Shown: positions 1 through 64,000 of the stretch, piece after piece | Position numbering within the stretch: the stretch's first letter is position 1 | Layout of the letters: the number at the start of each line of letters is the position of its first letter | DNA from: Ruania zhangjianzhongii | GTDB taxonomy: Bacteria > Actinomycetota > Actinomycetes > Actinomycetales > Beutenbergiaceae | Length of the DNA: 64,000 bases | Direction: 5' to 3' | Assembly: GCF_008000995.1 (NCBI RefSeq) | Contig: NZ_CP042828.1 | Coordinates: forward strand, 1,240,001 to 1,304,000 | Notes under the pieces: generated by a model | The model's database searches: none | The model's input: only the letters and a program-made list of their open reading frames with translations | What the model was told of the DNA's origin: nothing | Made by a program: the position numbers and the translations under genes

Positions 1-3000
1 CGAGGCCGGCGGCCCGGGCGAATATCGCAGGACCCGGCCTTGGACTCCTGGATCAGCACGTTCGGGTCCAGGGTCACGCCGAGCAGATCGTTGGCGGCGT
101 CCCCGGTGACGCCGGCATCGGACCCCACCCCCCAGTGGTAGGGCAGCCCGATCTGGTGCACGGTGCGCTCGCCCAGGTTCAGCGGCCGCACCCGCTCTGT
201 CACCAGCACTCGCGCCTCGATCGCAGCACGGGCGGAGACGATCGTCGCCCAGCCGTAGTTGCTCAGGCCCCGTTCGGCGGCCAGCTCCGGGGACACCTCG
301 CAGAACATCTCCGGCTGCAACTCGGACAGGTACGGCAACCACCGGCTCATCCCGCCGGCGGTGTGGTGCTCGGTGAGCCGGTAGGTGGTGAACACGTACG
401 GGTACATCTCGCTGCCGTCGGTGCCGGCGCTCGGCGCGGACAAGTTGTCCGGGTGGGGGTAGACCAGGCGCGCCGGGCTGGCCTGCTGTGGGTAGAGCGG
501 GTTGGCCACCGGGGACTCCTGCGGTTCGTAGTGCGTGGGCAACGGCCCGTCCACCAGTCCGCGCGGAACGTACAGCCAGCCCTTCCCGTCGGCCTGCATC
601 ACGAACGGGTCGTCCCCGGCCAGCGCATCGGGTCCGCCGGCCTCCGGGCCGGGCCGGGCATCAGGAGCCCGGTCCGCCACGAAGTCCGGCACGTCCAGAC
701 CGGTCCAGGTGCCGTTCTCGGCATCCCACCAGACGTGCTTCTTCCGCTCGCTCCACGGCTTGCCCTGCGGATCGGCCGAGGCGCGGTTGTACAGGATCCG
801 CCGGTTCGCCGGCCAGGCCCAGCCCCATTCCAGCGCGGTCTGGTCCTGCTCGGAGCCCGGTTTGCGGCGGGCCGCCTGGTTCACCCCGGCGGCATAGACG
901 CCGGTGTAGATCCAGCAGCCGGCAGCCGTGGTGCCGTCCGGGCGGAGCTCGGTGTAGGAGGACAGCGGCTGCCCGGCGTCGTCGCCGGTGACGAAGGACC
1001 CGTTGATCTCGGCGAGCACCGACTCCGGATCCGGTTCACCGTCCTCCAGTTCCGGGTAGTCCCAGGTCAGGTCGAGCAGCGGGCGGTCTCGTTCGTCGGT
1101 GGAGCCAGCCAGCCGGGCGCGGATCCGTTTGCCCAGCTCGAAGAAGAACTGCAGTTCGCTCATCGCCTCACCGGGCGGAGCCACCGCCTGGTGTCGCCAC
1201 TGCAGCAGCCGCTGGGTCTGGGTGAAGGATCCGGCCTTCTCCACGTGCCCGGCCGCGGGCAGGAAGAACACCTCGGTCTCGATGTCCTCAGTCCGCAGTT
1301 CCCCGGTCGCGATCTCCGGCCCGTCCTTCCAGAACGTGGCGGACTCGATCATCTGCAGGTCGCGGACCACCAGCCACTTCAGGTGCGCCATGCCCATCCG
1401 CTGCATCCGCCCGTTGGCCGAGCCGACCGCCGGGTTCTGCCCGAGCAGGAAGTAGCCCTCCACCTCGTCCTCAAGCATGGACAGCACGGTCTGGTAGGTG
1501 CCGTGCGGGCCGGTGAGCTTGGGCAGGTAGTCGAACGCCCAGTCGTTGTCCGCGGTGGCCGCATCACCCCACCACGACTTCAGCAGGCTGATCGTGTACG
1601 CGTCCGCGTTCGCCCAGAAGCCCTTCTGCTGCTTGGACGCGATCGACGCCAGGTAGGTCTGCAGGTCCTCGTGCTGATCGACGGTCGGCATCGGCAGGTA
1701 GCCGGGGAGCAGGTTGAACAGGGTGGGGATGTCGGTGGACCCCTGGATGCTCGCGTGCCCGCGCAGCGCCATGATCCCGCCACCCGGGCGACCCACGTTG
1801 CCCAGCAGCAGCTGCAGGATCGCGGCGGCGCGGATGAACTGGGCACCGAGGGTGTGCTGGGTCCAGCCGACGGCGTAGACGAACGCGGTGGTCCGCTCTC
1901 GCCCGGAGTTCTCGGTCACCGCCCGGGCCAGGTACTCGAAGTCCTCGGCGGAGATGCCGCAGGTCTGCTGCACCATCTCCGGGGTATACCGGGAGTAGTG
2001 CCGCTTGAGGATCTGGAACACGGTCCGGGGGTGCTGCAGCGTCTCGTCCCGGTCCACCTCGGCGGTCTCCAGCGGGGGTCCGCCGCTGCCGTGGGTGTCC
2101 CCGGCGGCGCGTGCGGCGGCATCCTCGCCGTGTTCGTGGTGCCGGTCCGGGGTATCGGCGCCGCCCTCGGCCTCGGCGTAGGCCCAGGTGGTCGGGTCGT
2201 ACTGACCGGTCTCCGGGTCGAAGCCGGAGAACAGCCCGCCGGTGTCCTCGGTGTCCTCGAAGTCCTCGCTGATCAGCGTGGCGGCGTTGGTGTAGGCCAC
2301 CACATAGTCGTGGAAGTGCAGCTCGCGGCTGAGCACGTAGTTGATCAGCGCACCGAGCAGCACCACATCCGAGCCGGCCCGGATCGGCAGGTGCCGGTCC
2401 GCCACCGCAGTGGTGCGGGTGAACCGCGGGTCGACGTGAATGACCTTGGCACCCCGCGCCTGGGCTTCGGTCACCCACTGGAAGCCCACCGGGTGGCACT
2501 CGGCCATGTTCGAACCCTGGATCACGATGCAGTCAGAGTTGGCGAGGTCCTGCAGGTATTGGGTGGCGCCCCCGCGCCCGTACGAGGTTCCCAGACCGGG
2601 AACCGTGGAGGAGTGTCAAATCCGCGCCTGGTTCTCGATCTGGATCGCCCCGGCTGCGGTGAACAGCTTCTTGATCAGGTAGTTCTCTTCGTTGTCCAGC
2701 GTGGCACCGCCGAGGGAGGCGATCCCCATCGTGCGGCGCAGCGCCCGGCCCTGGTCATCGGTGTCCTGCCAGGTGCGCCGGCGCGATTCCACGAACCGGT
2801 CGGCGATCATCTCCATCGCGGTCTCCGGGTCCAGCCGCTGCCACTGGCGCCCACGCGGCGGGCGGTAGAGCACCTGGGTCTGCCGGCCGGGGGCGTTGAT
2901 CAGCTGCTCGCTGGCAGCACCCTTCGGGCACAGCCGCCCGCGGGAGATGGGGGAGTCCGGGTCGCCCTCGATCCCGATGACCTTTTCGCCGGAGACGAAC

Positions 3001-3182
3001 ACTCGCTGCCCGCAGCCGACTGCGCAGTAGGGGCACACGCTCTGCACCGACCGGTCCGCGGTGGCCGTACGTGGCACCGTCGCCCGGGTCTTGGCGGAGG
3101 TGACCGCCGGGCCGCGCCCGAGCAGGTCTCCGGAGCGCAACTGCCGGACCACCGGCCACTCCAGCGGACTCCATCGTGCCAT
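1..3182 (-). CDS. Selenocysteine-containing formate dehydrogenase alpha subunit (3' end beyond window)
   Basis: Molybdopterin oxidoreductase that oxidises formate to CO2. Cys50, Cys53, Cys57 and Cys85 bind an N-terminal [4Fe-4S] cluster (CPYCAVGC...CPKG). The frame meets TGA at 2616-2618 as codon 189 in the context NQARI-U-HSSTVPGLG, the site where formate dehydrogenases carry the Mo-ligating Sec followed by His. The frame then stays open to base 1 with family sequence (QGSNMAECHPVGFQW, FWANADAY, QNPAVGSANGRMQRMG). At about 1060 residues only a short C-terminal tail should be missing. The ATG at 3180-3182 lies 6 bases after a TATAGT box, so the mRNA is probably leaderless. A gene caller that stops at TGA would split this gene in two. 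Accessory subunits and Sec machinery are not in view. Confidence 0.93.
2586..2604 (-). promoter_or_regulatory. bSECIS hairpin for selenocysteine insertion
   Basis: On the minus strand the hairpin GGTTCCCGGTCTGGGAACC (7-bp perfect stem, GGUCU loop) starts 11 bases after the TGA at 2616-2618. A GGUCU apical loop at this distance is the SelB-binding signal known from E. coli fdhF. It lies inside the coding sequence, so both the protein and the RNA are conserved here. Confidence 0.88.
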
Positions 3183-3188
3183 GGCGCC

Positions 3189-3194
3189 ACTATA
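3189..3194 (-). promoter_or_regulatory. -10 box TATAGT of the formate dehydrogenase gene
   Basis: TATAGT on the minus strand, 6 bases before the ATG at 3182. At this spacing transcription would start at or next to the start codon (leaderless mRNA). No good -35 hexamer is visible. Confidence 0.55.
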
Positions 3195-3222
3195 GGCACG
3201 GGCCGGCGATTACACACCCGCA

Positions 3223-3762
3223 TCAGCGCCGGGCGCGCCCGAAGGCGGCGGCGAAAACCAGCAGCACCACCCCCGCGGTCACGCCGGCCACACCGGACCC
3301 GGTTGCCCCGAACAGGATCGCCAGCACCGCACCCACCAGCGCCAGGGCGATCAGTACCCAGCCGAGCGCGGCGTAGGCCCGGTGGCCGAACGCCGTCGCG
3401 AACGGGAGGAAGTGCACCCCCACCACGGCGATCACCCAGAGCACCCCGAACTCGCCCAGGCCGAACCTGCCGAGCAGAAAGGTGCCGGCGACGATCGCGA
3501 TCCCCTCGATACCGACCCAACGCCAGTAGGTGCGCATCGCGCTCGGCCCGGGTCGGGGCGCCGGAGCCACGGCGCCGGTCAGCACGCGGGCCGCCACGGC
3601 TGCGGTGAGCAGCACCCCGGCCACGCGGACTCCGAGCGGCCACGGCGCGGGCAGTGAGCCGGCGTTGATCAGCAGGAACAGCAGCCCGAAGCCGGCACCG
3701 ATCAGCGCCGGCAGTCGGGTGGCCACGAACGAGGTGTCGCTCGCGGGGGCGGCGCCGGTCAT
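3223..3762 (-). CDS. Hypothetical integral membrane protein
   Basis: A 179-residue protein of unknown function starting MTGAAPASD. It has about five or six hydrophobic segments separated by short loops (LIGAGFGLLFLLINAG, GVLLTAAVAARVLTG, GTFLLGRFGLGEFGVLW, YAALGWVLIALALVGAV, GVTAGVVLLVFAAAFG) and ends in Arg-rich GRARR. The open frame continues upstream to 3933, but that extension is Arg/Pro-rich and overlaps the divergent methyltransferase, so the ATG at 3760-3762 is preferred. It follows the formate dehydrogenase on the other side of that gene's promoter, and no functional link is evident. Confidence 0.7.
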   Translation of the reverse strand: MTGAAPASDTSFVATRLPALIGAGFGLLFLLINAGSLPAPWPLGVRVAGVLLTAAVAARVLTGAVAPAPRPGPSAMRTYWRWVGIEGIAIVAGTFLLGRFGLGEFGVLWVIAVVGVHFLPFATAFGHRAYAALGWVLIALALVGAVLAILFGATGSGVAGVTAGVVLLVFAAAFGRARR

Positions 3763-3830
3763 CCAGGCATCGTCGCACGACGGCGGAGCCGGGCTGGCGT
3801 AGGCCGGCGGGTGGTGGAACGGTGGTCGCC

Positions 3831-4427
3831 ATGGCACACGCAGGTCACGACTGGGACGCGATGTACACCGCCGCCGAGGCGCCGCCGTGGGATATCGGCG
3901 AGGTGCAGCCCGCGCTCGCGGCGTATCTCGCACACGCCTCGATCGCCGACCCGGTGCTGGACGCTGGCTGCGGTACTGGGGAACTGGCGCTGCTGCTGGC
4001 CGAACGGGGCCGCCGGGTGCTCGGGTTCGACTTCTCCGAACCGGCGATCGCCGCTGCCCGGGCCAAGGCGCAGGAGCGCGGCCTCGCCCTCGATCTCCAG
4101 GTCGCCGACGCCGCTCAGGTGCGGAACCTGGCGATCCGCCCGCGCACGGTGCTGGACTCCGGGCTGCTGCACAGTCTCGACGAGGTCGCTGCGGCGGCTT
4201 ATGTCGGCGGGCTGGCAGCGATCTGCGAACCGGGGGCGCTGGTGTGCGTGCTGGCGATGTCGGCCGAGGCGGGTCAGGGCTGGGGGCAGACCGAGGCGAG
4301 CCTGCGGATGAGGTTCGCCGAACCGGACTGGGTGAGCTCCGCCGTCGACGGCATCCAGATCAGTGCCCGCTGGCAGGGTGAGGACCTGTCCATGCCTGGC
4401 TTCCTGCTCACCACCCACCGAGCGTAG
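3831..4427 (+). CDS. Class I SAM-dependent methyltransferase
   Basis: Small methyltransferase of 198 residues with motif I VLDAGCGTGELALLLAERG near residue 40, the acidic end of strand 2 (VLGFDFSEPAI) and a later LDSGLLHSLD segment, as in Methyltransf_25/11-type enzymes. The N-terminus HDWDAMYTAAEAPPWDIGEVQPAL resembles the tellurite-resistance/thiol-methyltransferase-like group, but the substrate cannot be told. An in-frame GTG at 3822 is an alternative start. The gene is followed directly by a 21-bp perfect inverted repeat, probably its terminator. Confidence 0.85.
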   Translation: MAHAGHDWDAMYTAAEAPPWDIGEVQPALAAYLAHASIADPVLDAGCGTGELALLLAERGRRVLGFDFSEPAIAAARAKAQERGLALDLQVADAAQVRNLAIRPRTVLDSGLLHSLDEVAAAAYVGGLAAICEPGALVCVLAMSAEAGQGWGQTEASLRMRFAEPDWVSSAVDGIQISARWQGEDLSMPGFLLTTHRA

Positions 4428-4474
4428 GTCGTCATGTCAGGGGTGCGGTATAGCGCACCCCTGACATGACGACC
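4427..4474. terminator. 21-bp perfect inverted repeat, probable terminator
   Basis: Arms 4427-4447 and 4454-4474 are perfect reverse complements (GGTCGTCATGTCAGGGGTGCG) around the loop GTATAG. The left arm begins with the last base of the methyltransferase stop codon. There is no T-tract, as is usual for actinobacterial hairpin terminators. It also separates this gene from the PadR promoter 50 bases downstream. Confidence 0.6.
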
Positions 4475-4510
4475 GCAGGAAGTGGTGGGGCGGCCGATAT
4501 TCGCTCGGTG

Positions 4511-4529
4511 TATACACTCAGTGTATAGT
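4511..4529 (+). promoter_or_regulatory. PadR operator overlapping a -10 box
   Basis: TATACACT-C-AGTGTATA (4511-4527) is a perfect 17-bp palindrome. It overlaps the hexamer TATAGT (4524-4529), which lies 7 bases before the ATG of the padR-type gene. The position predicts autorepression of the regulator and its ABC transporter genes, from a leaderless mRNA. Confidence 0.75.
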
Positions 4530-4536
4530 TGGTCGC

Positions 4537-5040
4537 ATGAGTGTACCGATGGCGCTGCTCGCCCTGCTCGACGACGGACCTGCCCACGGCTTCGACCTGA
4601 AACGCCGCTACGACGCCCTCCTCGGTCACGGCCGTGAGCTCAAGTACGGCCAGGTGTATGCGACCCTGCAACGGCTGGAGCGAGACGGGCTCACCGCCGG
4701 GGTCGGTGTGGAGGCAGGCTCCGGTGCGGACCGCAAGCTGTACGCCGTCACCCCGGACGGCGTCTCGGAGCTGGATACCTGGCTGGTCAGCGCGCAGCCG
4801 ATCAGCGGGAGACCCGCCGAACTGTTCACCCGGGTGGTGCTCGCTCTGGCATCGGGACGGTCGGCCACAGCCGTGCTGGACGCGCACCGCAGGCTCTTCC
4901 TGGACCGTATGCGCGAACTCACCGCAGCCCGGCACGACGGTGACGCGATCGACCGCCTTGCCGGTGACTACGAGATCGCCCATCTGGAGGCCGACCTGCA
5001 GTGGATCGAGCTCGCCGCCGCCCGGTTGTGGCCGATCTGA
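4537..5040 (+). CDS. PadR-family transcriptional regulator
   Basis: A 167-residue regulator with the PadR winged helix at the N-terminus (ALLALLDDGPAHGFDLKRRY, YGQVYATLQRLERDGLT, wing YAVTPDGVSELDTWL) and a C-terminal helical dimerisation half (AVLDAHRRLFLDRMRELTAARHDGD). It is the first gene of a unit with an ABC ATPase (13 bases downstream) and an FtsX-type permease, a common arrangement in which PadR represses its own efflux pump. A 17-bp palindrome overlaps its promoter. Confidence 0.92.
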   Translation: MSVPMALLALLDDGPAHGFDLKRRYDALLGHGRELKYGQVYATLQRLERDGLTAGVGVEAGSGADRKLYAVTPDGVSELDTWLVSAQPISGRPAELFTRVVLALASGRSATAVLDAHRRLFLDRMRELTAARHDGDAIDRLAGDYEIAHLEADLQWIELAAARLWPI

Positions 5041-5053
5041 GCGAGGCTGTCCG

Positions 5054-5818
5054 GTGAGCGCGCCGATCCTTGCCGGCCGGCACCTGGGCCACTCCTACGG
5101 AGCCGAGCCGGTGCTGACCGACGTGAGCATCGGCGTCGAGCCCGGCGAGGTAGTGGCAGTGATGGGCCCCTCCGGCTCCGGGAAGTCCACGTTGCTGCAC
5201 CTGCTTGCCGGCCTGCTTCGCCCGGACTCGGGGGAGGTGTACCTGGCCGGGGAGCGGATCGACCGGCTGCCGGAGCAGGCCCGCTCCCGGCTCCGGCTGC
5301 GGCAGATGGGCTTCGTGTTCCAGTTCGGTGACCTGATCCCGGAGCTGACCATCGCCGAGAACGTCGAGTTGCCGCTGCGGCTCACCGGCACTCGTGCGGG
5401 CCGGGCTCGACGGCGCGCGAGGTTGATGCTGGAACGGCTCGAGATCGCGGCGCACGCGGACAAACGGATCAGCGAGGTGTCCGGTGGGCAGGCGCAGCGG
5501 GCGGCGGTGGCCCGAGCGCTCGTGCACTCTCCGGCAGTGGTGCTCGCCGACGAACCGACCGGCTCGCTGGACACCACGGCGGGCGAACTGGTGCTGGAGG
5601 CACTGATCGGGGCGGCGCGGGAGAGCGAGACCGCGGTGGTGCTGGTCACCCACGAGCTGCGGGTCGCTTCCTGGGCGGCGCGAGACGTGTTGCTGCGCGA
5701 CGGCCGAGTGGTCGGCGATACGCCGGTGGCCGGCTCCCCGGCCCAGCCCGTCCTCGCGAGTGCTCCAGGTAGTCCTGCTGCAGATGGGTCGGCACGAGCG
5801 GGCAGGTTCAGCCGATGA
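5054..5818 (+). CDS. ABC transporter ATP-binding protein (MacB/LolD type)
   Basis: A 254-residue ATPase with Walker A GPSGSGKST (38-46), Q-loop region FVFQFGDLIPELTIAENVELPLR, signature VSGGQAQR, Walker B VVLADEPTGSLD and switch His in VTHELRV. The SLDTT and ELTIAENVELP sequences are those of LolD/MacB-type ATPases that pair with FtsX-like permeases. The open frame extends far upstream through padR, but the GTG at 5054, 13 bases after the padR stop, fits the domain start (APILAGRHLGHSYG). Its TGA overlaps the permease ATG (ATGA at 5815-5818), so the two are translationally coupled. Confidence 0.93.
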   Translation: MSAPILAGRHLGHSYGAEPVLTDVSIGVEPGEVVAVMGPSGSGKSTLLHLLAGLLRPDSGEVYLAGERIDRLPEQARSRLRLRQMGFVFQFGDLIPELTIAENVELPLRLTGTRAGRARRRARLMLERLEIAAHADKRISEVSGGQAQRAAVARALVHSPAVVLADEPTGSLDTTAGELVLEALIGAARESETAVVLVTHELRVASWAARDVLLRDGRVVGDTPVAGSPAQPVLASAPGSPAADGSARAGRFSR

Positions 5819-7785
5819 CGGCGGTGCTCGCCCTGGGCCTGCGCCTCGCCAAGGCCGGGGGTCGGCTCCGCGCATTGTCGATCGTGGCGGGGAACGCGTT
5901 CGGCGTGGTGCTCCTGCTTGTCGCGCTGTCCTTGCCCGCAGCGCTCTACCCGGATCCTGCCGAGCGTGCCGAGCTGCAGGTGCAGATCTTCGGGATCCTG
6001 CTGTTCCTGCTGGTGCCAGCCGTGATCCTGCTGGTTACCGTGGGCCGGCTCTCCTCCGCGGTGCGAGACCGGCGGCTGGCGGCGCTGCGGCTACTCGGCC
6101 TATCGCCGTGGCGGACGCGACTGGTGGCGGCCGTGGAGAACGGCGTGCTCGCGCTCGTCGGTGCGCTGCTCGGGGCCGGTGTGATGGCACTCGTGCTGGC
6201 GTGGCTGGGCCCGGCGCTCGTCGACACCGGCTGGATGGACCAGGCGCCGCGGACCTCGGTGGTCGCTGGGGTGACGGTCGTGCTTGTGGTGACCGTGGTG
6301 TCGGTGCTCGTTGGCACGGCCTCGACATGGGAGCGGGAGCTGCCCGGCCGTGGTCGCGCCGAGGCCACCCGCCACACGCCGGGGATCTGGCGGTTGGGCG
6401 TGCTGCTCGTCGGGCTGGGGTTGCTCGGTGGGCTGTGGATGCTCGAACCCCACACACGCCTCCAGGTGTGGCTGTTCGCCCCGTTCCTGCTCGGTGGCGG
6501 TGTGTTGACCGCCGTCGGGATCGCACTGACGATCCCGCTGCTCACTTCCTGGTGCGCTCGCGGCCTGGTTCGCTCGGCGCGGGTGGCTCCCCGACTGGCT
6601 GGCCGGGCGATCCAGAACGACCCAGTGGGACCATCCCGGGTAGTGGCCGGGCTCGGTGTAGTGACGTTCCTGACGGTTGCCGCGCTGGCGTTCCTCGGTG
6701 CCTTCGAGAACATGCCCAACTATCGGTACGCGCTCCAGGTGGTCGGTGAGGGACCGCAGGAGATGGGGGTCTACGCCGAGGATGACGGACCGTTGGTGGG
6801 GCTGGACGAGCTGGCCGAGATCCCCGGTGTCCAGGCGGTGATCCCGGATCATGCGGTGACGATCCCGTGTGCTGACCTGGACTCGATGCCTGAGCCGCTC
6901 GATGGTGAGCAGTGCGGTGGGCTAGTGTTCGTGGGCACCTGCGGCCAGCTGGCGCAGATCATGACGATGAGCGGCTGTGATGACTCCCGATCGGCACGGA
7001 TCGATCCGGTCTCCGGGGCCGTCTATTCTCCGTCGTGGAGCATGGACACCTTTCACGGCGACGCCGTGGATCTGACCATCCTTTCGGGTGAGGACCTGAC
7101 GCGCCGGACGATCGATCTCACCGGGGACCCGATCACGATGGACGCCTGGGCCACAGTCGGGGAGTGGGCCTGGCCGGCGAGTGCGGAAGTGTTCGTTCCA
7201 GTGGCGCTGGTCGATGACATTCTGGGCCCGGTGACGCGGGTGCGGGTGAACGCCGACGGTGGCCTCGCAGTGCAGGAGCGGGTTGCCGAGTGGGCATCGG
7301 CCCGCGGCTACACGTCCTTCGCTAACCCGATGATGGACTTCGAGGCGGTGCAGACCACAAGAATTGCAGTGTGGTCGTTGTCTGGGGTGGCGCTGGGCAC
7401 CGGGCTGCTGCTGTTCGCCCTCACTGCCGCGGACCGGGCGCGAGAACGGCGTCGGCACGTGGCCCGGCAGATCATGGTCGGCGTACCGGTGCGGGTGCTG
7501 CGCGCCAGCCAGAGCCTGCAGCTGGTCATCCCGGTGCTCACCACCAGCGCACTGGCGATCCTGGCCGGTCTCGTGCTCGCAGGTGGGTACGCGCGCCAGG
7601 CGCAATACGTCCCGCCTTCCCAGGGCGGTCTCATGGGCGCCATCGAGGAGACCTTCGCAGTGATCAGCCTGCAGTCCTGGTTGGTGCTCGCCGGGATGAT
7701 CGCGCTCGCGGTACTGCTCGCCGTCGCCAGCACGGTGCCGTTGATCCGCACCCGGCTGCGCCCGGAGCTGCTCCGCCGAGAGTGA
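5815..7785 (+). CDS. FtsX-like ABC transporter permease
   Basis: A 656-residue membrane protein, partner of the preceding ATPase. An N-terminal TM segment and three more helices are followed by RDRRLAALRLLGLSPWRTRLVAAVE, the coupling region typical of FtsX/MacB permeases. A large extracytoplasmic domain lies near residues 305-515. A final set of helices carries a second, weaker coupling motif (RRRHVARQIMVGVPVRVLRASQ). The two-half layout (two FtsX repeats) suits a transporter with one ATPase gene. Substrate is unknown; PadR control suggests export of a toxic compound or peptide. Confidence 0.88.
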   Translation: MTAVLALGLRLAKAGGRLRALSIVAGNAFGVVLLLVALSLPAALYPDPAERAELQVQIFGILLFLLVPAVILLVTVGRLSSAVRDRRLAALRLLGLSPWRTRLVAAVENGVLALVGALLGAGVMALVLAWLGPALVDTGWMDQAPRTSVVAGVTVVLVVTVVSVLVGTASTWERELPGRGRAEATRHTPGIWRLGVLLVGLGLLGGLWMLEPHTRLQVWLFAPFLLGGGVLTAVGIALTIPLLTSWCARGLVRSARVAPRLAGRAIQNDPVGPSRVVAGLGVVTFLTVAALAFLGAFENMPNYRYALQVVGEGPQEMGVYAEDDGPLVGLDELAEIPGVQAVIPDHAVTIPCADLDSMPEPLDGEQCGGLVFVGTCGQLAQIMTMSGCDDSRSARIDPVSGAVYSPSWSMDTFHGDAVDLTILSGEDLTRRTIDLTGDPITMDAWATVGEWAWPASAEVFVPVALVDDILGPVTRVRVNADGGLAVQERVAEWASARGYTSFANPMMDFEAVQTTRIAVWSLSGVALGTGLLLFALTAADRARERRRHVARQIMVGVPVRVLRASQSLQLVIPVLTTSALAILAGLVLAGGYARQAQYVPPSQGGLMGAIEETFAVISLQSWLVLAGMIALAVLLAVASTVPLIRTRLRPELLRRE

Positions 7786-7816
7786 CCCACCGGGGGCGGC
7801 CGCAACAGGTGGGCCG

Positions 7817-8665
7817 CTAGGCGATCCCGCCCATCCGGCGGGGTGCCGCCAGGGAGAGGCCGCGGGCGCCGGTGCGGCCCATCCGCCGGTCCAAGGCTCG
7901 GGCACCCCAGGAGATCAGCATGTTCACCAGGATGTACACGATGGTGACCACCAGGTAGGTCTGCACCAGGTCACCGGTGTTCGCGATCAGCACCCGTCCG
8001 CTCTGCAGCAGCTCGGCGTAGGAGACCACGTACCCGAACGCGGTGTCCTTGACCACGATCACCGCCTGCGCCACCAGCGCCGGGATCACGATCCGCAGCG
8101 CCTGCGGCAGCACGATGGTGCGGAACGTCTGCCCGTCGGTGAGACCCACGGACAGGCCCGCCTCGGTCTGCCCCCGGGGGAGGGCGAGCACTCCGGCGCG
8201 GAACACCTCTGCCAGGGTGGCCGCCGCGCACAACGTGATCGGGATGACCAGCTTGGCGAACGTGCTCGCCTCGATGCCGTAGGCGGGTAGGGCGAACATG
8301 AACACGTAGATGATCAGCAGCACCGGCACGGCGCGGAACAGCTCGATGATGCCGGTGCACAGCCAGCGCAGCGGGAGGACCTTGGAGAGCCGGCCCAGCG
8401 CGAGCAGCAGCCCCAGCGGTAGTGCGGCGGCGCCCGCCACGCCGGCGGCCAGCATCGTGTTCTTCAGCGCCGTGCCCAGATAGCGCAGCGTGCCCGGCTC
8501 GGTGAAGGTGCGCCATTTCGACGGCGCCAGGGCACCGGAGGCGTAGAACTGGTAGTAGGCCAGGGCGAACAGGCCGAGGATCAGCAGCACGCTGAGCACG
8601 GTGATGATCCGGATCCACCGCTGGGCGCGAGGGCCGGCGGTGTCGAACATCGCGTGCGCGTTCAT
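7817..8665 (-). CDS. Glutamate/amino-acid ABC transporter permease (GluD-like)
   Basis: A 282-residue inner-membrane subunit of the His/Glu/Gln/Arg uptake family. It has an N-terminal TM helix, the RAVPVLLIIYVFMFALP segment, and the EAA loop AEVFRAGVLALPRGQTEAGLSVGLT...FRTIVLPQAL that contacts the ATPase. The ATG at 8663-8665 is preferred over the in-frame extension to 8764, which overlaps the previous permease. It is the third gene of a binding protein-permease-permease unit. No ATP-binding subunit gene is adjacent, so an ATPase encoded elsewhere must be used. Confidence 0.88.
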   Translation of the reverse strand: MNAHAMFDTAGPRAQRWIRIITVLSVLLILGLFALAYYQFYASGALAPSKWRTFTEPGTLRYLGTALKNTMLAAGVAGAAALPLGLLLALGRLSKVLPLRWLCTGIIELFRAVPVLLIIYVFMFALPAYGIEASTFAKLVIPITLCAAATLAEVFRAGVLALPRGQTEAGLSVGLTDGQTFRTIVLPQALRIVIPALVAQAVIVVKDTAFGYVVSYAELLQSGRVLIANTGDLVQTYLVVTIVYILVNMLISWGARALDRRMGRTGARGLSLAAPRRMGGIA

Positions 8666-8693
8666 CGGAGCACCCCGCGCCGGTAGGGCGATG

Positions 8694-9341
8694 TCATCGG
8701 AGCACCCGGAACTTCTTCTCCGCCGCAGCACCGACGCCGGCGGCTCCCAGTGAGATCGCCGCATACGCGGCCGCCGCCACGGCGAAGGTGATCAGCCCGA
8801 GGGCCTCCTTGTTGTTGATCAGCGACGCGGTGTAGGTCAGGTCCGCCTGCCCCACCACTGCGGCCATCGAGGAGCTGAGCAGGATGCCGATGAACAGCGT
8901 CACCATCGGGCCGATCACACTCCGTGCGGCCTGGGGGACCACCACGTCGCGCATGATCCCGGAGAACGTCAGCCCGATCGACCGCGCCGCCTCGATCTGC
9001 CCGGCGCCGACCGCGTTCGCGCCGGTGCGCAGCGTCTCGCACGCGAACGCCGCACCCACGGAGGTGGTCGCCAGCATCACCCCGGGAAGGAAACCTGGGT
9101 TCAGCCCGATCTCCGGCAGCCCGTAGACCACCAGCACCACCAGTGCCACCAGCGGCACGTTCCGGAAGATCTCCACATACACGCTCGCCGCCGCCCGAAG
9201 CGGTGGGATCGGACTGATCCGGCAGGTAGCGAGGAGCGTGCCCAGGATCAGCGCTCCGACGAACGAGACCCCGGTGATCTGCACGGTCACCCACAGTCCG
9301 GAAAGCAGTTCGGGCAGATAGTTCCCGAAGAGCACACCCAT
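8694..9341 (-). CDS. Glutamate/amino-acid ABC transporter permease (GluC-like)
   Basis: A 215-residue permease starting MGVLFGNYLPELLSGLWVTVQIT, typical of the polar-amino-acid family. It contains VYVEIFRNVPLVALVVLVVYGLPEIG and the coupling loop ETLRTGANAVGAGQIEAARSIGLTFSGIMRDVVVPQAAR. A good Shine-Dalgarno (GGAAGGAA) precedes the ATG. It lies between the binding-protein gene and the second permease, and the two permeases probably form a heterodimer. Confidence 0.9.
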   Translation of the reverse strand: MGVLFGNYLPELLSGLWVTVQITGVSFVGALILGTLLATCRISPIPPLRAAASVYVEIFRNVPLVALVVLVVYGLPEIGLNPGFLPGVMLATTSVGAAFACETLRTGANAVGAGQIEAARSIGLTFSGIMRDVVVPQAARSVIGPMVTLFIGILLSSSMAAVVGQADLTYTASLINNKEALGLITFAVAAAAYAAISLGAAGVGAAAEKKFRVLR

Positions 9342-9413
9342 GTGGCTTCCTTCCCTGGCTGGGAGAACGAACGTCAGGCGGGGCGCGGCCCGGCGCCCCG
9401 CGCTGGGCGGTGT

Positions 9414-10352
9414 CTACAGCCCGGTGTCGCCCGGGGTCGGGGGCGTCGGCACGTCCGGGATGTCTGCCCGGTCGCCGATGGTCAGCTGCCACAGGTCTGC
9501 CCACAGGCCGCTGTCCTCGATCTCGGTGAGGAAGGTGTTGATGAAGTCCACCGCATCCGAGTCCTGGTTCACTCCGATGCCGTAGGGGTCTTCGGGGCCG
9601 AACGGCTCGCCGACGATCTGCACATCGTCGTTGGCCACTACGGCGTTCATCAGCAGCGTCTGGTCGATCACGTAGGCGTCCGCATTGCCCTGCTGCACCG
9701 CGGCCAGCGCCTGCGCGTGGTCCGGCAGCGCGAGGATCTCCGCCTCCGGTGCTTCCTCTTCCAGCAGTGTGACCCCGGTGGAGTTCGCCTGGGTCGCCAC
9801 CGTGCGCCCGGCCAGGTCGTCGACGCCCTGGATGTCGGTGGTGTCCGTCGAGACCAGGATGCCGGCCTGGGAGCTGTAGTACGGCCCGGCGAACGCGACC
9901 CGCTCAGCCCGTTCCGGAGTGATCGAGTAGGTCGCGATCACCGTGTCGACCGTGTTCGACTCGAGCACCTGCTCGCGGGTGTCCACGGTCACCTGCTGCA
10001 GCTCCATGTTCACCTCGCCGAGGATGTACTGGCTGAGCATCTGCTGGATCCCGGAGTCGAACCCGCGAGTCTCACCGGTGGTCGGGTCCAGCAGGGAGAA
10101 CAGCTCGGAGGTTTCCGTGCCGCCGACGGTGAGCACCCCGGCCTCACGAACGGCACTGGCCCATTCGTTGCCTTCCACTGCGGCGTCGTCGGCCACCGGC
10201 CCGGAGCCGACCAACTCGGTGTAGGCGTCGCCGCCCCCCTCGTCGGCGCCCTCGTCCGCGGGGTCCTCGGGGGAACAGGCGGCCAGGGCCAGGGTGGACA
10301 GGGCTACGGCCGTCAGCGTGGCCAGCACTCTGCTGCGAGCGGTAGTGCGCAT
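9414..10352 (-). CDS. Amino-acid-binding lipoprotein of the ABC importer (GluB-like)
   Basis: Secreted solute-binding protein with signal peptide and lipobox LALAAC, so it should be anchored to the membrane by the Cys. The mature part is a type 3 periplasmic-binding-protein fold (GVLTVGGTETSELFSLLDPTTGETRGFD, TVIATYSITPERAERVAFAGPYYSSQAGILV, DAYVIDQTLLMNAV). Two ATGs are six bases apart. GGAG touches the first (10358), but stands at the proper six-base spacing from the second (10352), so the second is chosen. The C-terminus is Pro/Thr/Asp-rich. Glutamate specificity is inferred from family similarity only. Confidence 0.88.
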   Translation of the reverse strand: MRTTARSRVLATLTAVALSTLALAACSPEDPADEGADEGGGDAYTELVGSGPVADDAAVEGNEWASAVREAGVLTVGGTETSELFSLLDPTTGETRGFDSGIQQMLSQYILGEVNMELQQVTVDTREQVLESNTVDTVIATYSITPERAERVAFAGPYYSSQAGILVSTDTTDIQGVDDLAGRTVATQANSTGVTLLEEEAPEAEILALPDHAQALAAVQQGNADAYVIDQTLLMNAVVANDDVQIVGEPFGPEDPYGIGVNQDSDAVDFINTFLTEIEDSGLWADLWQLTIGDRADIPDVPTPPTPGDTGL

Positions 10353-10395
10353 CGTCATCTCCGTCTGTTCCAGGCATGCGGCCGGGTGGCCGCTC

Positions 10396-10426
10396 GTTCA
10401 CGGTAGTAGTAGTAGTAGTAGTGAAC
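10396..10426. repeat. (GTA)6 microsatellite inside a GTTCAC/GTGAAC inverted repeat
   Basis: Six GTA units (10403-10420) are flanked by GTTCAC (10396-10401) and GTGAAC (10421-10426). It lies about 45 bases before the binding-protein start, in the promoter or leader region. Copy number could change by slippage. Confidence 0.85.
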
Positions 10427-10483
10427 CGACTCCATCCCGGTGCGCGCCACTCGTTTCACCAAACGGTTACCTACTGAGATACC

Positions 10484-10538
10484 CACGACGGCGGAGCGAA
10501 CCTGGGCACGGCGCGCTCCGCCGTCGTGCATCGTGCCC
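10484..10538. other. 15-bp inverted repeat with a loop-to-3' complement (pseudoknot-like)
   Basis: CACGACGGCGGAGCG (10484-10498) and its exact reverse complement (10514-10528) enclose a 15-base loop. GGGCACG in the loop (10504-10510) is complementary to CGTGCCC (10532-10538) outside the stem, which would allow an H-type pseudoknot in either strand. It lies in the 296-base gap before the binding-protein gene and could be a leader element or a terminator. Confidence 0.5.
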
Positions 10539-10559
10539 GTGCGAATCGACGGAGTACGT

Positions 10560-10616
10560 CCTGAACATCGGAGTACCGAAACTCCGGTACTCCGATGTCC
10601 ATTCGGTACTCAGATG
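10560..10616. repeat. Hairpin repeat built from CGGTACTCNGATG (intact copy)
   Basis: The 13-mer CGGTACTC[A/C]GATG occurs three times: inverted at 10566-10578, direct at 10585-10597 and direct at 10604-10616. Copies 1 and 2 form a 14-bp perfect stem (10565-10578 with 10585-10598). It lies just after the end of the quinone-reductase-like gene and may act as its terminator. A second copy of the whole element is split by the IS110 insertion at 11901-11932 and 13509-13539. Confidence 0.7.
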
Positions 10617-10648
10617 GCCGCACCGGGGCCGGGGCGGGCCGGGGCCGC

Positions 10649-11455
10649 TCAGGCGCAGAGGTGGGCGGCGAGCCCGGTCCGACCGGGCGCGACGTGCGGG
10701 TGCAGCTCCCAGTCCTCGGTGTAGTCGCCGGTGAACTGCTCTCGGTAGCTGATCGGCTCCTCGTCGAAGAGACCTTTCAGCCGGGTGGCCAGCGAGTCCC
10801 GCACCGCGCTGAAGCCCTCCTCGGAGGTGAAGTCCGCACTCGGCAGGATCCACGGCTGCAGCGCCGACATCCCGGTGTAAGCGAACGTGCCGTGCAGCAG
10901 GCCGTAGAACAGCTCGGTCGGCGGGCCGCTGATCCCGCGGGGCCCCAGCGCGCCCGGCCGGTCGCCGGCAGTGATCACTGCCAGGGCCCGCATCCCGCGG
11001 AACGGACCCTGCTCGAACCGCAGCCGCCGCCCGGTGACCGGGTCGCTGCCGAAGGCGAATCCGCTGACGAACACCCGGTCGAACCAGCCCTTGAGGATGG
11101 CCGGCATGCCGTACCACCACAGCGGGAACTGGATCACGAGTGCGTCCGCGCGGCGGAGCTTGTCCTGCTCGCGGGCCACATCCTCGGTGAGGGCATCCTC
11201 CAGGTAGGCGGCGCGCCCATGCCTGGTCACCTCCACCCGGCCGGTCAGCCCGCGGCGGTCCAGATTGTCCCGGCGGACCACCGCGTCCCAGCCCATCGCG
11301 TACAGGTCCGAGGTGAGCACCTCGTGGCCCTGCTCGCGCAGCGTCTGGGCACCGCTACGAGCGAGGGAGGCGGTGAGCGAGGCCGGTTCCGGATGGGCGC
11401 TGACCCACAGCACGGTGCGCGGCTCGGTGTTCTGGTTCAGGTGTGACGGATGCAT
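10649..11455 (-). CDS. Flavodoxin-fold NAD(P)H dehydrogenase (quinone) / MdaB-KefF-like
   Basis: A 268-residue flavoprotein of the NQO1/MdaB family. It has N-terminal WVSAHPEPASLTASLA (phosphate-binding loop of the FMN site), ADALVIQFPLWWYGMPAILKGWFDRVFVSGFAF, the strongest family signature, and AVITAGDRP. The open frame runs on to 11737, but that part overlaps the divergent hxlR gene; the ATG at 11453-11455 gives a normal N-terminus. The head-to-head HxlR regulator suggests induction by electrophiles or quinones, a common pairing. Confidence 0.88.
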   Translation of the reverse strand: MHPSHLNQNTEPRTVLWVSAHPEPASLTASLARSGAQTLREQGHEVLTSDLYAMGWDAVVRRDNLDRRGLTGRVEVTRHGRAAYLEDALTEDVAREQDKLRRADALVIQFPLWWYGMPAILKGWFDRVFVSGFAFGSDPVTGRRLRFEQGPFRGMRALAVITAGDRPGALGPRGISGPPTELFYGLLHGTFAYTGMSALQPWILPSADFTSEEGFSAVRDSLATRLKGLFDEEPISYREQFTGDYTEDWELHPHVAPGRTGLAAHLCA

Positions 11456-11525
11456 ATGTCCATGCTGAGGCGTTAGGGCCGAAGTGAACAGTACGGACAT
11501 TTGTGTCCCCAGAAGGGGAGTGGCG

Positions 11526-11894
11526 ATGCGTCTTCCGGTGCAGCGGGCGGTCGAGGTGTGCCCGGTGGAGGTGGCGGTCTCCGTGCTCGGTGGCACGTGG
11601 AAGCTGACGCTGATCAAGCATCTCGCGGAGGGGGAGCGGCGGTTCGGGGAGCTCGGCCGGTTGGTGCCGCTGGCGAACCGAAAGACCCTGACCCGCCAGC
11701 TTCGTGAGCTCGAGGAGGACGGCGTGCTGGTGCGCACTGTCCATCCCGAGGTGCCGCCGCGGGTGGAGTACGCGCTGACCGATCTCGGCCGGAGCCTGAT
11801 GCCGGTGGTGGCGGCGATGGATGCGTGGGGCGGACATTTCGCGCAGGTGAGCGGTCTGGTGGCTGCGACCGGCGACGAGCAGACGACCGTCTGA
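11526..11894 (+). CDS. HxlR-family transcriptional regulator
   Basis: A 122-residue winged-helix regulator with the HxlR hallmark CPVEVAVSVLGGTWKLTLIKHL, followed by RRFGELGRLVPLANRKTLTRQLRELEEDG and wing PPRVEYALTDLGRSLMPV. The single Cys near the N-terminus is a potential redox sensor, as in YodB/HypR, though unproven here. The ATG at 11526 follows AGGGGAG at good spacing; an upstream in-frame ATG at 11484 is less likely. It is divergent from the quinone-reductase-like gene, with 70 bases between the starts. Its end is followed within a few bases by the repeat into which IS110 inserted. Confidence 0.9.
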   Translation: MRLPVQRAVEVCPVEVAVSVLGGTWKLTLIKHLAEGERRFGELGRLVPLANRKTLTRQLRELEEDGVLVRTVHPEVPPRVEYALTDLGRSLMPVVAAMDAWGGHFAQVSGLVAATGDEQTTV

Positions 11895-11900
11895 GGACCT

Positions 11901-11932
11901 CCTGAACATCTGAGGGCCGAAAATTCGGTACT
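11901..11932. repeat. Left half of a hairpin repeat interrupted by IS110
   Basis: CCTGAACATC...CCGAAA..TCGGTACT matches the intact copy at 10560 onward at about 27 of 32 positions and breaks off at TACT (11929-11932), where the IS begins. The right half resumes at 13509. Confidence 0.75.
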
Positions 11933-12011
11933 GACCCGAAAATCGTAGGTTCGGTGTGCAGGGTGGTTCGCCCGGGGTCGTGACCCGGGTGTTGGGGTGG
12001 GTTGGTGGGTT

Positions 12012-13295
12012 TCAGGCGGCGGCTTCGAGGGTGACGTAGTAGCCGAGTTGTTGTAGGGCGCGGACGTGGTTGTCGCGGCGCCGGTCGGGGCGGATGCGTT
12101 GTTCGTAGTAGTCCGGACCGAGGTCGTTGAATCGGGCCTGGGGATCGGACAGGAGGTGCCAGATGATCACGAGCATGGAGCGTCCCACGGCGACGTTGGC
12201 GCGCAACTTCCCGCGCCGGCGTGCCAGGCGGCGGTAACGCTCGCCGAGGAAGGTGTGGGTCCGGGCCGCGTTCACGGCCGCATCGCCCAGGGCGCGGGCG
12301 AGGTATCGATCGCCTTTACCGGTGGCGTTCTTGCCGTGGGACTTACCCGCGGACTGGGAGATGACCGGGGCGTATCGGGCCCACGAGCACAGGTGCCCAG
12401 CGGTGGGGAAGCGGCTCATGTCCACCCCGATCTCAGCGATGATCGCCGCGGCCGCATGGCGTCCGATCCCGGGAATCTCATCCAGGGATGCGACCTGATC
12501 GGCAAAAGGGACCAGCTCGGCCTCGATCCTGGCCTCCACGGCAGCGATATCAGCATCCAGACGCTCCACCCGGGACATCATCGTGGCCAGCAGGAAGGCA
12601 TGGTGGTCGGTGAAGAACCTGGCCGTGAAGGCCTCTTCCAGAGCGGCCCGCTTGGCTGAACCTCGCAGGCTGCCTTTGGCCAACTCGGCCAGAGCCTTCG
12701 GATCGCGCTGACCATCGATGAGCGCGTGCAGCATCGCTCGCCCGGAGACCCCGAAGATATCCGAGGCCACGACCGAGACCTTGACCCCGGCAGTATCGAG
12801 GACCTTCTCCACCCGCTGCTTCTCCGCCGTGCGCGCGGTAATCAGATCGACCCGATAGCGCGTCAGATCCCGCAGCACCCGAATCGGTGCCGGTGGAACG
12901 AAACTCGGTCGCAGCATCTTTCGCTCAGCAACCTTGCACAACCAAGCCGCGTCCAGCTTGTCGGTCTTGGCCCGCCCGGGCAGGTGCTTGACATCGCGAG
13001 CGTTGACCACCCACACGGTGAACCCCGCCTGCTCCAGCAAATAGAACGGGGCCTTCCAGTAGTCCCCGGTGGCCTCCATCACCACCAGAGACACCTGCTC
13101 GCACCGGAAGTGATCACACATCGCCAACAACGAGCCCGTCATCGTGGAATAAGACTGGATCTCCTGGACCCGCCGACCCGACTCACCCGGGATCCGCACA
13201 CACGCGACCACCTCGGCCTTGCCCACATCCAGCGCGGCCACCCGCGCGACAACTACCTCACCATCATCAGCTTCCTCATACACCGCCACCACCAC
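12012..13295 (-). CDS. IS110-family transposase (DEDD recombinase)
   Basis: A 427-residue RNA-guided recombinase. The N-terminal RuvC-like domain shows the acidic residues in ALDVGKAEV, VVMEATGDYW and KTDKLDAAWL. A helical linker follows (RYRVDLITARTAEKQRVEKVL). The C-terminal Transposase_20 domain has the helix-hairpin-helix EIPGIGRHAAAAIIAEIG, the Ser-containing PVISQSAGKSHG (probable catalytic Ser region) and KGDRYLARAL. Length is normal for the family. The frame begins with consecutive GTG codons (13295, 13292, 13289), so the exact start is uncertain. The long upstream non-coding part fits the IS110 group rather than IS1111, where the RNA lies downstream. Confidence 0.95.
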   Translation of the reverse strand: MVVAVYEEADDGEVVVARVAALDVGKAEVVACVRIPGESGRRVQEIQSYSTMTGSLLAMCDHFRCEQVSLVVMEATGDYWKAPFYLLEQAGFTVWVVNARDVKHLPGRAKTDKLDAAWLCKVAERKMLRPSFVPPAPIRVLRDLTRYRVDLITARTAEKQRVEKVLDTAGVKVSVVASDIFGVSGRAMLHALIDGQRDPKALAELAKGSLRGSAKRAALEEAFTARFFTDHHAFLLATMMSRVERLDADIAAVEARIEAELVPFADQVASLDEIPGIGRHAAAAIIAEIGVDMSRFPTAGHLCSWARYAPVISQSAGKSHGKNATGKGDRYLARALGDAAVNAARTHTFLGERYRRLARRRGKLRANVAVGRSMLVIIWHLLSDPQARFNDLGPDYYEQRIRPDRRRDNHVRALQQLGYYVTLEAAA

Positions 13296-13299
13296 CTCT

Positions 13300-13512
13300 G
13301 ACCAGAGAACCCGATAGGCGTGGCCGCCCGGGGAGGATCAGGCACCAACGAATCTGACCCGCGTGCTCGAAGCAACAATGAAGGGCCCACAACGACCTCC
13401 CAGCGTCCTACTCAGACACGGCGTCAACCACCAAAGTACCGCGACGTAAACAGGCGACCACAACCCGATTTTCCGCCCGGAAGGGCCTCAGCGACAGCCG
13501 AGCCCCACTACT
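13300..13512 (-). ncRNA. Predicted bridge/seek RNA of the IS110 element
   Basis: This non-coding part upstream of the transposase (read on the minus strand) holds a GCCC-TTCC-GGGC hairpin and two internal-loop candidates. Loop 1 has CGGTACT (plus 13435-13441, reverse complement), identical to the left flank up to the CT core, and TCTGAGTA (plus 13409-13416), complementary to the right flank TACTCAGA (13509-13516). Between them GGTG/CGCC can close an apical stem, and CGTC/GACG a basal one. Loop 2 has CGGGTCAG (plus 13354-13361), complementary to the element's own left end CTGACCCG (11931-11938), next to a GCT-TCG-AGC hairpin. This is the two-loop target/donor layout known for IS621. RNA ends are not determined. 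Confidence 0.7.
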
Positions 13513-13539
13513 CAGATGTGGGTTTGGTCCTCAGACGGG
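13509..13539. repeat. Right half of the hairpin repeat interrupted by IS110
   Basis: ACTCAGATG...GGT.CTCAGA.GG aligns with bases 10589-10617 of the intact copy at 22 of 29 positions, continuing exactly where the left half stopped. The ComA-like gene ends 11 bases further on. Confidence 0.7.
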
Positions 13540-13549
13540 TGTATCACCT

Positions 13550-14383
13550 CTACGGCGCGGGGTTGATCACTCGGCCCCAGGTCGACTTGTTCCCCCAGAT
13601 GTTCTGCCGTAGGCCCTCCAGCTGCAGGATCTGGGTGTGGTCGACGAACAGGTTCACCTCGTTGCCGTAGTTCTTCACGTACCACTCGAAGACCGGGCCG
13701 TCGGCGGCCTCGAACATGACGTTCTCCAGGCCGAGGCCGTTGATGATCGAGGCGGCCGCGCCGGTGTTCCACTCGGTGACGTTCTCGGTGATGCCCTCGG
13801 ACTCGATCATGATGATCGAGGCGCCGGCGTCCAGCGCCCGTTTGCCGCGGTCCACCAGGTCGCCGATGTCCTTCTTGCTCTCCGCAGCCAGCTCGGCCTC
13901 GCCGGAGTCGCCGCCGGAGCCGATCTGGATGCCGAGCTCGGGCTTGGCCTTCAGCCCGGCCTTGACGACTTTCTCCACCAGGCGCTCCAGGCCGGAGGTG
14001 GGCAACATGATGAAGCCGGTGGAGATCTCGATGGTGTCGAAGCCGACCTCCTTGGCCTCCTTCAGGTAGGCGTCGACCGCATCATCGCCGTAGCGCAGCA
14101 CGGTCTCGATCCAGCCGCCGGAGGAGACATAGGAATCATGAGCGTGGGCGATCTCGCTGAACGCCTTCACCTGCTCGGTGGGCAGCAGGGCGAACGAGCC
14201 GCCGGCCCACTTGATGCCGTCCACCCACTGCCCGGCGACGTCGAAGACGTCCTGCAGGTGGCGGGTGCCGAAGGTGTCGTAGTAGGGCGCACGGATCTCG
14301 GTGATCCCGTGGCTACGCGGTTTCGTCGGCCGGTAGGCGCGGGGGACGAAGTCGAAGGACACATCGTGTGCTGTGCGGGTCAT
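13550..14383 (-). CDS. ComA-like phosphosulfolactate synthase family protein
   Basis: A 277-residue TIM-barrel protein of the (2R)-phospho-3-sulfolactate synthase family (PF02679), which adds sulfite to phosphoenolpyruvate. Family blocks are present in order: RSHGITEIRAP, VDGIKWAGGSF, SSGGWIETV, FDTIEISTGFIMLP, ELGIQIGSGGDSGEAEL, AGASIIMIESEGITEN, NVMFEAAD and NLFVDHTQILQLEGLR. It starts after AAGGAG and follows an MmgE/PrpD-family gene, not the other coenzyme M genes (comB, comC). It is divergent from archaeal and Bacillus ComA at several motifs, so the substrate may differ. A role with the neighbouring dehydratase-like protein is likely but unknown. Confidence 0.82.
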   Translation of the reverse strand: MTRTAHDVSFDFVPRAYRPTKPRSHGITEIRAPYYDTFGTRHLQDVFDVAGQWVDGIKWAGGSFALLPTEQVKAFSEIAHAHDSYVSSGGWIETVLRYGDDAVDAYLKEAKEVGFDTIEISTGFIMLPTSGLERLVEKVVKAGLKAKPELGIQIGSGGDSGEAELAAESKKDIGDLVDRGKRALDAGASIIMIESEGITENVTEWNTGAAASIINGLGLENVMFEAADGPVFEWYVKNYGNEVNLFVDHTQILQLEGLRQNIWGNKSTWGRVINPAP

Positions 14384-14443
14384 GATGAGACTCCTTTTCT
14401 TGGTCTTCTCTCCTTGCGCTGCGGGGCGGTGTGTACGGCCCCC

Positions 14444-15820
14444 TCAGGTGGTGCGGGTACTCGAGACGCTGGCGAGCGCAGCAGTGAGCGTCGCGGTCGG
14501 CTGGTGTTCCAGGTCGCGCACGATCGCGACGATCTCCTGGCGCAGGCTCGCATCGGCGAATGGGCTGGTCAGGCGGGTGAACTTGTCCTCGACGGCGTCC
14601 CATCCGGCGGGCTGGGAGTGGAACCCCTCGTAGGTGTGGTGGGTGGCCTGGAAGGTGGTGCCGTCGGTGAGGATGATCGTCAGCTCAGCGGGCATCTCGT
14701 TCGGGAAACGCGCGGAGAGGGCCTCGTCGGGACTGATGGCCACCTTGTGCAGCAAGGCTTGTACGTCACCTGCGATCACGCGCTCCGGGACGTACTGCGC
14801 CGGGGTGAGCTCACCGTCCAGCAGGGTGACGGCGAGCATCCACGGCAGGGAGTGGTCCGCCTCCTCCTTGGTGCGGACGGTGCGCTTGTCGCCCTCTTCG
14901 CCGCCGCCGATGATCGAGTAGGCGACGTCGAAAGTGGACAGGTCGATGGCGGCGATGTCCTCGACGCGGAATCCTTCCTGGCCGCGGACGTCCAGCGCCG
15001 CCTCCAGGGCGGACTGGGAGTGGATCTCGGCGTTGTACTTCTTGATGATGGTGCGGGTGACGTTCTCCAGATCCTCGGCGGACCAGTCGATCTGGAACGG
15101 GCCGGCGATGGAGTCCTTGAAGCCCTTATTGCCCTCGAACACCTCGGCGGGGCCGGTGATACCGCGTTGGGCGAGCAGTGCAGCGAACATGCCTTCTTTG
15201 GCCACCTGTGGGTAGGCGAGACCCTTCCAGTTGCTCAAGGACCCGGTACGGGTGACGCGCAGCGCGTTGTTCGCCGTTCCGGAGATAGCGATCGCGTGCG
15301 CGATCTGCTCGGCCGGCAGACGCAGCGCCTTGGCGGCTGCGGCCGCTGCGGCATAGGCGCCCTGGGTGGTGTGGTCGAAGCCCTTGGCGCGAACCGGGGC
15401 GACGTCGGACAGGCGGGTGTGCACCTGATAGGCGACCGCCAGCGCTGTGAGCAGCTCGGCGCCGCTGGCACCGGAGTGCTCGGCCGCAGCGAGCACCGCA
15501 CCCAGGTTGTCCGAGGGGTGGTTGGTCTCGCCCCTGGCCAGGTACGAGTCCATGAAGTCCAGGTAGCGGCTGAGGCCGGAGTTGTAGAAGGCGGCGCGTT
15601 CGGGGGAGGTCTTCCCGCCGCCGATCAATGTGGCGCTCGGAGTTCCGCCCAGATCGTCGACCAGGCCGCGGATGGCCCGCATCGGGGCAGCGTCGAGGGC
15701 ACCGATCGCCACCCCCACGGTGTCTAGTACACGGATCTTCAGCTGTTCCCGTGCGGTTGGGCTGAGCTGGTCGAGGCTGGCCCTCGCGGTGAAGTCCGCC
15801 AGCTCCTCTACCTCTGTCAT
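14444..15820 (-). CDS. MmgE/PrpD family protein
   Basis: A 458-residue protein of the 2-methylcitrate dehydratase / aconitate decarboxylase superfamily, with the all-helical domain first (ELADFTARASLDQLSPTARE, DTVGVAIGALDAAPMRAI, SRYLDFMDSYLARGETNHPSDNLGAVLAAAE) and the lid domain (residues about 270-400) after it. The conserved NHPSDN element near the active site is present. No methylcitrate synthase or lyase gene is nearby, so a propionate pathway is not supported. It starts after AAGGGAG, 60 bases upstream of the ComA-like gene in the same direction, so the two form an operon opposite a TetR gene. Confidence 0.88.
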   Translation of the reverse strand: MTEVEELADFTARASLDQLSPTAREQLKIRVLDTVGVAIGALDAAPMRAIRGLVDDLGGTPSATLIGGGKTSPERAAFYNSGLSRYLDFMDSYLARGETNHPSDNLGAVLAAAEHSGASGAELLTALAVAYQVHTRLSDVAPVRAKGFDHTTQGAYAAAAAAAKALRLPAEQIAHAIAISGTANNALRVTRTGSLSNWKGLAYPQVAKEGMFAALLAQRGITGPAEVFEGNKGFKDSIAGPFQIDWSAEDLENVTRTIIKKYNAEIHSQSALEAALDVRGQEGFRVEDIAAIDLSTFDVAYSIIGGGEEGDKRTVRTKEEADHSLPWMLAVTLLDGELTPAQYVPERVIAGDVQALLHKVAISPDEALSARFPNEMPAELTIILTDGTTFQATHHTYEGFHSQPAGWDAVEDKFTRLTSPFADASLRQEIVAIVRDLEHQPTATLTAALASVSSTRTT

Positions 15821-16010
15821 GGTGGCTCCCTTCTGCGTGGCCGGCGGCGTCCGCCCGGACCTGCGTGACGGCCGAGGTCGGCCTTGCCACCACCATGCGC
15901 TCTATTTATCTCGATGTCAAGATATTCGCAAAGGTAAGGATATTTCGTGAGGGGGTCCGGTCGGCGGCGAGGGTGTAGCGCCGATCAGCGGGACGGACTA
16001 TTCTCACGCC
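15821..16010. promoter_or_regulatory. Divergent promoter region of the MmgE/ComA operon and its TetR gene
   Basis: A 190-base gap with an unusually AT-rich core at about 15900-15945, including the imperfect palindrome TATCT-CGATGTCA-AGATA and near-repeats GATATTCG/GATATTTCG, candidates for TetR binding. TATTCT at 15999-16004 lies 6 bases before the TetR ATG (leaderless -10). The MmgE start has a normal ribosome site. Confidence 0.55.
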
Positions 16011-16727
16011 ATGCCTGATCTGTCCACATCGGCGCACACTCGCCAGGCGATCCTCGAAGCCGCTGCGCACGAGGTGCTAGAGCACGGCTACGCGGGGGCG
16101 TCGCTGTCCAGCATCGCTGGCCGGCTGGGGCTGACGAAGGGGGCACTGGCCTACCACTTCCCCACGAAGGACCGCATCATCACCGCGCTCCTGGAGCGCT
16201 TCCAGAGCGTGCTCGCCGAGTCCGACAACGCCGCGGCCGAGGTGTTCGGCGACAGCCCGTCGCGAGCCTGTGTCGCACTCGTGGTGAACGTCGGACATGC
16301 GGCCGGGACGGATATCGTGACCACGGCCGCGATGTCCTTGTTCTCCGACCCGTCGGTTTCTCGAGACGGGTTGATCGGGGCGATGACCGACTGGGTCGAC
16401 CGCGTCCTGGCCCACCTGCAGGCCATGGTGGCCGAGGAGGGGTACACGTTCGGGGTGGATCTGCACGATGCGGCAGAGTTCTTCATCGCCACCCTCGGCG
16501 GCACCTGGATGACGGCCCGGTACTTCCCGCGGACCGCTGCTCGCCCTCGGCTGCAGTTCACCCAGCTCGCGCTCGAGGCGATCGGACTGCCTCCGGCGGT
16601 CACCGATGCGGTGGTCGCCGACGTCCTCGCTGCAGCGCGGGATCAGCGGGTACGGATTGCGCCGGTAGAACTGATGACCGGTGAGCCGCTGCAGTTCCGG
16701 TACGGGCCGCCGGACGCGGGTTCCTGA
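16011..16727 (+). CDS. TetR-family transcriptional regulator
   Basis: A 238-residue regulator with N-terminal helix-turn-helix (RQAILEAAAHEVLEHGYAGASLSSIAGRLGLTKGALAYHFPTKDRII) and a long ligand-binding domain. The GALAYHFPTKD recognition-helix end resembles gamma-butyrolactone-receptor-type TetR proteins (GALYFHFPSK), though the ligand cannot be predicted. It is divergent from the MmgE/PrpD-ComA operon, so it is the likely repressor of that operon. Confidence 0.9.
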   Translation: MPDLSTSAHTRQAILEAAAHEVLEHGYAGASLSSIAGRLGLTKGALAYHFPTKDRIITALLERFQSVLAESDNAAAEVFGDSPSRACVALVVNVGHAAGTDIVTTAAMSLFSDPSVSRDGLIGAMTDWVDRVLAHLQAMVAEEGYTFGVDLHDAAEFFIATLGGTWMTARYFPRTAARPRLQFTQLALEAIGLPPAVTDAVVADVLAAARDQRVRIAPVELMTGEPLQFRYGPPDAGS

Positions 16728-16795
16728 GCTGATGGTCGGGTGTGGCGCTCGCAGTGGTGGGGCAGTGGGTCGCGCGTGCTTGCGGCCGCTGCCGG

Positions 16796-17317
16796 TCAGC
16801 CGGCGGCGCGCTCGCAGACCCACCCCGGTGGCGTGCTGCCGGTGCGGAGGAACCGGGCAAGCTCGGCGTGTGCAGCCTCGGACAGGTCCACATCGGCCCG
16901 GCTATAGATGATCGGCTCTTCTTTGCTGTTGTGTGCCTCGAGGAGTTCGAGCATGGTGCCGCAGCGGGTGACGAGATTGTGGCGCAGGCAGGAGTCCCCA
17001 GTGCCGCTCTCCAGTGCTTCCCCGAGCTGGTCCATCGCCCGCCACAGCTCGCCGTGTTCGCGCAGCATCACCATGATCGGCATCATCAGGCCGGCGGCCC
17101 GGATCGGCGGGAAGAGGAAGGCCTCCTCGAGGTAGATGTGCCGCCGCAGCGCGGTCATCGCGTCCAGGAGCGGGGCGACCCAGTTGCCGGTGGCGTCCTC
17201 GGCGCCGTTTCGGGCGCGGGCGACGAAGGCCTCGATGCCCGCATCGATCTCGCGGTGCTCTCGCGTGAGTAGCTCGCCGATCGAGATGCTCGCAGGGTTA
17301 CTGGCTGGTGCCGGCAT
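16796..17317 (-). CDS. Hemerythrin HHE-domain protein
   Basis: A 173-residue four-helix protein expected to bind a non-haem di-iron site. Ligand motifs appear in order: TREHREIDAGIEAFV, LRRHIYLEEAFLFPPI, LREHGELWRAMD and LLEAHNSKEEPIIY (H...HxxxE...H...HxxxE pattern). The ATG at 17315-17317 follows GAAGGA; the open frame extends upstream without homology. It lies 82 bases downstream of the OsmC gene in the same direction, so both may be part of one stress response to oxidants or nitric oxide. Confidence 0.87.
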   Translation of the reverse strand: MPAPASNPASISIGELLTREHREIDAGIEAFVARARNGAEDATGNWVAPLLDAMTALRRHIYLEEAFLFPPIRAAGLMMPIMVMLREHGELWRAMDQLGEALESGTGDSCLRHNLVTRCGTMLELLEAHNSKEEPIIYSRADVDLSEAAHAELARFLRTGSTPPGWVCERAAG

Positions 17318-17399
17318 AGTCGTCGTTCCTTCGGGAGGTGCCGCTGCGGCACTCGGGGCGCGTCCGCAGGTCCCGGTGCCGCAGCGTGCTTTTCTGGCC

Positions 17400-17846
17400 T
17401 CAGGCGGTCTCGAGTGCGGCGTCGACGGTGATGGTGGCCCCGGCGAACAGCCGCGAGATCGGGCACAGCGCGGAGGCGTCGTCCACAACCTTCGCGAAGC
17501 CTGCCTCGTCCAGCCCCGGGACCTGGGCGCGCACGCGCAGCGCCGAGGTGGTCACGGTGGGTGCGCCGTCCACCTCGTCCAAGGTGACGCTCGCCGTCAC
17601 CGTCAGCTGCTGCGCCGGCGTCTGGTTCTCACCGAGCTTGAGCGAGAGCGCCATCGAGTAGCAGGAGGAGTGCGCGGCGGCGGCCAGCTCCTCGGGGCTG
17701 GTCTTGCCTCCCGGGCCCTCGGTGCGTGCCGCCCAGGTGACCTTCTGATCGTCCAGTACTCCGCTGCTGCTGTTGCTCAGCGTGCCGACGCCCGCTGCCA
17801 AGGAGCCTGCCCAGGTGGTCTGCGCGCTCCGAACCGCGATGCTCAT
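17400..17846 (-). CDS. OsmC/Ohr-family peroxiredoxin
   Basis: A 148-residue thiol peroxidase that reduces organic hydroperoxides. The two redox Cys are in TSPEELAAAAHSSCYSMALS and ALCPISRLFAGATITVDA, the OsmC subfamily pattern. Length is normal for the family. A strong palindrome (17881-17895) lies 35 bases before the start. MarR/OhrR-type control would fit, but no marR gene is adjacent. Confidence 0.92.
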   Translation of the reverse strand: MSIAVRSAQTTWAGSLAAGVGTLSNSSSGVLDDQKVTWAARTEGPGGKTSPEELAAAAHSSCYSMALSLKLGENQTPAQQLTVTASVTLDEVDGAPTVTTSALRVRAQVPGLDEAGFAKVVDDASALCPISRLFAGATITVDAALETA

Positions 17847-17877
17847 CGTGCCCTTCTTTCCACTGCACTCGTCAGTT

Positions 17878-17898
17878 TATACAAGTAGTACTTGTGTA
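17878..17898 (-). promoter_or_regulatory. Palindromic operator upstream of osmC
   Basis: ACAAGTA-G-TACTTGT (17881-17895) is a perfect palindrome, extended by the TA/TA pair at 17878-17879 and 17897-17898. Its form (TACA...TGTA half-sites) is close to OhrR/MarR operators of organic-hydroperoxide genes. Confidence 0.6.
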
Positions 17899-18154
17899 AA
17901 TGGTACACGTCGATAGCCGCGGCGATAGGGGGCCGCCGAGCCGAGGATGGTGTGCGGGTGTGGGTGTGGGTGTGGGTGTGGGTGCGGGTGTGGGTGTGGT
18001 GGCTGCGGGTGCGGACGGCGCGCGGGTGCGGGGGTCGGCCTGCGCATTGACCGCATCTCGATATCGATAATGATAACGACTCGCATTACTGGTAATGTCC
18101 GGACCACTCAAACCGGAAGGGAGTGGGCCGACTGTTCTGTCGGCCCGATTGCAC
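17899..18154. promoter_or_regulatory. Intergenic region before the zinc operon: G-rich array and Zur-like sites
   Basis: No gene is seen here. From 17956 to about 18000 the plus strand has seven GGG runs at six-base intervals (GGGTGT units), able to form a G-quadruplex. At 18064-18079 TCGATAATGATAACGA resembles actinobacterial Zur/Fur boxes (core AATGAT). At 18084-18097 CATTAC-TG-GTAATG is a second palindrome. Zinc-dependent repression of the aztDC pair is the natural inference. Confidence 0.55.
18115..18154 (+). promoter_or_regulatory. Shine-Dalgarno brought to the aztD start by a hairpin
   Basis: GGAAGGGAG (18115-18123) is 31 bases from the ATG at 18155, too far to act in linear form. Between them GGGCCGAC-TGTTCT-GTCGGCCC (18125-18146) forms a perfect 8-bp hairpin. 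Folding it leaves about 9 bases between the Shine-Dalgarno and the ATG. Confidence 0.5.
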
Positions 18155-19591
18155 ATGTCCACCACATCTCTCCTCAGCCGCCGGCGCGGCACCGCTATCG
18201 CCCTGTTCGCTCTGGCACCGTTCGTCCTCGCAGCCTGTGCCGAACAACCGGACCCCGCCGGCGGGGCCGGCCCAGCCGAGACCGAGCAGGCCGCGGAGCC
18301 CGCCGAGGTGGCCGCGGTCAGCCCCCGTCTGCTGCTCAGCTACGACGGCGGAATCCAGGTGCTCGACGCCACCACCCTTGAGACCGTGGGGGACCTGCCT
18401 GCCGACGGCTTCCTCCGCCTGAACACTGCCGGCAACGGCCGGCATGCCCTGGTCTCCACCGGCGGTGGCTTCCAACTGCTCGACGCCGGAGCATGGGCCG
18501 AACCGCACGGCGACCACTCGCACTACTACACCGCCGCCCCGGAGCTCACCGACATCACCTACGCGGCCGAGGCTCCCGGGCACGTGATCAGCCACGACGG
18601 ACAGGTGTCGTTGTTCGACGACGGCACCGGGGCGGTCACGGTGCTGGATGCGGCGCAGATCGCGGCCGGTCCCGAGGGGTCCGTGCTGCGCGAGTACGTC
18701 ACGCCCGCGCCGCACCACGGCGTGGCCATCGCTCTCGAAGACGACTCCCTGGTGGTCACCGAAGGTACGGAGGAGGAGCGCAGCAGCCTCCTGGTGCTGG
18801 ACGCCGAGGGTGCAGAGATCGCAGCCTCCGATGACTGCCCCGGAGTCCACGGCGCCGAGGTGGCTGCCGACGGCGCAGTCGTGGCCGGCTGTGAGGACGG
18901 TGCGTTGGTCTACCGCGACGGGCAGATCACCCACGCCGACAGCCCGGACGACTACGGCCGGATCGGCAACCAGGCCGCCGCCCCGAACTCGCCGATCGTG
19001 CTCGGGGACTACAAGAGCGACCCGGATGCCGAGCTGGAGCGGCCCACCCAGGTGTCTCTGATCGACACGCGCACCGCGGAGGTCTCGCTGGTGGAGCTCC
19101 CGGCCTCCTACTCCTTCCGCTCCCTGGCCCGCGGTGACGACGGCGAGGCGCTCGTGCTCGGCACCGACGGTGCGATCCACGTGATCGACCCGGAGGCCGG
19201 TGAGCTGGAGCGTTCGATCCCGGTGATCGAGGCGTGGGAAGAGCCGGGTGAGTGGCAGCAGCCCCGGCCCACGATCGCCGTCGGCGGCGGAACCGCCTAC
19301 GTGAGTGACCCGAACGCCCAGGCGATCTACGCCGTCGACCTGGAGAGCGGCGAAGTGTGGAACAGCGCGCAGCTGCCCGTGGCCGGCAACGAGCTGGCAC
19401 TGATCAGCGGGGACGCCGAGGCCGCTGAGCACGGTGACGGTGGCGACGCCGGCCACGAGCACGAGGACCACGAGCATGAGCACGGTGACGGTGGCGACGC
19501 CGGTCACGAGCACGAGGACGAGCACGAGCACGAGGACCACGAGCACGGGGACCACGAGCACGAGCACGAGGACCACGGCCACGATGACTGA
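18155..19591 (+). CDS. aztD: Zinc metallochaperone AztD-like lipoprotein
   Basis: A 478-residue exported protein with lipobox LAAC (Cys28) and a beta-propeller built of short repeats (LLSYDGGIQVLDATTLETVGDL, HVISHDGQVSLFDDGTGAVTVLD, AIYAVDLESGEVW). Its C-terminal 55 residues are almost only His, Glu, Asp and Gly. AztD proteins carry zinc to the binding protein AztC, whose gene follows with an 8-base overlap. The His-rich tail here is C-terminal and built from a duplicated 51-bp unit. An in-frame ATG at 18095 would sit inside the putative Zur site, so 18155 is preferred. Zinc chaperone function is by family and context. Confidence 0.82.
   Translation: MSTTSLLSRRRGTAIALFALAPFVLAACAEQPDPAGGAGPAETEQAAEPAEVAAVSPRLLLSYDGGIQVLDATTLETVGDLPADGFLRLNTAGNGRHALVSTGGGFQLLDAGAWAEPHGDHSHYYTAAPELTDITYAAEAPGHVISHDGQVSLFDDGTGAVTVLDAAQIAAGPEGSVLREYVTPAPHHGVAIALEDDSLVVTEGTEEERSSLLVLDAEGAEIAASDDCPGVHGAEVAADGAVVAGCEDGALVYRDGQITHADSPDDYGRIGNQAAAPNSPIVLGDYKSDPDAELERPTQVSLIDTRTAEVSLVELPASYSFRSLARGDDGEALVLGTDGAIHVIDPEAGELERSIPVIEAWEEPGEWQQPRPTIAVGGGTAYVSDPNAQAIYAVDLESGEVWNSAQLPVAGNELALISGDAEAAEHGDGGDAGHEHEDHEHEHGDGGDAGHEHEDEHEHEDHEHGDHEHEHEDHGHDD
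19430..19531 (+). repeat. 51-bp tandem duplication encoding HGDGGDAGHEHEDHEHE
   Basis: Bases 19430-19480 are repeated from 19481 (CACGGTGACGGTGGCGACGC at the start of each unit), followed by shorter GAGCACGAG repeats to about 19580. It encodes the metal-binding tail of AztD. Confidence 0.9.
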
Positions 19592-20465
19592 CCGTCTCCG
19601 GCCGGCGGCCGCCCTGGTGGCGGTCGCCGGCCTGCTCGGCGCAGCGGCGTGCACTCCAGGAGATACCGGCGACGGCGGAACTTCCGTTCTCGCCTCGTTC
19701 TACCCGTTGGTGTTCGTCGCCGAAGAGGTGGGTGGACCGGAGGTCGAGGTGGAGAGCCTGACTCCGGCCGGAGGCGATCCGCACAGCCTAGAGCTGTCCC
19801 CGGCGCAGATCATGCAGCTCGACCAGGCGGATCTGGTCGTCTACAGCGCCGGACTGCAGGCGGCAGTGGACGAGGCGATCGCCACCCAGGCCCCGGAGGA
19901 TGTGATCGATGCCATGGCGGCGGCCGGCCTCACCGGTGACACGGCCGAGAGTCGTGATCCGCACTTCTGGCTCGATCCGACGCTGCTGGAGCCGGTGGCG
20001 ACGGAGGTGGCCGAGCAGCTGGGTGCCGCCGACCCCGACCATGCGCAGGAGTACGCGGCGCGGGCCGAGGAGCTGGTGGCCGAGCTCGCCGAGCTGGACC
20101 AGCACTACAGCGACGAGCTGGCCGCATGCCAAGGTGCCGTGCTGATCACCTCGCACGAGGCGTTCGGCTATCTCGCCGACCGGTACGGGCTGCAACAGGA
20201 AGGTATCGCCGGGATCGACCCCGAGGTCGAGACATCGCCGGCCCGGGTGCGCGAGGTGGGGGAGCTGGTCCGCGACCACGAAGTGCGCACGCTGTACTTC
20301 GAGACGATCGCCTCGCCACGGGTGACCGAACAGCTGGCCGCCGAGCTCGACGTCGATACCGCAGTGCTTGATCCACTGGAGAGCCCGCCCGCCGAGGGGG
20401 ACTACCTGACGGCGATGACGGCCAACCTGGAGGCGCTCACCAGCGGACTGACCTGTGGGGACTGA
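19584..20465 (+). CDS. aztC: Zinc-binding lipoprotein of an ABC transporter, AztC-like
   Basis: A 293-residue cluster A-I (ZnuA/TroA family) solute-binding protein. Signal peptide and lipobox GAAAC (Cys23). Zinc ligand regions are LTPAGGDPHSLELSPAQ, ESRDPHFWLDPTLL, ITSHEAFGYLADRYGL and a late acidic site near DVDTAVLDPLESP. The His-rich loop of ZnuA is absent, as in AztC, which receives zinc from AztD. The ATG at 19584 overlaps the aztD stop; the longer open frame from 19434 is only the His-repeat read in another frame. No permease or ATPase gene (aztAB) is beside it, so the pair is an orphan here. Confidence 0.9.
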   Translation: MTDRLRPAAALVAVAGLLGAAACTPGDTGDGGTSVLASFYPLVFVAEEVGGPEVEVESLTPAGGDPHSLELSPAQIMQLDQADLVVYSAGLQAAVDEAIATQAPEDVIDAMAAAGLTGDTAESRDPHFWLDPTLLEPVATEVAEQLGAADPDHAQEYAARAEELVAELAELDQHYSDELAACQGAVLITSHEAFGYLADRYGLQQEGIAGIDPEVETSPARVREVGELVRDHEVRTLYFETIASPRVTEQLAAELDVDTAVLDPLESPPAEGDYLTAMTANLEALTSGLTCGD

Positions 20466-20574
20466 GACCCGGCGCCGGAGGGCCCCTCGGCGCCCGGATA
20501 CGGTGTGGTGATCAGCGGCGACGGCCGGACGACCGGCGCTGCCTGTCTCAGTTGACGATCAGGATGGAGCGGCA

Positions 20575-21231
20575 ATGACGGCCTCGCGCAGGATCATGTG
20601 TTTCGGCGACTCCCTCACTTGGGGGTGGGTACCGGTCGAGGGTGGCGCACCCAGCTGGCGCTACGGCCCCGATCAGCGCTGGACCGGACTCCTGGCGGCC
20701 GAGCTGGGCGCCGAGGTGGCGGTGATCGAGGAAGGGCTCTCCGCCCGGGTGGCTGCCGGTCCGGACCCGACCGATCCCCGCCTGTTCGCCCAGGACCACC
20801 TGCCCAGCCTGCTCGCCTCCCACCTGCCGCTGGACCTGGTGATCCTCATGCTCGGCACCAATGACGCCAAGGCGTACCTGGACCGCACTCCGGTGCAGAT
20901 CGCCGCCGGCGTCTCGACGCTGCTCGGTCAGGTGGCCGCCTCGGCCGGGGGAGTGGGCACCAGCTATCCTGCTCCGCAGGTGCTCCTGGTCAGCCCACCG
21001 CCACTGGCGCCGATGCCGCATCCCTGGTTCGCCGAGATCTTCGCCGGGGGCCGGGAGAAGACCCTCGCGCTGCCCGGCCTGTATCGGGCGCTCGCGGACT
21101 TCACCGGGGTCGCATTCTTCGATGCCGGTGAGGCGACGGCCACCAACGGTGTGGATGGGATCCACTTCAGTGAGCAGGACAACCGGGACCTGGCCGCCGG
21201 GCTCACCCCGGTGGTACGCGGCCTCCTCTGA
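20575..21231 (+). CDS. SGNH hydrolase / acyltransferase, MsAcT-like
   Basis: A 218-residue cytoplasmic esterase. Block I RIMCFGDSLTWGWVPVEGGAP carries the catalytic Ser13; LMLGTNDAKAYLDRTP is block III (oxyanion Asn); GVDGIHFSEQDNRDL has the catalytic Asp and His. These sequences and VSPPPLAPMPHPWF match closely the Mycobacterium smegmatis acyltransferase/perhydrolase MsAcT, an octamer that prefers transesterification over hydrolysis even in water. Length equals that family. It is a single gene with no operon partner. Similarity to MsAcT is from memory of that sequence. Confidence 0.9.
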   Translation: MTASRRIMCFGDSLTWGWVPVEGGAPSWRYGPDQRWTGLLAAELGAEVAVIEEGLSARVAAGPDPTDPRLFAQDHLPSLLASHLPLDLVILMLGTNDAKAYLDRTPVQIAAGVSTLLGQVAASAGGVGTSYPAPQVLLVSPPPLAPMPHPWFAEIFAGGREKTLALPGLYRALADFTGVAFFDAGEATATNGVDGIHFSEQDNRDLAAGLTPVVRGLL

Positions 21232-21270
21232 ACGCGCCTGGCCGAGCACGGCGCGGACCGATCGCTCGAC

Positions 21271-22188
21271 TTAGCGCGCGGCGCTGGTCGCAGGCGGGGT
21301 GGCGGCCTGACGCCGGGCCAGGGTGGTGATGAAGGTGGCGACCTCCCCGGGGTTCTCTTCGGCCATGAAGTGCCCGGATGCGGTCGCCTTATAGGTCAGG
21401 TCCGGCGCCCAGGCCCGCCAGAGCGCTGCGGCGTCGAATCCGAGCTGCGCACCCCAGTCCTGAGAGATGACGCCCACCGGCATGGCCAGCTGTCTGCCGT
21501 CGGCCCGGTCGGCCCGGTCCATGTCGAGGTCGATGCCGGCGGAGGCGCGGTAGTCGGCCACGATCGAGTCGACGGCGGCGACCGCGCTGTCGATGTAGTA
21601 GTCGCGCTCCTGCGCGGTGAAGGTCGACCCGTCGGTGTCCCAGGTGTCCAGGAAGGAGGCGAAGAACTCGGGGGCGACGGCGGCGATCATCTTCTCGGGC
21701 AGGCCCACCGGCTGCGCCATCAGGTAGAGGTGCCAGGCGACCTTGGCGTCCACCCCGTGTAGAACGGACCAGGTGTCCAGGGTCGGCAGCACATCGAGGA
21801 TGCCGAGGTAGTCGATGGTCTCCGGGTGGTCCAGGCCGGCGCGTACGGCCACCAGGGCTCCGCGGTCGTGGCCGATCAGGCCGAAGTGGTCGAAGCCGAG
21901 AGCCCCGGTGATGTTCACGACGTCGTTGGCCATGGTGCGTTTGGAGTAGGTCTGCGGCCCGTCTTCGGCAGGCTTGTCGCTGCGGCCGTAGCCGCGCAGG
22001 TCCGGAACGATGACCGTGTGTGTGCTGGCGAGCTGCCGGGCGACGTGCCGCCACATGTAGTGCGTCTGGGGGAAGCCGTGCAGGAGCACCACGGCCGGCC
22101 CGTTGCCACCGACGGCCACCTGGATCTGGACGTCGCCTGCTCCGGGCAGAGTGCGGGAGGTGAAGCCGTCGATGGTCAGAGCGTTCAT
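21271..22188 (-). CDS. Alpha/beta hydrolase, haloacetate-dehalogenase-like
   Basis: A 305-residue alpha/beta hydrolase with HGFPQTHYMWR (oxyanion), DLRGYGRSDKP, nucleophile elbow GHDRGA (Asp nucleophile) and a C-terminal SGHFMAEENP His. The cap (LDVLPTLDTWSVLHGVDAKVAWHLYLMAQPVGLPEKMI) aligns with fluoroacetate dehalogenase. However, the second carboxylate-binding Arg of that enzyme (DRGAR) is Leu here, and the halide-pocket Trp after the conserved His (HW) is Leu. Defluorination is therefore doubtful; epoxide or ester hydrolysis is possible. The ATG at 22186-22188 follows AGGAGA. It lies 14 bases downstream of a TetR gene and is co-transcribed with it. Confidence 0.82.
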   Translation of the reverse strand: MNALTIDGFTSRTLPGAGDVQIQVAVGGNGPAVVLLHGFPQTHYMWRHVARQLASTHTVIVPDLRGYGRSDKPAEDGPQTYSKRTMANDVVNITGALGFDHFGLIGHDRGALVAVRAGLDHPETIDYLGILDVLPTLDTWSVLHGVDAKVAWHLYLMAQPVGLPEKMIAAVAPEFFASFLDTWDTDGSTFTAQERDYYIDSAVAAVDSIVADYRASAGIDLDMDRADRADGRQLAMPVGVISQDWGAQLGFDAAALWRAWAPDLTYKATASGHFMAEENPGEVATFITTLARRQAATPPATSAAR

Positions 22189-22202
22189 GGGTTCTCCTGT
22201 GA

Positions 22203-22871
22203 TCACGATGCTGGGCTTGGCTGGGAAAGGCTGGACGGGTCGCCGGAGAAGATTCCGGCGGGAAGCGGGCCGCGGCTCTCGGCGCTGGCGTGCAGTGCCG
22301 GCAGCACGATCGTGTCGATGAGGGCGGCGAGATAGGTGTCATCGACGAGCAGGCCGTTCACCCGGCGGAGGAGCAGGGCCGCACCGACCACCTCCTCGAA
22401 CCCGAAGGGGCGGACGCCGGGCGGTAGTTCCCCGCGCGCTGCGGCGGCCTCGAGCATCTCGACCGGCAGCCGGGCGCCAGTGGGTCCCACTGCGGTCTCG
22501 ATGGCGTCGCACAGTTCCGGATCCTCCAGGCCCGCCTGGAGCAGGAGCATCGCGGTCTGGCTGTCGGCCGCGCGCAGGGTGCGATCGAGCCGGCGGCACA
22601 GCGCCAGCAGGTCTCCGCGCAGGGTCCCGGTGTCGATCCGGTCAGCGGTGTTGTGCCGCGCCGGTCCTGCCTTGATCGCAGCGATCACCATGTCCCGCTT
22701 CGCCGACCACCGTCGGTACAGGCTCGCCTTGGACGCGCCACACCGGCGAGCGACCGCTTCGAAGGTGACACCGTCGTAGCCCTGCTCCGCCAGGAGCGAG
22801 TTCACCGCCTCGACGATGCGTTCCTGCAGGTGCTCATCTCGGGGGCGACCACGACGGGGTGACTCGTTCAC
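22203..22871 (-). CDS. TetR-family transcriptional regulator
   Basis: A 222-residue regulator (MNESPRRGRPRDEHLQERIVEAVNSLLAEQGYDGVTFEAVARRCGASKASLYRRW) with the TetR helix-turn-helix, a GRPR arm and a C-terminal all-helical domain of the TetR_C_16-like type. The frame can begin at GTG 22889, but that codon lies inside the operator; GTG 22871 is 6 bases after TATAGT and gives a leaderless mRNA. It is followed closely by the alpha/beta hydrolase gene, its probable target along with itself. Confidence 0.88.
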   Translation of the reverse strand: MNESPRRGRPRDEHLQERIVEAVNSLLAEQGYDGVTFEAVARRCGASKASLYRRWSAKRDMVIAAIKAGPARHNTADRIDTGTLRGDLLALCRRLDRTLRAADSQTAMLLLQAGLEDPELCDAIETAVGPTGARLPVEMLEAAAARGELPPGVRPFGFEEVVGAALLLRRVNGLLVDDTYLAALIDTIVLPALHASAESRGPLPAGIFSGDPSSLSQPSPAS

Positions 22872-22874
22872 CTT

Positions 22875-22904
22875 ATTACTATACGGCACGTCTCGTATAG
22901 TAAT
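22875..22904 (-). promoter_or_regulatory. 11-bp-arm palindromic operator of the TetR-hydrolase operon
   Basis: ATTACTATACG (22875-22885) and CGTATAGTAAT (22894-22904) are perfect inverted repeats with an 8-base spacer. The arm nearest the gene contains the TATAGT -10 box. Bound repressor would cover the promoter. Confidence 0.75.
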
Positions 22905-22975
22905 GCATGGTCGGGACCTTCCCGATCAGTGTTCCCGGGTCGTGCAGGCCGCCGGCACTCGCTCGTTGCGATCGA

Positions 22976-24775
22976 TCACCGTCGGACTCGGCGTGCCTGG
23001 ACGGCGCGGCCGAGGTCGCTGAAGGCGAGGTCGCCGTGGACGGCCGCTCCCGCCGTCACGCCCGCTGCTGTCGCAGTCATCAGCATGGCCATCGGTTCGC
23101 TGGCGTTGCCGATGGCCCAGACCCCCGGGATCGCGGTCATGCCGCGCTGGTCGGCCTGGATCTGACGGCCGAACGGCGTCGCCGTCGGCTCACCACCGAG
23201 CCCTTCGAACAACTCGGTCCGCGCGTGGAACTTCGGCGCGATGACTACGGCATCGGCCTCGAAGGTCCGCCCGCCTTCGATCTCCACCGCTCGGACCTGC
23301 GTGCCGTCAACGACGAGGCGCTCGACGCGGGGCCGCACTACGGAGACGTCCAGAGCGGCCAACTGCTCCCACTGTTCCTCGGTGGGCTCTGCCGCCTGGT
23401 GCAGGAACAGTGTGACCTGCTCGCTGAGCTGGCGGAACAGCAGCGCCTGGTGGACCGCTACCTCGTCGCGGGCCAGGATCGCGATGCGCTGATCACGAAC
23501 CTCCCAGCCATGGCAGAAGGGGCAGTGCAGCACCGTGTGCCCCCATGCCTGTGCTACGCCGGGAACATCCGGGAGATCATCGACGAGGCCGGTCGCGAGG
23601 ACGAGGCGACGAGCGTGGACCAGGTGGGAACCGCCGTCGACCTCGATCGTGAAGTCATCGACAGCGCCGGAGGCTGCGGTGGCATGCCCGGACATGAACC
23701 GCACACCATAGGCGTGCGCCTCCGCGCGCCCGCGCGCGAGAAGGTCCAGCGGAGAGATCCCCTCATTGCCGAGCACGTTGTGCGCACCCTCGGCCGGAGC
23801 GTTTCGCGGCTGCCCGGCATCGATCACGACGACGTCGCGTCGCGAGCGGGCGAGCGCAACGGCGGCTGCCAACCCCGCGGAGCCACCACCGACGACCACG
23901 ACCTCGGCCTCCACCTGCTCGCGGGCAGGCTCCGGGCGAGTGGCCACCCACACCGCCCGACCAGCAGTGAACGAGAGGTCGGACGTGCCCGCATCGAGTG
24001 CGTCGATGGCGCCATCAACAGCTGCTCGGTCATCGCTGGACGCGTCATCGACCAGCTGGTCGCGGTGGGCCTGGAGCCGCGTCATCAGGTAACGGGCTCC
24101 GTCCGGCGACTGGCCGGACGCGGCGAAGGTGTGTTCGTGGTGCTGGACGGGAGCGAACCCGGCTTCAGCGAGCGCACCCGTCCAGTCCGTGGCCGCGGGA
24201 TGGCTGTGCCCTGTCGGTGCACTCAGGAGACGGTCGTCCAGACCCGGACGGCCGCTACCCAGGTCCGCCGGCTCGAACGTTTCTGTACCGGACAGCTCCG
24301 TGAGGACCAGCACGCCCCCAGGGCGCAGGGCCGCACCTGCTTGCCGCAGTACCTTCGCGGGATCGGCGACGTGGTGCAACGACAGTGCCGCCCAGACCAG
24401 GTCCACCTCAGCGGGTAGTGCCGCCGGCCAGTCGCCGTCGAGGTCGACCTGGTGGCTGTGGACTCTGTCTGCCACATCGGCTGCCGCCGCGGCGGTGCGG
24501 AGTCGCTCGAGTAGTTCCGCCGAGACGTCCAGGCTGTGAATACGCGCCTCCGGGAATCGCGTGGCAAGGGCGATCGTTCCGGCGCCGGTCCCGGCGCCGA
24601 GATCAACGATGGTCGTGGGGGTGGTCGCCAATGCGGTGGCTGCCGCGGTGAGCGCTTTGTCCAGGATCGGGGTACTCAGCCTTGCTTCGCGCTCGAGGTG
24701 CTCCGCGAGGCCTGCGGGAAGGTCGTGCCAGGGCTCCTGACCGGGATGCGGGGAATGTGTGTGGCGTTGACTCAT
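22976..24775 (-). CDS. Fusion: class I SAM methyltransferase + thioredoxin-reductase-like FAD oxidoreductase
   Basis: A 599-residue two-domain protein. Residues 1 to about 275 are a methyltransferase (IVDLGAGTGAGTIALATRFP near 56, HSLDVSAELLERL, VWAALSLHHVADP, GGVLVLTELSG). Residues about 285-599 are a class II pyridine nucleotide-disulfide oxidoreductase (EVVVVGGGSAGLAAAVALA FAD loop, HTVLHCPFCHGWEVRDQ with a CxxC, GVWAIGNASEPMAMLMTATAAG). The CPFCHGWE site is that of the TrxR-like group without a thioredoxin partner. The start ATG 24773-24775 lies 7 bases after TATCGT. It is divergent from an XRE-cupin regulator sharing a 47-base promoter. The fusion suggests sequential reduction and methylation of one substrate. 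Confidence 0.88.
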   Translation of the reverse strand: MSQRHTHSPHPGQEPWHDLPAGLAEHLEREARLSTPILDKALTAAATALATTPTTIVDLGAGTGAGTIALATRFPEARIHSLDVSAELLERLRTAAAAADVADRVHSHQVDLDGDWPAALPAEVDLVWAALSLHHVADPAKVLRQAGAALRPGGVLVLTELSGTETFEPADLGSGRPGLDDRLLSAPTGHSHPAATDWTGALAEAGFAPVQHHEHTFAASGQSPDGARYLMTRLQAHRDQLVDDASSDDRAAVDGAIDALDAGTSDLSFTAGRAVWVATRPEPAREQVEAEVVVVGGGSAGLAAAVALARSRRDVVVIDAGQPRNAPAEGAHNVLGNEGISPLDLLARGRAEAHAYGVRFMSGHATAASGAVDDFTIEVDGGSHLVHARRLVLATGLVDDLPDVPGVAQAWGHTVLHCPFCHGWEVRDQRIAILARDEVAVHQALLFRQLSEQVTLFLHQAAEPTEEQWEQLAALDVSVVRPRVERLVVDGTQVRAVEIEGGRTFEADAVVIAPKFHARTELFEGLGGEPTATPFGRQIQADQRGMTAIPGVWAIGNASEPMAMLMTATAAGVTAGAAVHGDLAFSDLGRAVQARRVRR

Positions 24776-24822
24776 ATCGAGAACGATACTCAATATTGCG
24801 GTAAGAGGATACGATCTTGCAT
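24776..24822. promoter_or_regulatory. Face-to-face leaderless promoters of the fusion gene and the XRE-cupin gene
   Basis: TATCGT lies 7 bases before the minus-strand ATG (24775) and TACGAT (24810-24815) lies 7 bases before the plus-strand ATG (24823). The 47-base gap is the most AT-rich stretch nearby. A single regulator site here could control both genes. Confidence 0.6.
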
Positions 24823-25395
24823 ATGACGCAAGAAGAGACCGAAGCCATCGTTCGTTACCGCATCCGCGGGCTGCGGCTAGCGCGGGGCTGGACGCTCGAC
24901 ACCCTCGCCCGGCGCTGCTACCTCTCCCCGTCCACGCTGAGCCGGATCGAGACCGGCCAGCAACGCCTCGCACTCGAGCAGCTCGTCAGCATCGCCAGGG
25001 CGCTCGGCACCTCGCTCGATCAGCTCGTCGAACCGGAGGGCAATGAGGACGTCGTCATTCGCCCCGAACCCGAGTCCAGCGGTGGCACCACGCTCTGGTT
25101 GCTCTCGCGGGAGCGCGACCGCCGGGGAGTCACGATCGCCAAGATGCGGATCACTGAGGAGCGAGAACAGCGCGGGCCGCAGGTACACCCCGGTTATGAG
25201 TGGTTCACCGTGCTCAGCGGAACGGTGCGGCTCCAGCTCGGCACCCGAACGATCCTCGTCCAGGAGGGGCAGGCGGCGGAATTCTCCACCATGACGCCAC
25301 ACGCGATCGAGGCTCATGAGGGCGCCGTAGAGATCCTCACCATCTTCGACCAGGACGGCGAGCACGCTCACCTGCCGGGGCATCGCGACGACTAG
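24823..25395 (+). CDS. XRE-family regulator with C-terminal cupin domain
   Basis: A 190-residue regulator with an N-terminal helix-turn-helix (IRGLRLARGWTLDTLARRCYLSPSTLSRIETGQQRLALEQLVSIARALG) and a C-terminal small cupin (HPGYEWFTVLSGTVRLQLGTRTILVQEGQAAEFSTMTPHAIEA). In this family the cupin senses a small ligand and the partner gene is divergent, as here. An in-frame TTG at 24817 is possible, but the ATG at 24823 suits the TACGAT promoter. Confidence 0.9.
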   Translation: MTQEETEAIVRYRIRGLRLARGWTLDTLARRCYLSPSTLSRIETGQQRLALEQLVSIARALGTSLDQLVEPEGNEDVVIRPEPESSGGTTLWLLSRERDRRGVTIAKMRITEEREQRGPQVHPGYEWFTVLSGTVRLQLGTRTILVQEGQAAEFSTMTPHAIEAHEGAVEILTIFDQDGEHAHLPGHRDD

Positions 25396-25409
25396 TTGCA
25401 TGCTCGCCG

Positions 25410-25441
25410 TTGGCGGGTTGGCGGGTTGGCGGGTTGGCGGG
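25410..25441. repeat. Four tandem TTGGCGGG units
   Basis: An exact 8-bp unit repeated four times, followed by degenerate TGGC units. It lies in the 209-base gap between the XRE-cupin gene and the HNH gene, about 160 bases before the latter. The rest of the gap shows no further feature. Confidence 0.9.
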
Positions 25442-25604
25442 TTGGCTGGCTGGCCTCCTGGCTGCTCGGGCGGTGGTGGCGGCGCTCGACGAGCGAAGGC
25501 CTATCGCCCCGCGACCAGCACATCACACTGACGGCGGAGGTCGAGTTTTCGTTGATTTCTCGCCGTCTGTCATCAGTGTCAGTGGTCGGTGCTTGACTGA
25601 TTTC

Positions 25605-27473
25605 ATGGTCGCACAGCCGCTCTCGACGCTCCCGGGTCACCTCCCGGGTGAGGGCAGCGTGCTGTCTGATCTGGTCGCGATCGAGTCCGGGATCGACGAG
25701 GGGCTGCTGGCGCGGGCGGAGACGTTGCTGGACTGGGTCGAGGAGCAGGAGATGGCCCCGTTCGCCGACCTGAGCTCGGCGGAGTTGGACGCCGGGCTTG
25801 ATCCCTATGCCGAGGCCGAAGTCGAGGAGTTCCTCGGGCGGGCGCGCACAGGTGGTCCGCTGGAAGGGCCACCGACGGGACGTCCGGTGGCGATTGCCGG
25901 TGAGGGTGCGCCGATGGTCTCCGACCTCGCGCTGGTGGATCTGGCGGTGACGTTGCGTCGCAGTGTGGTCTCAGCGACTCGCCTGGTGGGTGGGGTGTGT
26001 GAGCTGGCCTACCGGTTGCCGCTTGTCTGGGCTCGGATCCGCGGCGGTGAGGTCGCACTTTGGCGAGGGCTCCGCGTGGCGGAGAAGACGATCAGACTCG
26101 CCTGGGTCGCTGCGGCGGACGTCGACGCCGAGTTGGTCAGCGTGGTCGGCTCGTGCTCGTGGGCGCTGGTGGACCGGTGCGTACAGGCGGCGATCGAGCG
26201 CCACCGTTTCGAGGAGGAGGCTGCGGATACCGAGGATGATCCGCGGGATGCTGAGCCGGTCGAGGACGACCGTGGCTTCGATGTGCACCTGCGCGATGCG
26301 GGGAACGGCGACTACCTGTTCACGGGCAGTGACTCCAGCGGTATCGGGCTGATCGGTGCCGAGGGCATTCTCGAGGCTGCTGATGCGCTCGATGTCGAGC
26401 ATGCGATCCGGGATCTGGCGCAGCGATTGGCGGATGCAGGATCGAGTGAGCCGTTAGGGGCGCGGCGGGCGAAGGCGTTGGGGATGCTCGCCCGCGGTGA
26501 GGTGGCGCTGCCGGTCGGCGACCCGCCCAGCGCCACCAGCACCGAGGGCACCGGCCAGAGCGAGCAGCCCGGCCAGACCGAGCGGCCCGGCCAGGGCGAG
26601 CGGCCCGGCCAGGGCGAGCGGCCCGGCCAGGGTGCGGCGTTTGGCCTACCCGCGGCCCCCGGAACGCCTACCGGCCCGATCGCTACCGGCCCGGGCGGTA
26701 CGGGTCCGATCGGTACTGTGCCGGTTGCGCCGGGTTCGCGTCGGCAGGTGCTGCTGGTGCTGCACCTGAGCGAGAACGCGATCGGTGGCCTGGAGCGGGT
26801 GGGACGGTGTGAGAACACCCTCGCCCCTGTCAGTGTGGATCAGATCAAGGCCTGGTGCGCCGGAGCGAAGGTCAAGGTCCAGCCCGTCCTGGATATCGCT
26901 GACCACCACCCGGTGGGTACCTATGAGATTCCCGACCGGATCCGAGCCCAAGTCTCCTACCGCGACACCGAGTGCATCTTCCCGCACTGCCACACCCCGG
27001 TACGCTCCTGCGACCTGGACCACGTCACCCCCTACCCCCAGGGTCCGACCTGCGCCTGCAACCTCGCGCCGTTATGCCGCCGCCATCACCGGGTCAAGAC
27101 CGCCCGGCGGTGGGCCTATGTGATGGTCCACCCCGGCAGCTACTACTGGCGCGCCCCGTCGGGGGCCACCTACCTCGTCGATGCCCACGGCACCCACCTC
27201 CTCCCCGACCTCACCGAAGAAGGCGCCGCCAACCGCTACCGACACCGCTGCCCCAGCGAATCCGGGCTGCCCACTGCGGGTCAGCAGGAGCGACCGGGGG
27301 TGAGTCGCCAGCGGAGCCGGTCACGCGCTGGACCACGGCGGAGTGCCGGGCCGCCGTCGCGAGGCAGTGCCGCACCATTGCGCGGTACCGAGCGAACATC
27401 CGCGGGGCCTGACTCGCCGCCCACGAGACCGGATCCGCCACCCGCGAGACCGGATCCGCCACCTCCATTCTGA
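25605..27473 (+). CDS. DUF222 / HNH endonuclease domain protein (13E12-repeat family)
   Basis: A 622-residue protein with an N-terminal DUF222 region (RRSVVSATRLVGGVCELAYRLPLVWARIRGGEVALWRGLRVAEKT) and a C-terminal HNH nuclease motif: two zinc-type Cys in ECIFPHCHTP, then CDLDHVTPYP, CACNLAPLCRRHH. Between them is a Gly/Pro/Gln/Glu-rich linker with an 18-bp tandem repeat (GQGERP units, about 26580-26634). The C-terminal 70 residues are disordered Pro/Arg/Ser-rich repeats. Such proteins occur in many copies in actinobacterial genomes and their role is unknown. The ATG at 25605 is chosen because the longer frame (from 25410) reads through the 8-bp repeats. Confidence 0.85.
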   Translation: MVAQPLSTLPGHLPGEGSVLSDLVAIESGIDEGLLARAETLLDWVEEQEMAPFADLSSAELDAGLDPYAEAEVEEFLGRARTGGPLEGPPTGRPVAIAGEGAPMVSDLALVDLAVTLRRSVVSATRLVGGVCELAYRLPLVWARIRGGEVALWRGLRVAEKTIRLAWVAAADVDAELVSVVGSCSWALVDRCVQAAIERHRFEEEAADTEDDPRDAEPVEDDRGFDVHLRDAGNGDYLFTGSDSSGIGLIGAEGILEAADALDVEHAIRDLAQRLADAGSSEPLGARRAKALGMLARGEVALPVGDPPSATSTEGTGQSEQPGQTERPGQGERPGQGERPGQGAAFGLPAAPGTPTGPIATGPGGTGPIGTVPVAPGSRRQVLLVLHLSENAIGGLERVGRCENTLAPVSVDQIKAWCAGAKVKVQPVLDIADHHPVGTYEIPDRIRAQVSYRDTECIFPHCHTPVRSCDLDHVTPYPQGPTCACNLAPLCRRHHRVKTARRWAYVMVHPGSYYWRAPSGATYLVDAHGTHLLPDLTEEGAANRYRHRCPSESGLPTAGQQERPGVSRQRSRSRAGPRRSAGPPSRGSAAPLRGTERTSAGPDSPPTRPDPPPARPDPPPPF

Positions 27474-27528
27474 GCAGCGGGGTGCTGCCCGCCGAAGGGC
27501 GCGAGTCAGTGGGTGACGGACCGGACCG

Positions 27529-27606
27529 GGCCGGACTCGCGTCGGACGGTCAGGGGCCGGACTTGCGTCGGACGGTCAGGGGCCGGACTTGCGTCGGACG
27601 GTCGGG
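27529..27606. repeat. Three tandem copies of a 26-bp unit
   Basis: Units at 27529-27554, 27555-27580 and 27581-27606, each GGCCGGACT[C/T]GCGTCGGACG then GTC[A/G]GG. They lie between the convergent HNH gene and RND-pump gene, in a 156-base gap that holds no gene. Confidence 0.9.
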
Positions 27607-27629
27607 AAGGTGCGGCTAGGAAGGATCGG

Positions 27630-30600
27630 TCAGCGCGCTGCGTGCCGTCCGCTCCGTGATGCGGTCGCCGTCCCTCCATCGCGGTCTTCCGACGAGCTGT
27701 CCACCTCGCTGGCCGGTCCGCTGCCCGCTTCCGCGGCGCCGTCGGCGGCCTCGGCCTCCGCACCGCCCGCGCCACCTGCACCGCCAGCGCCACCAGGTGC
27801 TTCGCCACCAGCCGCTCGCTCCTGGGTGCGTCGCCGCTCACCGCGGCGCTCCACCAGCAGGTAGAGCACCGGGACGAGCAGCAGCGTGAGGAATGTCGAG
27901 GTGACCAGACCGCCGATCACCACCAGCGCGAGCGGCTGGGAGATGAACGCGCTGCCCCCGGTCAGCCCGATCGCCATCGGAGTCAGGGCGCCGATCGTCG
28001 CCGCCGCGGTCATCAGAATCGGCTGCAGCCGGTGTCGGCCGCCCTCGGCGATCGCCTCAGCCAGACCCATGCCTTGCTTGCGATACTGGTTGATCAGGTC
28101 GATGAGCACGATGGCATTGGTGACCACCACCCCCACCAGCATGAGCGCACCGATCAGCGCCGCGACACCCAACGCCGTGCCGGTGGCCAGCAGCAGCGCC
28201 ACCGCGCCGGTGGCGGCGAACGGTACGGACACCAGCAGGATCAGCGGCTGGATCAGTGAGTTGAACGTCGCCACCATCACCAGGTAGACGATCAGGATCG
28301 AGGCCAGCAGGGCCAGCCCGAGCTGACCGAAGGCCTCCTCCTGGTCGGCACTGACCCCACCGATCTCCGCGTTCACCCCTTCCGGCAGTTGCACCTCGTC
28401 CAGAGCCGTCTGCAGATCGGCGGTCACCGCACCGAGGTCCTCGGCAGTGGCAGTCGCCGTCACGGTGACGCTGCGCAGCCCGTCGGCCCGGGTGATCTCC
28501 ACCGGCTGGTCCACCACGGTGACCTCGGCCACCTCCGAGAGCGGCACGCTGCCGGCCGGGCCGGTCAGCTCGAGCGCCTCGATCTCGCCCCGGTCGGCCG
28601 GCACCTCGCCCACATGCATCACGATCTCTTCGCGACCGGTATCGGTGTTCAGCGAACCCACGGTGGTGCCCTGCAGCGCACCCGAGACCGTCTGGCCGAT
28701 CTGTGCCTCGGTGAGCCCGAGTGCCGCCGCAGCCTCCCGATCCACATCCACGGTGACCGTCGGCAGTTCCGCGGCGAGGTTCGAGATCACGTCCGTGGCG
28801 CCGTCGATGCCTTGGACCGCCTCCAGCACCTGCGCCGACGCCTCGTCGACTGCTTGGCCGTCCGCTCCGGAGACGATCACCTCCAGACCGCTCATGAAGC
28901 CGGCGGACATCCCGGTGGCCACGGTCAGGGTGCCGGCGTCGTCGAGCTGCTCCAGCTCGCCGCGCAGCTGCTCCTCCACCGCCGCGGCGTCCGCATCCAG
29001 CTCCAGGGTGATCGAGAAGGTGGTGCTTCCGCTGCTGCCGAAGAACGCCATCGAGCTGTCGCCGGAGCCGCCGGTCACCTGGTAGGTCTCCACCCCGGGC
29101 AGATCGGCGAGCACCTCCTCCACAGCGGTGGCGGCCTCGTCGGCTGCCGCCAGGGAAGTGCCGGCTGGCAGTTCCTGGCTCACACTCAGGGTGTTTTCCC
29201 CGGTGTCGCCGATGAAGTCGGTCTTCAGCTGGGTGGCCATCCCCGCGGTCCCGGCCATCACCACCACAGCGGCCACGATCGCGACCCACGGCCGCGCCAA
29301 CCCACCGCGCAGCATCCGCAGGTAGGACCGCTGCAGCAGGGTGCGGCGCTCCTTCTCCTCCGCCGCGGCTCGAGCCTCCTCGCTCAGGGCTCCGTCGGCG
29401 GGCGGGCGCACGAACCAGTACGCCAACGTCGGCACGATCGTCAGGGCCACCAGCAGCGAGGCCAGCAGAGCCAGCGCAATGGTGAACGCGAATGGCCGGA
29501 ACAGCTCGCCGACCATTCCGCCCACCAGGCCCATCGGCACGAACACTGCGGCGGTGGCGATGGTCGAGGCGGTGATCGCCCCGGCCACCTCCCGGACCGC
29601 ATCGATGATCGCTCGGGCCCGGGTCTTGCCGTAGCTCAGATGTCGGCTGATGTTCTCGATCACCACGATCGAGTCGTCCACCACCCGCCCGATCGAGACG
29701 GTCAACGCAGCCAGGGTGAACAGGTTGAGGGAGAAGCCCACCACCTTCAGCCCGATCAGTGCCACCAGGAGGGAGAGCGGGATGGACAGCGCGGTGACCG
29801 TGGTGGGCCGGATCTTGCGCAGGAAGAGCAGGATGATGATCACGGCGAAGACCAGTCCGAGCAGGCCTTCCACGGTCAGGTCCTCCACCGACTGCTCGAT
29901 GAACGGCGCCTGGTCGAAGATCACGGTGACCGAACCGCCGTCACCGAGGGACGCCTCGAACTCGGTCAACCGTTCCTGGACCGCTTCGGAGATGTCGACC
30001 GTGTTGCCGTCCGGAGTCTTGGTGACTGCGATCCCGAAGGCCTGCTCGCCGTCGGTGCGGGTGAACGATGTCGGTGCGACACGTTCGGCACTGACCTCGG
30101 CGATCTCCGCCAGCGGCACCGGCCCCGACTCGCTGGGGATCGGGACGTCCGCGACGTCCTCGGCCGATCCGAGCTCGCCGCCGGTCTGCACCGACATGGT
30201 CTGCTGGTCCTCAGTGATCTCACCACCGGGGACCACCACCCCGTTCGCCTGCAGTGCACCCTGTACGGCGTCCGGGGTGATCCCGGCGGCAGCCATCGCG
30301 GCGGGGTCCACATCGATGGTGACCTGACGGTCGCGCACACCGGTCAGCTGGACGTCCCGGACGCCGTCGATCCGCTCGATCTCGGGGATGATCGCGGTGC
30401 GCAGCACCTCGATCGCAGCGTCCGGGTCCTCGGTTGCGGCCACGGACAGCTGGATCACCGGCAGGTCGTCCACGCCGCCACTGATCACCTGCGTATCCGC
30501 ATCCTCCGGCAGCGTGTTCGACATCCGGCTGACCGCGGCCTGCAGCTCCTGCTGAGCGTTGGTGACATCCGTGCCGTACTCCAGCTCGAGCATCACCACT

Positions 30601-30869
30601 GACATGTTCGCGCTCGAGGTGGAGGTGGTCTGCTCCAGCCCGGTGACTGCACCCGCCGCCTGCTCCACGGTGTCGGTCACCTGTTGCTCCACCACCTCGG
30701 GGGAGGCGCCGGGGTAGCTGGTGATCGCCGCGACGATCGGCAGGTTCAGCGAGGGCATCAGCTCTTGCTTCAGCGCCGTGGTGGACCACAGCCCGGCGAG
30801 CACCGCCATGATCGTGGCAAGGGCCACCAGGGCGCGGTTGGCCAGGCTGAAGCGAGCGAGTGCGGACAT
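27630..30869 (-). CDS. RND-family efflux transporter (AcrB/SwrC type)
   Basis: A 1079-residue pump with 12 predicted TM helices in two homologous halves. TM1 FSLANRALVALATIMAVLAG is followed by a large outer loop (ELMPSLNLPIVAAITSYPGASPEVVEQQVTDTVE). TM2-6 include SIGRVVDDSIVVIENISRH (TM4, proton-relay Asp pair). The second half repeats this, with MLVGVVVTNAIVLIDLINQYRKQGMGL. It is of the HAE-1 family, like SwrC of Bacillus. There is no membrane-fusion or outer-membrane partner, as expected in a Gram-positive. The C-terminus is a 70-residue Gly/Ala-rich then acidic tail. It is divergent from a MarR gene. Confidence 0.93.
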   Translation of the reverse strand: MSALARFSLANRALVALATIMAVLAGLWSTTALKQELMPSLNLPIVAAITSYPGASPEVVEQQVTDTVEQAAGAVTGLEQTTSTSSANMSVVMLELEYGTDVTNAQQELQAAVSRMSNTLPEDADTQVISGGVDDLPVIQLSVAATEDPDAAIEVLRTAIIPEIERIDGVRDVQLTGVRDRQVTIDVDPAAMAAAGITPDAVQGALQANGVVVPGGEITEDQQTMSVQTGGELGSAEDVADVPIPSESGPVPLAEIAEVSAERVAPTSFTRTDGEQAFGIAVTKTPDGNTVDISEAVQERLTEFEASLGDGGSVTVIFDQAPFIEQSVEDLTVEGLLGLVFAVIIILLFLRKIRPTTVTALSIPLSLLVALIGLKVVGFSLNLFTLAALTVSIGRVVDDSIVVIENISRHLSYGKTRARAIIDAVREVAGAITASTIATAAVFVPMGLVGGMVGELFRPFAFTIALALLASLLVALTIVPTLAYWFVRPPADGALSEEARAAAEEKERRTLLQRSYLRMLRGGLARPWVAIVAAVVVMAGTAGMATQLKTDFIGDTGENTLSVSQELPAGTSLAAADEAATAVEEVLADLPGVETYQVTGGSGDSSMAFFGSSGSTTFSITLELDADAAAVEEQLRGELEQLDDAGTLTVATGMSAGFMSGLEVIVSGADGQAVDEASAQVLEAVQGIDGATDVISNLAAELPTVTVDVDREAAAALGLTEAQIGQTVSGALQGTTVGSLNTDTGREEIVMHVGEVPADRGEIEALELTGPAGSVPLSEVAEVTVVDQPVEITRADGLRSVTVTATATAEDLGAVTADLQTALDEVQLPEGVNAEIGGVSADQEEAFGQLGLALLASILIVYLVMVATFNSLIQPLILLVSVPFAATGAVALLLATGTALGVAALIGALMLVGVVVTNAIVLIDLINQYRKQGMGLAEAIAEGGRHRLQPILMTAAATIGALTPMAIGLTGGSAFISQPLALVVIGGLVTSTFLTLLLVPVLYLLVERRGERRRTQERAAGGEAPGGAGGAGGAGGAEAEAADGAAEAGSGPASEVDSSSEDRDGGTATASRSGRHAAR

Positions 30870-30908
30870 CAGGGCTCCGGATGTGGGAGAGTGAGCGGCA
30901 CAAGGTAG

Positions 30909-30930
30909 TTAGCCGAAGGCTAATGATTAG
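30909..30930. promoter_or_regulatory. Two overlapping palindromes between the RND pump and marR
   Basis: TTAGCC-GAA-GGCTAA (30909-30923) and CTAAT-G-ATTAG (30920-30930) share four bases. Both are perfect. They lie 40 bases before the pump start and 20 bases before the marR start, so one bound dimer could repress both genes. Confidence 0.75.
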
Positions 30931-30949
30931 TGCTAGGCGAAGGTATCAC

Positions 30950-31408
30950 GTGGACCAGCGGGACGAACTCATCGAGCGGGTGCTCACCGCTCACGAGCAG
31001 GCGGCTCGGGTGCTGCTCAGCGAGGACCTGTCCGAGCTGTTCGATGCCACGCTGACCATGCAGCAGATCAAGTTGATGGTGGTGCTGCACCGCGACGGTC
31101 CGACCAGTGGCCACGAGCTCGCCGATGATCTGGCGGTGTCCACCCCGACGGTCTCCGGCATGGTGGACCGGCTGGTTGAGCGCGGCATGCTCGAACGGCG
31201 CAGCGACGACCGGGACCGCCGGGTCCGGCTGGTCGCCCTCACCACCACCGGTGAGCAGCTGGTGGCGAGCGTGCACGAAGCGGGCTGGCGAATCGGCCGC
31301 GAGGTGATGGACCGGATGGCGCTGACCGACCTCCGGGCGCTCGCCCAGGGGCTGAGCGCCATGGCCCGCGCCGCGCACCTGCGCGCGGCGGAGTCCGCTG
31401 ACGGCTGA
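30950..31408 (+). CDS. MarR-family transcriptional regulator
   Basis: A 152-residue winged-helix regulator. It has LTMQQIKLMVVLHRDGPTSGHELADDLAVSTPTVSGMVDRLVERGMLERRSDDRDRRVRLVALTTTGEQLV, the complete MarR DNA-binding region with the DRDRR wing. The GTG at 30950 follows GAAGG at six bases; the longer frame (from 30860) overlaps the operator and the pump gene. It is divergent from the RND pump and likely its repressor. Confidence 0.92.
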   Translation: MDQRDELIERVLTAHEQAARVLLSEDLSELFDATLTMQQIKLMVVLHRDGPTSGHELADDLAVSTPTVSGMVDRLVERGMLERRSDDRDRRVRLVALTTTGEQLVASVHEAGWRIGREVMDRMALTDLRALAQGLSAMARAAHLRAAESADG

Positions 31409-31410
31409 GC

Positions 31411-32487
31411 TCAGAGCGTCCCGGTGAGCGCCTGTAGTCCCAGGCTGGTGCCCGCCACCACCGCCCAGAGCAACGCTCCCAGCAGCAACGGGCGCGCCCC
31501 TGCCCGGCGCAGTCCGGGAAGGTCCGTGGACAGCCCGATGGCGACCAACGCCGTCGTGATCAGGAACGAGGAGAGCCCGCCGAGGGTGCTCTGCACGCCG
31601 CCCGGGATCCAGCCGAGCGTGTTCACCGCGGTGACCAGCACGAACCCCACCAGGAACCACGGCACCAGCCGGTAGAGAGGGCGACGGCGGAGCTCGGCCG
31701 GGCCGTTCGCCTCGCCCTGCGCTGTGCGTGCGCGGGCCTCGCGCCGGGCCACGAGATAGGTCAGCGCCAGGCAGACAGGGATGATCGCCAGCGTCCGGGT
31801 GAGCTTGACGACGATCGCCGTGTGCGCGGCGCCGTCGCCGAATGCCGTGGCGGCGGCCACCACGGAGGAGGTGTCGTTCACCGCCGTGCCGGCGAAGACC
31901 CCGAACGCCTCCGGGCTCATCCCGAGCAGATGCCCGAGCGTGGGGAAGATCAGCACAGCGGCCACGTTGAAGGCGAAGATCGTGGACATCGCGTAGGCGA
32001 CAGTGCCGGCTTTGGGCCGCAGGACCGGGGTGATGGCAGCGATGGCGGATGCGCCACAGATCGCGGTGCCCACCCCGATGAGGGTGCGCAGGTCGCTCTC
32101 GACCCGCAGCGCCCGGCCGATCAGCGCGGCGCCGACCAGGCAGGCGGCCAGTGTGCCCAGCAGCACCGGCAGCGACTGTGCGCCGGCGTCGGCCACCTCG
32201 CCGAGGCTGAGCTGCGCCCCGAGCAGCACCACGGCGATCTGCAGCCCCCAGGTGCTGGCAAGGCGGAGGCCGGGAGCCCAGACGTCACGGCGCTGCCCTC
32301 GGGTGGCCGCGGCGACCAGAACCCCGGCGAGCACGCCGATGACCGGCGCGCCCACCACCGGGGCCAGCGTGCCCAGTGCGGTAGCGATCGCCGCCAGCAG
32401 CACGCACAGCACCAGTCCGGCGACGGTGCCCGGCTGGGGGCGGCGGCGGGCGGCGGGCGCACTCGCGCGGTCGAAGTCCTCAGGCAC
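31411..32487 (-). CDS. YeiH-family putative sulfate exporter
   Basis: A 358-residue membrane protein of the UPF0324/YeiH family (PF03601) with about 10 TM helices. Family landmarks are GLQIAVVLLGAQLSLGEV, GVGTAICGASAIAAITPVLR, MSPEAFGVFAGTAVNDTSSVVAAA and KLTRTLAIIPVCL. It begins at GTG 32487. It is divergent from a LysR-type gene with 100 bases between them, the same pairing as yeiH-yeiE in E. coli. Export of sulfate, sulfite or a related anion is by family only. Confidence 0.88.
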   Translation of the reverse strand: MPEDFDRASAPAARRRPQPGTVAGLVLCVLLAAIATALGTLAPVVGAPVIGVLAGVLVAAATRGQRRDVWAPGLRLASTWGLQIAVVLLGAQLSLGEVADAGAQSLPVLLGTLAACLVGAALIGRALRVESDLRTLIGVGTAICGASAIAAITPVLRPKAGTVAYAMSTIFAFNVAAVLIFPTLGHLLGMSPEAFGVFAGTAVNDTSSVVAAATAFGDGAAHTAIVVKLTRTLAIIPVCLALTYLVARREARARTAQGEANGPAELRRRPLYRLVPWFLVGFVLVTAVNTLGWIPGGVQSTLGGLSSFLITTALVAIGLSTDLPGLRRAGARPLLLGALLWAVVAGTSLGLQALTGTL

Positions 32488-32587
32488 GCCTTCGATGGTG
32501 ACAACATCGCGGGTGGTCCGGTACCTACCGGTTGGTGAGATACCTATAGGCTCAGGCTATGGTCGGGGAGGAGGTGCGGGCGAAGGG
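32488..32587. promoter_or_regulatory. yeiH-lysR divergent promoter region
   Basis: Contains the perfect palindrome CCGGTA-CC-TACCGG (32518-32531), followed by near-repeats GGTACCTA and GATACCTATAGG. A LysR activator site spanning this segment is likely. Confidence 0.5.
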
Positions 32588-33472
32588 ATGAGTGGCGACG
32601 TCACCCTGGAAGGGCTGCGGCTGCTGGTCGCAGTGGCCGAGCATGGCAGCATCTCCGCCGCCGCGCGCGGGGCCGGGATCAGTCAGCCCTCGGCCAGCGC
32701 GCGGATGAAGGACCTGGAGCGCCGCCTCGGCCTGGAACTGCTCGACCGGCGCACCCGCGGCGCCGAGCTCACCGCCGATGGCCGGGCGGTCACCGACTGG
32801 GCGTGCGCGGTGGTGGATGCCGCGGATGTGTTGCTCACCGGGTCGGAGGCCCTGGCGACCCGGCGGGAGGCGCGGCTGAGTATCGCCGCCAGTCAGACGG
32901 TGGGGGAGTACCTGATGCCAGCGTGGCTGGCCGCGCACCGCCGCAGCCGGCCGGATCGCGCGGTACGGCTGCAGGTGATGAATTCCCGGGACGTGGTCGC
33001 CGCGCTGCGCGCCCGGGAGATCGACCTCGGCTTCATCGAGACCCCGGTGGTGCCCAGTGACTTGGCCCGGCGCAAGGTGGGGGCGGACCGGCTCACGCTG
33101 GTGGTCGGGCCCAGCCACCCGCTCGCCCGCCGACGGCGCAGCCTCGGCCGGGAGGATCTCCTCGCCTTGGCGCTGGCCTCCCGGGAGGACGGGTCGGGGA
33201 CGCGGGAGGCGCTCAGCCGCGCACTCGGCACCCCGGTGCAACCGGCGCTGGAGCTGGACTCGAACGCTGCGGTGAAGGTCGAGGTGGCATCCGGCGGCTA
33301 TCCGGCAGTGCTCAGCGAGCTGGCGGTTGCCGGTGAGCTGCGCGACCGGCGGCTGGTCGAGGTGGAGCTGGCGGACGTGGACCTGCGCCGAACGCTGCAC
33401 GCCATCTGGCGCCGGCCGGGCCGGCTGGCGCCCGCGGCCGCCGGCTTCCTCGCCGAGGTTCTCGGCCGCTGA
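32588..33472 (+). CDS. LysR-family transcriptional regulator
   Basis: A 294-residue regulator. The N-terminal HTH is EGLRLLVAVAEHGSISAAARGAGISQPSASARMKDLERRLGLELLDRRTRGAELTADGR, and the C-terminal effector domain (LSIAASQTVGEYLMPAWLAAH..., GFIETPVVPSDL, VVGPSHPLARR, LELDSNAAVKVEVASGGYPAVL) is of the CysB/CysL/YeiE type. The ATG at 32588 has GAAGG upstream. Divergent orientation with the YeiH exporter suggests it activates that gene, with a sulfur-containing or anionic co-inducer as an inference. Confidence 0.92.
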   Translation: MSGDVTLEGLRLLVAVAEHGSISAAARGAGISQPSASARMKDLERRLGLELLDRRTRGAELTADGRAVTDWACAVVDAADVLLTGSEALATRREARLSIAASQTVGEYLMPAWLAAHRRSRPDRAVRLQVMNSRDVVAALRAREIDLGFIETPVVPSDLARRKVGADRLTLVVGPSHPLARRRRSLGREDLLALALASREDGSGTREALSRALGTPVQPALELDSNAAVKVEVASGGYPAVLSELAVAGELRDRRLVEVELADVDLRRTLHAIWRRPGRLAPAAAGFLAEVLGR

Positions 33473-33771
33473 GCAGCCCGCGCCGCCGCCATCCCGCGCC
33501 GGTCTGGACGGTGCGCGCCCGTCGATCTCGCCGACTTGAGCAGCCCCGCGCCCATCAACCCCGCTGACTTGAGCAGCCCCCCGTCAACTGCCGGGTGAGG
33601 TTTCCGTCGCAAACCTGGCCGATTCCGACGGTTATCACACCCTGGTTGGCGCTAGCGAGGCGTTGCGAGGCCGGCGTGGCGTGCAGGTGCTGGCGAGGTG
33701 TGGCGCAGTGGGGTGAACTCAATCTGAAAGGAGTATTGCGAAAGAAGGCTTTCAGGTCTACGGTGGCTGCT
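33473..33771 (+). promoter_or_regulatory. Intergenic region with the ArsR promoter
   Basis: A 299-base gap. The first part has a 17-base direct repeat (C[C/T]GACTTGAGCAGCCCC near 33531 and 33568). At the end, TTGCGA (33736-33741), a 17-base spacer and TACGGT (33759-33764) make a good promoter 7 bases before the ATG, giving a leaderless mRNA. CTGAAAG (33724-33730) and CTTTCAG (33749-33755) flank the -35 as an inverted repeat, a candidate operator. Confidence 0.65.
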
Positions 33772-34455
33772 ATGAAGCTGACCGACGCTCGTGCGATGCG
33801 TGCCCTGGCCCACCCGCTGCGGATCGAGCTCTTCGAGCGGCTCGCGATCATCGGGAGCGCTACGGCGAGCGACCTGGCCCCGCTGGTGGGGAGCACGCCG
33901 TCGAACTGTTCCTTCCACCTGCGCACGCTTGCCGAGGCGGGCTTCATCGAACGGGTGCCCGGGCACAGTGGAAGGCAGCGGCCCTGGCAGGTGCTGGACA
34001 TCCGGCAGAGCTGGGAGAAGCCCACGGACGACGACTCCGACCTCGCCGGGGCGGCCACCGCACTGGACAGCTCGTTCCGGGAGTGGGAGTTCGAGCGGAT
34101 CCGTCAGGCTGCCGCACGAACGGACCCACCGGACTGGCGCGGTGCGCTGGCCACCACCGGCGCCACCATGTTCCTGACCCCTGATGAGGCGCGCGACATC
34201 GGCACCAGGATCGCGGAGATCGTCAACGAGTACACCGGGCGCTGGGACCACCCCGAACAGCGGCCTGCCGATGGCCGCCCGGTGCGGATGTACAGCACCA
34301 CCTATCTGGTGCAGGCAGCCGGGGAGGCCGGCGCCGGCGATGACCCCGGCGCCGCTGGCGCAGACGCCGCTGACACGACCACTGACGACATCTCGACCGA
34401 CGACACCGACGACACCGGCGACACCGGCGACACCGGCGAAGGAGCCGACTCATGA
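33772..34455 (+). CDS. ArsR-family (HTH_20) transcriptional regulator
   Basis: A 227-residue regulator with ARAMRALAHPLRIELFERLAIIGSATASDLAPLVGSTPSNCSFHLRTLAEAGFIERVPG at the start, an ArsR-like winged helix without the metal-binding Cys box. A helical middle domain follows. The last 45 residues are low-complexity, ending in Asp/Thr/Gly repeats coded by GACACCGGC units. Its TGA overlaps the next ATG (ATGA at 34452-34455), so it is coupled to the MFS transporter it probably regulates. Confidence 0.88.
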   Translation: MKLTDARAMRALAHPLRIELFERLAIIGSATASDLAPLVGSTPSNCSFHLRTLAEAGFIERVPGHSGRQRPWQVLDIRQSWEKPTDDDSDLAGAATALDSSFREWEFERIRQAAARTDPPDWRGALATTGATMFLTPDEARDIGTRIAEIVNEYTGRWDHPEQRPADGRPVRMYSTTYLVQAAGEAGAGDDPGAAGADAADTTTDDISTDDTDDTGDTGDTGEGADS

Positions 34456-35780
34456 AGGATCTCCTGCGGATCGGCACCTTTCGCCGCCTGCTCGGTGGCT
34501 GGTCGATCGGTAACCTGGCCGACTCCGCCCTGTTCCTCACCCTGGCCATCTGGGCGAAAGATCTCACCGGCAGCTCTGCCGCGGCCGGGATGGTGTTCTT
34601 CGCCCTTGGCGCGCCGGCCCTGTTCGTGCCGTTGCTCGGTCTGCTCGTGGACCGGGTACACCGCAAGTCGCTGATGGTCGTCGCCAACCTGGTTGCGGCC
34701 GGGGCAGCCGCCTCCCTGGTGCTGGTGGAGGATGTCTCGACGATCTGGCTGCTGTATGCCGTCACCGTGGTCTATGGCGCCCTGGGAATCCTGAACGGGT
34801 CGGCGCTGTCTGGCCTACTCCGTGACCTGCTGCCGGATGACAAGCTCGACGAGGCGAATTCGATCTTGTCCACGATCGACCAGGGCCTGCGGATCGTCAC
34901 CCCGATGTTCGGTGCCGGCCTGTATGTGCTCTGGGGTGGCCAGGCGCTCGGTCTAGGAGTCGCGACACTGCTGGTGATCACGGCGATCGTGCTGGCCACC
35001 GTTCGGGCGAAGGAGTCCGAGCCGGAGCGAGAATCGACGTCCTTCTGGAGTCAGACCACAGCCGGGTTCCGGCACCTACGCTCCGTGCCGGTGCTCTGGC
35101 AGATCGTCACTGTGACGGCAGTCGCCTTCGGTGTGGTCGGCTTCTTCGACACCATGCTGTTCGAGGTGATCGAGCACGGGCTCGGTATGCCGTCGGCGTT
35201 CTTCGGCGTGCTCGCCAGCATCCAGGGGGCCGGATCGATCCTCGGCGGGGTGACCTCCGCGCGGATGCTGCGCCGGTGGGGACCGCAACGCGTGGTCGGT
35301 ACCAGCCTCGGCGTGCTCGGGATCTCAGCGCTGGTCGCCGCAGGCGAGGTGCTCGGGTCGGCGCTCCTTCCGGCGATGATCGTGGCGGTGTTCGCCGCGG
35401 GCGCGGCCATCCCGTGGATGGTGGTGGCCTTGGTGACCACCCGGCAACGCCTCACTCCAGCCCGGCTGCAGGGCCGTACGGCAGCGGCAACGAACTTAGC
35501 GATGAATGTGCCGCAGATCGCCTCGATCGCCGTCGGTGCCGGACTGGCGACACTGGTGGACTACCGGATTCCGCTGCTGGTGGCCTGCGTGGTGCTGGTG
35601 GCCTGCGCGGCGGCGCTGCTGCGGGCGGCCCGGATCGCGCCGGTCGAGGCCGAGGAGCCGGCGGCAGCCGAGGAAGCGGCGGAGGGCGAGACGCCTGCGG
35701 GTGTTGAGGAACTTGTGGAAGCCGACGCGGCGACTGTGCCCGCGACCGAGGCTGCCGAGCCCATCACCCCATCGGCCTGA
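34452..35780 (+). CDS. MFS transporter
   Basis: A 442-residue major-facilitator protein with 12 predicted TM helices (GNLADSALFLTLAIWAKDLTGSSAAAGMVFF, LGLLVDRVHRKSLMVVANLVAAG with the loop 2-3 motif, GILNGSALSGLLRDLLPDD). It is like the MFS_3/enterobactin-exporter group with the ALF/DRVHRK signature. A 50-residue acidic, Ala/Glu-rich C-terminal tail lies in the cytoplasm. It is translationally coupled to the preceding ArsR-type regulator. The exported substrate is unknown. Confidence 0.88.
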   Translation: MKDLLRIGTFRRLLGGWSIGNLADSALFLTLAIWAKDLTGSSAAAGMVFFALGAPALFVPLLGLLVDRVHRKSLMVVANLVAAGAAASLVLVEDVSTIWLLYAVTVVYGALGILNGSALSGLLRDLLPDDKLDEANSILSTIDQGLRIVTPMFGAGLYVLWGGQALGLGVATLLVITAIVLATVRAKESEPERESTSFWSQTTAGFRHLRSVPVLWQIVTVTAVAFGVVGFFDTMLFEVIEHGLGMPSAFFGVLASIQGAGSILGGVTSARMLRRWGPQRVVGTSLGVLGISALVAAGEVLGSALLPAMIVAVFAAGAAIPWMVVALVTTRQRLTPARLQGRTAAATNLAMNVPQIASIAVGAGLATLVDYRIPLLVACVVLVACAAALLRAARIAPVEAEEPAAAEEAAEGETPAGVEELVEADAATVPATEAAEPITPSA

Positions 35781-35790
35781 CCAGACCCGC

Positions 35791-35844
35791 GAGGGTGACC
35801 TCGATGTCGAAGATTCGCCGGATCTCGACATCGAGGCCACCCTC
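35791..35844. terminator. 20-bp inverted repeat after the MFS gene
   Basis: Arms 35791-35810 and 35825-35844 match at 19 of 20 positions (GAGGGTG.CCTCGATGTCGA) around a 14-base loop. It begins 11 bases after the stop codon and is a probable terminator. Confidence 0.6.
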
Positions 35845-35907
35845 GTGAGCCTTCTCACCGCGCCGGGATCGATAGAATCGATGCCGGTTCCGATCTTAGG
35901 AGAATTT

Positions 35908-36024
35908 ATGTGCCGACGCGTCACTTGCTCCACCTGCTACAAGCCCACCTGGGAAGGCTGTGGCGATCACGTCGAGGAAGCGCTCGCGGGAGTCGCCGAA
36001 TCAGACCGCTGCAGCTGCCGCTGA
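35908..36024 (+). CDS. 38-residue Cys-rich small protein
   Basis: MCRRVTCSTCYKPTWEGCG then DHVEEALAGVAESDRCSCR. Six Cys, including CSTC and CSC pairs, suggest a zinc-binding or thiol function. A strong Shine-Dalgarno (AGGAGA, 35899-35904) stands at correct spacing and a TAGAAT -10-like hexamer lies upstream. Very similar short proteins starting MCRxxxCxxCGKPTWxGCGxH occur across bacteria, as far as I recall, usually as hypothetical. It is far too short for most gene callers. Function is unknown. Confidence 0.8.
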   Translation: MCRRVTCSTCYKPTWEGCGDHVEEALAGVAESDRCSCR

Positions 36025-36086
36025 CGGGTCCAGCACCGTACTGACCGGTGCGCCCGCTGCCCCGAGCGGCAGTCACCCCGCAGGCA

Positions 36087-36102
36087 GCCCCCGGTCGGGG
36101 GC
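36087..36102. terminator. GC-rich hairpin between convergent genes
   Basis: GCCCCC-GGTC-GGGGGC, a 6-bp all-GC stem in the 118-base gap between the small Cys-rich gene and the MFS gene. Possible terminator for either side. Confidence 0.4.
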
Positions 36103-36142
36103 CACCCCGCCCGCGGCCCCGGAGCGACCGCGCCCGGCTCGC

Positions 36143-37789
36143 CTACTTCGGCGGCGCCGCAGCCACTGGCGCCGGATCCGGAATCTCGTCCGGACGGTAG
36201 CGCGGCAGCCGGCTCGCCGGCAGGATGGCCGTCGCGCTGATCCCCGCCAGTATCAGCAGCCCGCGCTTGAGGGCAGTCAGTCGCGCCTCTTCGTTCACCT
36301 GGACCGCGGCCTCGACCTGCGCGTCGTCGGCGCTGGTTTCCGACAGCACCGTGCGCAGTTCGTCGTTGGAGACGAAGTTCACGTCGTCGAGGTTCACCTG
36401 GGCCACCAGCTCCTCCGGTAGCTCGACGTGCTCGGCGACCGCCCGCCCGATGTTCACGCTGAGGATCGTCACCAGCAGTGCCCCCACCAGTGCGGTCCCT
36501 ACCGCGGAGGCGAGGTTCTGGGTGGTGCCGCGGATCGAGCCGACATCCCCGGCGAGCTCCTTCGGCGCAGCGGTGACCAGCACGTTGAACACCAGCGTGA
36601 CCAGTGCGCCCTGGCCGATCCCGAAGACGATCAGCCCACCGATCGTCGCGAGCGTCTCCCAGTTGTTCGTCACCACGAAGGACAGCCACACCAGCGCCGC
36701 CGTGGTCAGCGTGAACGAGAAGACCCCGATCGTGCGCGGGCTGTACTTGGAGTAGAACCGCACGATCAGGGTCGCCGTGATGAACACCGTGAGGTTGAAC
36801 GGCATCATCGCCAGCGACGTGTCGAACGGCGTACGGCCCTGCACGATCTGGATATACAGCGGCACGGTGAAGTTCAGCGCGGCTTCCAAGGACACCACGA
36901 TGAACATCGCATACACCGCGGCCCGCTCACTCGGCTCGCCGAGCACGCTCAGGTCCACCAGCGGGGTCTTACCGCTGGCCATCCGGCGCCGGGTCCACCA
37001 GAAGAATGTCTGACCGAGCACGATCCCGAGCACGATGAACACCGGGGCGGGGGAGAGGCCGACCAGGTGGAACGGCGCACCGGGGGTCGCGGTGAACATC
37101 CCCCAGGCATTCAGGTTGTTGAAGCCGAGGGTGAGCAGCACGATCGCGCCGCCGATCAGGACCGAGGCCACCAGATCGATCCGGATCCCGGCATCGCCGC
37201 GGTCTCCGCGCAGCCGGAAGCTGAACACGAACACCAGCACCGCCAGGCCGAGCACGATGGCGAACACCGGCCGCCAGCCCACCAGCGTGCCGAGCGCACC
37301 CCCGATGAAGAACGCGCTCATCCCGGAGATCGCCCGCGCTGAGCCGAGTGTGCCGATCGCCGTGGCCTGCTGGGCACCGCGGTAGTTCTCCGCGATCAGC
37401 GCGACCAGCGCCGGCACGATGATCGCCGCCGATGCGCCCGCCAGCGCTTGGCCGGCAATCGCCCAGCCAACAGTGGGCGAGAGGATCATCAGCAGCGAGG
37501 AGCAGGCGAAAATCGCCACCACCACGCGGAACATCAGCACCCAGCCCACTCGCTGGCCGAGCTTGGCTCCGGTCATCACCAGCGCGGCGACGGCGAGCCC
37601 GTAGACCACGATCGTGGAGCTGACCACAGTGGGCGGGACACCGAAATCCTCCACCATCCCGCCCAAGGACACCGGCAGCGCGGCAACGTTGAAGGACATC
37701 AGCACCTGAGCGAGGAACAAGCCCACCATCGGGACCCAGGAGCGCTTCTCCTCCTCGCCGGTCGCGGGCTGGGGTGCCGTCGTGGTCAT
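36143..37789 (-). CDS. MFS transporter, DHA2 (14-TM) family
   Basis: A 548-residue drug:H+ antiporter-like protein. It has VPMVGLFLAQVLMSFNVAALPVSLGGMVEDFGVPPTVVSS (TM1), LVMTGAKLGQRVGWVLMFRV (loop 2-3), QALAGASAAIIVPALVALIAENYRG (motif C region) and about 14 TM helices. A soluble stretch near residues 445-510 contains an Asp/Glu/Val-rich segment (ELPEELVAQVNLDDVNFVSNDELRTVL). The ATG 37787-37789 overlaps the glutaminase stop (ATGA), so it is translated from the same mRNA. This pairing could link glutamine/glutamate metabolism to export, but nothing else supports it. Confidence 0.88.
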   Translation of the reverse strand: MTTTAPQPATGEEEKRSWVPMVGLFLAQVLMSFNVAALPVSLGGMVEDFGVPPTVVSSTIVVYGLAVAALVMTGAKLGQRVGWVLMFRVVVAIFACSSLLMILSPTVGWAIAGQALAGASAAIIVPALVALIAENYRGAQQATAIGTLGSARAISGMSAFFIGGALGTLVGWRPVFAIVLGLAVLVFVFSFRLRGDRGDAGIRIDLVASVLIGGAIVLLTLGFNNLNAWGMFTATPGAPFHLVGLSPAPVFIVLGIVLGQTFFWWTRRRMASGKTPLVDLSVLGEPSERAAVYAMFIVVSLEAALNFTVPLYIQIVQGRTPFDTSLAMMPFNLTVFITATLIVRFYSKYSPRTIGVFSFTLTTAALVWLSFVVTNNWETLATIGGLIVFGIGQGALVTLVFNVLVTAAPKELAGDVGSIRGTTQNLASAVGTALVGALLVTILSVNIGRAVAEHVELPEELVAQVNLDDVNFVSNDELRTVLSETSADDAQVEAAVQVNEEARLTALKRGLLILAGISATAILPASRLPRYRPDEIPDPAPVAAAPPK

Positions 37790-38802
37790 CGATCCTGCTC
37801 CTGCCGTTCGGGGCTGCGGGCGGTTGACGCAAAGACGTTCAGGCCGAGGGTGCGGGACAGGTGGGCGGCCGCACGCTGGCCGCGCACGCTGTTGCCCGCG
37901 GCATCCAGTCGGGGCGAGAACGTGCCGAGCGCACCTTTGCCCGGTGCGATGGCCACGATCCCGCCGGACACACCGGACTTCGCGGGCAGGCCGATCTCGA
38001 ACAGCCACTCGCCGGAGTTCTCATACATCCCGGTGGAGGCGAGCACCGCCAGGGTGTCCGTGCATACCTGCGCCGAGACCACGCGTTCGCCGGTGAGCGG
38101 GTTCACGCCGCCGTCGGCCAGCGTGGCACCCATCACCGCCAGGTCGCGTGCGCTCACCCGCAGGGAGCACTGCCGGGTGTAGGTGTCCACCACCTCGAGC
38201 GGGTCGACGGCGATCCGTCCGTAACTCTGCAGGAGTCGCCCGATCGCCCGGTTGCGCAGGTTCGTGGCCGCTTCGGAGCGGTAGACCTCCTCGTCCAGCT
38301 CCAGCGGGTGGCCGGCGAAGCGAGAGAGCCCGTCCCGGATCTGCTGCCACTGCTCCGCCGGGGTGGCACCCGGCATCATCGCCGTGGTGGCGATCGCGCC
38401 GGCATTGACCATCGGATTGCGTGGATGGCCGCCGTTCAGCTCCACCGCCATCACCGAGTTGAACGCCAGCCCGGTGTTGTTCACACCCACCCGCTCCAGC
38501 ACCTCTTCGTGCCCGAACGTCTCGCAGACGAGTGCATACACGAACGCCTTGGAGATGGACTGGATGGAGAACGTCACCTCCGCATCGCCCACCTGGTGCA
38601 GCCCGCCGTCGACCTCGGCCACGCACAGGCCGAACAGCTCCGGGTCGGCGGCGGCGAGCACCGGGATGTAGTCCGCGACCGCTCCGGCAGTGGCGGAGGA
38701 GTAGGTCTGGTGCGCCTCGCGCACCAGCGCTTCTACCCGGTCCCACCCCGGCAGCCTGCCGGTCGAGACCTGTTGTGCGACGCCGTCGACGTCGATGTCC
38801 AC
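37786..38802 (-). CDS. glsA: Glutaminase A
   Basis: Hydrolyses glutamine to glutamate and ammonia. A serine-dependent beta-lactamase-like fold with catalytic SxxK in FSIQSISKAFVYALVCETFG, VNNTGLAFNSVMAVEL, NPMVNAGAIATTAMMPG, RQCSLRVSARDLAVMGATLADGGVNP and LPAKSGVSGGIVAIAPGKGALGTFSP, the complete family set. The start is uncertain. GTG 38802 gives 338 residues with a run of Gs before it. The frame can also begin at GTG 38889, but that stretch contains an AT-rich, promoter-like segment. It is followed by a coupled MFS gene. Confidence 0.88.
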   Translation of the reverse strand: MDIDVDGVAQQVSTGRLPGWDRVEALVREAHQTYSSATAGAVADYIPVLAAADPELFGLCVAEVDGGLHQVGDAEVTFSIQSISKAFVYALVCETFGHEEVLERVGVNNTGLAFNSVMAVELNGGHPRNPMVNAGAIATTAMMPGATPAEQWQQIRDGLSRFAGHPLELDEEVYRSEAATNLRNRAIGRLLQSYGRIAVDPLEVVDTYTRQCSLRVSARDLAVMGATLADGGVNPLTGERVVSAQVCTDTLAVLASTGMYENSGEWLFEIGLPAKSGVSGGIVAIAPGKGALGTFSPRLDAAGNSVRGQRAAAHLSRTLGLNVFASTARSPERQEQDR

Positions 38803-38913
38803 CTCAACCCCCGCTGCCGTGACGAGTTCGCTCGAACCTGCCCCCCGGTGAATCAAATACTTGCAGAGCTGAGGGTTTTGCGCCAGCACCGGCGGGTGCC
38901 GACCTCAGGGCGC

Positions 38914-39948
38914 TCAGCGCAGCGGCGTCGCCTCCGCCGGCACCTGCTCACCGTCGCGGACCGGGCCGGGCGGGGTGCCGTCGCCGAACGGTCGCCCGCC
39001 GAGCTGTTCCCGGAAGTGCGGCTCCAACCAGTTCGTCAGGTCCGGACCCTGGGGCACGATTTGGCTCGGGTTCACGTCCTGGTGCACCACGTAGTAGTGC
39101 TCCTTGATCTGGGCGAAGTCCACCGTATCCCCGAAGCCGGGGGTGGTGAACAGGTCGCGGGCGTACGCCCACAGCACGTCCATCTCGCTCAGCTTGGACC
39201 GGTTGCACTTGAAGTGCCCGTGGTAGACGGCGTCGAACCGGGCGAGCGTGGTGAACAGCCGCACATCGGCCTCGGTGATCGTGTCCCCGACCAGGTAGCG
39301 CTGCGTGGAGAGCCGGTCGCTGAGCCAGTCCAGCCGGGTGAACAGCCGGTCGTAGGCATGGTTGTAGGAGCGTTGCGACCCGGCGAACCCGCACCGGTAC
39401 ACGCCGTTGTTCACATCCCGGTAGACCAGGTCCGCCACCTCGTCGATCTCCGCCCGCAGGTGCTCCGGATACAGCTCGGGTGCGCCCTCGCGGTGGAACG
39501 CGGTCCACTCGGTGGACAGGTCCAGCGTCATCTGGGCGAAGTCGTTGGTCGCCACCGCGCCGCTGGGCACGTCCACGATCGCCGGCACGGTAATCCCGCG
39601 CGGGTAGTCCGGCACCCGCCGGAAGTAGGCCTCCTGCAGCCGCTCGATACCGAGCACCGGGTCCACCCCGCCCGGATCCAGATCGAAGGTCCAGGAGCGG
39701 GCGTCATGAGTCGGCCCGGTCAGACCCATGGAGAGGGCGTCCTCCAGGCCGAGCAGCCGACGCACGATGATCGCCCGGTTCGCCCACGGGCAGGCTCGGG
39801 CGGCCACCAGGCGGTACCGCCCGGGTTCCACCGGATAGCCGTCGCGGCCATCGGCGGTGATCCGGGTCTCGATGTAACGGGTGTCCCGGGTGTACTCCTG
39901 CCCGGGCTCCACGTAGGTGCCACCTGCAGTCTCGGCGTTGGAGTTCAT
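38914..39948 (-). CDS. Xi-class glutathione S-transferase / glutathionyl-hydroquinone-reductase-like
   Basis: A 344-residue thiol transferase. The thioredoxin-like half has the Xi-class active site RACPWANRAIIVRRLLGLE (catalytic Cys in CPWA), YPRGITVPAIVDVPSG and TNDFAQMTLDL. The helical half has NNGVYRCGFAGSQRSYNHAYDRLF, GDTITEADVRLFTTLARFDAVYHGHFKCN, which are specific to this class. Actinobacteria usually make mycothiol rather than glutathione, so the natural thiol is probably mycothiol (inference). ATG 39946-39948 lies 6 bases after TACGCT (leaderless). Divergent from the siderophore-interacting-protein gene. Confidence 0.88.
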   Translation of the reverse strand: MNSNAETAGGTYVEPGQEYTRDTRYIETRITADGRDGYPVEPGRYRLVAARACPWANRAIIVRRLLGLEDALSMGLTGPTHDARSWTFDLDPGGVDPVLGIERLQEAYFRRVPDYPRGITVPAIVDVPSGAVATNDFAQMTLDLSTEWTAFHREGAPELYPEHLRAEIDEVADLVYRDVNNGVYRCGFAGSQRSYNHAYDRLFTRLDWLSDRLSTQRYLVGDTITEADVRLFTTLARFDAVYHGHFKCNRSKLSEMDVLWAYARDLFTTPGFGDTVDFAQIKEHYYVVHQDVNPSQIVPQGPDLTNWLEPHFREQLGGRPFGDGTPPGPVRDGEQVPAEATPLR

Positions 39949-40011
39949 CACACCAGCGTAGACCGCCGATCGCGGGGCACCGGGCCGAGACCGCGAAGCA
40001 TTCTGACGCGC

Positions 40012-40030
40012 TATGGTTAGCCTTACCTAA
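40012..40030 (+). promoter_or_regulatory. IdeR/DtxR iron box
   Basis: TATGGTTAGCCTTACCTAA matches the 19-bp consensus TTAGGTTAGGCTAACCTAA at 15 positions. It lies 22 bases before the start of the siderophore-interacting-protein gene, where it would block transcription under iron sufficiency. Confidence 0.8.
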
Positions 40031-40052
40031 TCTTCCAGCGATTGCGAAGGTC

Positions 40053-40850
40053 ATGAGCAACATCACCGTCACTCACGCGGCGTCCGGCCTGGTGCAGGTC
40101 GAGGTGCTGCGCAGCGAACGGGTCACCCCGCACATGACGCGGGTGACCTTCGGTGGGGCGGGCCTGGCGCGCTTCGATTACCGGGGTTTCGACCAGTGGT
40201 TCCGGCTCGCGATCGGGGTGCACCATGACGACCGGTTCGACAACCTCCCGGCCACCTTCGGCTTCGGCGGCTACCTGAAATACCTCAGCCTGCCGAAGGG
40301 GACCCGACCGGTGATCCGCAACTACACGGTCCGCCAGTTCCGCACCGACCCGCTCGAGCTGGACGTCGACTTCCTCGTCCACGGCAGCGAGGGGACCGCC
40401 GGCCCCTGGGCCGCCGAGGTCGAGCCCGGCACGCACGCGGCGCTGATCGACCAGGGCTGCGGCTGGCAGCCGCTGCCTGCGGCCCAGACCGTGCTGGTCG
40501 CCGATGAGAGCGGGCTGCCCGCCGTTGCCGGCATCCTGCGCGACATGCCCCGCGATGCGGTCGGGCACGCCCTGATCGAGCTGTACGACCCGGCCGACCG
40601 GCAGCAGCTCCTCCCGCCGGCGGGGATGAGCGTGCACTGGCTGGAGCGAGACCCCGGTGCCACGCCCGGGTCGGTGGCGTTGTCCACGCTCGCCGCGCTC
40701 GACCTGGACGCCGAAGACCTGCAGGGGTTCGCCGTCGGGGAGGCGGGCCTGGCGACCGGAGCCCGGCGGCACCTGGTCCGCGAGCGTGGCGTGGGCAAGG
40801 ACCGCGTCACCTTCTCCGGCTATTGGCGGCTGGGCCGCGCCGCCGGCTGA
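40053..40850 (+). CDS. Siderophore-interacting protein (FAD-dependent ferric reductase)
   Basis: A 265-residue SIP/ViuB-family cytoplasmic flavoprotein that reduces ferric siderophores to release iron. FAD-binding domain: SERVTPHMTRVTFGGAGLARF, then GTRPVIRNYTVRQF (R-x-Y-T-x-R) and DVDFLVHGSEGTAGPWAAEVEPG. NAD(P)H domain: TVLVADESGLPAVAGIL and a C-terminal YWRLGRA. Length is typical. An iron box precedes it. No siderophore synthesis or uptake gene is near, so it may serve imported siderophores. Divergent from the GST-like gene. Confidence 0.93.
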   Translation: MSNITVTHAASGLVQVEVLRSERVTPHMTRVTFGGAGLARFDYRGFDQWFRLAIGVHHDDRFDNLPATFGFGGYLKYLSLPKGTRPVIRNYTVRQFRTDPLELDVDFLVHGSEGTAGPWAAEVEPGTHAALIDQGCGWQPLPAAQTVLVADESGLPAVAGILRDMPRDAVGHALIELYDPADRQQLLPPAGMSVHWLERDPGATPGSVALSTLAALDLDAEDLQGFAVGEAGLATGARRHLVRERGVGKDRVTFSGYWRLGRAAG

Positions 40851-40919
40851 GCGGCAGCGACGAGCGCAGGCGGTAGCGTGAGGCGGAGACCACACCTGTT
40901 CGCCGAAGGAGACGCCCGC

Positions 40920-42371
40920 GTGACCCTGCCGCTCGTGCCCCTGCCCACGTCGATCACCGAGCACGAGGAAGCACCGGTGGTCCTGGATGCCGCCACGCGT
41001 CTGGTGGCCGAGCAAGACCTGGCCACGGTCGCCGCCTCGGTCCTCGGCCTGCCCACGCCGGAAGCCGGCGACGGCGCCCCCTCGGCGGAGCAGACCAGCC
41101 CACGCTCCGTCGTCGTGCTGGAGGAGCGGGACGAGGAGGACGGCCTCGATCCCGACGGCGAAGCGTACCTGCTGCGCACCGGTGGCACTCGCGTAGAGCT
41201 CACCGGGACCAGGTCAGGCCTGCTGCGCGGACTGGCCACGCTCGCGCAGCTGAGCGAGCTGGATCTGCCCGGCGCGCCGCGCGGGCAGGTTCCTGCGGTG
41301 ACCATCGAGGACCGGCCCCGACTGGCCCACCGCGGGCTGATGGTCGACATCACCCGGCACTTCTTCGGGGTGCCCACGCTGATGAAGGTCATCGACCTGA
41401 TGGCCGCGTACAAGCTGAACGTGCTGCACCTGCACCTGTCCGACGACCAGGGCTGGCGGATCGAGATCCCGGACCGCCCCGAGCTGACCGAGATCTCCGG
41501 TCGCACCCAGGTGGGCCAGGGCCCCGGTGGGTACCTGAGCGTGGACGAGTTCGCCCAGCTGGTGCACTATGCCGAGGCCCGCGGAATCGCCGTGGTGCCA
41601 GAGATCGACATGCCCGGGCATGTGAACGCCGCCCAGCATGCGATCGGCGCGCTCACCGAGACCGGGGAGCCCGCCGAGGCCTACCGCGGCACCGAGGTGG
41701 GCTTCTCCAAGCTCTCCCTGGACAACCCGGCCACCGCACCGTTCATCGACGATGTCCTCCAGGCGCTGGTCAAGCTGACCGGCGGATCCTTGCACGTCGG
41801 TGGGGACGAGGTGCACACCATGCCGCGGGCGGAGTACGAGGCATTCGTGGAGCACCTGGCGGACGCCGCGATCCGGGCCGGGAGTCTGCCCACGTTCTGG
41901 GGCGAGGCGGCGGGAGCGGAGCTGCCGATGGGGACGATCCTGCAGCTGTGGGACTCGAACGCCGACCCGGCGCCGATCGCGGCCGCAGCTCGTGCCGGCA
42001 CCCGGGTGGTGCTCAGCCCGGGCAACCGCGTCTACCTGGACATGCAGTACTACGAGGGATTCCCGCTCGGGCAGCACTGGGCGGGCTACGTCGAGGTGCG
42101 CGACTCCTACGACTGGGACCCCGCAGCCCACGTGGACGACCTCCCGTCCGCGGCGATCGAAGGCGTCGAGGCCGCGATCTGGACCGAGTGGATCATCACC
42201 GAGGACGACCTGTTCACCATGCTGCTGCCCCGGCTGGCCGCAGTGGCCGAGGTCGGCTGGTCCGCGCAGGAGGACCGGGACTGGGACGGCTTCGCGGGTC
42301 GGCTGCGCGCGCACGCTCCGCTGTGGGACGCGCAGGGGCTGGCCTACCACCGCAGCGAGCAGGTGTTCTGA
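40920..42371 (+). CDS. Beta-N-acetylhexosaminidase, GH20
   Basis: A 483-residue glycosidase removing terminal GlcNAc/GalNAc. The small alpha/beta domain (residues 1-130) precedes a TIM barrel: RGLMVDITRHFFGVPTLMKVIDLMAAYKLNVLHLHLSDDQGWRIEI, VVPEIDMPGHVNAA and LHVGGDEVHTM, where Asp-Glu is the catalytic pair (the Asp holds the acetamido group, the Glu is the acid). Trp residues FWGEAAG and IWTEWI line the sugar site. There is no signal peptide, so it acts inside the cell, perhaps in cell-wall or chitin-oligomer recycling. GTG 40920 follows GAAGGA at nine bases. Confidence 0.93.
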   Translation: MTLPLVPLPTSITEHEEAPVVLDAATRLVAEQDLATVAASVLGLPTPEAGDGAPSAEQTSPRSVVVLEERDEEDGLDPDGEAYLLRTGGTRVELTGTRSGLLRGLATLAQLSELDLPGAPRGQVPAVTIEDRPRLAHRGLMVDITRHFFGVPTLMKVIDLMAAYKLNVLHLHLSDDQGWRIEIPDRPELTEISGRTQVGQGPGGYLSVDEFAQLVHYAEARGIAVVPEIDMPGHVNAAQHAIGALTETGEPAEAYRGTEVGFSKLSLDNPATAPFIDDVLQALVKLTGGSLHVGGDEVHTMPRAEYEAFVEHLADAAIRAGSLPTFWGEAAGAELPMGTILQLWDSNADPAPIAAAARAGTRVVLSPGNRVYLDMQYYEGFPLGQHWAGYVEVRDSYDWDPAAHVDDLPSAAIEGVEAAIWTEWIITEDDLFTMLLPRLAAVAEVGWSAQEDRDWDGFAGRLRAHAPLWDAQGLAYHRSEQVF

Positions 42372-42396
42372 GCCGCGGTGGAGGCCAGCCGCCTTC

Positions 42397-43524
42397 TCAT
42401 ACCAGCGAGTCGTAGAACTCGACCATGTCCGCGGCCAGCACCTGCGGAGCCTGGTGCGCGGCATAGTGCCCCGGAGTGTCGTAGACGTTCCAGCGCACGA
42501 TGTTCGCGTGGTCTCGATCGGCGAACCGGCGGATGGACAAGAAGTCGTTGGTCGAGCCGGCCAACGCCGTCGGCACCGTGGTGGGCCCGGACGCCTGCTG
42601 CTCGGCCTTCGACATCTCGTAGTACAGCCGGATCGAGGAGCCGGTCGTGCCGGTCAGCCAGTACAGCGCCACGTTCGCGACCGCGAACTCGGCGTCCACA
42701 CCGATCAGCAGCTGCCCGTTCCAGCCGAGTAGCCCCACCGGGGAGTCGGCGAGCGCGTGCGCCACGGTCTGCGGGGCTTGGGAGAGCATCATGTTGAACG
42801 CCCCCATGTTCTCCCAGAACCAGGTGAGGTGCTCGATGCCTGCCTGCTCCTCGGCGGTCAGGTCCGCCAGCTCCGCCGGGTCGCCCGATGGGAAGGAGAA
42901 CAGCTGGCTCACGTGCACCCCGATCACGTGCTCCGGATCGAGCCGGCCCACCTCGGGGGAGATCAACGATCCGCCATCGTTGCCGGCGGCACCGTAACGC
43001 TGGTAGCCGAGCCGGGCCATCAGCTCCACCCAGGCGCCAGCGATCCGGTGCACGTTCCAGCCACGCTCGGTGGTGGGCCCGGAGAAGCCGAAGCCTGGGA
43101 CCGACGGGATCACCACGTCATACCCGGCCGCGACCAGCGGGTCGATCACGTCCAGGAACTCCAGCACCGAACCGGGCCAGCCGTGGGTGAGGATCAGGCC
43201 GACCGCATCCGGGCGTCCGGACCGGACCTGCAGGAAGTGGATGTTCTGGCCGTCGATCTCGGTGGTGAACTGCGGGTAGGCGTTCAACCGCTGCTCCACC
43301 CGGCGCCAGTCGAACACGGTCCGCCAGTACTCGGTCCACTCCTGGACCAGGGCCAGGCTGACCCCGTAGTCCGAGCCGGCGCCGGGGAGCTCGTCGGTGA
43401 AGCGCACGCGGTCCAGGCGCTCGTGGAGATCGTCGAGGTCGGCCTGGGGAATGGCGATGGTGGTCGGCGTGACGGCGGTGGCAGCTCCTTGCGAGGCCCG
43501 GCGTGCGGTGGTCTGGGTGTTCAT
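42397..43524 (-). CDS. Epoxide hydrolase family protein (EHN domain)
   Basis: A 375-residue alpha/beta hydrolase with the N-terminal epoxide-hydrolase extension (IPQADLDDLHERLDRVRFTDELPG, VQEWTEYWRTVFDWRRVEQRLNAYPQF). The oxyanion motif is HGWPGS (114-119), the nucleophile Asp183 is in GNDGGS, and DTPGHYAAHQAP near the end supplies the catalytic His. These are the marks of microsomal-type epoxide hydrolases. ATG 43522-43524 follows AGGAG. It is divergent from a TetR gene with two 17-bp operators between them. The substrate is unknown. Confidence 0.92.
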   Translation of the reverse strand: MNTQTTARRASQGAATAVTPTTIAIPQADLDDLHERLDRVRFTDELPGAGSDYGVSLALVQEWTEYWRTVFDWRRVEQRLNAYPQFTTEIDGQNIHFLQVRSGRPDAVGLILTHGWPGSVLEFLDVIDPLVAAGYDVVIPSVPGFGFSGPTTERGWNVHRIAGAWVELMARLGYQRYGAAGNDGGSLISPEVGRLDPEHVIGVHVSQLFSFPSGDPAELADLTAEEQAGIEHLTWFWENMGAFNMMLSQAPQTVAHALADSPVGLLGWNGQLLIGVDAEFAVANVALYWLTGTTGSSIRLYYEMSKAEQQASGPTTVPTALAGSTNDFLSIRRFADRDHANIVRWNVYDTPGHYAAHQAPQVLAADMVEFYDSLV

Positions 43525-43546
43525 GAGGTCTCCTGACATTATGGAA

Positions 43547-43597
43547 CGGAACAATCTGTTCCGGTGAGTTTTCACCGTAACGGAATGATTCATTCCG
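43547..43597. promoter_or_regulatory. Two 17-bp TetR operators between the epoxide hydrolase and tetR
   Basis: CGGAACAATCTGTTCCG (43547-43563) and CGGAATGATTCATTCCG (43581-43597) are both palindromes of the form CGGAAnnannntnTTCCG, with centres 34 bp apart. A smaller palindrome CGGTGA-GTTT-TCACCG (43562-43577) lies between. TAGGGT (43607-43612) is 6 bases before the tetR ATG. Confidence 0.82.
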
Positions 43598-43618
43598 CAC
43601 AAGAGGTAGGGTGGCGGT

Positions 43619-44257
43619 ATGGACGAGAAGCCGCTGCCCGGGCGGCAGGCGCAGGCCGCGCGTAACGACGCCGCGATCCTGGCCGCCGCGCGCACGGTGT
43701 TCCTTCGGGATCCGAGCGCACCTATCTCGGCGGTCGCCGCCGAGGCAGGGGTGGGGATCAGTGCCTTGTACCACCGCTACGCCGGCAAGGAGGAGCTGCT
43801 CCGCCAGTTGTGCGTGGCTGGTCTCGTCGAGTTCATCTCGATTGCCCGCGGTGTGCTCACTCGCGACGGTGACCCTTGGCAGGACTTTGTCGCGTTCGTC
43901 ACCGAGATCGTCATCGCCGATGTGCACGCCATCACGGTGAAGCTCGCCGGCACGTTCACTCCCGATGCGCAGCTGGGCGCTCTCGCCGAGCAGGCGAGTG
44001 AGCTGACCGCCCAGATCTTCGACCAGGTGATGCGCGCCGGGGTAGTGCGTCCAGAGCTGCGGGTGGAAGACCTGGGCCTGCTGTTCGAACAGCTCACAGC
44101 AGTGCGGGCGTCGGAACCTGCCCGTACCCGGGAACTGCGACACCGGTACCTGGCAATCCTTCTGGATGGTGTCCGCGTGGATGCCGCCACCGGTGTGCTG
44201 CCCGGTCCTGCGCCCGGCGCGGGAGAGTTCGCAGGGCGGTGGGCGCCGCGGGCCTGA
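43619..44257 (+). CDS. TetR-family transcriptional regulator
   Basis: A 212-residue regulator with HTH region RNDAAILAAARTVFLRDPSAPISAVAAEAGVGISALYHRYAGKEELLRQL and a TetR C-terminal helical domain. Divergent from the epoxide hydrolase gene with paired operators in the shared promoter, so it probably represses both. The mRNA appears leaderless (TAGGGT at 6 bases). Confidence 0.92.
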   Translation: MDEKPLPGRQAQAARNDAAILAAARTVFLRDPSAPISAVAAEAGVGISALYHRYAGKEELLRQLCVAGLVEFISIARGVLTRDGDPWQDFVAFVTEIVIADVHAITVKLAGTFTPDAQLGALAEQASELTAQIFDQVMRAGVVRPELRVEDLGLLFEQLTAVRASEPARTRELRHRYLAILLDGVRVDAATGVLPGPAPGAGEFAGRWAPRA

Positions 44258-44279
44258 CCGGGGACTGGGCGGGCCGGGG

Positions 44280-45860
44280 CTACCGCACCGCCTGCCACTG
44301 CTCCCAGAGCGATGTGGCAGCGCGGGCGTCCGCCGCGGCGACGATGGCGCCACCGACCGGGTGCGGGTTGGGCCGTCCGGTCTCGTCCAGCACCGCGCCC
44401 CCGGCCTCAAGCACCACCAGGGCCGCGGCGGCGTGGTCCATCGGGCTGTACCGGTGGATGATCGCCGCGACGCCGCGCCCCATCGCGATCCCCGCCAGCG
44501 TGGCTGTGCCGGAGCCGGGGATCCGTACCGTGCAGTGCCGCGCGCCGAGGGCATCGAGCAACTCGTGCAGTCCGGGCCAGGTCCGGGCGCCGTCGAGCTC
44601 GGTGATCACCAGCGCCCCGGAGAGCGGATCGTCCCCCTGGGCAGTGGTTGCCGTCAGCCGTTTCCCGAGGCGCCAGCTGCCGCGCCCCGCCACGGCCACC
44701 ACGGGCACCGGTGCCGGCGCGCCCTCAAGCGTGCCTCCGACCGGGTCGAACACCACCCCCACGACCGGCCGGCCGTCCTCGACCAGCGCGAGGGAGAAGC
44801 TGGTCCACGGGAACCCGTTCGCCAGGTTCGCGGTGCCGTCGACCGGGTCCAGGTACCAGCACGGACGATGGCCGTCGCCGGTGCCGCCGTACTCCTCGCC
44901 GACGATGTCGTGCTCGGGGAACTGTGCCCCCAAGGCGGCCCGCACCCCGCGTTCGATCTTCCGGTCCACCTCGGTGACGTGATCGGCCGGGCCGGTCTTG
45001 GTCTCGACGCTGCCGATCCCGTCCCGCCGCGCCCGTGCGGTCAGCTCGGCGGCCTGTTCGGCCAGCTCCAGGGCGACGGCGGCCTGCCGGGACCGGTCAT
45101 CGACCGTGCCCTGCCGTAGGGCGTGCTGGATCGTCTCCACCTTGTTGGTGGTGATCGAGTCCACCCCGATCCGGGCCAGGTGCGCGGCCTGGGACGCATC
45201 ATCGACTGTCCAGACCGCGACCTGGACACCGTGGGCGTGCACGGCGTCCACGAACGCCGGAGAGACCAGCAGGTGCTGCACGTTGATCAGGCTCACGCCC
45301 ACCAGGTCGGCCGCGCCCGGCGGCTCGGTGGAGTACCAGGGCGTCCAGATCGCTGCCTCCGGCAGCACCTCGCGGACCTGGCGCATCGAGTCCGGATGGC
45401 CGCACCAGGCGGTCTGCGCACCGCTTGGATCGGCAGCGGCCGCCTGAGCGGCAGGCCGCGCGACCGAGGGTTCGTCGATGTCGATCAGCAGGGTGGCACC
45501 GGTGCCGGCCACCAGGTCCAGGGCCTCGGTGAGCAGGGGGATCCGCCGGTCACCGCCACCGAGCTCGCCCAGCTCGGCCAGCGTCACCTCGGTGACTGCA
45601 CGCGAGTCACCCCACAACCGCTCCAAGGTGGCGTCGTGCAGCAGCACGACCGCACCATCCCGGCTGACTCGGACGTCGATCTCGATCCAGGTGGCGCCGG
45701 CGGCTACGGCGGCACGGATCGCGGCGAGGGTGTTCTCCCGGGCTCCGCCGGTGCCTTCGGCGTGTAGGCCACGATGGGCGACGATCCGCGGGGCGGTCGC
45801 GGGCAGGCGGGTACCGCTGCGGTCACTGGCGGCGCGCGGCAGGGCGGCGGACTTGCTCAC
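44280..45860 (-). CDS. Fusion: glycerophosphodiester phosphodiesterase + inositol monophosphatase
   Basis: A 526-residue cytoplasmic protein with two enzymes. Residues about 20-255 are a GDPD TIM barrel (RIVAHRGLHAEGTGGARENT, TWIEIDVRVSRDGAVVLLHD: catalytic His pair and metal Glu/Asp), which cleaves glycerophosphodiesters. Residues about 265-526 are an inositol-monophosphatase-fold phosphatase (VTEVDRKIE, GEEYGGTG, WYLDPVDGTANLANGFP: Mg-binding DPxDG, then HRYSPMDHAAAALVVLEAGG). It is the last gene of an ABC importer operon, overlapping the ATPase stop by ATGA. Together they could import and split a glycerophospho-polyol such as glycerophosphoinositol (inference). Confidence 0.9.
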   Translation of the reverse strand: MSKSAALPRAASDRSGTRLPATAPRIVAHRGLHAEGTGGARENTLAAIRAAVAAGATWIEIDVRVSRDGAVVLLHDATLERLWGDSRAVTEVTLAELGELGGGDRRIPLLTEALDLVAGTGATLLIDIDEPSVARPAAQAAAADPSGAQTAWCGHPDSMRQVREVLPEAAIWTPWYSTEPPGAADLVGVSLINVQHLLVSPAFVDAVHAHGVQVAVWTVDDASQAAHLARIGVDSITTNKVETIQHALRQGTVDDRSRQAAVALELAEQAAELTARARRDGIGSVETKTGPADHVTEVDRKIERGVRAALGAQFPEHDIVGEEYGGTGDGHRPCWYLDPVDGTANLANGFPWTSFSLALVEDGRPVVGVVFDPVGGTLEGAPAPVPVVAVAGRGSWRLGKRLTATTAQGDDPLSGALVITELDGARTWPGLHELLDALGARHCTVRIPGSGTATLAGIAMGRGVAAIIHRYSPMDHAAAALVVLEAGGAVLDETGRPNPHPVGGAIVAAADARAATSLWEQWQAVR

Positions 45861-46903
45861 ACCGACACCTCCACCGTGGTCTCGTCCAGCACGCCGTCGG
45901 TGTAGCGAAGACCGCGGGCGATCCGCACGCCGACCTCATCGCCGGGTTGCGGGGTCTGGCCGGTGACGAATGCGCGCAGCATCGTGCCGCTGGCGTCGAT
46001 CACCACCTCCGCGTAGTGCCCGTGCGGCAGCACCCGGGTAACCACGCCCGGCATCCCGGCCGGGTCGATCCGGATGTCCTCCGGGCGGACCATCCACTCC
46101 ACCCCGGGCTCACCCTCGCCCAGGTCAAGTGCGGCGATCCGGTTGCTGGAGCCGATAAAGCCCGCGACGAACTCAGTAGCCGGAGCCCGGTACAGCTCGG
46201 CTGGTGTGGACACCTGCTCGATCCGCCCCTCGCTCATCACCGCGACCCGGTCCGAGATGGACAGCGCCTCCTCCTGGTCGTGGGTGACCAGCACGGTGGT
46301 GATCCCGAGTCGCTGCTGGATGTCCCGGATCTCTTCGCGCACCCGCACCCGCAGCTTGGCGTCCAGATTGGACAACGGCTCGTCGAGCAGCAGCAGCTTC
46401 GGCCGCTGCACCAGCGCCCGGGCGAGCGCGGCCCGCTGCTGCTCGCCACCGGAGATCCGGGCCGGCCGGGAGCTGGCGTGGTGGGAGAGCCCGACCATCT
46501 CCAGCACCTCCGCGACCCGCTGGTCGATCTGTGCCCGCGGCACCCGGGCGACCTTGAGCGGGAAGGCGACGTTCTTGGCCACCGTCATATGCGGCCAGAG
46601 CGCGTAGTTCTGGAACACCATCGCGCTCGGGCGCCGTTCCGGGCCGAGACGGGTGATGTCCGTGCCGGCGACCTGCACACCGCCAGCGTCGGGATAGAGG
46701 AAGCCGGCGATCAGCCGCAGGGTGGTGGTCTTCCCGCAGCCGGACGGGCCCAGCAGCGAGACCATCTCACCGGAGGCGATGTCCAGGTTGAGGTCGTCGA
46801 CGATCGTGCGGCCGCCGAGCACCTTGGTGATCCCGGACAGCCGTAGCCCGGGCGGTGTGTGGTCGGTCCCGCTCGGCGGTGTGGTCTGGGTGGTGGGTGG
46901 CAC
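45857..46903 (-). CDS. ABC transporter ATP-binding protein (Ugp/Pot/Fbp type with TOBE domain)
   Basis: A 348-residue importer ATPase: Walker A LLGPSGCGKTTTLRLIAGF, Q-loop FQNYALWPHMTVAKNVAFPL, signature RISGGEQQRAALARAL, Walker B LLLLDEPLSNLDAKLRVRVREEIRDIQ, H-loop VLVTHDQEEALSISD. A C-terminal TOBE domain (EWMVRPEDIRIDPAGMPGVVTRVLPHGHYAEVVI) follows. This is the MalK/UgpC/PotA class. Two GTG starts compete (46915, 46903); GAGGA is well spaced for 46903. Fourth gene of the operon. Confidence 0.92.
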   Translation of the reverse strand: MPPTTQTTPPSGTDHTPPGLRLSGITKVLGGRTIVDDLNLDIASGEMVSLLGPSGCGKTTTLRLIAGFLYPDAGGVQVAGTDITRLGPERRPSAMVFQNYALWPHMTVAKNVAFPLKVARVPRAQIDQRVAEVLEMVGLSHHASSRPARISGGEQQRAALARALVQRPKLLLLDEPLSNLDAKLRVRVREEIRDIQQRLGITTVLVTHDQEEALSISDRVAVMSEGRIEQVSTPAELYRAPATEFVAGFIGSSNRIAALDLGEGEPGVEWMVRPEDIRIDPAGMPGVVTRVLPHGHYAEVVIDASGTMLRAFVTGQTPQPGDEVGVRIARGLRYTDGVLDETTVEVSV

Positions 46904-46929
46904 GTCGGTCCTCACGGATCTGGTCGTTG

Positions 46930-47751
46930 CTAACGGATCTGGAAGCCCTCGGCGAGCTGTCCGCCCATGATGTGGCGGCGGGTCAGCAGCAGAAGGAGCA
47001 CGGACGGGATGGAGAGCAGGATGGCGAACACCGCAGCGACCTGCTTGGGGTAGTTGAGCACCAGGGAGTACATCTCGGTGGGCATCGTCATGTAAGACGG
47101 AGCCCCCACCAGGTAGGTGCCCTGCGCTTCGTCGAAGGACGCCAGGAAGGACATCACCGCGGCGACCAGGATGCCCGGCATCGCCAGGGGCAGGGTCACG
47201 GTGAGGAACACGCGGATCTTCCCGGCACCGGCATCGCGTGCCGCTTCCTCGAGCGATCGGGGCACCGAGGAGAACGCCGCGGCCGGGATCCAGGTCATGA
47301 ACACGACAGTGCCCATCAGGTGCACGATGACGATCCCCAGGGCGGTCTCCATCAGCTGCAGGCCATAGAAGACGGTCGCCATCGCGACGAACAGGCCCAT
47401 CTTCGGGAACGCGTTGGTGGCGAACAGTCCGATGAGGAAGATCCTGCGGCCGGGGAAGGAGAATCGGGAGAACGCGTAGGCCGCAGGCAGGCAGATCAGT
47501 GCGGAGAGCGCCACAGTGATCGGTGCGAAGAACAAGGTGTTCTGCATCGCGCCGAACAGCTCCGGCTCGGCGAACACCACCCGCCACCACTGGAGCGTCA
47601 GTCCCTCGGGGAGCAGGTTGGGGTAGTGCCACTCGGTGGCGAACGCGTGCATCCCGAGCCAGATCAGCGGGCCGAGGATGAATCCCGCGACCAGCAGGAG
47701 CAGCACGGCGGTGAGGATCTTCCCGGCGATCAGGCGGCCGGCCGACGGCAT
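46930..47751 (-). CDS. ABC transporter permease (inner-membrane subunit 2)
   Basis: A 273-residue permease with six TM helices. It starts KILTAVLLLLVAGFILGPLIWLGMHAFATEW. The EAA coupling loop is RSLEEAARDAGAGKIRVFLTVTLPLAMPGILVA. Similar to PotC/PhnV-type subunits. Its ATG overlaps the stop of the first permease by one base (TGATG), so expression is tightly coupled. Confidence 0.9.
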   Translation of the reverse strand: MPSAGRLIAGKILTAVLLLLVAGFILGPLIWLGMHAFATEWHYPNLLPEGLTLQWWRVVFAEPELFGAMQNTLFFAPITVALSALICLPAAYAFSRFSFPGRRIFLIGLFATNAFPKMGLFVAMATVFYGLQLMETALGIVIVHLMGTVVFMTWIPAAAFSSVPRSLEEAARDAGAGKIRVFLTVTLPLAMPGILVAAVMSFLASFDEAQGTYLVGAPSYMTMPTEMYSLVLNYPKQVAAVFAILLSIPSVLLLLLTRRHIMGGQLAEGFQIR

Positions 47752-48722
47752 CAGACGCGTCCTTCCTGCTTGGCGGAACGGAAGTTGGCCCAGACGTACA
47801 GGACCGCAACCCCGGAGGCGATCACGAAGACGATCACCGCGATCGCGGCCGCCTGCTGCGGCTGGTTGAAGGACTGGAAGTACTTGGCGATGTCCACACC
47901 GAGCTGCTGCGGGGCGTTCGGGCCGGTGAAGTACGGCACGGTGAACTGGCCGAGGACGCCGATCGCGGTAAAGGTGCCCGCGATGATCAGCGGGATGCTC
48001 GCCAGCGGCACCAGGATCCGGTACACGATCGTCAGCGTGCCGGCGCCAGCGTCCCGGGCAGCATCGATGAGGGCATCGGGGACGGCCTGCATCCCGGAGG
48101 CGGCCATCAGCAGCGCGAACGGCAGGTTCACCCAGATCGAGGCGATCACCACCCCGGTGACGGTGAAGCCGAAGATCGGCCCGTCCAGCCCGACCTGTGC
48201 GAACAGGCTGCGCAGGAAGCCGTCACCGGAGTAGAAGGTCAGGATCGCCCAGGACGCGATCACCACCGGGATGAACAGCGGGACCACGCCCAGACCCGAG
48301 AGCAGCGAGGCCGCCCAGCCTCCGCGCAGCCGGAGCAGCACCGCGATGCCGATCGCCACGGCCAGGGTCACCGTCGTGGTCACGGTGGTGACCAGCACGG
48401 TGGCCGCGAGGTCGCGCGGGAATCGGGGATCGGCGAACAGCTGCTCATAGGCCGCAGTGGTGAACAGGCCCGGTGCCGTGTAGACGTCCTGACCGATCAT
48501 CGCAGCCGTCCGGTTCAGTCCACCGGTCATCCCGAAGCTGAAGCCGATCGCCAGCAGCACCGGCAGACCCACGAACAGCGCGATCACCACCACCGGCGGC
48601 AGCGCCATCGAGAACCCGACCGCGGAGCGGCGGCGTTCGGCCCGCCGGGCGGCGTTGCTCGGTCGGGCTCGGCCGGCGTCCGCCGTGGCTGGCCTCTTGG
48701 TCTTCTCCTTCAGTGCAGTCAT
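47751..48722 (-). CDS. ABC transporter permease (inner-membrane subunit 1)
   Basis: A 323-residue permease with a 35-residue basic cytoplasmic N-terminus (RARPSNAARRAERRRS) and six TM helices (VGFSMALPPVVVIALFVGLPVLLAIGFSFG first). The coupling loop is PDALIDAARDAGAGTLTIVYRILVPLASIPLIIAG. It is of the PotB/PhnU class. The start overlaps the binding-protein stop by ATGA (48719-48722). Confidence 0.9.
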   Translation of the reverse strand: MTALKEKTKRPATADAGRARPSNAARRAERRRSAVGFSMALPPVVVIALFVGLPVLLAIGFSFGMTGGLNRTAAMIGQDVYTAPGLFTTAAYEQLFADPRFPRDLAATVLVTTVTTTVTLAVAIGIAVLLRLRGGWAASLLSGLGVVPLFIPVVIASWAILTFYSGDGFLRSLFAQVGLDGPIFGFTVTGVVIASIWVNLPFALLMAASGMQAVPDALIDAARDAGAGTLTIVYRILVPLASIPLIIAGTFTAIGVLGQFTVPYFTGPNAPQQLGVDIAKYFQSFNQPQQAAAIAVIVFVIASGVAVLYVWANFRSAKQEGRV

Positions 48723-49888
48723 GGGACGAGCTGGTCCCAGAGGTTGTTCATGTCATCGTTGTTCTCGCTGTAGTAGCTCGGCCGTAGCGCCGTCGGATCG
48801 GCATCGGCGAACTGCTCGACGATCTCTTCCGGCAGCTGATCGAGCGAGATCACCGGGTAGCCGGAGATCTGCTCGGCGATGATCGTCTGCCCCTCCGGGC
48901 TGAGGACGAAGTTCGCCAGGTCGATCGCCCCCTCGGTGTTGTCGCTGGTGCGCGGGATGCCGAGGTAGGAGGCGCTGCCGGTGAAGCTGGGGTCGCTGAT
49001 CTGGGTGTAGTGCACGTTCTCCGAGACCAGCCCGTTCTCCGCGGCAGTGATGAACTGGTCGCTCCACACCGGGGCCATCGAGATGGCCCCGTCGCCGAGC
49101 AGCTCGAGCACCTGGGAGTTGCCGTTCGGGTAGACGCCACCCTGGTAGACCGAGGGGCCGAGCTCGGCGAGCCGGTCGAAGCCCTCGGTCCAGCCTTCCT
49201 GCAGCCCTTCGTCATAGCCGACGCGCAACGCTTCCTGGTCCTCCGCGGAGAGGTAGCTGTCCAGCACTGTGGTGACGAACGCACCGCCGGAGCCACCGGT
49301 GGACGGAGAGTTGTAAGCGAACTCACCGGGGTTGTCCTCGATCCAGGTGAGCAGCTCGTCCAGAGTCTCCGGTGGAGTCTCCACCACCGCGTTGTCGTAG
49401 GCGAGCAGCACCGAGGACGCGCGGTAGGGGATACCGACGCCCTTACCGGCCGTCACAGTGTTTTCCGCTACGTCGGCCAGACCGGTGAGCTCGTCCGGCC
49501 CGACCTCCAGCATCGTTCCGGCCTCGGCAGCACTGGAGATGACGAAGCCGGCGTCGACCAGGTCGAAGCCCGGATCGTCTCCGGCCTCGGTCGAGGTGAT
49601 CAGCTTCGCGACGGTCTGCTGGTCGTGCTCACCGTGCAGGTCGAGAGTCACGTTCACCTGCACACCGGGGTTCGCCTCCTCGTAGGCAGGGATGATGCCC
49701 TGCTCCCACAGGTCCTGCAGGTTGGTGTCCCCGGAGATGAAGATCGTGATGGTGCTGGCCGCGTCACCGTCGTCGCCGCCCGCCGCATCGGCGGCCGAGC
49801 CGTCCGAGGCGACAGGCCCGCAGGCGGTGGTGAGCGCGACCGCGCAGAAGCCGGCCAGCCCGGCGGTCAGAAGTCGCTTCGTGATCAC
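48719..49888 (-). CDS. Extracellular solute-binding lipoprotein (family 1)
   Basis: A 389-residue binding protein. GTG 49888 with GAAGGG upstream gives the signal peptide LLTAGLAGFCAVALTTACG with a lipobox Cys. Mature part: STITIFISGDTNLQDLWEQGIIPAYEEANPGVQVNVTLDLHG, LVDAGFVISSAAEAG and SMAPVWSDQFITAAENG, as in SBP_bac_1/6 proteins for polyamines, phosphonates or phosphodiesters. First gene of the five-gene importer operon. The GDPD-phosphatase fusion at the operon's end suggests a phosphorylated polyol ligand (inference). Confidence 0.9.
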   Translation of the reverse strand: MITKRLLTAGLAGFCAVALTTACGPVASDGSAADAAGGDDGDAASTITIFISGDTNLQDLWEQGIIPAYEEANPGVQVNVTLDLHGEHDQQTVAKLITSTEAGDDPGFDLVDAGFVISSAAEAGTMLEVGPDELTGLADVAENTVTAGKGVGIPYRASSVLLAYDNAVVETPPETLDELLTWIEDNPGEFAYNSPSTGGSGGAFVTTVLDSYLSAEDQEALRVGYDEGLQEGWTEGFDRLAELGPSVYQGGVYPNGNSQVLELLGDGAISMAPVWSDQFITAAENGLVSENVHYTQISDPSFTGSASYLGIPRTSDNTEGAIDLANFVLSPEGQTIIAEQISGYPVISLDQLPEEIVEQFADADPTALRPSYYSENNDDMNNLWDQLVP

Positions 49889-49931
49889 GGTGGTGTTCCC
49901 TTCGTCAGGAGCAAGCAGTGACGCGACGGAC

Positions 49932-50064
49932 ATCGCATCGTTGCAATCGAAAGCCGTCGCGGTATCCACCAGGTGAACGTCGGGCGACGAGACCCGGAGT
50001 GCCCGGAGAATTCATCGCAACGTTGCGATCCATGGTGCGAAGGAGCGTATCGCATCGTTGCGAT
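49932..50064. promoter_or_regulatory. Three LacI-type operators between the importer operon and lacI
   Basis: The perfect 16-bp palindrome ATCGCAACGTTGCGAT (50014-50029) has two variants: ATCGCATCGTTGCGAT (50049-50064, 15 of 16) and ATCGCATCGTTGCAAT (49932-49947, 14 of 16). The first two lie close to the lacI start and the third near the importer start. DNA looping and co-repression are likely. Confidence 0.82.
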
Positions 50065-50101
50065 CGTTGCTAGGGTGCGAGTGAAGAAAGGGGCACCGCC
50101 G

Positions 50102-51181
50102 ATGCCTGGTCGTGGACGTCAAGGGCGGGCGACGATCGCCGACGTCGCCGCGATCGCCGGGGTGTCCACCTCGACCGCCTCCCTGGTGTTCCGCAGCCAG
50201 GACCGGGTCGCACCGGGCACCCGGGACCGGATCCTGGCCGCCGCCGAGGCTGTCGGCTACCAGGGCCCGCACCCGGTCGCCAGCTCGCTGCGCAGCGGCC
50301 GCAGCGGGATCGTCGGGATCGTCATCGCCGAACGCGTGCGTCAGGCGTTCCAGAACCCGGTGGCGGTGGCGACCATGGACGGCCTCTCCGATGTGCTCGA
50401 CGGTGAGGGTTTCGGCCAGCTGCTCCTCCCCGGGCGGGCCGATCCGGTCATGAACCGGCCCGAGCCGCTGCGGATGCTGCCGGTCGATGCCGTGGTCTTC
50501 GCCACCCGGGGTGAGGAGTTCGACGATCTGCTGCCAGTGGTGCGGGCACGGGGGGTGCCGATCGTCGGGATCGAGGGGCCGCATGCGCCGGACGTGACCC
50601 TGGTGGAGGTCGATGACGTCGGTGGGATGACCGCCATGGCCGAGCATGTCGCCGCGCTTGGGCACCGCCGGGTCGGCGTCATCATGCGCACCACCAGGCT
50701 CGGCCGATCCGATGCGCCGGGCCCGACCGAGCCTGTCGGCGCGCGGCTCGGCGAGATCGTCAACCGGACGATCCGCGGCCGGCTCGAAGCGGTACAGCGT
50801 GTCTTCCCCGGCGCTGTCCGGGTCGAGGCAGGCGGGCGTGACTCCGCCGCCGGTGCCGCTGCTGCGTTGCGGTTGCTCGAGATCGGCGACCGCCCGACGG
50901 CGTTGCTCGCCCAGAACGACCAGCTCGCAGCTGGAGCGCTCGGTGCGGCAGCGCAGCTGGGCTTGCGGGTTCCCGAGGACGTGACGGTGACCGGCTTCGA
51001 CGGCGTCGAGATGCCGTGGTTGGGTCGGACCCTCAGCACCGTCCGCCAGCCTCTGCACGAGCGTGGCCGCCGGGCAGGCGAGCTGGTCACCGCCTTGCTG
51101 CGCGGTGAGGAGGTGCCGGCGCACACGATGCTGCCGGTGGAGCTGGTCGCCGGAGAGACCGCGGGGCCCCCGCCTGGGTGA
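50102..51181 (+). CDS. LacI-family transcriptional regulator
   Basis: A 359-residue repressor with the LacI HTH and hinge (RATIADVAAIAGVSTSTASLVFRSQDRVAPGTRDRILAAAEAVGYQGPHPVASSLRSG) and a periplasmic-binding-like effector domain (GIVGIVIAERVRQAFQNPVAVATMDGLSDVL, HVAALGHRRVGVI, PTALLAQNDQLAAGALGAAAQLGLRVPEDVTVTGFDGVEM). ATG 50102 follows AAAGGGG. Divergent from the importer operon with three matching palindromes between, so it very probably represses it and itself. Confidence 0.93.
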   Translation: MPGRGRQGRATIADVAAIAGVSTSTASLVFRSQDRVAPGTRDRILAAAEAVGYQGPHPVASSLRSGRSGIVGIVIAERVRQAFQNPVAVATMDGLSDVLDGEGFGQLLLPGRADPVMNRPEPLRMLPVDAVVFATRGEEFDDLLPVVRARGVPIVGIEGPHAPDVTLVEVDDVGGMTAMAEHVAALGHRRVGVIMRTTRLGRSDAPGPTEPVGARLGEIVNRTIRGRLEAVQRVFPGAVRVEAGGRDSAAGAAAALRLLEIGDRPTALLAQNDQLAAGALGAAAQLGLRVPEDVTVTGFDGVEMPWLGRTLSTVRQPLHERGRRAGELVTALLRGEEVPAHTMLPVELVAGETAGPPPG

Positions 51182-51193
51182 GGGCCCACGCAC

Positions 51194-51631
51194 TCAGCCG
51201 CCGAGCTGGTCGAGCACCTTCGCCACCCGTCGGGCCTTGGTCTCGGCAGCCTTCGCCTCGGCGACGCTGCGGGCGGACTCCTTGCGGCGACTGTAGGACC
51301 AGCCGGCGAACGCCTCGGTCAGTCCGGCGCCGGTGAGGGCGTCGGACAGCTCGCCGGGCAGGTCGACAGTGCGCTCGGCCTGGTCCGGTGCGATCGCCGC
51401 CTCCACCTCGTCACCGGTCTGCACGCCGAGCTGGGCGCGGGCCGCCTTGCTCATCCCGATCAGATTCTCACCACCCATCCGGGCCAGCCGGAGTCGGGCG
51501 GTCCTGCCGGCGATGGTCACGGTCACCGGTGCGGTCTTCGCCGTGCCGAGCTCGGCGACCTGGTCGTCGGTGAGCACGATCGCGGCGGCCGGGCCGCGAG
51601 CAGCGAGGGTGGTGCGCATGGTCAGGGTCAT
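51194..51631 (-). CDS. YdeI/OmpD-associated family protein (DUF1905-like)
   Basis: A 145-residue protein. The first 85 residues form a small beta-barrel-like DUF1905 domain (TLAARGPAAAIVLTDDQVAELG, PVTVTIAGRTARLRLARMGGENLIGMSKAARAQLGVQTGDEVEAAIAPD) and the rest is the OmdA helical motif (LSDALTGAGLTEAFAGWSYSRRKESARSVAEAKAAETKARRVAKVL). Family members are linked to bacteriocin protection without a known mechanism. Its ATG overlaps the DoxX stop (ATGA), so it is the second gene of that unit. Confidence 0.85.
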   Translation of the reverse strand: MTLTMRTTLAARGPAAAIVLTDDQVAELGTAKTAPVTVTIAGRTARLRLARMGGENLIGMSKAARAQLGVQTGDEVEAAIAPDQAERTVDLPGELSDALTGAGLTEAFAGWSYSRRKESARSVAEAKAAETKARRVAKVLDQLGG

Positions 51632-52146
51632 CGTTGCTCCTGAAGGTGTGGAGCACCGATTCTAGCGACCGCGGTGCGGGCGGTAGCTGACTGCCGGTGC
51701 GTGCGCCACCGGTGCCCCAGCACAGTGCCGGTCGCGCCGAGGAAGAGGACCTGGAGGATCGTTCGGGGAACGAGCTGGTCCCACCACGGCAGGTCGGCGC
51801 CAGTGAGGGCAAGGTGCACGTTGGCCGGAAACATCACCACGAGGAGCAGGGTCAGGCCGGCGGAGGCGGGCAGCACCGTCCGGGACCAGAGCAGCCCCAC
51901 CGCCCCGGCGATCTCCGCGATGCCGGTCAGGGTGATGATCAGATCGGGCGCCGGGACCCACGCCGGCACCATTGCGACCAGGTCGGCGCGCATACCGACG
52001 AAGTGCGAGATGCCGGTCATGGCGAACATCGCGGCCAGCCCGCCGCGCAGCGCCAGGGGCACGCTCCGCAGCTGTGGCCGCCACCGGGCCCGACCGAGGA
52101 TCAGCAGCACGCCGGTCACTGCTACCAGGGCGATCAGCGGGGCCAT
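51628..52146 (-). CDS. DoxX-family membrane protein
   Basis: A 172-residue protein with four or five TM helices (MAPLIALVAVTGVLLILGRA, LRGGLAAMFAMTGISHFVG, LTGIAEIAGAVGLLWSRTVLPASAGLTLLLVVMFPANVHLAL), including the GISHF and FPANVHLAL sequences of the DoxX/DUF417-like group. The frame can extend to TTG 52191, but that codon overlaps the operator; ATG 52144-52146 is used. Coupled to the YdeI-type gene. Two TetR-type operators precede it. Confidence 0.85.
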   Translation of the reverse strand: MAPLIALVAVTGVLLILGRARWRPQLRSVPLALRGGLAAMFAMTGISHFVGMRADLVAMVPAWVPAPDLIITLTGIAEIAGAVGLLWSRTVLPASAGLTLLLVVMFPANVHLALTGADLPWWDQLVPRTILQVLFLGATGTVLGHRWRTHRQSATARTAVARIGAPHLQEQR

Positions 52147-52177
52147 CTCCACACACCTCACTAGGCCAACGAGCAAT

Positions 52178-52229
52178 CTTGTCACTGACAAGACTAGGAG
52201 TGAGATGAGAAACTTGTCAATGACAAGTT
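52178..52229 (-). promoter_or_regulatory. Two TTGTCA-n-TGACAA operators before doxX
   Basis: CTTGTCACTGACAAG (52178-52192) and AACTTGTCAATGACAAGTT (52211-52229) are perfect palindromes with centres 35 bp apart. They lie between the TetR gene and doxX, so the TetR protein is the likely ligand. Confidence 0.8.
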
Positions 52230-52247
52230 GCCTGGGCGGTGGTGTCA

Positions 52248-52336
52248 GTCAGGCGTGGCGTGGGCCCGGGAGGTCCTGCGGCCGGTCAGGCGTGGCGTGG
52301 GCCCGGGAGGTCCTGCGGCCGGTCAGGCGTGGCGTG
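52248..52336. repeat. 37-bp tandem repeat, 2.4 copies
   Basis: Units 52248-52284 and 52285-52321 are identical (GTCAGGCGTGGCGTGGGCCC at the start), and a third copy is cut at 52336. The last codons and the stop of the TetR gene lie inside the repeat. Confidence 0.92.
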
Positions 52337-52900
52337 AGCTCCGAACAGGAACGTGGAGATGGAGCGAAAGGCCTGCTCCGGCGACTCGCCGAGGCCGGGA
52401 GGCAGCATCTGCTGCAGCCAGAGCGTGGTGAAGCCGTGCACCAGGGACCACGCGCTGATCCGCGCCAGTTCCGGATCCGCACCGCGGCGTTCAGGCGGCA
52501 GTGCGGCGACGCCATGGCGCAGTGCCGCTCCGGCTCGTTGCTGTGCCGCAACGAGCGCGGGGTCGTCGCTGCGATAGAGGTCTGGGCGGAACATCACGTC
52601 GAAATGGGCGCGATGTCCGGTGGCGAAGGAGACATAGGCGGCACCCAGCCGGTAGATATCGGCCGGCGGATGGGCAGCCTCCAACTCGTCCGCCAACAGG
52701 TCGAAGCCTTCGGCTGCCATCGCGGTGAGCAGGCCAGTCTTGTCTGCGAAGTGGTGCGCAGGTGCGGCATGGGAGACCCCGGCTCGGCGTGCCAGATCGC
52801 GCAGGCTGACCGCTGCCGTTCCGCTCTCTTCGACCACATCCACCGCCGCTGCCAGTAGCGCGCGGCGCAGGTTTCCGTGGTGGTACGGTCGCTCGTCCAT
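52286..52900 (-). CDS. TetR-family transcriptional regulator
   Basis: A 204-residue regulator: YHHGNLRRALLAAAVDVVEESGTAAVSLRDLARRAGVSHAAPAHHFADKTGLLTAMAAEGF is the HTH with the PYHHGNL start typical of the WHG-domain subgroup. The C-terminal part (ISAWSLVHGFTTLWLQQMLPPG) also fits. ATG 52898-52900 follows GGAGG. The last 15 or so residues (TPDRPQDLPGPRHA) are coded by a 37-bp tandem repeat, so the natural C-terminus may have been altered. Located upstream of doxX in the same direction. Confidence 0.88.
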   Translation of the reverse strand: MDERPYHHGNLRRALLAAAVDVVEESGTAAVSLRDLARRAGVSHAAPAHHFADKTGLLTAMAAEGFDLLADELEAAHPPADIYRLGAAYVSFATGHRAHFDVMFRPDLYRSDDPALVAAQQRAGAALRHGVAALPPERRGADPELARISAWSLVHGFTTLWLQQMLPPGLGESPEQAFRSISTFLFGAHATPDRPQDLPGPRHA

Positions 52901-53049
52901 CCGGCCCTCCGTCCAACTAGACGTTGGCAAGACTACTGGTCGGGCGGCCGCGCGGTTCGCGGGTGTCCCTGCGGCCGGCGCACCGCCCGCAGGGACCGAC
53001 TAGCGGAATGGGCCGGTCCGCAGCGGCGGGAGTCGTTAGGGTGAGGTGC

Positions 53050-53910
53050 GTGACTGAGACGACTATTCCCCGCGTCGCGCTGCGCGACGGTAACGAGATC
53101 CCCCAGCTCGGTTACGGCGTCTGGCGCGTGCCGGACGACGAGGCGGAGACCGCCACCGCCGAGGCGCTCCGGGTGGGCTACCGGCTGATCGACACCGCTG
53201 CCGACTACGGCAACGAGGCGGGCGTGGGTCGCGCGATCGCCGCGTCCGGCCTCCCGCGGGACGAGCTGTTCGTCACCACCAAGCTGAACAACCCCGATCA
53301 GGGGTATGAGGCCACGCTGCGTGCCTTCGACGTCTCGATGGACAAGCTCGGCCTGGAGACTCTGGACCTGTACCTGATCCACTGGCCGTGCCCGCGCGCC
53401 GAGCTGTACGCCGAGTCCTGGAAGGCGTTCGTGGCGCTGGCCGAATCCGGACGGGTGCGATCGATCGGCGTCTCCAACTTCCACCGCGCGCACCTGGACC
53501 GGATCATCGACGAGACCGGCGTGACTCCCGTGCTGAACCAGATCGAGGTGCACCCCTACCTGCAGCAGAACGAGATGCGCGGGATCAACTCCTCCCACCA
53601 GATCGTCACCGAGGCATGGTCCCCGCTGGGGTCGGGGCACGGGCTGCTGAACGACCCGGTGCTGGCCCAGATCGCCCAGCGGCACGAGGCCACTGTGGCT
53701 CAGGTCGTGCTTGCCTGGCACCTGCAGGTCGGCAACGTGGTGATCCCCAAGTCCGTGACGCCGTCGCGGATCGCAGAGAACTTCCAGGCGCCCAAGGTGA
53801 GGCTCACGGCCGAGGACCTGGCGCAGATCGAGACCGTGGACTCCGGCACCCGCTACGGCGGAAACCCGGACACCGCGCACTTCGGCATGCCGGAGTTCGC
53901 CGACCACTGA
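53050..53910 (+). CDS. Aldo/keto reductase
   Basis: A 286-residue NADPH-dependent oxidoreductase (AKR5-like). Catalytic tetrad: Asp and Tyr in RLIDTAADYGNEAGVG, Lys in FVTTKLNN, His in YLIHWPCP. The (beta/alpha)8 landmarks IGVSNFHRAHLD, NQIEVHPYLQQNEM and the NADPH-binding VIPKSVTPSRIAENF are intact. GTG 53050 is 7 bases after TAGGGT, and GAGG also precedes it, so either leaderless or normal initiation is possible. The longer frame from 52924 lacks homology. Confidence 0.93.
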   Translation: MTETTIPRVALRDGNEIPQLGYGVWRVPDDEAETATAEALRVGYRLIDTAADYGNEAGVGRAIAASGLPRDELFVTTKLNNPDQGYEATLRAFDVSMDKLGLETLDLYLIHWPCPRAELYAESWKAFVALAESGRVRSIGVSNFHRAHLDRIIDETGVTPVLNQIEVHPYLQQNEMRGINSSHQIVTEAWSPLGSGHGLLNDPVLAQIAQRHEATVAQVVLAWHLQVGNVVIPKSVTPSRIAENFQAPKVRLTAEDLAQIETVDSGTRYGGNPDTAHFGMPEFADH

Positions 53911-53933
53911 GCGCTGGCGGCGAGCGCGCGGGA

Positions 53934-55712
53934 TCAGACCCAGCTCGGCAGCAGCATGTGCAGCCGCCAGAACCAGTACGGCACCCACTGGTTGGACCAG
54001 ATCGGCCAGTAGAACGCGGCCACCAGCACAGCCAGCACGACGATGCCGGCAGCCGTCCAGATACCCGGTCGTCGCTCGCGCAGGGGCCAGCTGGGCCTGC
54101 CCCACAGCGTCGCGATCGCGAAGGTGAGGGTCAGCGCCACGAACGGCGCCAGCGCCACCGTGTAGAAGGTGAAGATGGTGCGGTCGGTATAGGCGAACCA
54201 GGGAAGATACGTCGCCCCGTACCCGGCCAGGACCGCCCAGGCGCGCCAGTCCCGGTGCCGCACGGCCAGCCAGAGCACCAGCAGCAGCGCGAGCGCTCCG
54301 CCCCACCACAGGACCGGGTTGCCCACGGACGAGATTGCCCCGACGCACCGGCTGGCGCCGCACAGGTCCATCGAGGTGCCGTCCTCGACATCTCGCCAGG
54401 CGAACGAGGTGGGCCGCCACTGCACCAGCCAGCCGAGCGGGTGGGACATGTAGGTGTGCTCGGAGTCCAGGTTGTTGTGGAAGTCCCACATCTTCAGGTG
54501 GTACTCCCACCAGGAGTTCAGCCAGTCCGGCATCCAGGTGCGTTGTGGAACGTCGGCGACGGCGTTCACCTCGCTGGCCCACTGCCGGTTGTAGGAGTTC
54601 GGGTTCAGCCACCAGGGCAGCCAGGTGAGGACGTACACCGCCGCCGCAGTGGGGACGAGCACGAAGAACGCCCGGGCGCCGTCCCTGATCAGCCCGGCAC
54701 CGGCCCACAGCCGTACGGACACCTCCCGCCGCGCGGTGATCGACCACGCGACGGCCACCAGCCCGAACACGGCGAGGGCATAGATCCCGGACCACTTCAC
54801 CCCGCTGGCCAGGCCCAGGCACACCCCGGCCACCAGCAGCCAGCCGCGCAGTCCCGCTTTCGGGCCCCACGGGTCGGCATAGGAACCGCGGGTGGCCAAC
54901 TCGTCCGCGGCCAGGTGAGCGAGCCGTCTTCGGTGTGATTCCCGGTCCAGCAGCAGGGCCGCGAAGCCGGCCAGGATCCAGAACTGCAGGAAGATGTCCA
55001 GGATCGAGACCCGGGAGAGGGAGATGTGCGCACCGTCCACTGCGAGCAGCAGGGCGGCGGTGCAACCGAGCAGGTTCGAGGAGAACAGCCGGCGGGCGAT
55101 CCGGGCGAGGAGCAGCACGGACAGGGTGCCGATCACTGCGGCACTGATCCGCCAGCCCCACGGGTTCTCTGGGCCAAGCAGGCGCATCCCGATGGCGATC
55201 ATCCATTTGCCGACGCTCGGGTGCACCACGTAGTCGGCGGTGCGGTTGAGGTCGGAGAAGTCGCCGGCGGCGAAGTTCTCGTCCGGCTCCTCGTTCCAGT
55301 CCCCCTCGTAACCCAGCGTCAGCAGGGAGTAGGCCTGCTTGACGTAGTAGGTCTCGTCGAAGACCAGCCGGGCCGGCCGTTCCAGGTGCACCAGCCGGAG
55401 CACACCGGCCACCGCCGTCACCAGCAGAGCCCCGATCCAGCCCCAGAGCCGGGAGCCGGGGGCGGGGGAGAGGAGCCGATCGTGCAGTGCGGACCGGATC
55501 TCGGCGGCGCTGGTATGGGTGTTCGGGAGATCGGGACGGCCGGCCAACCTGCGTAGTTGCTGCCACCGGTCCGGGGCGCCGGCCGAGTGCCGGGCCGTGG
55601 CGAGGGTGCCTGGGGTTACCGAACCCGGCGGTACAGCATCAGGAGCGTTCCGGGCCGACGGCGTGACCTCGGTTGCGCGTGCCGACTCCCCCTGAGGGCC
55701 CTCTGCTCTCAC
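53934..55712 (-). CDS. pmt: Dolichyl/polyprenyl-phosphate-mannose--protein mannosyltransferase
   Basis: A 592-residue GT39 membrane enzyme that transfers mannose to Ser/Thr of exported proteins. After an 85-residue disordered start, TM1 (LWGWIGALLVTAVAGVLRLVHL) leads to the catalytic loop LVFDETYYVKQAYSLLTLGYEGDWNEE with Asp119-Glu120. Further marks are DYVVHPSVGKWMIAIGMRLLG and SHPLGWLVQWRPTSFAW. It ends in three or more TM helices. GTG 55712 lies 7 bases after TACACT (55720-55725), predicting a leaderless mRNA. Actinobacterial pmt genes commonly lie head-to-head with rsmI; here tdk is between them. Confidence 0.93.
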   Translation of the reverse strand: MRAEGPQGESARATEVTPSARNAPDAVPPGSVTPGTLATARHSAGAPDRWQQLRRLAGRPDLPNTHTSAAEIRSALHDRLLSPAPGSRLWGWIGALLVTAVAGVLRLVHLERPARLVFDETYYVKQAYSLLTLGYEGDWNEEPDENFAAGDFSDLNRTADYVVHPSVGKWMIAIGMRLLGPENPWGWRISAAVIGTLSVLLLARIARRLFSSNLLGCTAALLLAVDGAHISLSRVSILDIFLQFWILAGFAALLLDRESHRRRLAHLAADELATRGSYADPWGPKAGLRGWLLVAGVCLGLASGVKWSGIYALAVFGLVAVAWSITARREVSVRLWAGAGLIRDGARAFFVLVPTAAAVYVLTWLPWWLNPNSYNRQWASEVNAVADVPQRTWMPDWLNSWWEYHLKMWDFHNNLDSEHTYMSHPLGWLVQWRPTSFAWRDVEDGTSMDLCGASRCVGAISSVGNPVLWWGGALALLLVLWLAVRHRDWRAWAVLAGYGATYLPWFAYTDRTIFTFYTVALAPFVALTLTFAIATLWGRPSWPLRERRPGIWTAAGIVVLAVLVAAFYWPIWSNQWVPYWFWRLHMLLPSWV

Positions 55713-55841
55713 GCCGGACAGTGTATGGGCGTGCGCTGGCAGGATCGGCCTCGACCGAGATCGGCGCCCCGGCCGGGTCCGCGCCCGCCCGGGGCGCCGA
55801 TAGGCTGTGCCTCGCGTTGACGGCAGCGGAGGGAGGAGAGC

Positions 55842-56486
55842 GTGGCCAAGCTCCATTTCAAGTACGGCGCGATGAACAGTGGCAAGTCCGACACCCTGAT
55901 CAAGACGGCGTACAACTATCAGGAGCGGGGCCTGCGGATCGTGGTCGTGAAACCTGCGACCGACACGAAGTCCGATTCCGCAGTCGTGGCCCGCGGCGGG
56001 GCTTCTCGGGCGGTAGACATCCTCGCCCACGCCGGCGATGATCTGCGGGCCCTGATCCTGCAGGCGCAGGAGGGCAGCGGGGCATTCGCGGGGCTGTGGA
56101 ATCCCTCGGAGGACGAGCTGGCCACCGTCTCTTGCGTGCTGGTGGACGAGGCCCAGTTCCTCGAGGAGGAGCAGATCGACCAGCTCTTCGACGTGGCGAA
56201 GCGGGACGGGATCAGCGTGATCTGCTACGGCCTGCGCACCGATTTCCTCGCCCGGGTGTTTCCGGGCTCGCGGCGGCTGTTCGAGCTGGCCGACAACTTC
56301 GAGAAGCTGCCGACGATGTGCCGCTGCGGTTCGCAGGCAGAGTTCAACTGCCGCCGGTCCGGGGACAACTTCGTGTTCGAGGGGGACGCCGTCGCGATCG
56401 ACGGCGAGGATGTGATCAGCTACGAGTCGCTGTGCGGCGCATGCTACCGCCGGGAGCGGGACCGGGCGATGAAGGCGGCACTGTGA
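55842..56486 (+). CDS. tdk: Thymidine kinase
   Basis: A 214-residue type II thymidine kinase for the salvage of thymidine to dTMP. P-loop GAMNSGKS (9-16), Walker-B-like [16 protein letters not shown] with the catalytic Glu region, lasso loop with zinc-binding Cys (PTMCRCG...CGACYRRE) and YESLC. GTG 55842 with GGGAGGAG upstream. It is the first gene of a short operon with rsmI. Confidence 0.95.
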
Positions 56487-56529
56487 TCAGGCGGAGCGCC
56501 GCGGCGACGGTCACGGACGGAGGGGCGGC

Positions 56530-57372
56530 GTGAGTGACCGGACCGGCGCTGGTGTCATCGTGCTCGCCGCCACCCCGATCGGTGACGTCGAGGACGCCTC
56601 GGCCCGGCTCGTCCGTCTGCTCGGCGAAGCCGACCTGATCGCCGCCGAAGACACCCGGCGGCTGCGCGCGCTGGCCAGTCGGCTCGGCGTGCAGGTCAGT
56701 GCCCGGGTGCTCAGCTACCACGAGCACAACGAACAGGCCCGGGCCGACGCCGTGCTCCAGGTCGCCGCGGACGGCGGCACAGTGCTCGTGGTCACCGATG
56801 CCGGGATGCCCGCCGTCTCCGATCCCGGGTTCCGGTTGGTCCGGGCCGCCGCCGAGGCCGGTGTCCGAGTGACCGCCGCCCCCGGGCCCAGTGCTGCGCT
56901 GACCGCGCTGGCACTCTCCGGGCTACCCAGTGACCGGTTCTGCTTCGAGGGCTTCCTGCCCCGCAAGCCGGGGGAGCGGGACCGGATGCTGGCCGAGCTC
57001 GCCGAGGAGCGGCGCACGATGATCTTCTTCGAGTCCCCGCACCGGATCGCCGCCGCGCTGGCAGCGATGGCGGCGGCGTTCGGCGCGGACCGGGACGCGG
57101 CGGTCTGCCGGGAACTCACCAAGACCTATGAGGAGATCCGCCGCGGGCCGCTGGCCGAGCTCGTCGACTGGGCGGCCGGGCAGGTGCGCGGTGAGCTGAG
57201 CATCGTGGTGGCCGGCGCCGACCCCGCCCCGCCGCAGGTCGAGGACCTGGTGGCCGAGGTGCTGCGCCGGACCGCTGAGGGGCAGCGGCTGAAAGAGGCC
57301 ACGGCCCAGGTGTCGGTGCGTGCGGGGGTCAGCCGCCGGGAGCTGTACGAGGCCGCGCTGCGCGCCCGCTGA
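56530..57372 (+). CDS. rsmI: 16S rRNA (cytidine(1402)-2'-O)-methyltransferase
   Basis: A 280-residue methyltransferase of the tetrapyrrole-methylase fold that modifies C1402 of 16S rRNA. Landmarks are [99 protein letters not shown] and [12 protein letters not shown], then [17 protein letters not shown] 56530 has GGAGGGG at proper spacing. 43 bases after tdk. Confidence 0.95.
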
Positions 57373-57405
57373 GTGCGCCAGCTGACCCCGCCCACCAACC
57401 GATGC

Positions 57406-58119
57406 TCAGGCCCCCAGCGACATCGGCAGCATCGCCAGCGAGATCACCACGAAGATCGCGCAGATCGCGAGGCAGATCAGCGTCGGCACTCGGCGCCGGT
57501 GCAGCACGGTGCGGGCGATCCACTGGCCGACAGGCAACGTGACCATACCGGCGAAGATTGCCACGATGGTCAGCAGCCACGGATCGATGCCCATGGCCAG
57601 GCAGGAGACATAGGCCAACCCGGCGAACAGGGCGGTGCCGACCAACCAGACGAGCTTGCCCATGCCCTCGAAGTCGATCTTGCGCACCAGGTACAGCAGT
57701 CCCACCAGGATCTCGGCGTAGATCGCTACGCCGAGCACGATGAACCCGGCGCCGGCGAGAGCGGCCTGCACCGCGGCTCCGCTCTGGCTGAGGAACGGCA
57801 GCACCGCGGACAGCGCCAGGCCGATCAGTCCGAAGCCTGCCGGGTAGGTCACCCAGTACGAGGTCAGCCCGTGCCACCGGCTCGCCTCGCGGCGCGGATC
57901 GGCGGGAGAGGGCGGGCCATAGTCGGCAGGCGGTACGCCGTAGCTGGTGGCCGGAGCCGGAGCCGGGGCCGGGGCCGGGGCCGGGGTGGCGTCGTAGCCG
58001 GGCGCCGGGGTGGCGTCGGCAGGGGGTACGTCGTAGCCGGGCGCCGGGGTGGCATCGACCGGCGAGTACGGCACGGCCGGTGGTGGGGTCTGGTCTGGGG
58101 CTGGGGCGGGTGTGGTCAC
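57406..58119 (-). CDS. Membrane protein with Pro/Ala-rich N-terminus
   Basis: A 237-residue protein of unknown function. Residues 1-75 are a disordered Pro/Ala/Asp repeat region (DATPAPGYDVPPADATPAPG, APAPAPAPAPA). Residues 85-237 hold about five TM helices (TYPAGFGLIGLALSAVLPFL, LAGAGFIVLGVAIYAEILVGLLYLV, LVWLVGTALFAGLAYVSCLAMG, and two more). GTG 58119 lies 8 bases after a TACGCT hexamer. Convergent with rsmI. Confidence 0.75.
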   Translation of the reverse strand: MTTPAPAPDQTPPPAVPYSPVDATPAPGYDVPPADATPAPGYDATPAPAPAPAPAPATSYGVPPADYGPPSPADPRREASRWHGLTSYWVTYPAGFGLIGLALSAVLPFLSQSGAAVQAALAGAGFIVLGVAIYAEILVGLLYLVRKIDFEGMGKLVWLVGTALFAGLAYVSCLAMGIDPWLLTIVAIFAGMVTLPVGQWIARTVLHRRRVPTLICLAICAIFVVISLAMLPMSLGA

Positions 58120-58174
58120 AAGCGCTCAGCGTAGAGGGCGCGGGCCCGAAGAGCGATGGGCAGAAGGACCCGTC

Positions 58175-58750
58175 TCAGCCGTCCGTGGAGCGGATGATCC
58201 GGACCCCCGCGGCCGCCATCGCCTCGCGCGCTACCGCACCCTGCTCCGCGGTGACCGGCACGGTCAGATCGCCCAGCACCCGGGTGCCCAGCCCTTCGGC
58301 GACGGCATCCAACGCGGTCTCCTTCACACAGTGCGACTCGGCGATGCCCACCACGTCCACCTCGGTGACCCCGGCCCGGGTGAGGATCTGTGCCAAGGAG
58401 GCTCCGCCGTCGTCCACACCCTCGAAACCCGAGTACGCCGCGGCGTACGCCCCCTTCTTCACCGACGCATCCGGGGCGAGGTGGGCCAGCGCCGGGTGCA
58501 GCTCCGCCTCCGGTGTGCCCGCCACCCCGTGCGGCGGCCAGGTGTCGACGAAGTCCGGAGTCTCGGAGAAATGCGCACCGGGGTCGATGTGCCAGTCCTG
58601 GGTGGTCACCACCAGGTCATAGCTGTTCCGGTGGTTGGCCGCATACCCGGCGATTGCCTCGGCGACGGCGTTCCCTCCGTCCACAGCGAGCGCGCCACCC
58701 TCGCAGAACGTGGGCTGAACATCGACCACCAGCAGCGCGCGCGAAGCCAT
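58175..58750 (-). CDS. Nicotinamidase-like cysteine hydrolase (isochorismatase family)
   Basis: A 191-residue hydrolase with LLVVDVQPTFCEGGALAV (catalytic Asp10), TTQDWHIDPGAHFS (metal-type Asp/His), the Lys in ASVKKGAYAAAYSGFEG, and VDVVGIAESHCVKETALDA (nucleophile Cys). These residues fit nicotinamidase/PncA, which turns nicotinamide into nicotinate for NAD recycling. Length is close to PncA. A function on another amide is possible. Divergent from the SDR gene across 34 bases. Confidence 0.88.
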   Translation of the reverse strand: MASRALLVVDVQPTFCEGGALAVDGGNAVAEAIAGYAANHRNSYDLVVTTQDWHIDPGAHFSETPDFVDTWPPHGVAGTPEAELHPALAHLAPDASVKKGAYAAAYSGFEGVDDGGASLAQILTRAGVTEVDVVGIAESHCVKETALDAVAEGLGTRVLGDLTVPVTAEQGAVAREAMAAAGVRIIRSTDG

Positions 58751-58784
58751 ACAGTCACTGTGCCACGCCAACTACGCTGAGGCC

Positions 58785-59555
58785 ATGCCGACCGCCCTCG
58801 TCACCGGTGCCTCCTCCGGGATCGGACTGACCTTCGCCCGCCATCTCGCTCAGCGAGGCCTCAGCCTGGTGCTGGTAGCCCGCCGCACCGGCCGGCTCGA
58901 GCAGGTGGCGGCCGAGTGCCACGCGATGGGCGCCCCCGAGGTGGAGGTGCTCGGTGCGGACCTGGGCACCGAGGCCGGTATCGAGGCGGTGGCCGAGCGA
59001 CTGCGCACCGGTGATGTGCACACGCTGGTGAACAATGCCGGCCTGTCCGTGGGCAAGGAGTTCGGCGAGGCCGGGATCGACGAGCTCAGCGGTCAGCTGC
59101 GGGTGAACGTCGAGGCCGTGCTCCGGCTGAGCCACGCGGTGCTGCCGAGCCTGACGGCCCGCGGCGCCGGTGCGATCATCAACATCGCGTCGATCGCGGG
59201 GCTGCTCCCCGGGCGAGGCAGCACCTACTCGGCCAGCAAGGCCTGGGTGATCAGCTTCACCGAGGGGCTGGCAGCCGATCTGGCCGGTACCGGGGTGCGG
59301 GTACAGGCGCTCTGCCCGGGTTTTGTGCGCACCGAGTTCCACGAGTCGGCCGGGATCGACATGCGCCGCACCCCGGACTGGCTGTACGTGGACGCCGACC
59401 ACCTGGTAGCCACCTCGTTGCGCGATCTGGCCCGCGGCACCGTGCTCAGCGTGCCCGGCGCCCAGTACGCCGCCATCGCGACCGCCTCCCGGCTGGTGCC
59501 ACGCTCGCTGTTGCGCCGGCTGGCGGCCGGGGTGAAGTCGAGGGGTCGGGACTGA
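58785..59555 (+). CDS. Short-chain dehydrogenase/reductase
   Basis: A 256-residue classical SDR: cofactor loop TALVTGASSGIGLTFARHLAQRG, LVARRTGRLE (Arg suggests NADPH), LVNNAGLSV, catalytic Ser in INIASIAGLLPGRGSTYSASKAWVISF with Tyr-x-x-x-Lys as YSASK, and LCPGFVRTEF. Start at 58785, 6 bases after TACGCT (58773-58778). First gene of a three-gene unit; its stop overlaps the next ATG by one base. Confidence 0.92.
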   Translation: MPTALVTGASSGIGLTFARHLAQRGLSLVLVARRTGRLEQVAAECHAMGAPEVEVLGADLGTEAGIEAVAERLRTGDVHTLVNNAGLSVGKEFGEAGIDELSGQLRVNVEAVLRLSHAVLPSLTARGAGAIINIASIAGLLPGRGSTYSASKAWVISFTEGLAADLAGTGVRVQALCPGFVRTEFHESAGIDMRRTPDWLYVDADHLVATSLRDLARGTVLSVPGAQYAAIATASRLVPRSLLRRLAAGVKSRGRD

Positions 59556-60445
59556 TGCGCGCACCGGCTGCCGTCGCGCAGCTCCCGCCGCGGCGGATCG
59601 GGGCCCGGGAGTTCGACTTCGCCCGCCAGGTGGCGGTGATGGCGATCGTGAACCGCACCCCGGACTCCTTCTATGACAACGGCCGCACCTATGCACTTCA
59701 GGCGGCGGTGGACTCCGCGCTGCGTGCCGCGGCCGAAGGTGCGGACTGGGTGGATATCGGCGGGATGGCGTTCTCCCCGGACACCGCCGAGATCAGCCCT
59801 GCCGAGGAACTGGACCGGGTGCTCGGGGTGATCGAAGCGGTCCGCGCGGCCAGTGATGTGGTGATCTCGGTGGACACCCAGCGGCCCGAGGTGGCCCGGG
59901 CGTGCGTGGCCGCCGGTGCGGACGTGGTCAACGACACCACCGGGCTGCGGGTGGCGGGGATGGCCGAGGTGGTCGCCGAGACCGGGGCTGCCGTGGTGAT
60001 TGCGCACTCGGTGGCCGAACCGCACCAGCACCTTCCTCGGCCGCAGTACACCGATGTGGTGGCCGAGGTGGCCGAGTTCCTCGGCCGGCAGGTGCAGCTC
60101 GCGCTGGACGCCGGCGTGCCGGAGGAGGCGATCATCATCGATCCGGGGCACGACCTGAACAAGAACACCCGACACTCCCTGGAGCTGGTCCGCCGGCTGG
60201 ACGAGATCACCGGGATCGGGCCGCCGACGCTGGTGGCGCTCTCGAACAAGGACTTCATCGGGGAGGCCCTGGGCCGCGATCGCGGGGAGCGGGTCTCCGG
60301 CACTCTGGCGGCCACGGCGATGTGCGTGGAGCGGGGCGCCCGGATCGTGCGCGCGCACGAGGTGGCGGCCACTGTGGACGCGGTGCGGATGACCGAGGCG
60401 GTGCTCGGGCTGCGGGAGCCCGCATGGTTGAGGCACAACGTATGA
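59555..60445 (+). CDS. Dihydropteroate synthase family protein (FolP2-like)
   Basis: A 296-residue TIM-barrel protein of the pterin-binding family. Blocks are VAVMAIVNRTPDSFYDNGRTY (usually xNVTPDSFSDGG), WVDIGGMAFSPDTAEISPAEELDRV (usual D-I-GGxSTRPG changed), VVISVDTQRPEVARACVAAGADVVNDTTGL and AIIIDPGHDLNKNTRHSLELVRRL. The changed pterin- and pyrophosphate-binding loops resemble mycobacterial FolP2, which is inactive as a DHPS. A true folate role is doubtful. It overlaps both neighbours by stop/start contacts. Confidence 0.85.
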   Translation: MRAPAAVAQLPPRRIGAREFDFARQVAVMAIVNRTPDSFYDNGRTYALQAAVDSALRAAAEGADWVDIGGMAFSPDTAEISPAEELDRVLGVIEAVRAASDVVISVDTQRPEVARACVAAGADVVNDTTGLRVAGMAEVVAETGAAVVIAHSVAEPHQHLPRPQYTDVVAEVAEFLGRQVQLALDAGVPEEAIIIDPGHDLNKNTRHSLELVRRLDEITGIGPPTLVALSNKDFIGEALGRDRGERVSGTLAATAMCVERGARIVRAHEVAATVDAVRMTEAVLGLREPAWLRHNV

Positions 60446-61254
60446 GGAACGGCGCGTCCGAGGAGACCGGGTCTGGCCGGCGACCCCCGTCCGAGGAGGC
60501 CGAGCCAGGCCCGCAGCCGGCGTTCGAGGAGGCCGAGCCAGGCCCACAGCCAGCATTCGAGGAGGCCGAGCTGCTCGCCACCTACCGGGTGGCCGACCGC
60601 AGCCGGGCCCACCTGCGTGCGAACATGATCGCCAGCATCGACGGCGCCGCCACCCACCAGGGCCTCTCCGGCGGGCTGAACGGGCCCGCGGACAAGCAGG
60701 TGTTCGATCTGCTGCGCCGGCTCGCGGACGTGATCATCGTCGGCGCCGGCACCGTGCGCGCCGAGGGGTACGGGGCGATGCGGCTCACCCAGGAGGACGT
60801 GACCTGGCGCCGCACCCAGGGGCTGAGCGACCACCCGGTGTTCGCGATCGTCTCCGGCCGGCTCGACCTGGACCCGTCCTCTCCGGTGTTCATCGAGGCG
60901 CCGGTGCGGCCGTTGGTCTTCACCCACGGCGGATCGCCGACGGCGCAGCGCACCCGGCTCTCGGACGTTGCCGAGATCGTGGTGTGCGGTGCGCAGGAAC
61001 TCGACCCGGCGGCGATGCGCCTCGCCCTGCAGGCTCGGGGCCTGTCCCAGATGCTCACCGAGGGCGGCCCGCGCCTGCTCGGCACCCTGGCCGGCGCCGG
61101 TGTCCTCGATGAGATCTGTCTGACCATCAGCCCGCTGCTCGAGGGCGGCGATGCGGTCCGGATCACCCGGGACGCCCCGCCAGTGCACACCGGGATGCGG
61201 CTGACCGGCATGCTCAGCGCCGAGGACATGGTGATGCTGCGTTACCAGCGCTGA
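60442..61254 (+). CDS. RibD C-terminal-domain (dihydrofolate-reductase-like) reductase
   Basis: A 270-residue NADPH-dependent reductase. The core has RAHLRANMIASIDGAATHQGLSGGLNGPADKQVFDLLRRLADVIIVGAGTVRAEGYGA, QGLSDHPVFAIVSGRLDL, LSQMLTEGGPRLLGTLAGAGVLDEICLTISPLL, all typical of RibD_C proteins. The first 50 residues hold an 11-residue repeat (EEAEPGPQPAF) coded by two 33-bp copies (60493-60525, 60526-60558), not part of the fold. ATG 60442 overlaps the DHPS stop (ATGA). Pteridine, flavin or another substrate is possible. Confidence 0.87.
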   Translation: MRNGASEETGSGRRPPSEEAEPGPQPAFEEAEPGPQPAFEEAELLATYRVADRSRAHLRANMIASIDGAATHQGLSGGLNGPADKQVFDLLRRLADVIIVGAGTVRAEGYGAMRLTQEDVTWRRTQGLSDHPVFAIVSGRLDLDPSSPVFIEAPVRPLVFTHGGSPTAQRTRLSDVAEIVVCGAQELDPAAMRLALQARGLSQMLTEGGPRLLGTLAGAGVLDEICLTISPLLEGGDAVRITRDAPPVHTGMRLTGMLSAEDMVMLRYQR

Positions 61255-61294
61255 GGAGATTGTCGGCTACGACGACCAGGGCATCCCCGCGTGA
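61253..61294 (+). pseudogene. C-terminal remnant of a VapB-type antitoxin
   Basis: Frame EEIVGYDDQGIPA-stop (TGA 61292-61294), directly after the reductase stop and overlapping the GTG of the VapC remnant. Antitoxins of the VapB group often end in (L)YDExGLP-like tails and overlap vapC in this way. No upstream part of the antitoxin remains; the frame runs into the reductase gene. Confidence 0.5.
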
Positions 61295-61519
61295 TCGTGG
61301 TCGATACCTCCGCGCTGGTGGCGATCGTCCTCGGTGAGGGCGACCTGGAACGGTTCGCGGCGATCATGTCGCGGGAGGTCTGCCTGGTCAGTGGCGCGAG
61401 CCTGACCGAAGCTGCCCTCGTCGTCGGTGCCCGGCAGGGTCCGGATGCGGTCGCGGTCCGTGCCGCTGCTTTTCAAGGGCGAGGACTTCAGCCAGACGGA
61501 CGTCGACCAGGCACGATAA
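61291..61519 (+). pseudogene. VapC-type PIN-domain toxin remnant with internal deletion
   Basis: From GTG 61291 the frame reads MIVVDTSALVAIVLGEGDLE...LVSGASLTEAALVVGARQG, the normal first 50 residues of a VapC ribonuclease (PIN Asp and Glu). The frame then loses homology. In another frame, VPLLFKGEDFSQTDVDQAR-stop (61460-61519) is the normal VapC C-terminus. About 60 residues with the remaining PIN acids (the NFGDCF region) are missing, so the toxin cannot be active. The open frame to 62334 is only read-through over metG. Confidence 0.75.
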
Positions 61520-61585
61520 CGGCTGCCAGTTCGCCCTCTGGGACACCGGAGATTCCGCTAGCCGCAGGGCATTACGATCGATCCC

Positions 61586-63382
61586 ATGACCCACATCCTC
61601 TCCGCTGTGGCTTGGCCTTACGCCAACGGCCCACGGCACATCGGCCACGTCGCCGGCTTCGGCGTCCCCTCCGACGTGTTCAGCCGGCACATGCGGATGG
61701 CCGGTCACGAGGTGCTGATGGTTTCCGGCACGGACGAGCACGGCACTCCGATCCTGGTCCAGGCCGAGCAGGAGGGTGTCGCCCCGCAGGAGCTGGCGGA
61801 CCGGTACAACCGGGTGATCGTGGAGGACCTCACCTCCTTGGGCTTGTCCTACGACCTGTTCACTCGGACCACGACGCGCAACCACTACGCCGTCGTGCAG
61901 GAGATGTTCCGCACGGTGCACAAGAACGGCTACATGGTGGAGCAGACCACGATGGGCGCGATCTCGCCGTCCACCGGGCGCACCCTGCCGGACCGGTTCA
62001 TCGAGGGCACCTGCCCGATCTGCGGCTACGACGGCGCCCGCGGGGACCAGTGCGACAACTGCGGGAACCAGCTCGACCCGATCGACCTGAAGAACCCGCG
62101 CAGCCGGATCAACGGCGAAGCCCCGAAGTTCGTCGAGTCCAACCACTTCTTCCTCGACCTGCCCGCCCTGGTGGACACCCTCGCCGGCTGGTTGGAGACC
62201 CGCAGCGGCTGGCGCCCGAACGTCCTGAACTTCAGTCGCAACCTGCTCGAGGATGTCCGCCCGCGGGCGATGACCCGGGATATCGACTGGGGTATCCCGA
62301 TCCCGCTGCCCGGCTGGGCGGAGAACGGCAATAAGCGGTTGTACGTGTGGTTCGACGCGGTGATCGGGTACCTGTCCGCGAGCATCGAGTGGGCCCGCCG
62401 CAGCGGCGACCCTGAGGCCTGGCGCGCCTGGTGGACCAGCCCGGAGGCCCAGTCCTACTACTTCATGGGTAAGGACAACATCACCTTCCACTCCCAGATC
62501 TGGCCCGCTGAGCTGCTCGCCTACGACGGCCGCGGCAGCAAGGGCGGCGCGGCGGGGGAGTACGGCGAGCTGCAGCTGCCCACCGAGGTGGTCTCGAGTG
62601 AGTTCCTGAACGTGGAGGGGAAGAAGTTCTCCTCCTCCCGCGGCCTGGTGATCTACGTGCGGGACATGCTCGCTCGGTACCAGCCGGACGCGTTCCGCTA
62701 CTACGTGGCCGCTGCCGGCCCGGAGAACCAGGACGTGGACTTCACCTGGGAGTCCTTCGTCCGGCGCACCAACGACGAGCTGGTGGCCGGCTGGGGCAAC
62801 CTGGTCAATCGCACCGCCACGATGGTGCACAAGAACTTCGGTCAGATCCCCACCCCGGGTGAGCTCACCGAGACCGACCGCGACGTGCTCGCCACCACCT
62901 CGGGCGCGTTCGCGGAGATCGGCGCCCAGATCCAGACCAACCGGCAGCGCGGCGCGATCGCCGCGGCGATGCACGTGGTGGCCGATGTGAACCGGTACGT
63001 CTCCGAGACCCAGCCGTGGAAGCTCAAGTCCGACCCCGAGCGGCTGGCCACCGTGCTGCACACCGTCACCCAGGCGGTCAGCGACTGCAACACCCTGCTC
63101 TCCCCGTTCCTGCCGCACTCGGCGCAGCAGGTGCACGAGGTGCTCGGCGGCACCGGGGAGTTCGCGCCGCAGCCGCGGATCGAGGAGGTCACCGATCTGG
63201 ACGACGAGAGCCGCCACTACCCGGTGATCACCGGCGATTACGAGAAGTTCCCGGCGTGGGAGTCGCGTCCGGTTCGTGCAGGCACCCCGATCGCGAAGCC
63301 GGCTCCGGTGTTCACCAAGCTGGATGAGTCCGTGGTGGAGGAGGAGCTGGACCGGCTGCGGGAGAGCGACGATGGCGCGTAA
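61586..63382 (+). CDS. metG: Methionyl-tRNA synthetase
   Basis: A 598-residue class I synthetase charging tRNA-Met. HIGH motif at residues 18-21 ([11 protein letters not shown]), zinc knuckle Cys143, Cys146, Cys156 and Cys159, catalytic KFSSS at 347-351 (variant of KMSKS), and the anticodon-binding helical domain with [15 protein letters not shown] and ETQPWKL. No C-terminal tRNA-binding (Arc1p-like) domain, normal for many actinobacteria. The ATG lies 7 bases after TACGAT (61573-61578), so the mRNA is probably leaderless. It overlaps tatD by 11 bases. Confidence 0.97.
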
Positions 63383-64000
63383 GCGCGAACGCGGCTTCCC
63401 GCCTGCAGCTGAGCCGCTGCCGGTTCCGGTGGTGGACAACCACACCCACCTGGAGGCGATCGCAGGCGTCCTGCCCGACGGCGTAGCCGACCCCGGTCTG
63501 ATCGGTCACCTCGCGCAGGCGGAGCGAGTAGGCGTCCGGGCGGTGGTGCAGATCGGCTGCGATCTGGACTCGGCTGCCCCGAGCGTGGCGATGGCCGAGC
63601 AGCACCGGCAGATCGTCGCCGGAGTCGCGATCCACCCGAACGAGGCCGTGTTGCACGCCGGCGTGCGCGAGCTGGCACCGGACGGGCTGGAGCCTGACCC
63701 CGCACCGCGGCACGAGGTGCCGCTGGCCGAGGCGATCGAGCAGATTGCCGCCCTCGCCCGGGCCGACCGGGTGCGAACGGTGGGGGAGACCGGGCTGGAC
63801 TACTTCCGCGCCGGACCGCAGGGCCGGGCAGTGCAGCGGGAGTCGTTCCGGGCGCACATCGCGCTGGCCAAGGAGCTCGGGCTGCCGCTGCAGATCCACG
63901 ACCGGGAGGCACACGCCGACGTGCTCGAGGTGCTCGCCGCCGATGGCGCCCCGGAGGCCACCGTGTTCCACTGCTTCTCCGGGGACGCGGAGATGGCCGC
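63372..64000 (+). CDS. tatD: TatD-family metal-dependent deoxyribonuclease (cut by window end)
   Basis: The first 209 residues are seen. Metal ligands appear in order: [10 protein letters not shown] (HxH), [12 protein letters not shown] (Glu), LQIHDREAH (His) and VFHCFSGD (His). The remaining barrel strand with the last Asp lies beyond the edge. ATG 63372 overlaps the metG stop by 11 bases, as commonly seen for metG-tatD in actinobacteria, where rpf and rsmA often follow. Confidence 0.94.

Follow-up and report, generated by a model that had tools for sequence, protein, structure and literature searches.

The systems closest to the element analysed here differ in where the guide RNA lies and in the order of its guides. 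In the published scheme for IS621, the arrangement reads 5′-LT-core-RD ... LD-core-RT-3′ (PMC11208158, PMC11208160), and the text of PMC11208158 describes an RNA whose 5′ stem-loop is followed by a target loop at nt 34-98 and a donor loop at nt 110-177; its 5′ target guide spans nine bases and its 3′ target guide four, and a closing helix is unmentioned in that text. The IS1111 elements tested by Siddiquee et al., according to the text of PMC11187229, have their RNA downstream and, within it, the top-strand match on the 5′ side of the bottom-strand match, whereas ISEc21, an IS110 element, is described there with an upstream RNA and the reverse order. The same text notes exceptions in RNA position.

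We have analysed 64,000 nt of Ruania zhangjianzhongii (GCF_008000995.1, NZ_CP042828.1, positions 1,240,001-1,304,000 of the forward strand), and "the window" hereafter means this whole stretch. Judging from sequence comparison, it very probably contains an IS110-family mobile element that moves by RNA-guided recombination via a bridge RNA, with a guide order that is the reverse of that in IS621.

Element, copies and insertion site

The element and its surroundings comprise the following features.

11933..13512, minus strand: IS110-family element, 1580 bp including one CT core, with ends taken from four near-identical genomic copies
11931..11932: CT core at the transposase-distal end, from copy comparison
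13511..13512: CT core at the RNA/transposase-proximal end, from copy comparison
12012..13295, minus strand: recombinase, 427 aa (Pfam PF01548 4.2e-28, PF02371 9.9e-18; NCBIfam NF033542 7.8e-77, above cut-off)
11887..11914: left half of an interrupted palindromic repeat, the inverted arm of 13511-13538, 79% complementary
13511..13538: right half of the repeat, pairing with 11887..11914; the repeat family is present at unoccupied sites

The host genome (5.1 Mb, two contigs) holds four full copies of the element, and their leaders are identical. Every copy lies at GGTACT/element/CAGA (written GGTACT|CAGA) while the flanks farther out are unlike each other, which fixes the ends of the element, with CT at 11931-11932 and at 13511-13512. 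A preliminary description of this locus covered 11929..13512; the copy comparison refines the ends of the element to 11933-13512. The copies differ at four positions (11943, 11952, 11992 and 12343), none in the leader. These SNPs occur in all four block combinations (TC/TT, GG/CC, TC/CC and GG/TT), a mosaic that suggests gene conversion or recombination among the genomic copies.

The insertion point lies between open reading frames. The surrounding frames encode a MarR-like regulator (11484-11894; RrpB/RrpA models), a protein matching a phosphosulfolactate synthase model (13550-14383) and a protein matching PrpD models (14444-15820), all below the respective cut-offs. The 10-mer GGTACTCAGA has 26 intact occurrences in the genome against 1 for a reversed control and, by eye, 24 of the 26 are inside REP-like nested palindromes, with two outside (L030, L042). 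The palindromes at these loci (L021-L046) form a REP/BIME-like family with arms GTCTGAGTACC ... GGTACTCAGAC; a search of the genome for a Y1 (RAYT) transposase as possible owner of the repeats found none.

The recombinase combines a PF01548 DEDD domain with a PF02371 domain carrying a conserved serine, as expected of the IS110 family, and its residues D23/E74/D112/D115 and S315 align with D11/E60/D102/D105/S241 of IS621.

A structured leader and its guide segments

The region upstream of the recombinase gene contains the predicted RNA, described by a covariance model (R1) built from 25 leaders, and the segments that match the target and the ends of the element.

13299..13510, minus strand: predicted bridge RNA region (R1 match 13300-13509, 146.5 bits, this leader being one of the model's 25 sequences)
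13404..13446, minus strand: target-loop arm, from the consensus structure
13332..13401, minus strand: donor-loop arm, from the consensus structure
13450..13462, minus strand: 5′ strand of the outer closing helix, 13 pairs, 12 of them with two-sided changes
13319..13331, minus strand: 3′ strand of the outer closing helix, partner of 13450..13462
13435..13441, minus strand: 5′ target guide CGGTACT, on the transposase strand the reverse complement of core plus transposase-distal flank
13411..13416, minus strand: 3′ target guide TCTGAG, identical to transposase-proximal flank plus core
13409..13410, minus strand: handshake-like 2-nt segment TA, equal to the element's first two bases
13354..13361, minus strand: 3′ donor guide CGGGTCAG, identical to the element's far end
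13376..13384, minus strand: place of a possible 5′ donor guide CCCTTCATT, negative in the covariation test
11931..11943, minus strand: far-end signature ATTTTC plus 5-nt donor match plus AG

By the measure of comparative folding, the leader is a conserved structured RNA. The RNAalifold consensus of the 25 leaders has 41 pairs, 25 of them with two-sided changes; 95.8% of cells are paired against 88.3% in shuffled alignments, and the covariation score is 0.383 against 0.232 when shuffled and at most 0.120 when slid. In this consensus the 13-bp outer helix encloses both the target-loop and the donor-loop arm, giving a three-way junction. The small GGTG/CGCC stem pointed out in the preliminary description is present in the alignment, as GGTC/GGCC in relatives. 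Folding of the single leader (z -0.96) is uninformative alone.

R1 was searched against 48 sources (without L076, L079 and L093). It matches the leader in 39 of the 44 relatives searched, at E 1.3e-8 or better, and gives none in L070, L096, L100, L113 and L125; in the whole host genome its matches are the four copies only. Weaker matches (E 3e-13 to 1e-4) lie in Streptomyces, Alicyclobacillus, Caballeronia and Chlorohelix loci whose recombinases are 39-43% identical, and R1 has no match in three IS621 loci, in L131-L133 or in L142-L146. At gathering score, Rfam models find nothing in the window and nothing in two relatives; the leader region has two Rfam matches below threshold, with E values of 1.2 and 1.5, which were taken as chance.

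Three segments had been singled out in the preliminary description as guides, and all three are present as placed, on the transposase (minus) strand: CGGTACT at 13441-13435, TCTGAGTA at 13416-13409 and CGGGTCAG at 13361-13354. Among 20000 dinucleotide-shuffled versions of the 215-nt leader, 274 contain CGGTACT, 1625 TCTGAG and 571 GGGTCAG; CGGTACT followed by TCTGAG within 40 nt occurs in 3, and all three segments together in 0. Their joint presence is not expected by chance. Copies bearing the same segments at differing flanks had been named beforehand as evidence against a guide reading; all four genomic copies, with their identical leaders, keep GGTACT|CAGA and differ in the outer flanks, so the identical leaders do not refute that reading. 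The TA that ends TCTGAGTA is identical to the first two bases of the element and, in the window, also to target bases.

All 25 aligned leaders contain the motif GAAAAT unchanged (minus strand, 13468-13473 here), and ATTTTC or a close form of it stands at the far ends of relatives (11938-11943 here), so that the two make an asymmetric inverted pair. The IS621 leader also contains GAAAATCGG.

Covariation of guides and DNA in relatives

Relatives were taken from a scan of genome contigs as the best 80 of 280 matches, 14 of the 80 loci being Kibdelosporangium philippinense copies. Together with the window and four plasmid loci this makes 85 loci, in which the donor hairpin is recognisable in 43 and absent in 42; 31 leaders were aligned after removal of duplicates. 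For the leader-side boundary, an AG dinucleotide within a fixed range of 142-162 nt ahead of the hairpin was used, with the best candidate taken for own and permuted pairs alike. The tests left out L061, a near-duplicate of L054, and each omitted leaders without a boundary or a far end within the locus.

The 3′ target guide agrees with the transposase-proximal flank at 4.34 of 5 positions against 1.98 in permuted pairs (n=29), and the 5′ target guide agrees with the reverse complement of the far flank at 3.00 of 5 against 1.60 (n=22), in both cases with 0 of 20000 permutations. The signal of the 5′ target guide sits at two core-adjacent bases, the remaining positions being singly not significant. 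On the donor side, the 3′ donor guide matches the element's far end at 7.00 of 7 against 5.87 permuted (n=26, 0/20000). The handshake bases, the two that follow AG, agree in relatives with the element's first two bases (1.93 of 2 against 1.43 permuted in 29 leaders, 0/20000). For the other donor guide, described as weak in the preliminary description and placed at CCCTTCATT, covariation gives no support: length, offset and scoring were varied in 48 combinations, of which two fell under 2% and none was convincing. Of the guides first proposed, the target pair and one donor guide are supported, with the 3′ target guide the stronger of the pair in relatives, and the 5′ donor guide is unsupported.

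In many relatives the agreement of the 5′ target guide is poor, with 0-2 of 5 positions identical in 9 of 22 (using the better far end for L136). In K. philippinense, the near side reads GC[G/A]TTAG in all 14 copies while far-side bases vary; with the poor matches elsewhere, this means that the role of the 5′ target guide may be minor. The far flanks of three of the K. philippinense copies (L057, L059 and L067 among L054-L067) resemble another repeat, AACACG..TAACCACTCACGAG; apart from this, the far flank varies. In L136 the far end is duplicated in tandem, with two ATTTTCGGATTAG ends about 50 bp apart.

The near-flank signal extends beyond the sequences used for the model. For 38 R1 matches outside the model set, a sample that includes L091 (a self-overlap), a few repeated copies and four loci shared with the first covariation test (L071, L090, L102, L108), agreement with the near flank is 5.58 of 7 against 3.15 permuted (0/5000); without L091, 24 of 37 reach at least 6 of 7. 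R1 scans of 248 and 396 genomes gave matches in 9 and 13, the host genome included, and from these came 27 distinct held-out leaders, or 26 after dropping L155, which is identical to L068 of the model. Agreement with the leader's own flank is at least 6 of 7 in 15 of the 26 against 9 of 650 cross-pairs (mean 5.35 against 3.21, 0/5000) and lies below 6 of 7 in the other 11. Four copies in one held-out genome all have the near flank TGTGCAG.

In 87 leader clusters, the far-end signature, ATTTTC or a close form followed by five bases and AG, was found once in 51, not at all in the stretch examined in 35 and more than once in 1. In 47 of the 51 clusters, the element's own leader contains these five bases plus AG again in its 3′ half, with 25 distinct 5-mers and a permuted mean of 3.8 (maximum 12); the four failures are L104, L089, L130 and L121. 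Target-side evidence comes from Actinomycetota and Chloroflexota, and donor-side evidence also from Bacillota.

Guide order, alternative readings and a proposed mechanism

The element resembles IS621, to the extent of the published text on the latter, in its DEDD/RuvC plus Tnp-serine recombinase, in an RNA located in the upstream end with the target loop before the donor loop, in 5′ guides that end in CT and 3′ guides that end in AG, in the CT core, in handshake-like bases after the 3′ target guide and in a REP-type target. Its predicted guide RNA lies upstream of the transposase and its target-loop guides match both target strands around the CT core, as in IS621; in the donor loop, the 3′ guide is supported and the 5′ guide, undetected here, lacks support from covariation. 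It differs in the length of the recombinase (427 aa against 326 aa), in the additional helix closing both loops, unmentioned for IS621 in the published text, and in that its 3′ target guide, and not the 5′ one, has the stronger match. The main difference is that, as sequence comparison indicates, the guide order relative to the transposase is the reverse of that in IS621. In IS621 itself the 5′ guide matches the flank beside the RNA-bearing end (LT next to LE), and three IS621 copies agree with this: ATCGGGCCT, the 5′ guide in their leader, recurs in the near flank, which reads ATCAGGCCT in two of them and ATCGGGTCT in the third. The same IS621-like order is seen in L146 and L148, with near-flank repeats 72 and 64 nt apart and a CT core. 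In the present group, it is instead the 3′ guide that repeats the near flank, with an AG core and lying as a rule some 100 nt inside, or some 150 nt in a few, and the IS621 order tested on this group gives no signal (1.36 against 1.52 permuted, n=28; 1.17 against 1.28, n=23). The preliminary description had ventured that this element may show a mirrored arrangement; the covariation in relatives, the RNA structure and the comparison with real IS621 copies bear out the mirroring, which is common to the relatives and hence not a quirk of the copy in the window.

Compared with the descriptions in PMC11187229, and taking "top" to mean the transposase strand, the order of the matches is that of the IS1111 seekRNA elements (ISEc11, ISKpn4, ISPa11), in which the RNA lies downstream of the transposase and not, as the R1 match places it here, upstream. 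IS1111 elements also have subterminal inverted repeats of 7-17 bp at both ends, whereas a non-systematic inspection noticed only the asymmetric GAAAAT / ATTTTC pair here. With ISEc21 as described there, the element shares the upstream RNA; the ISEc21 order is reported as IS621-like and is opposite here. The upstream R1 match and the 5′ position of the top-strand match therefore combine an upstream RNA with the order reported for IS1111, together with a 13-bp closing helix. Such a reversed-order upstream RNA is mentioned nowhere in the text passages of the literature searched, those of PMC12500396 and PMC12045711 among them; it could already appear in ISAar29, ISHne5 or ISPpu10, pictured in PMC11208160. 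That the IS110 of Streptomyces is a member of the present group is a guess.

Could the matching segments instead be binding sites (iterons) for the transposase, with the protein picking the target and the structured leader only regulating translation? The leader's direct repeats of both ends could serve in this way. The segments, however, sit in the loops of a covarying RNA structure and, from one relative to the next, vary in step with flanks and ends; the 5′ guide, moreover, corresponds to its flank in reverse complement. These points make iterons very unlikely. A bridge RNA in the ordinary IS621 order, transcribed from the complement of the transposase strand, would restore the usual polarity of the RNA relative to the attachment sites, but it is highly improbable: the complement folds far worse (-13.9 against -44.3 kcal/mol for the transposase strand), the predicted pairs include 132 GU against 9 CA cells, an excess to which the prediction of the structure on the transposase strand itself contributes, and guides on that strand would start, not end, with the core, unlike those of IS621.

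Chance or inherited similarity, in which the leader captured pieces of REP-like repeats or homologous recombination between repeats alone spread the copies, would fit the location of all four copies in one repeat family and the mosaic of their SNPs. It is contradicted by relatives with other targets in other genomes, held-out ones included, in which the same loop positions covary with the DNA, and is barely credible.

We thus favour a bridge RNA with a target loop and a donor loop, as first proposed for this locus and as now upheld by covariation in relatives and by RNA structure, its expression being predicted. The ends, copies, guide-DNA covariation, RNA structure and order are established at the level of sequence. 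The leader would be transcribed on the transposase strand to give the bridge RNA. In its target loop, the 5′ guide CGGTACT and the 3′ guide TCTGAG would pair with opposite strands of CGGTA-CT-CAGA inside the REP-like repeat; in its donor loop, the 3′ guide CGGGTCAG would pair with the transposase-distal end of the element. The recombinase would then exchange strands at the CT core. We infer transcription, RNA binding, circle formation and catalysis on this model. From the RNA's viewpoint, as in IS621, the left target would be CGGTA, the core CT and the right target CAGA, and the left donor CCACTA, the core CT and the right donor GACCCG. Seen in this way, the RNA-recombinase complex most likely works as in IS621. 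Since the left target seen from the RNA lies at the element's far end, the part that is flipped would be the direction of the recombinase-plus-RNA cassette between the attachment sites. That the 5′ donor guide goes undetected and the 5′ target guide is the weaker of its pair suggests that, unlike in IS621, the 3′ guides carry most of the recognition in the present group.

It seems rather likely that a large IS110 branch, that with long recombinases, uses a third and so far undescribed bridge-RNA architecture, defined by an upstream RNA, an IS1111-like order, a common helix with a three-way junction and a specificity mainly of the 3′ target guide. A reversed order with an upstream RNA would break the rule, drawn from few tested elements, that an upstream RNA goes with one order and a downstream RNA with the other. 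It would also enable guides to be read and targets predicted for IS110 elements that an IS621-based reading gets backwards, would offer a different recombinase-RNA scaffold for programmable recombination and would make guide order a marker of how bridge RNAs moved or flipped in IS110/IS1111 evolution.

A quick tree of 43 recombinases, computed without bootstrap and showing long branches, separates 38 long proteins from five short ones (L131, L146, L148-L150) with an SH-aLRT of 100. Guide order is resolved in the loci of three of the five short recombinases and of many but not all of the long ones; the repeats gave no resolution in L142-L145 among the long, or in L149 and L150. A TIGR-Tas endonuclease model has a weak match (7.3e-06), below its cut-off, to residues 240-335 of the recombinase in the window, which agrees with the structural link published between IS110 and TIGR-Tas.
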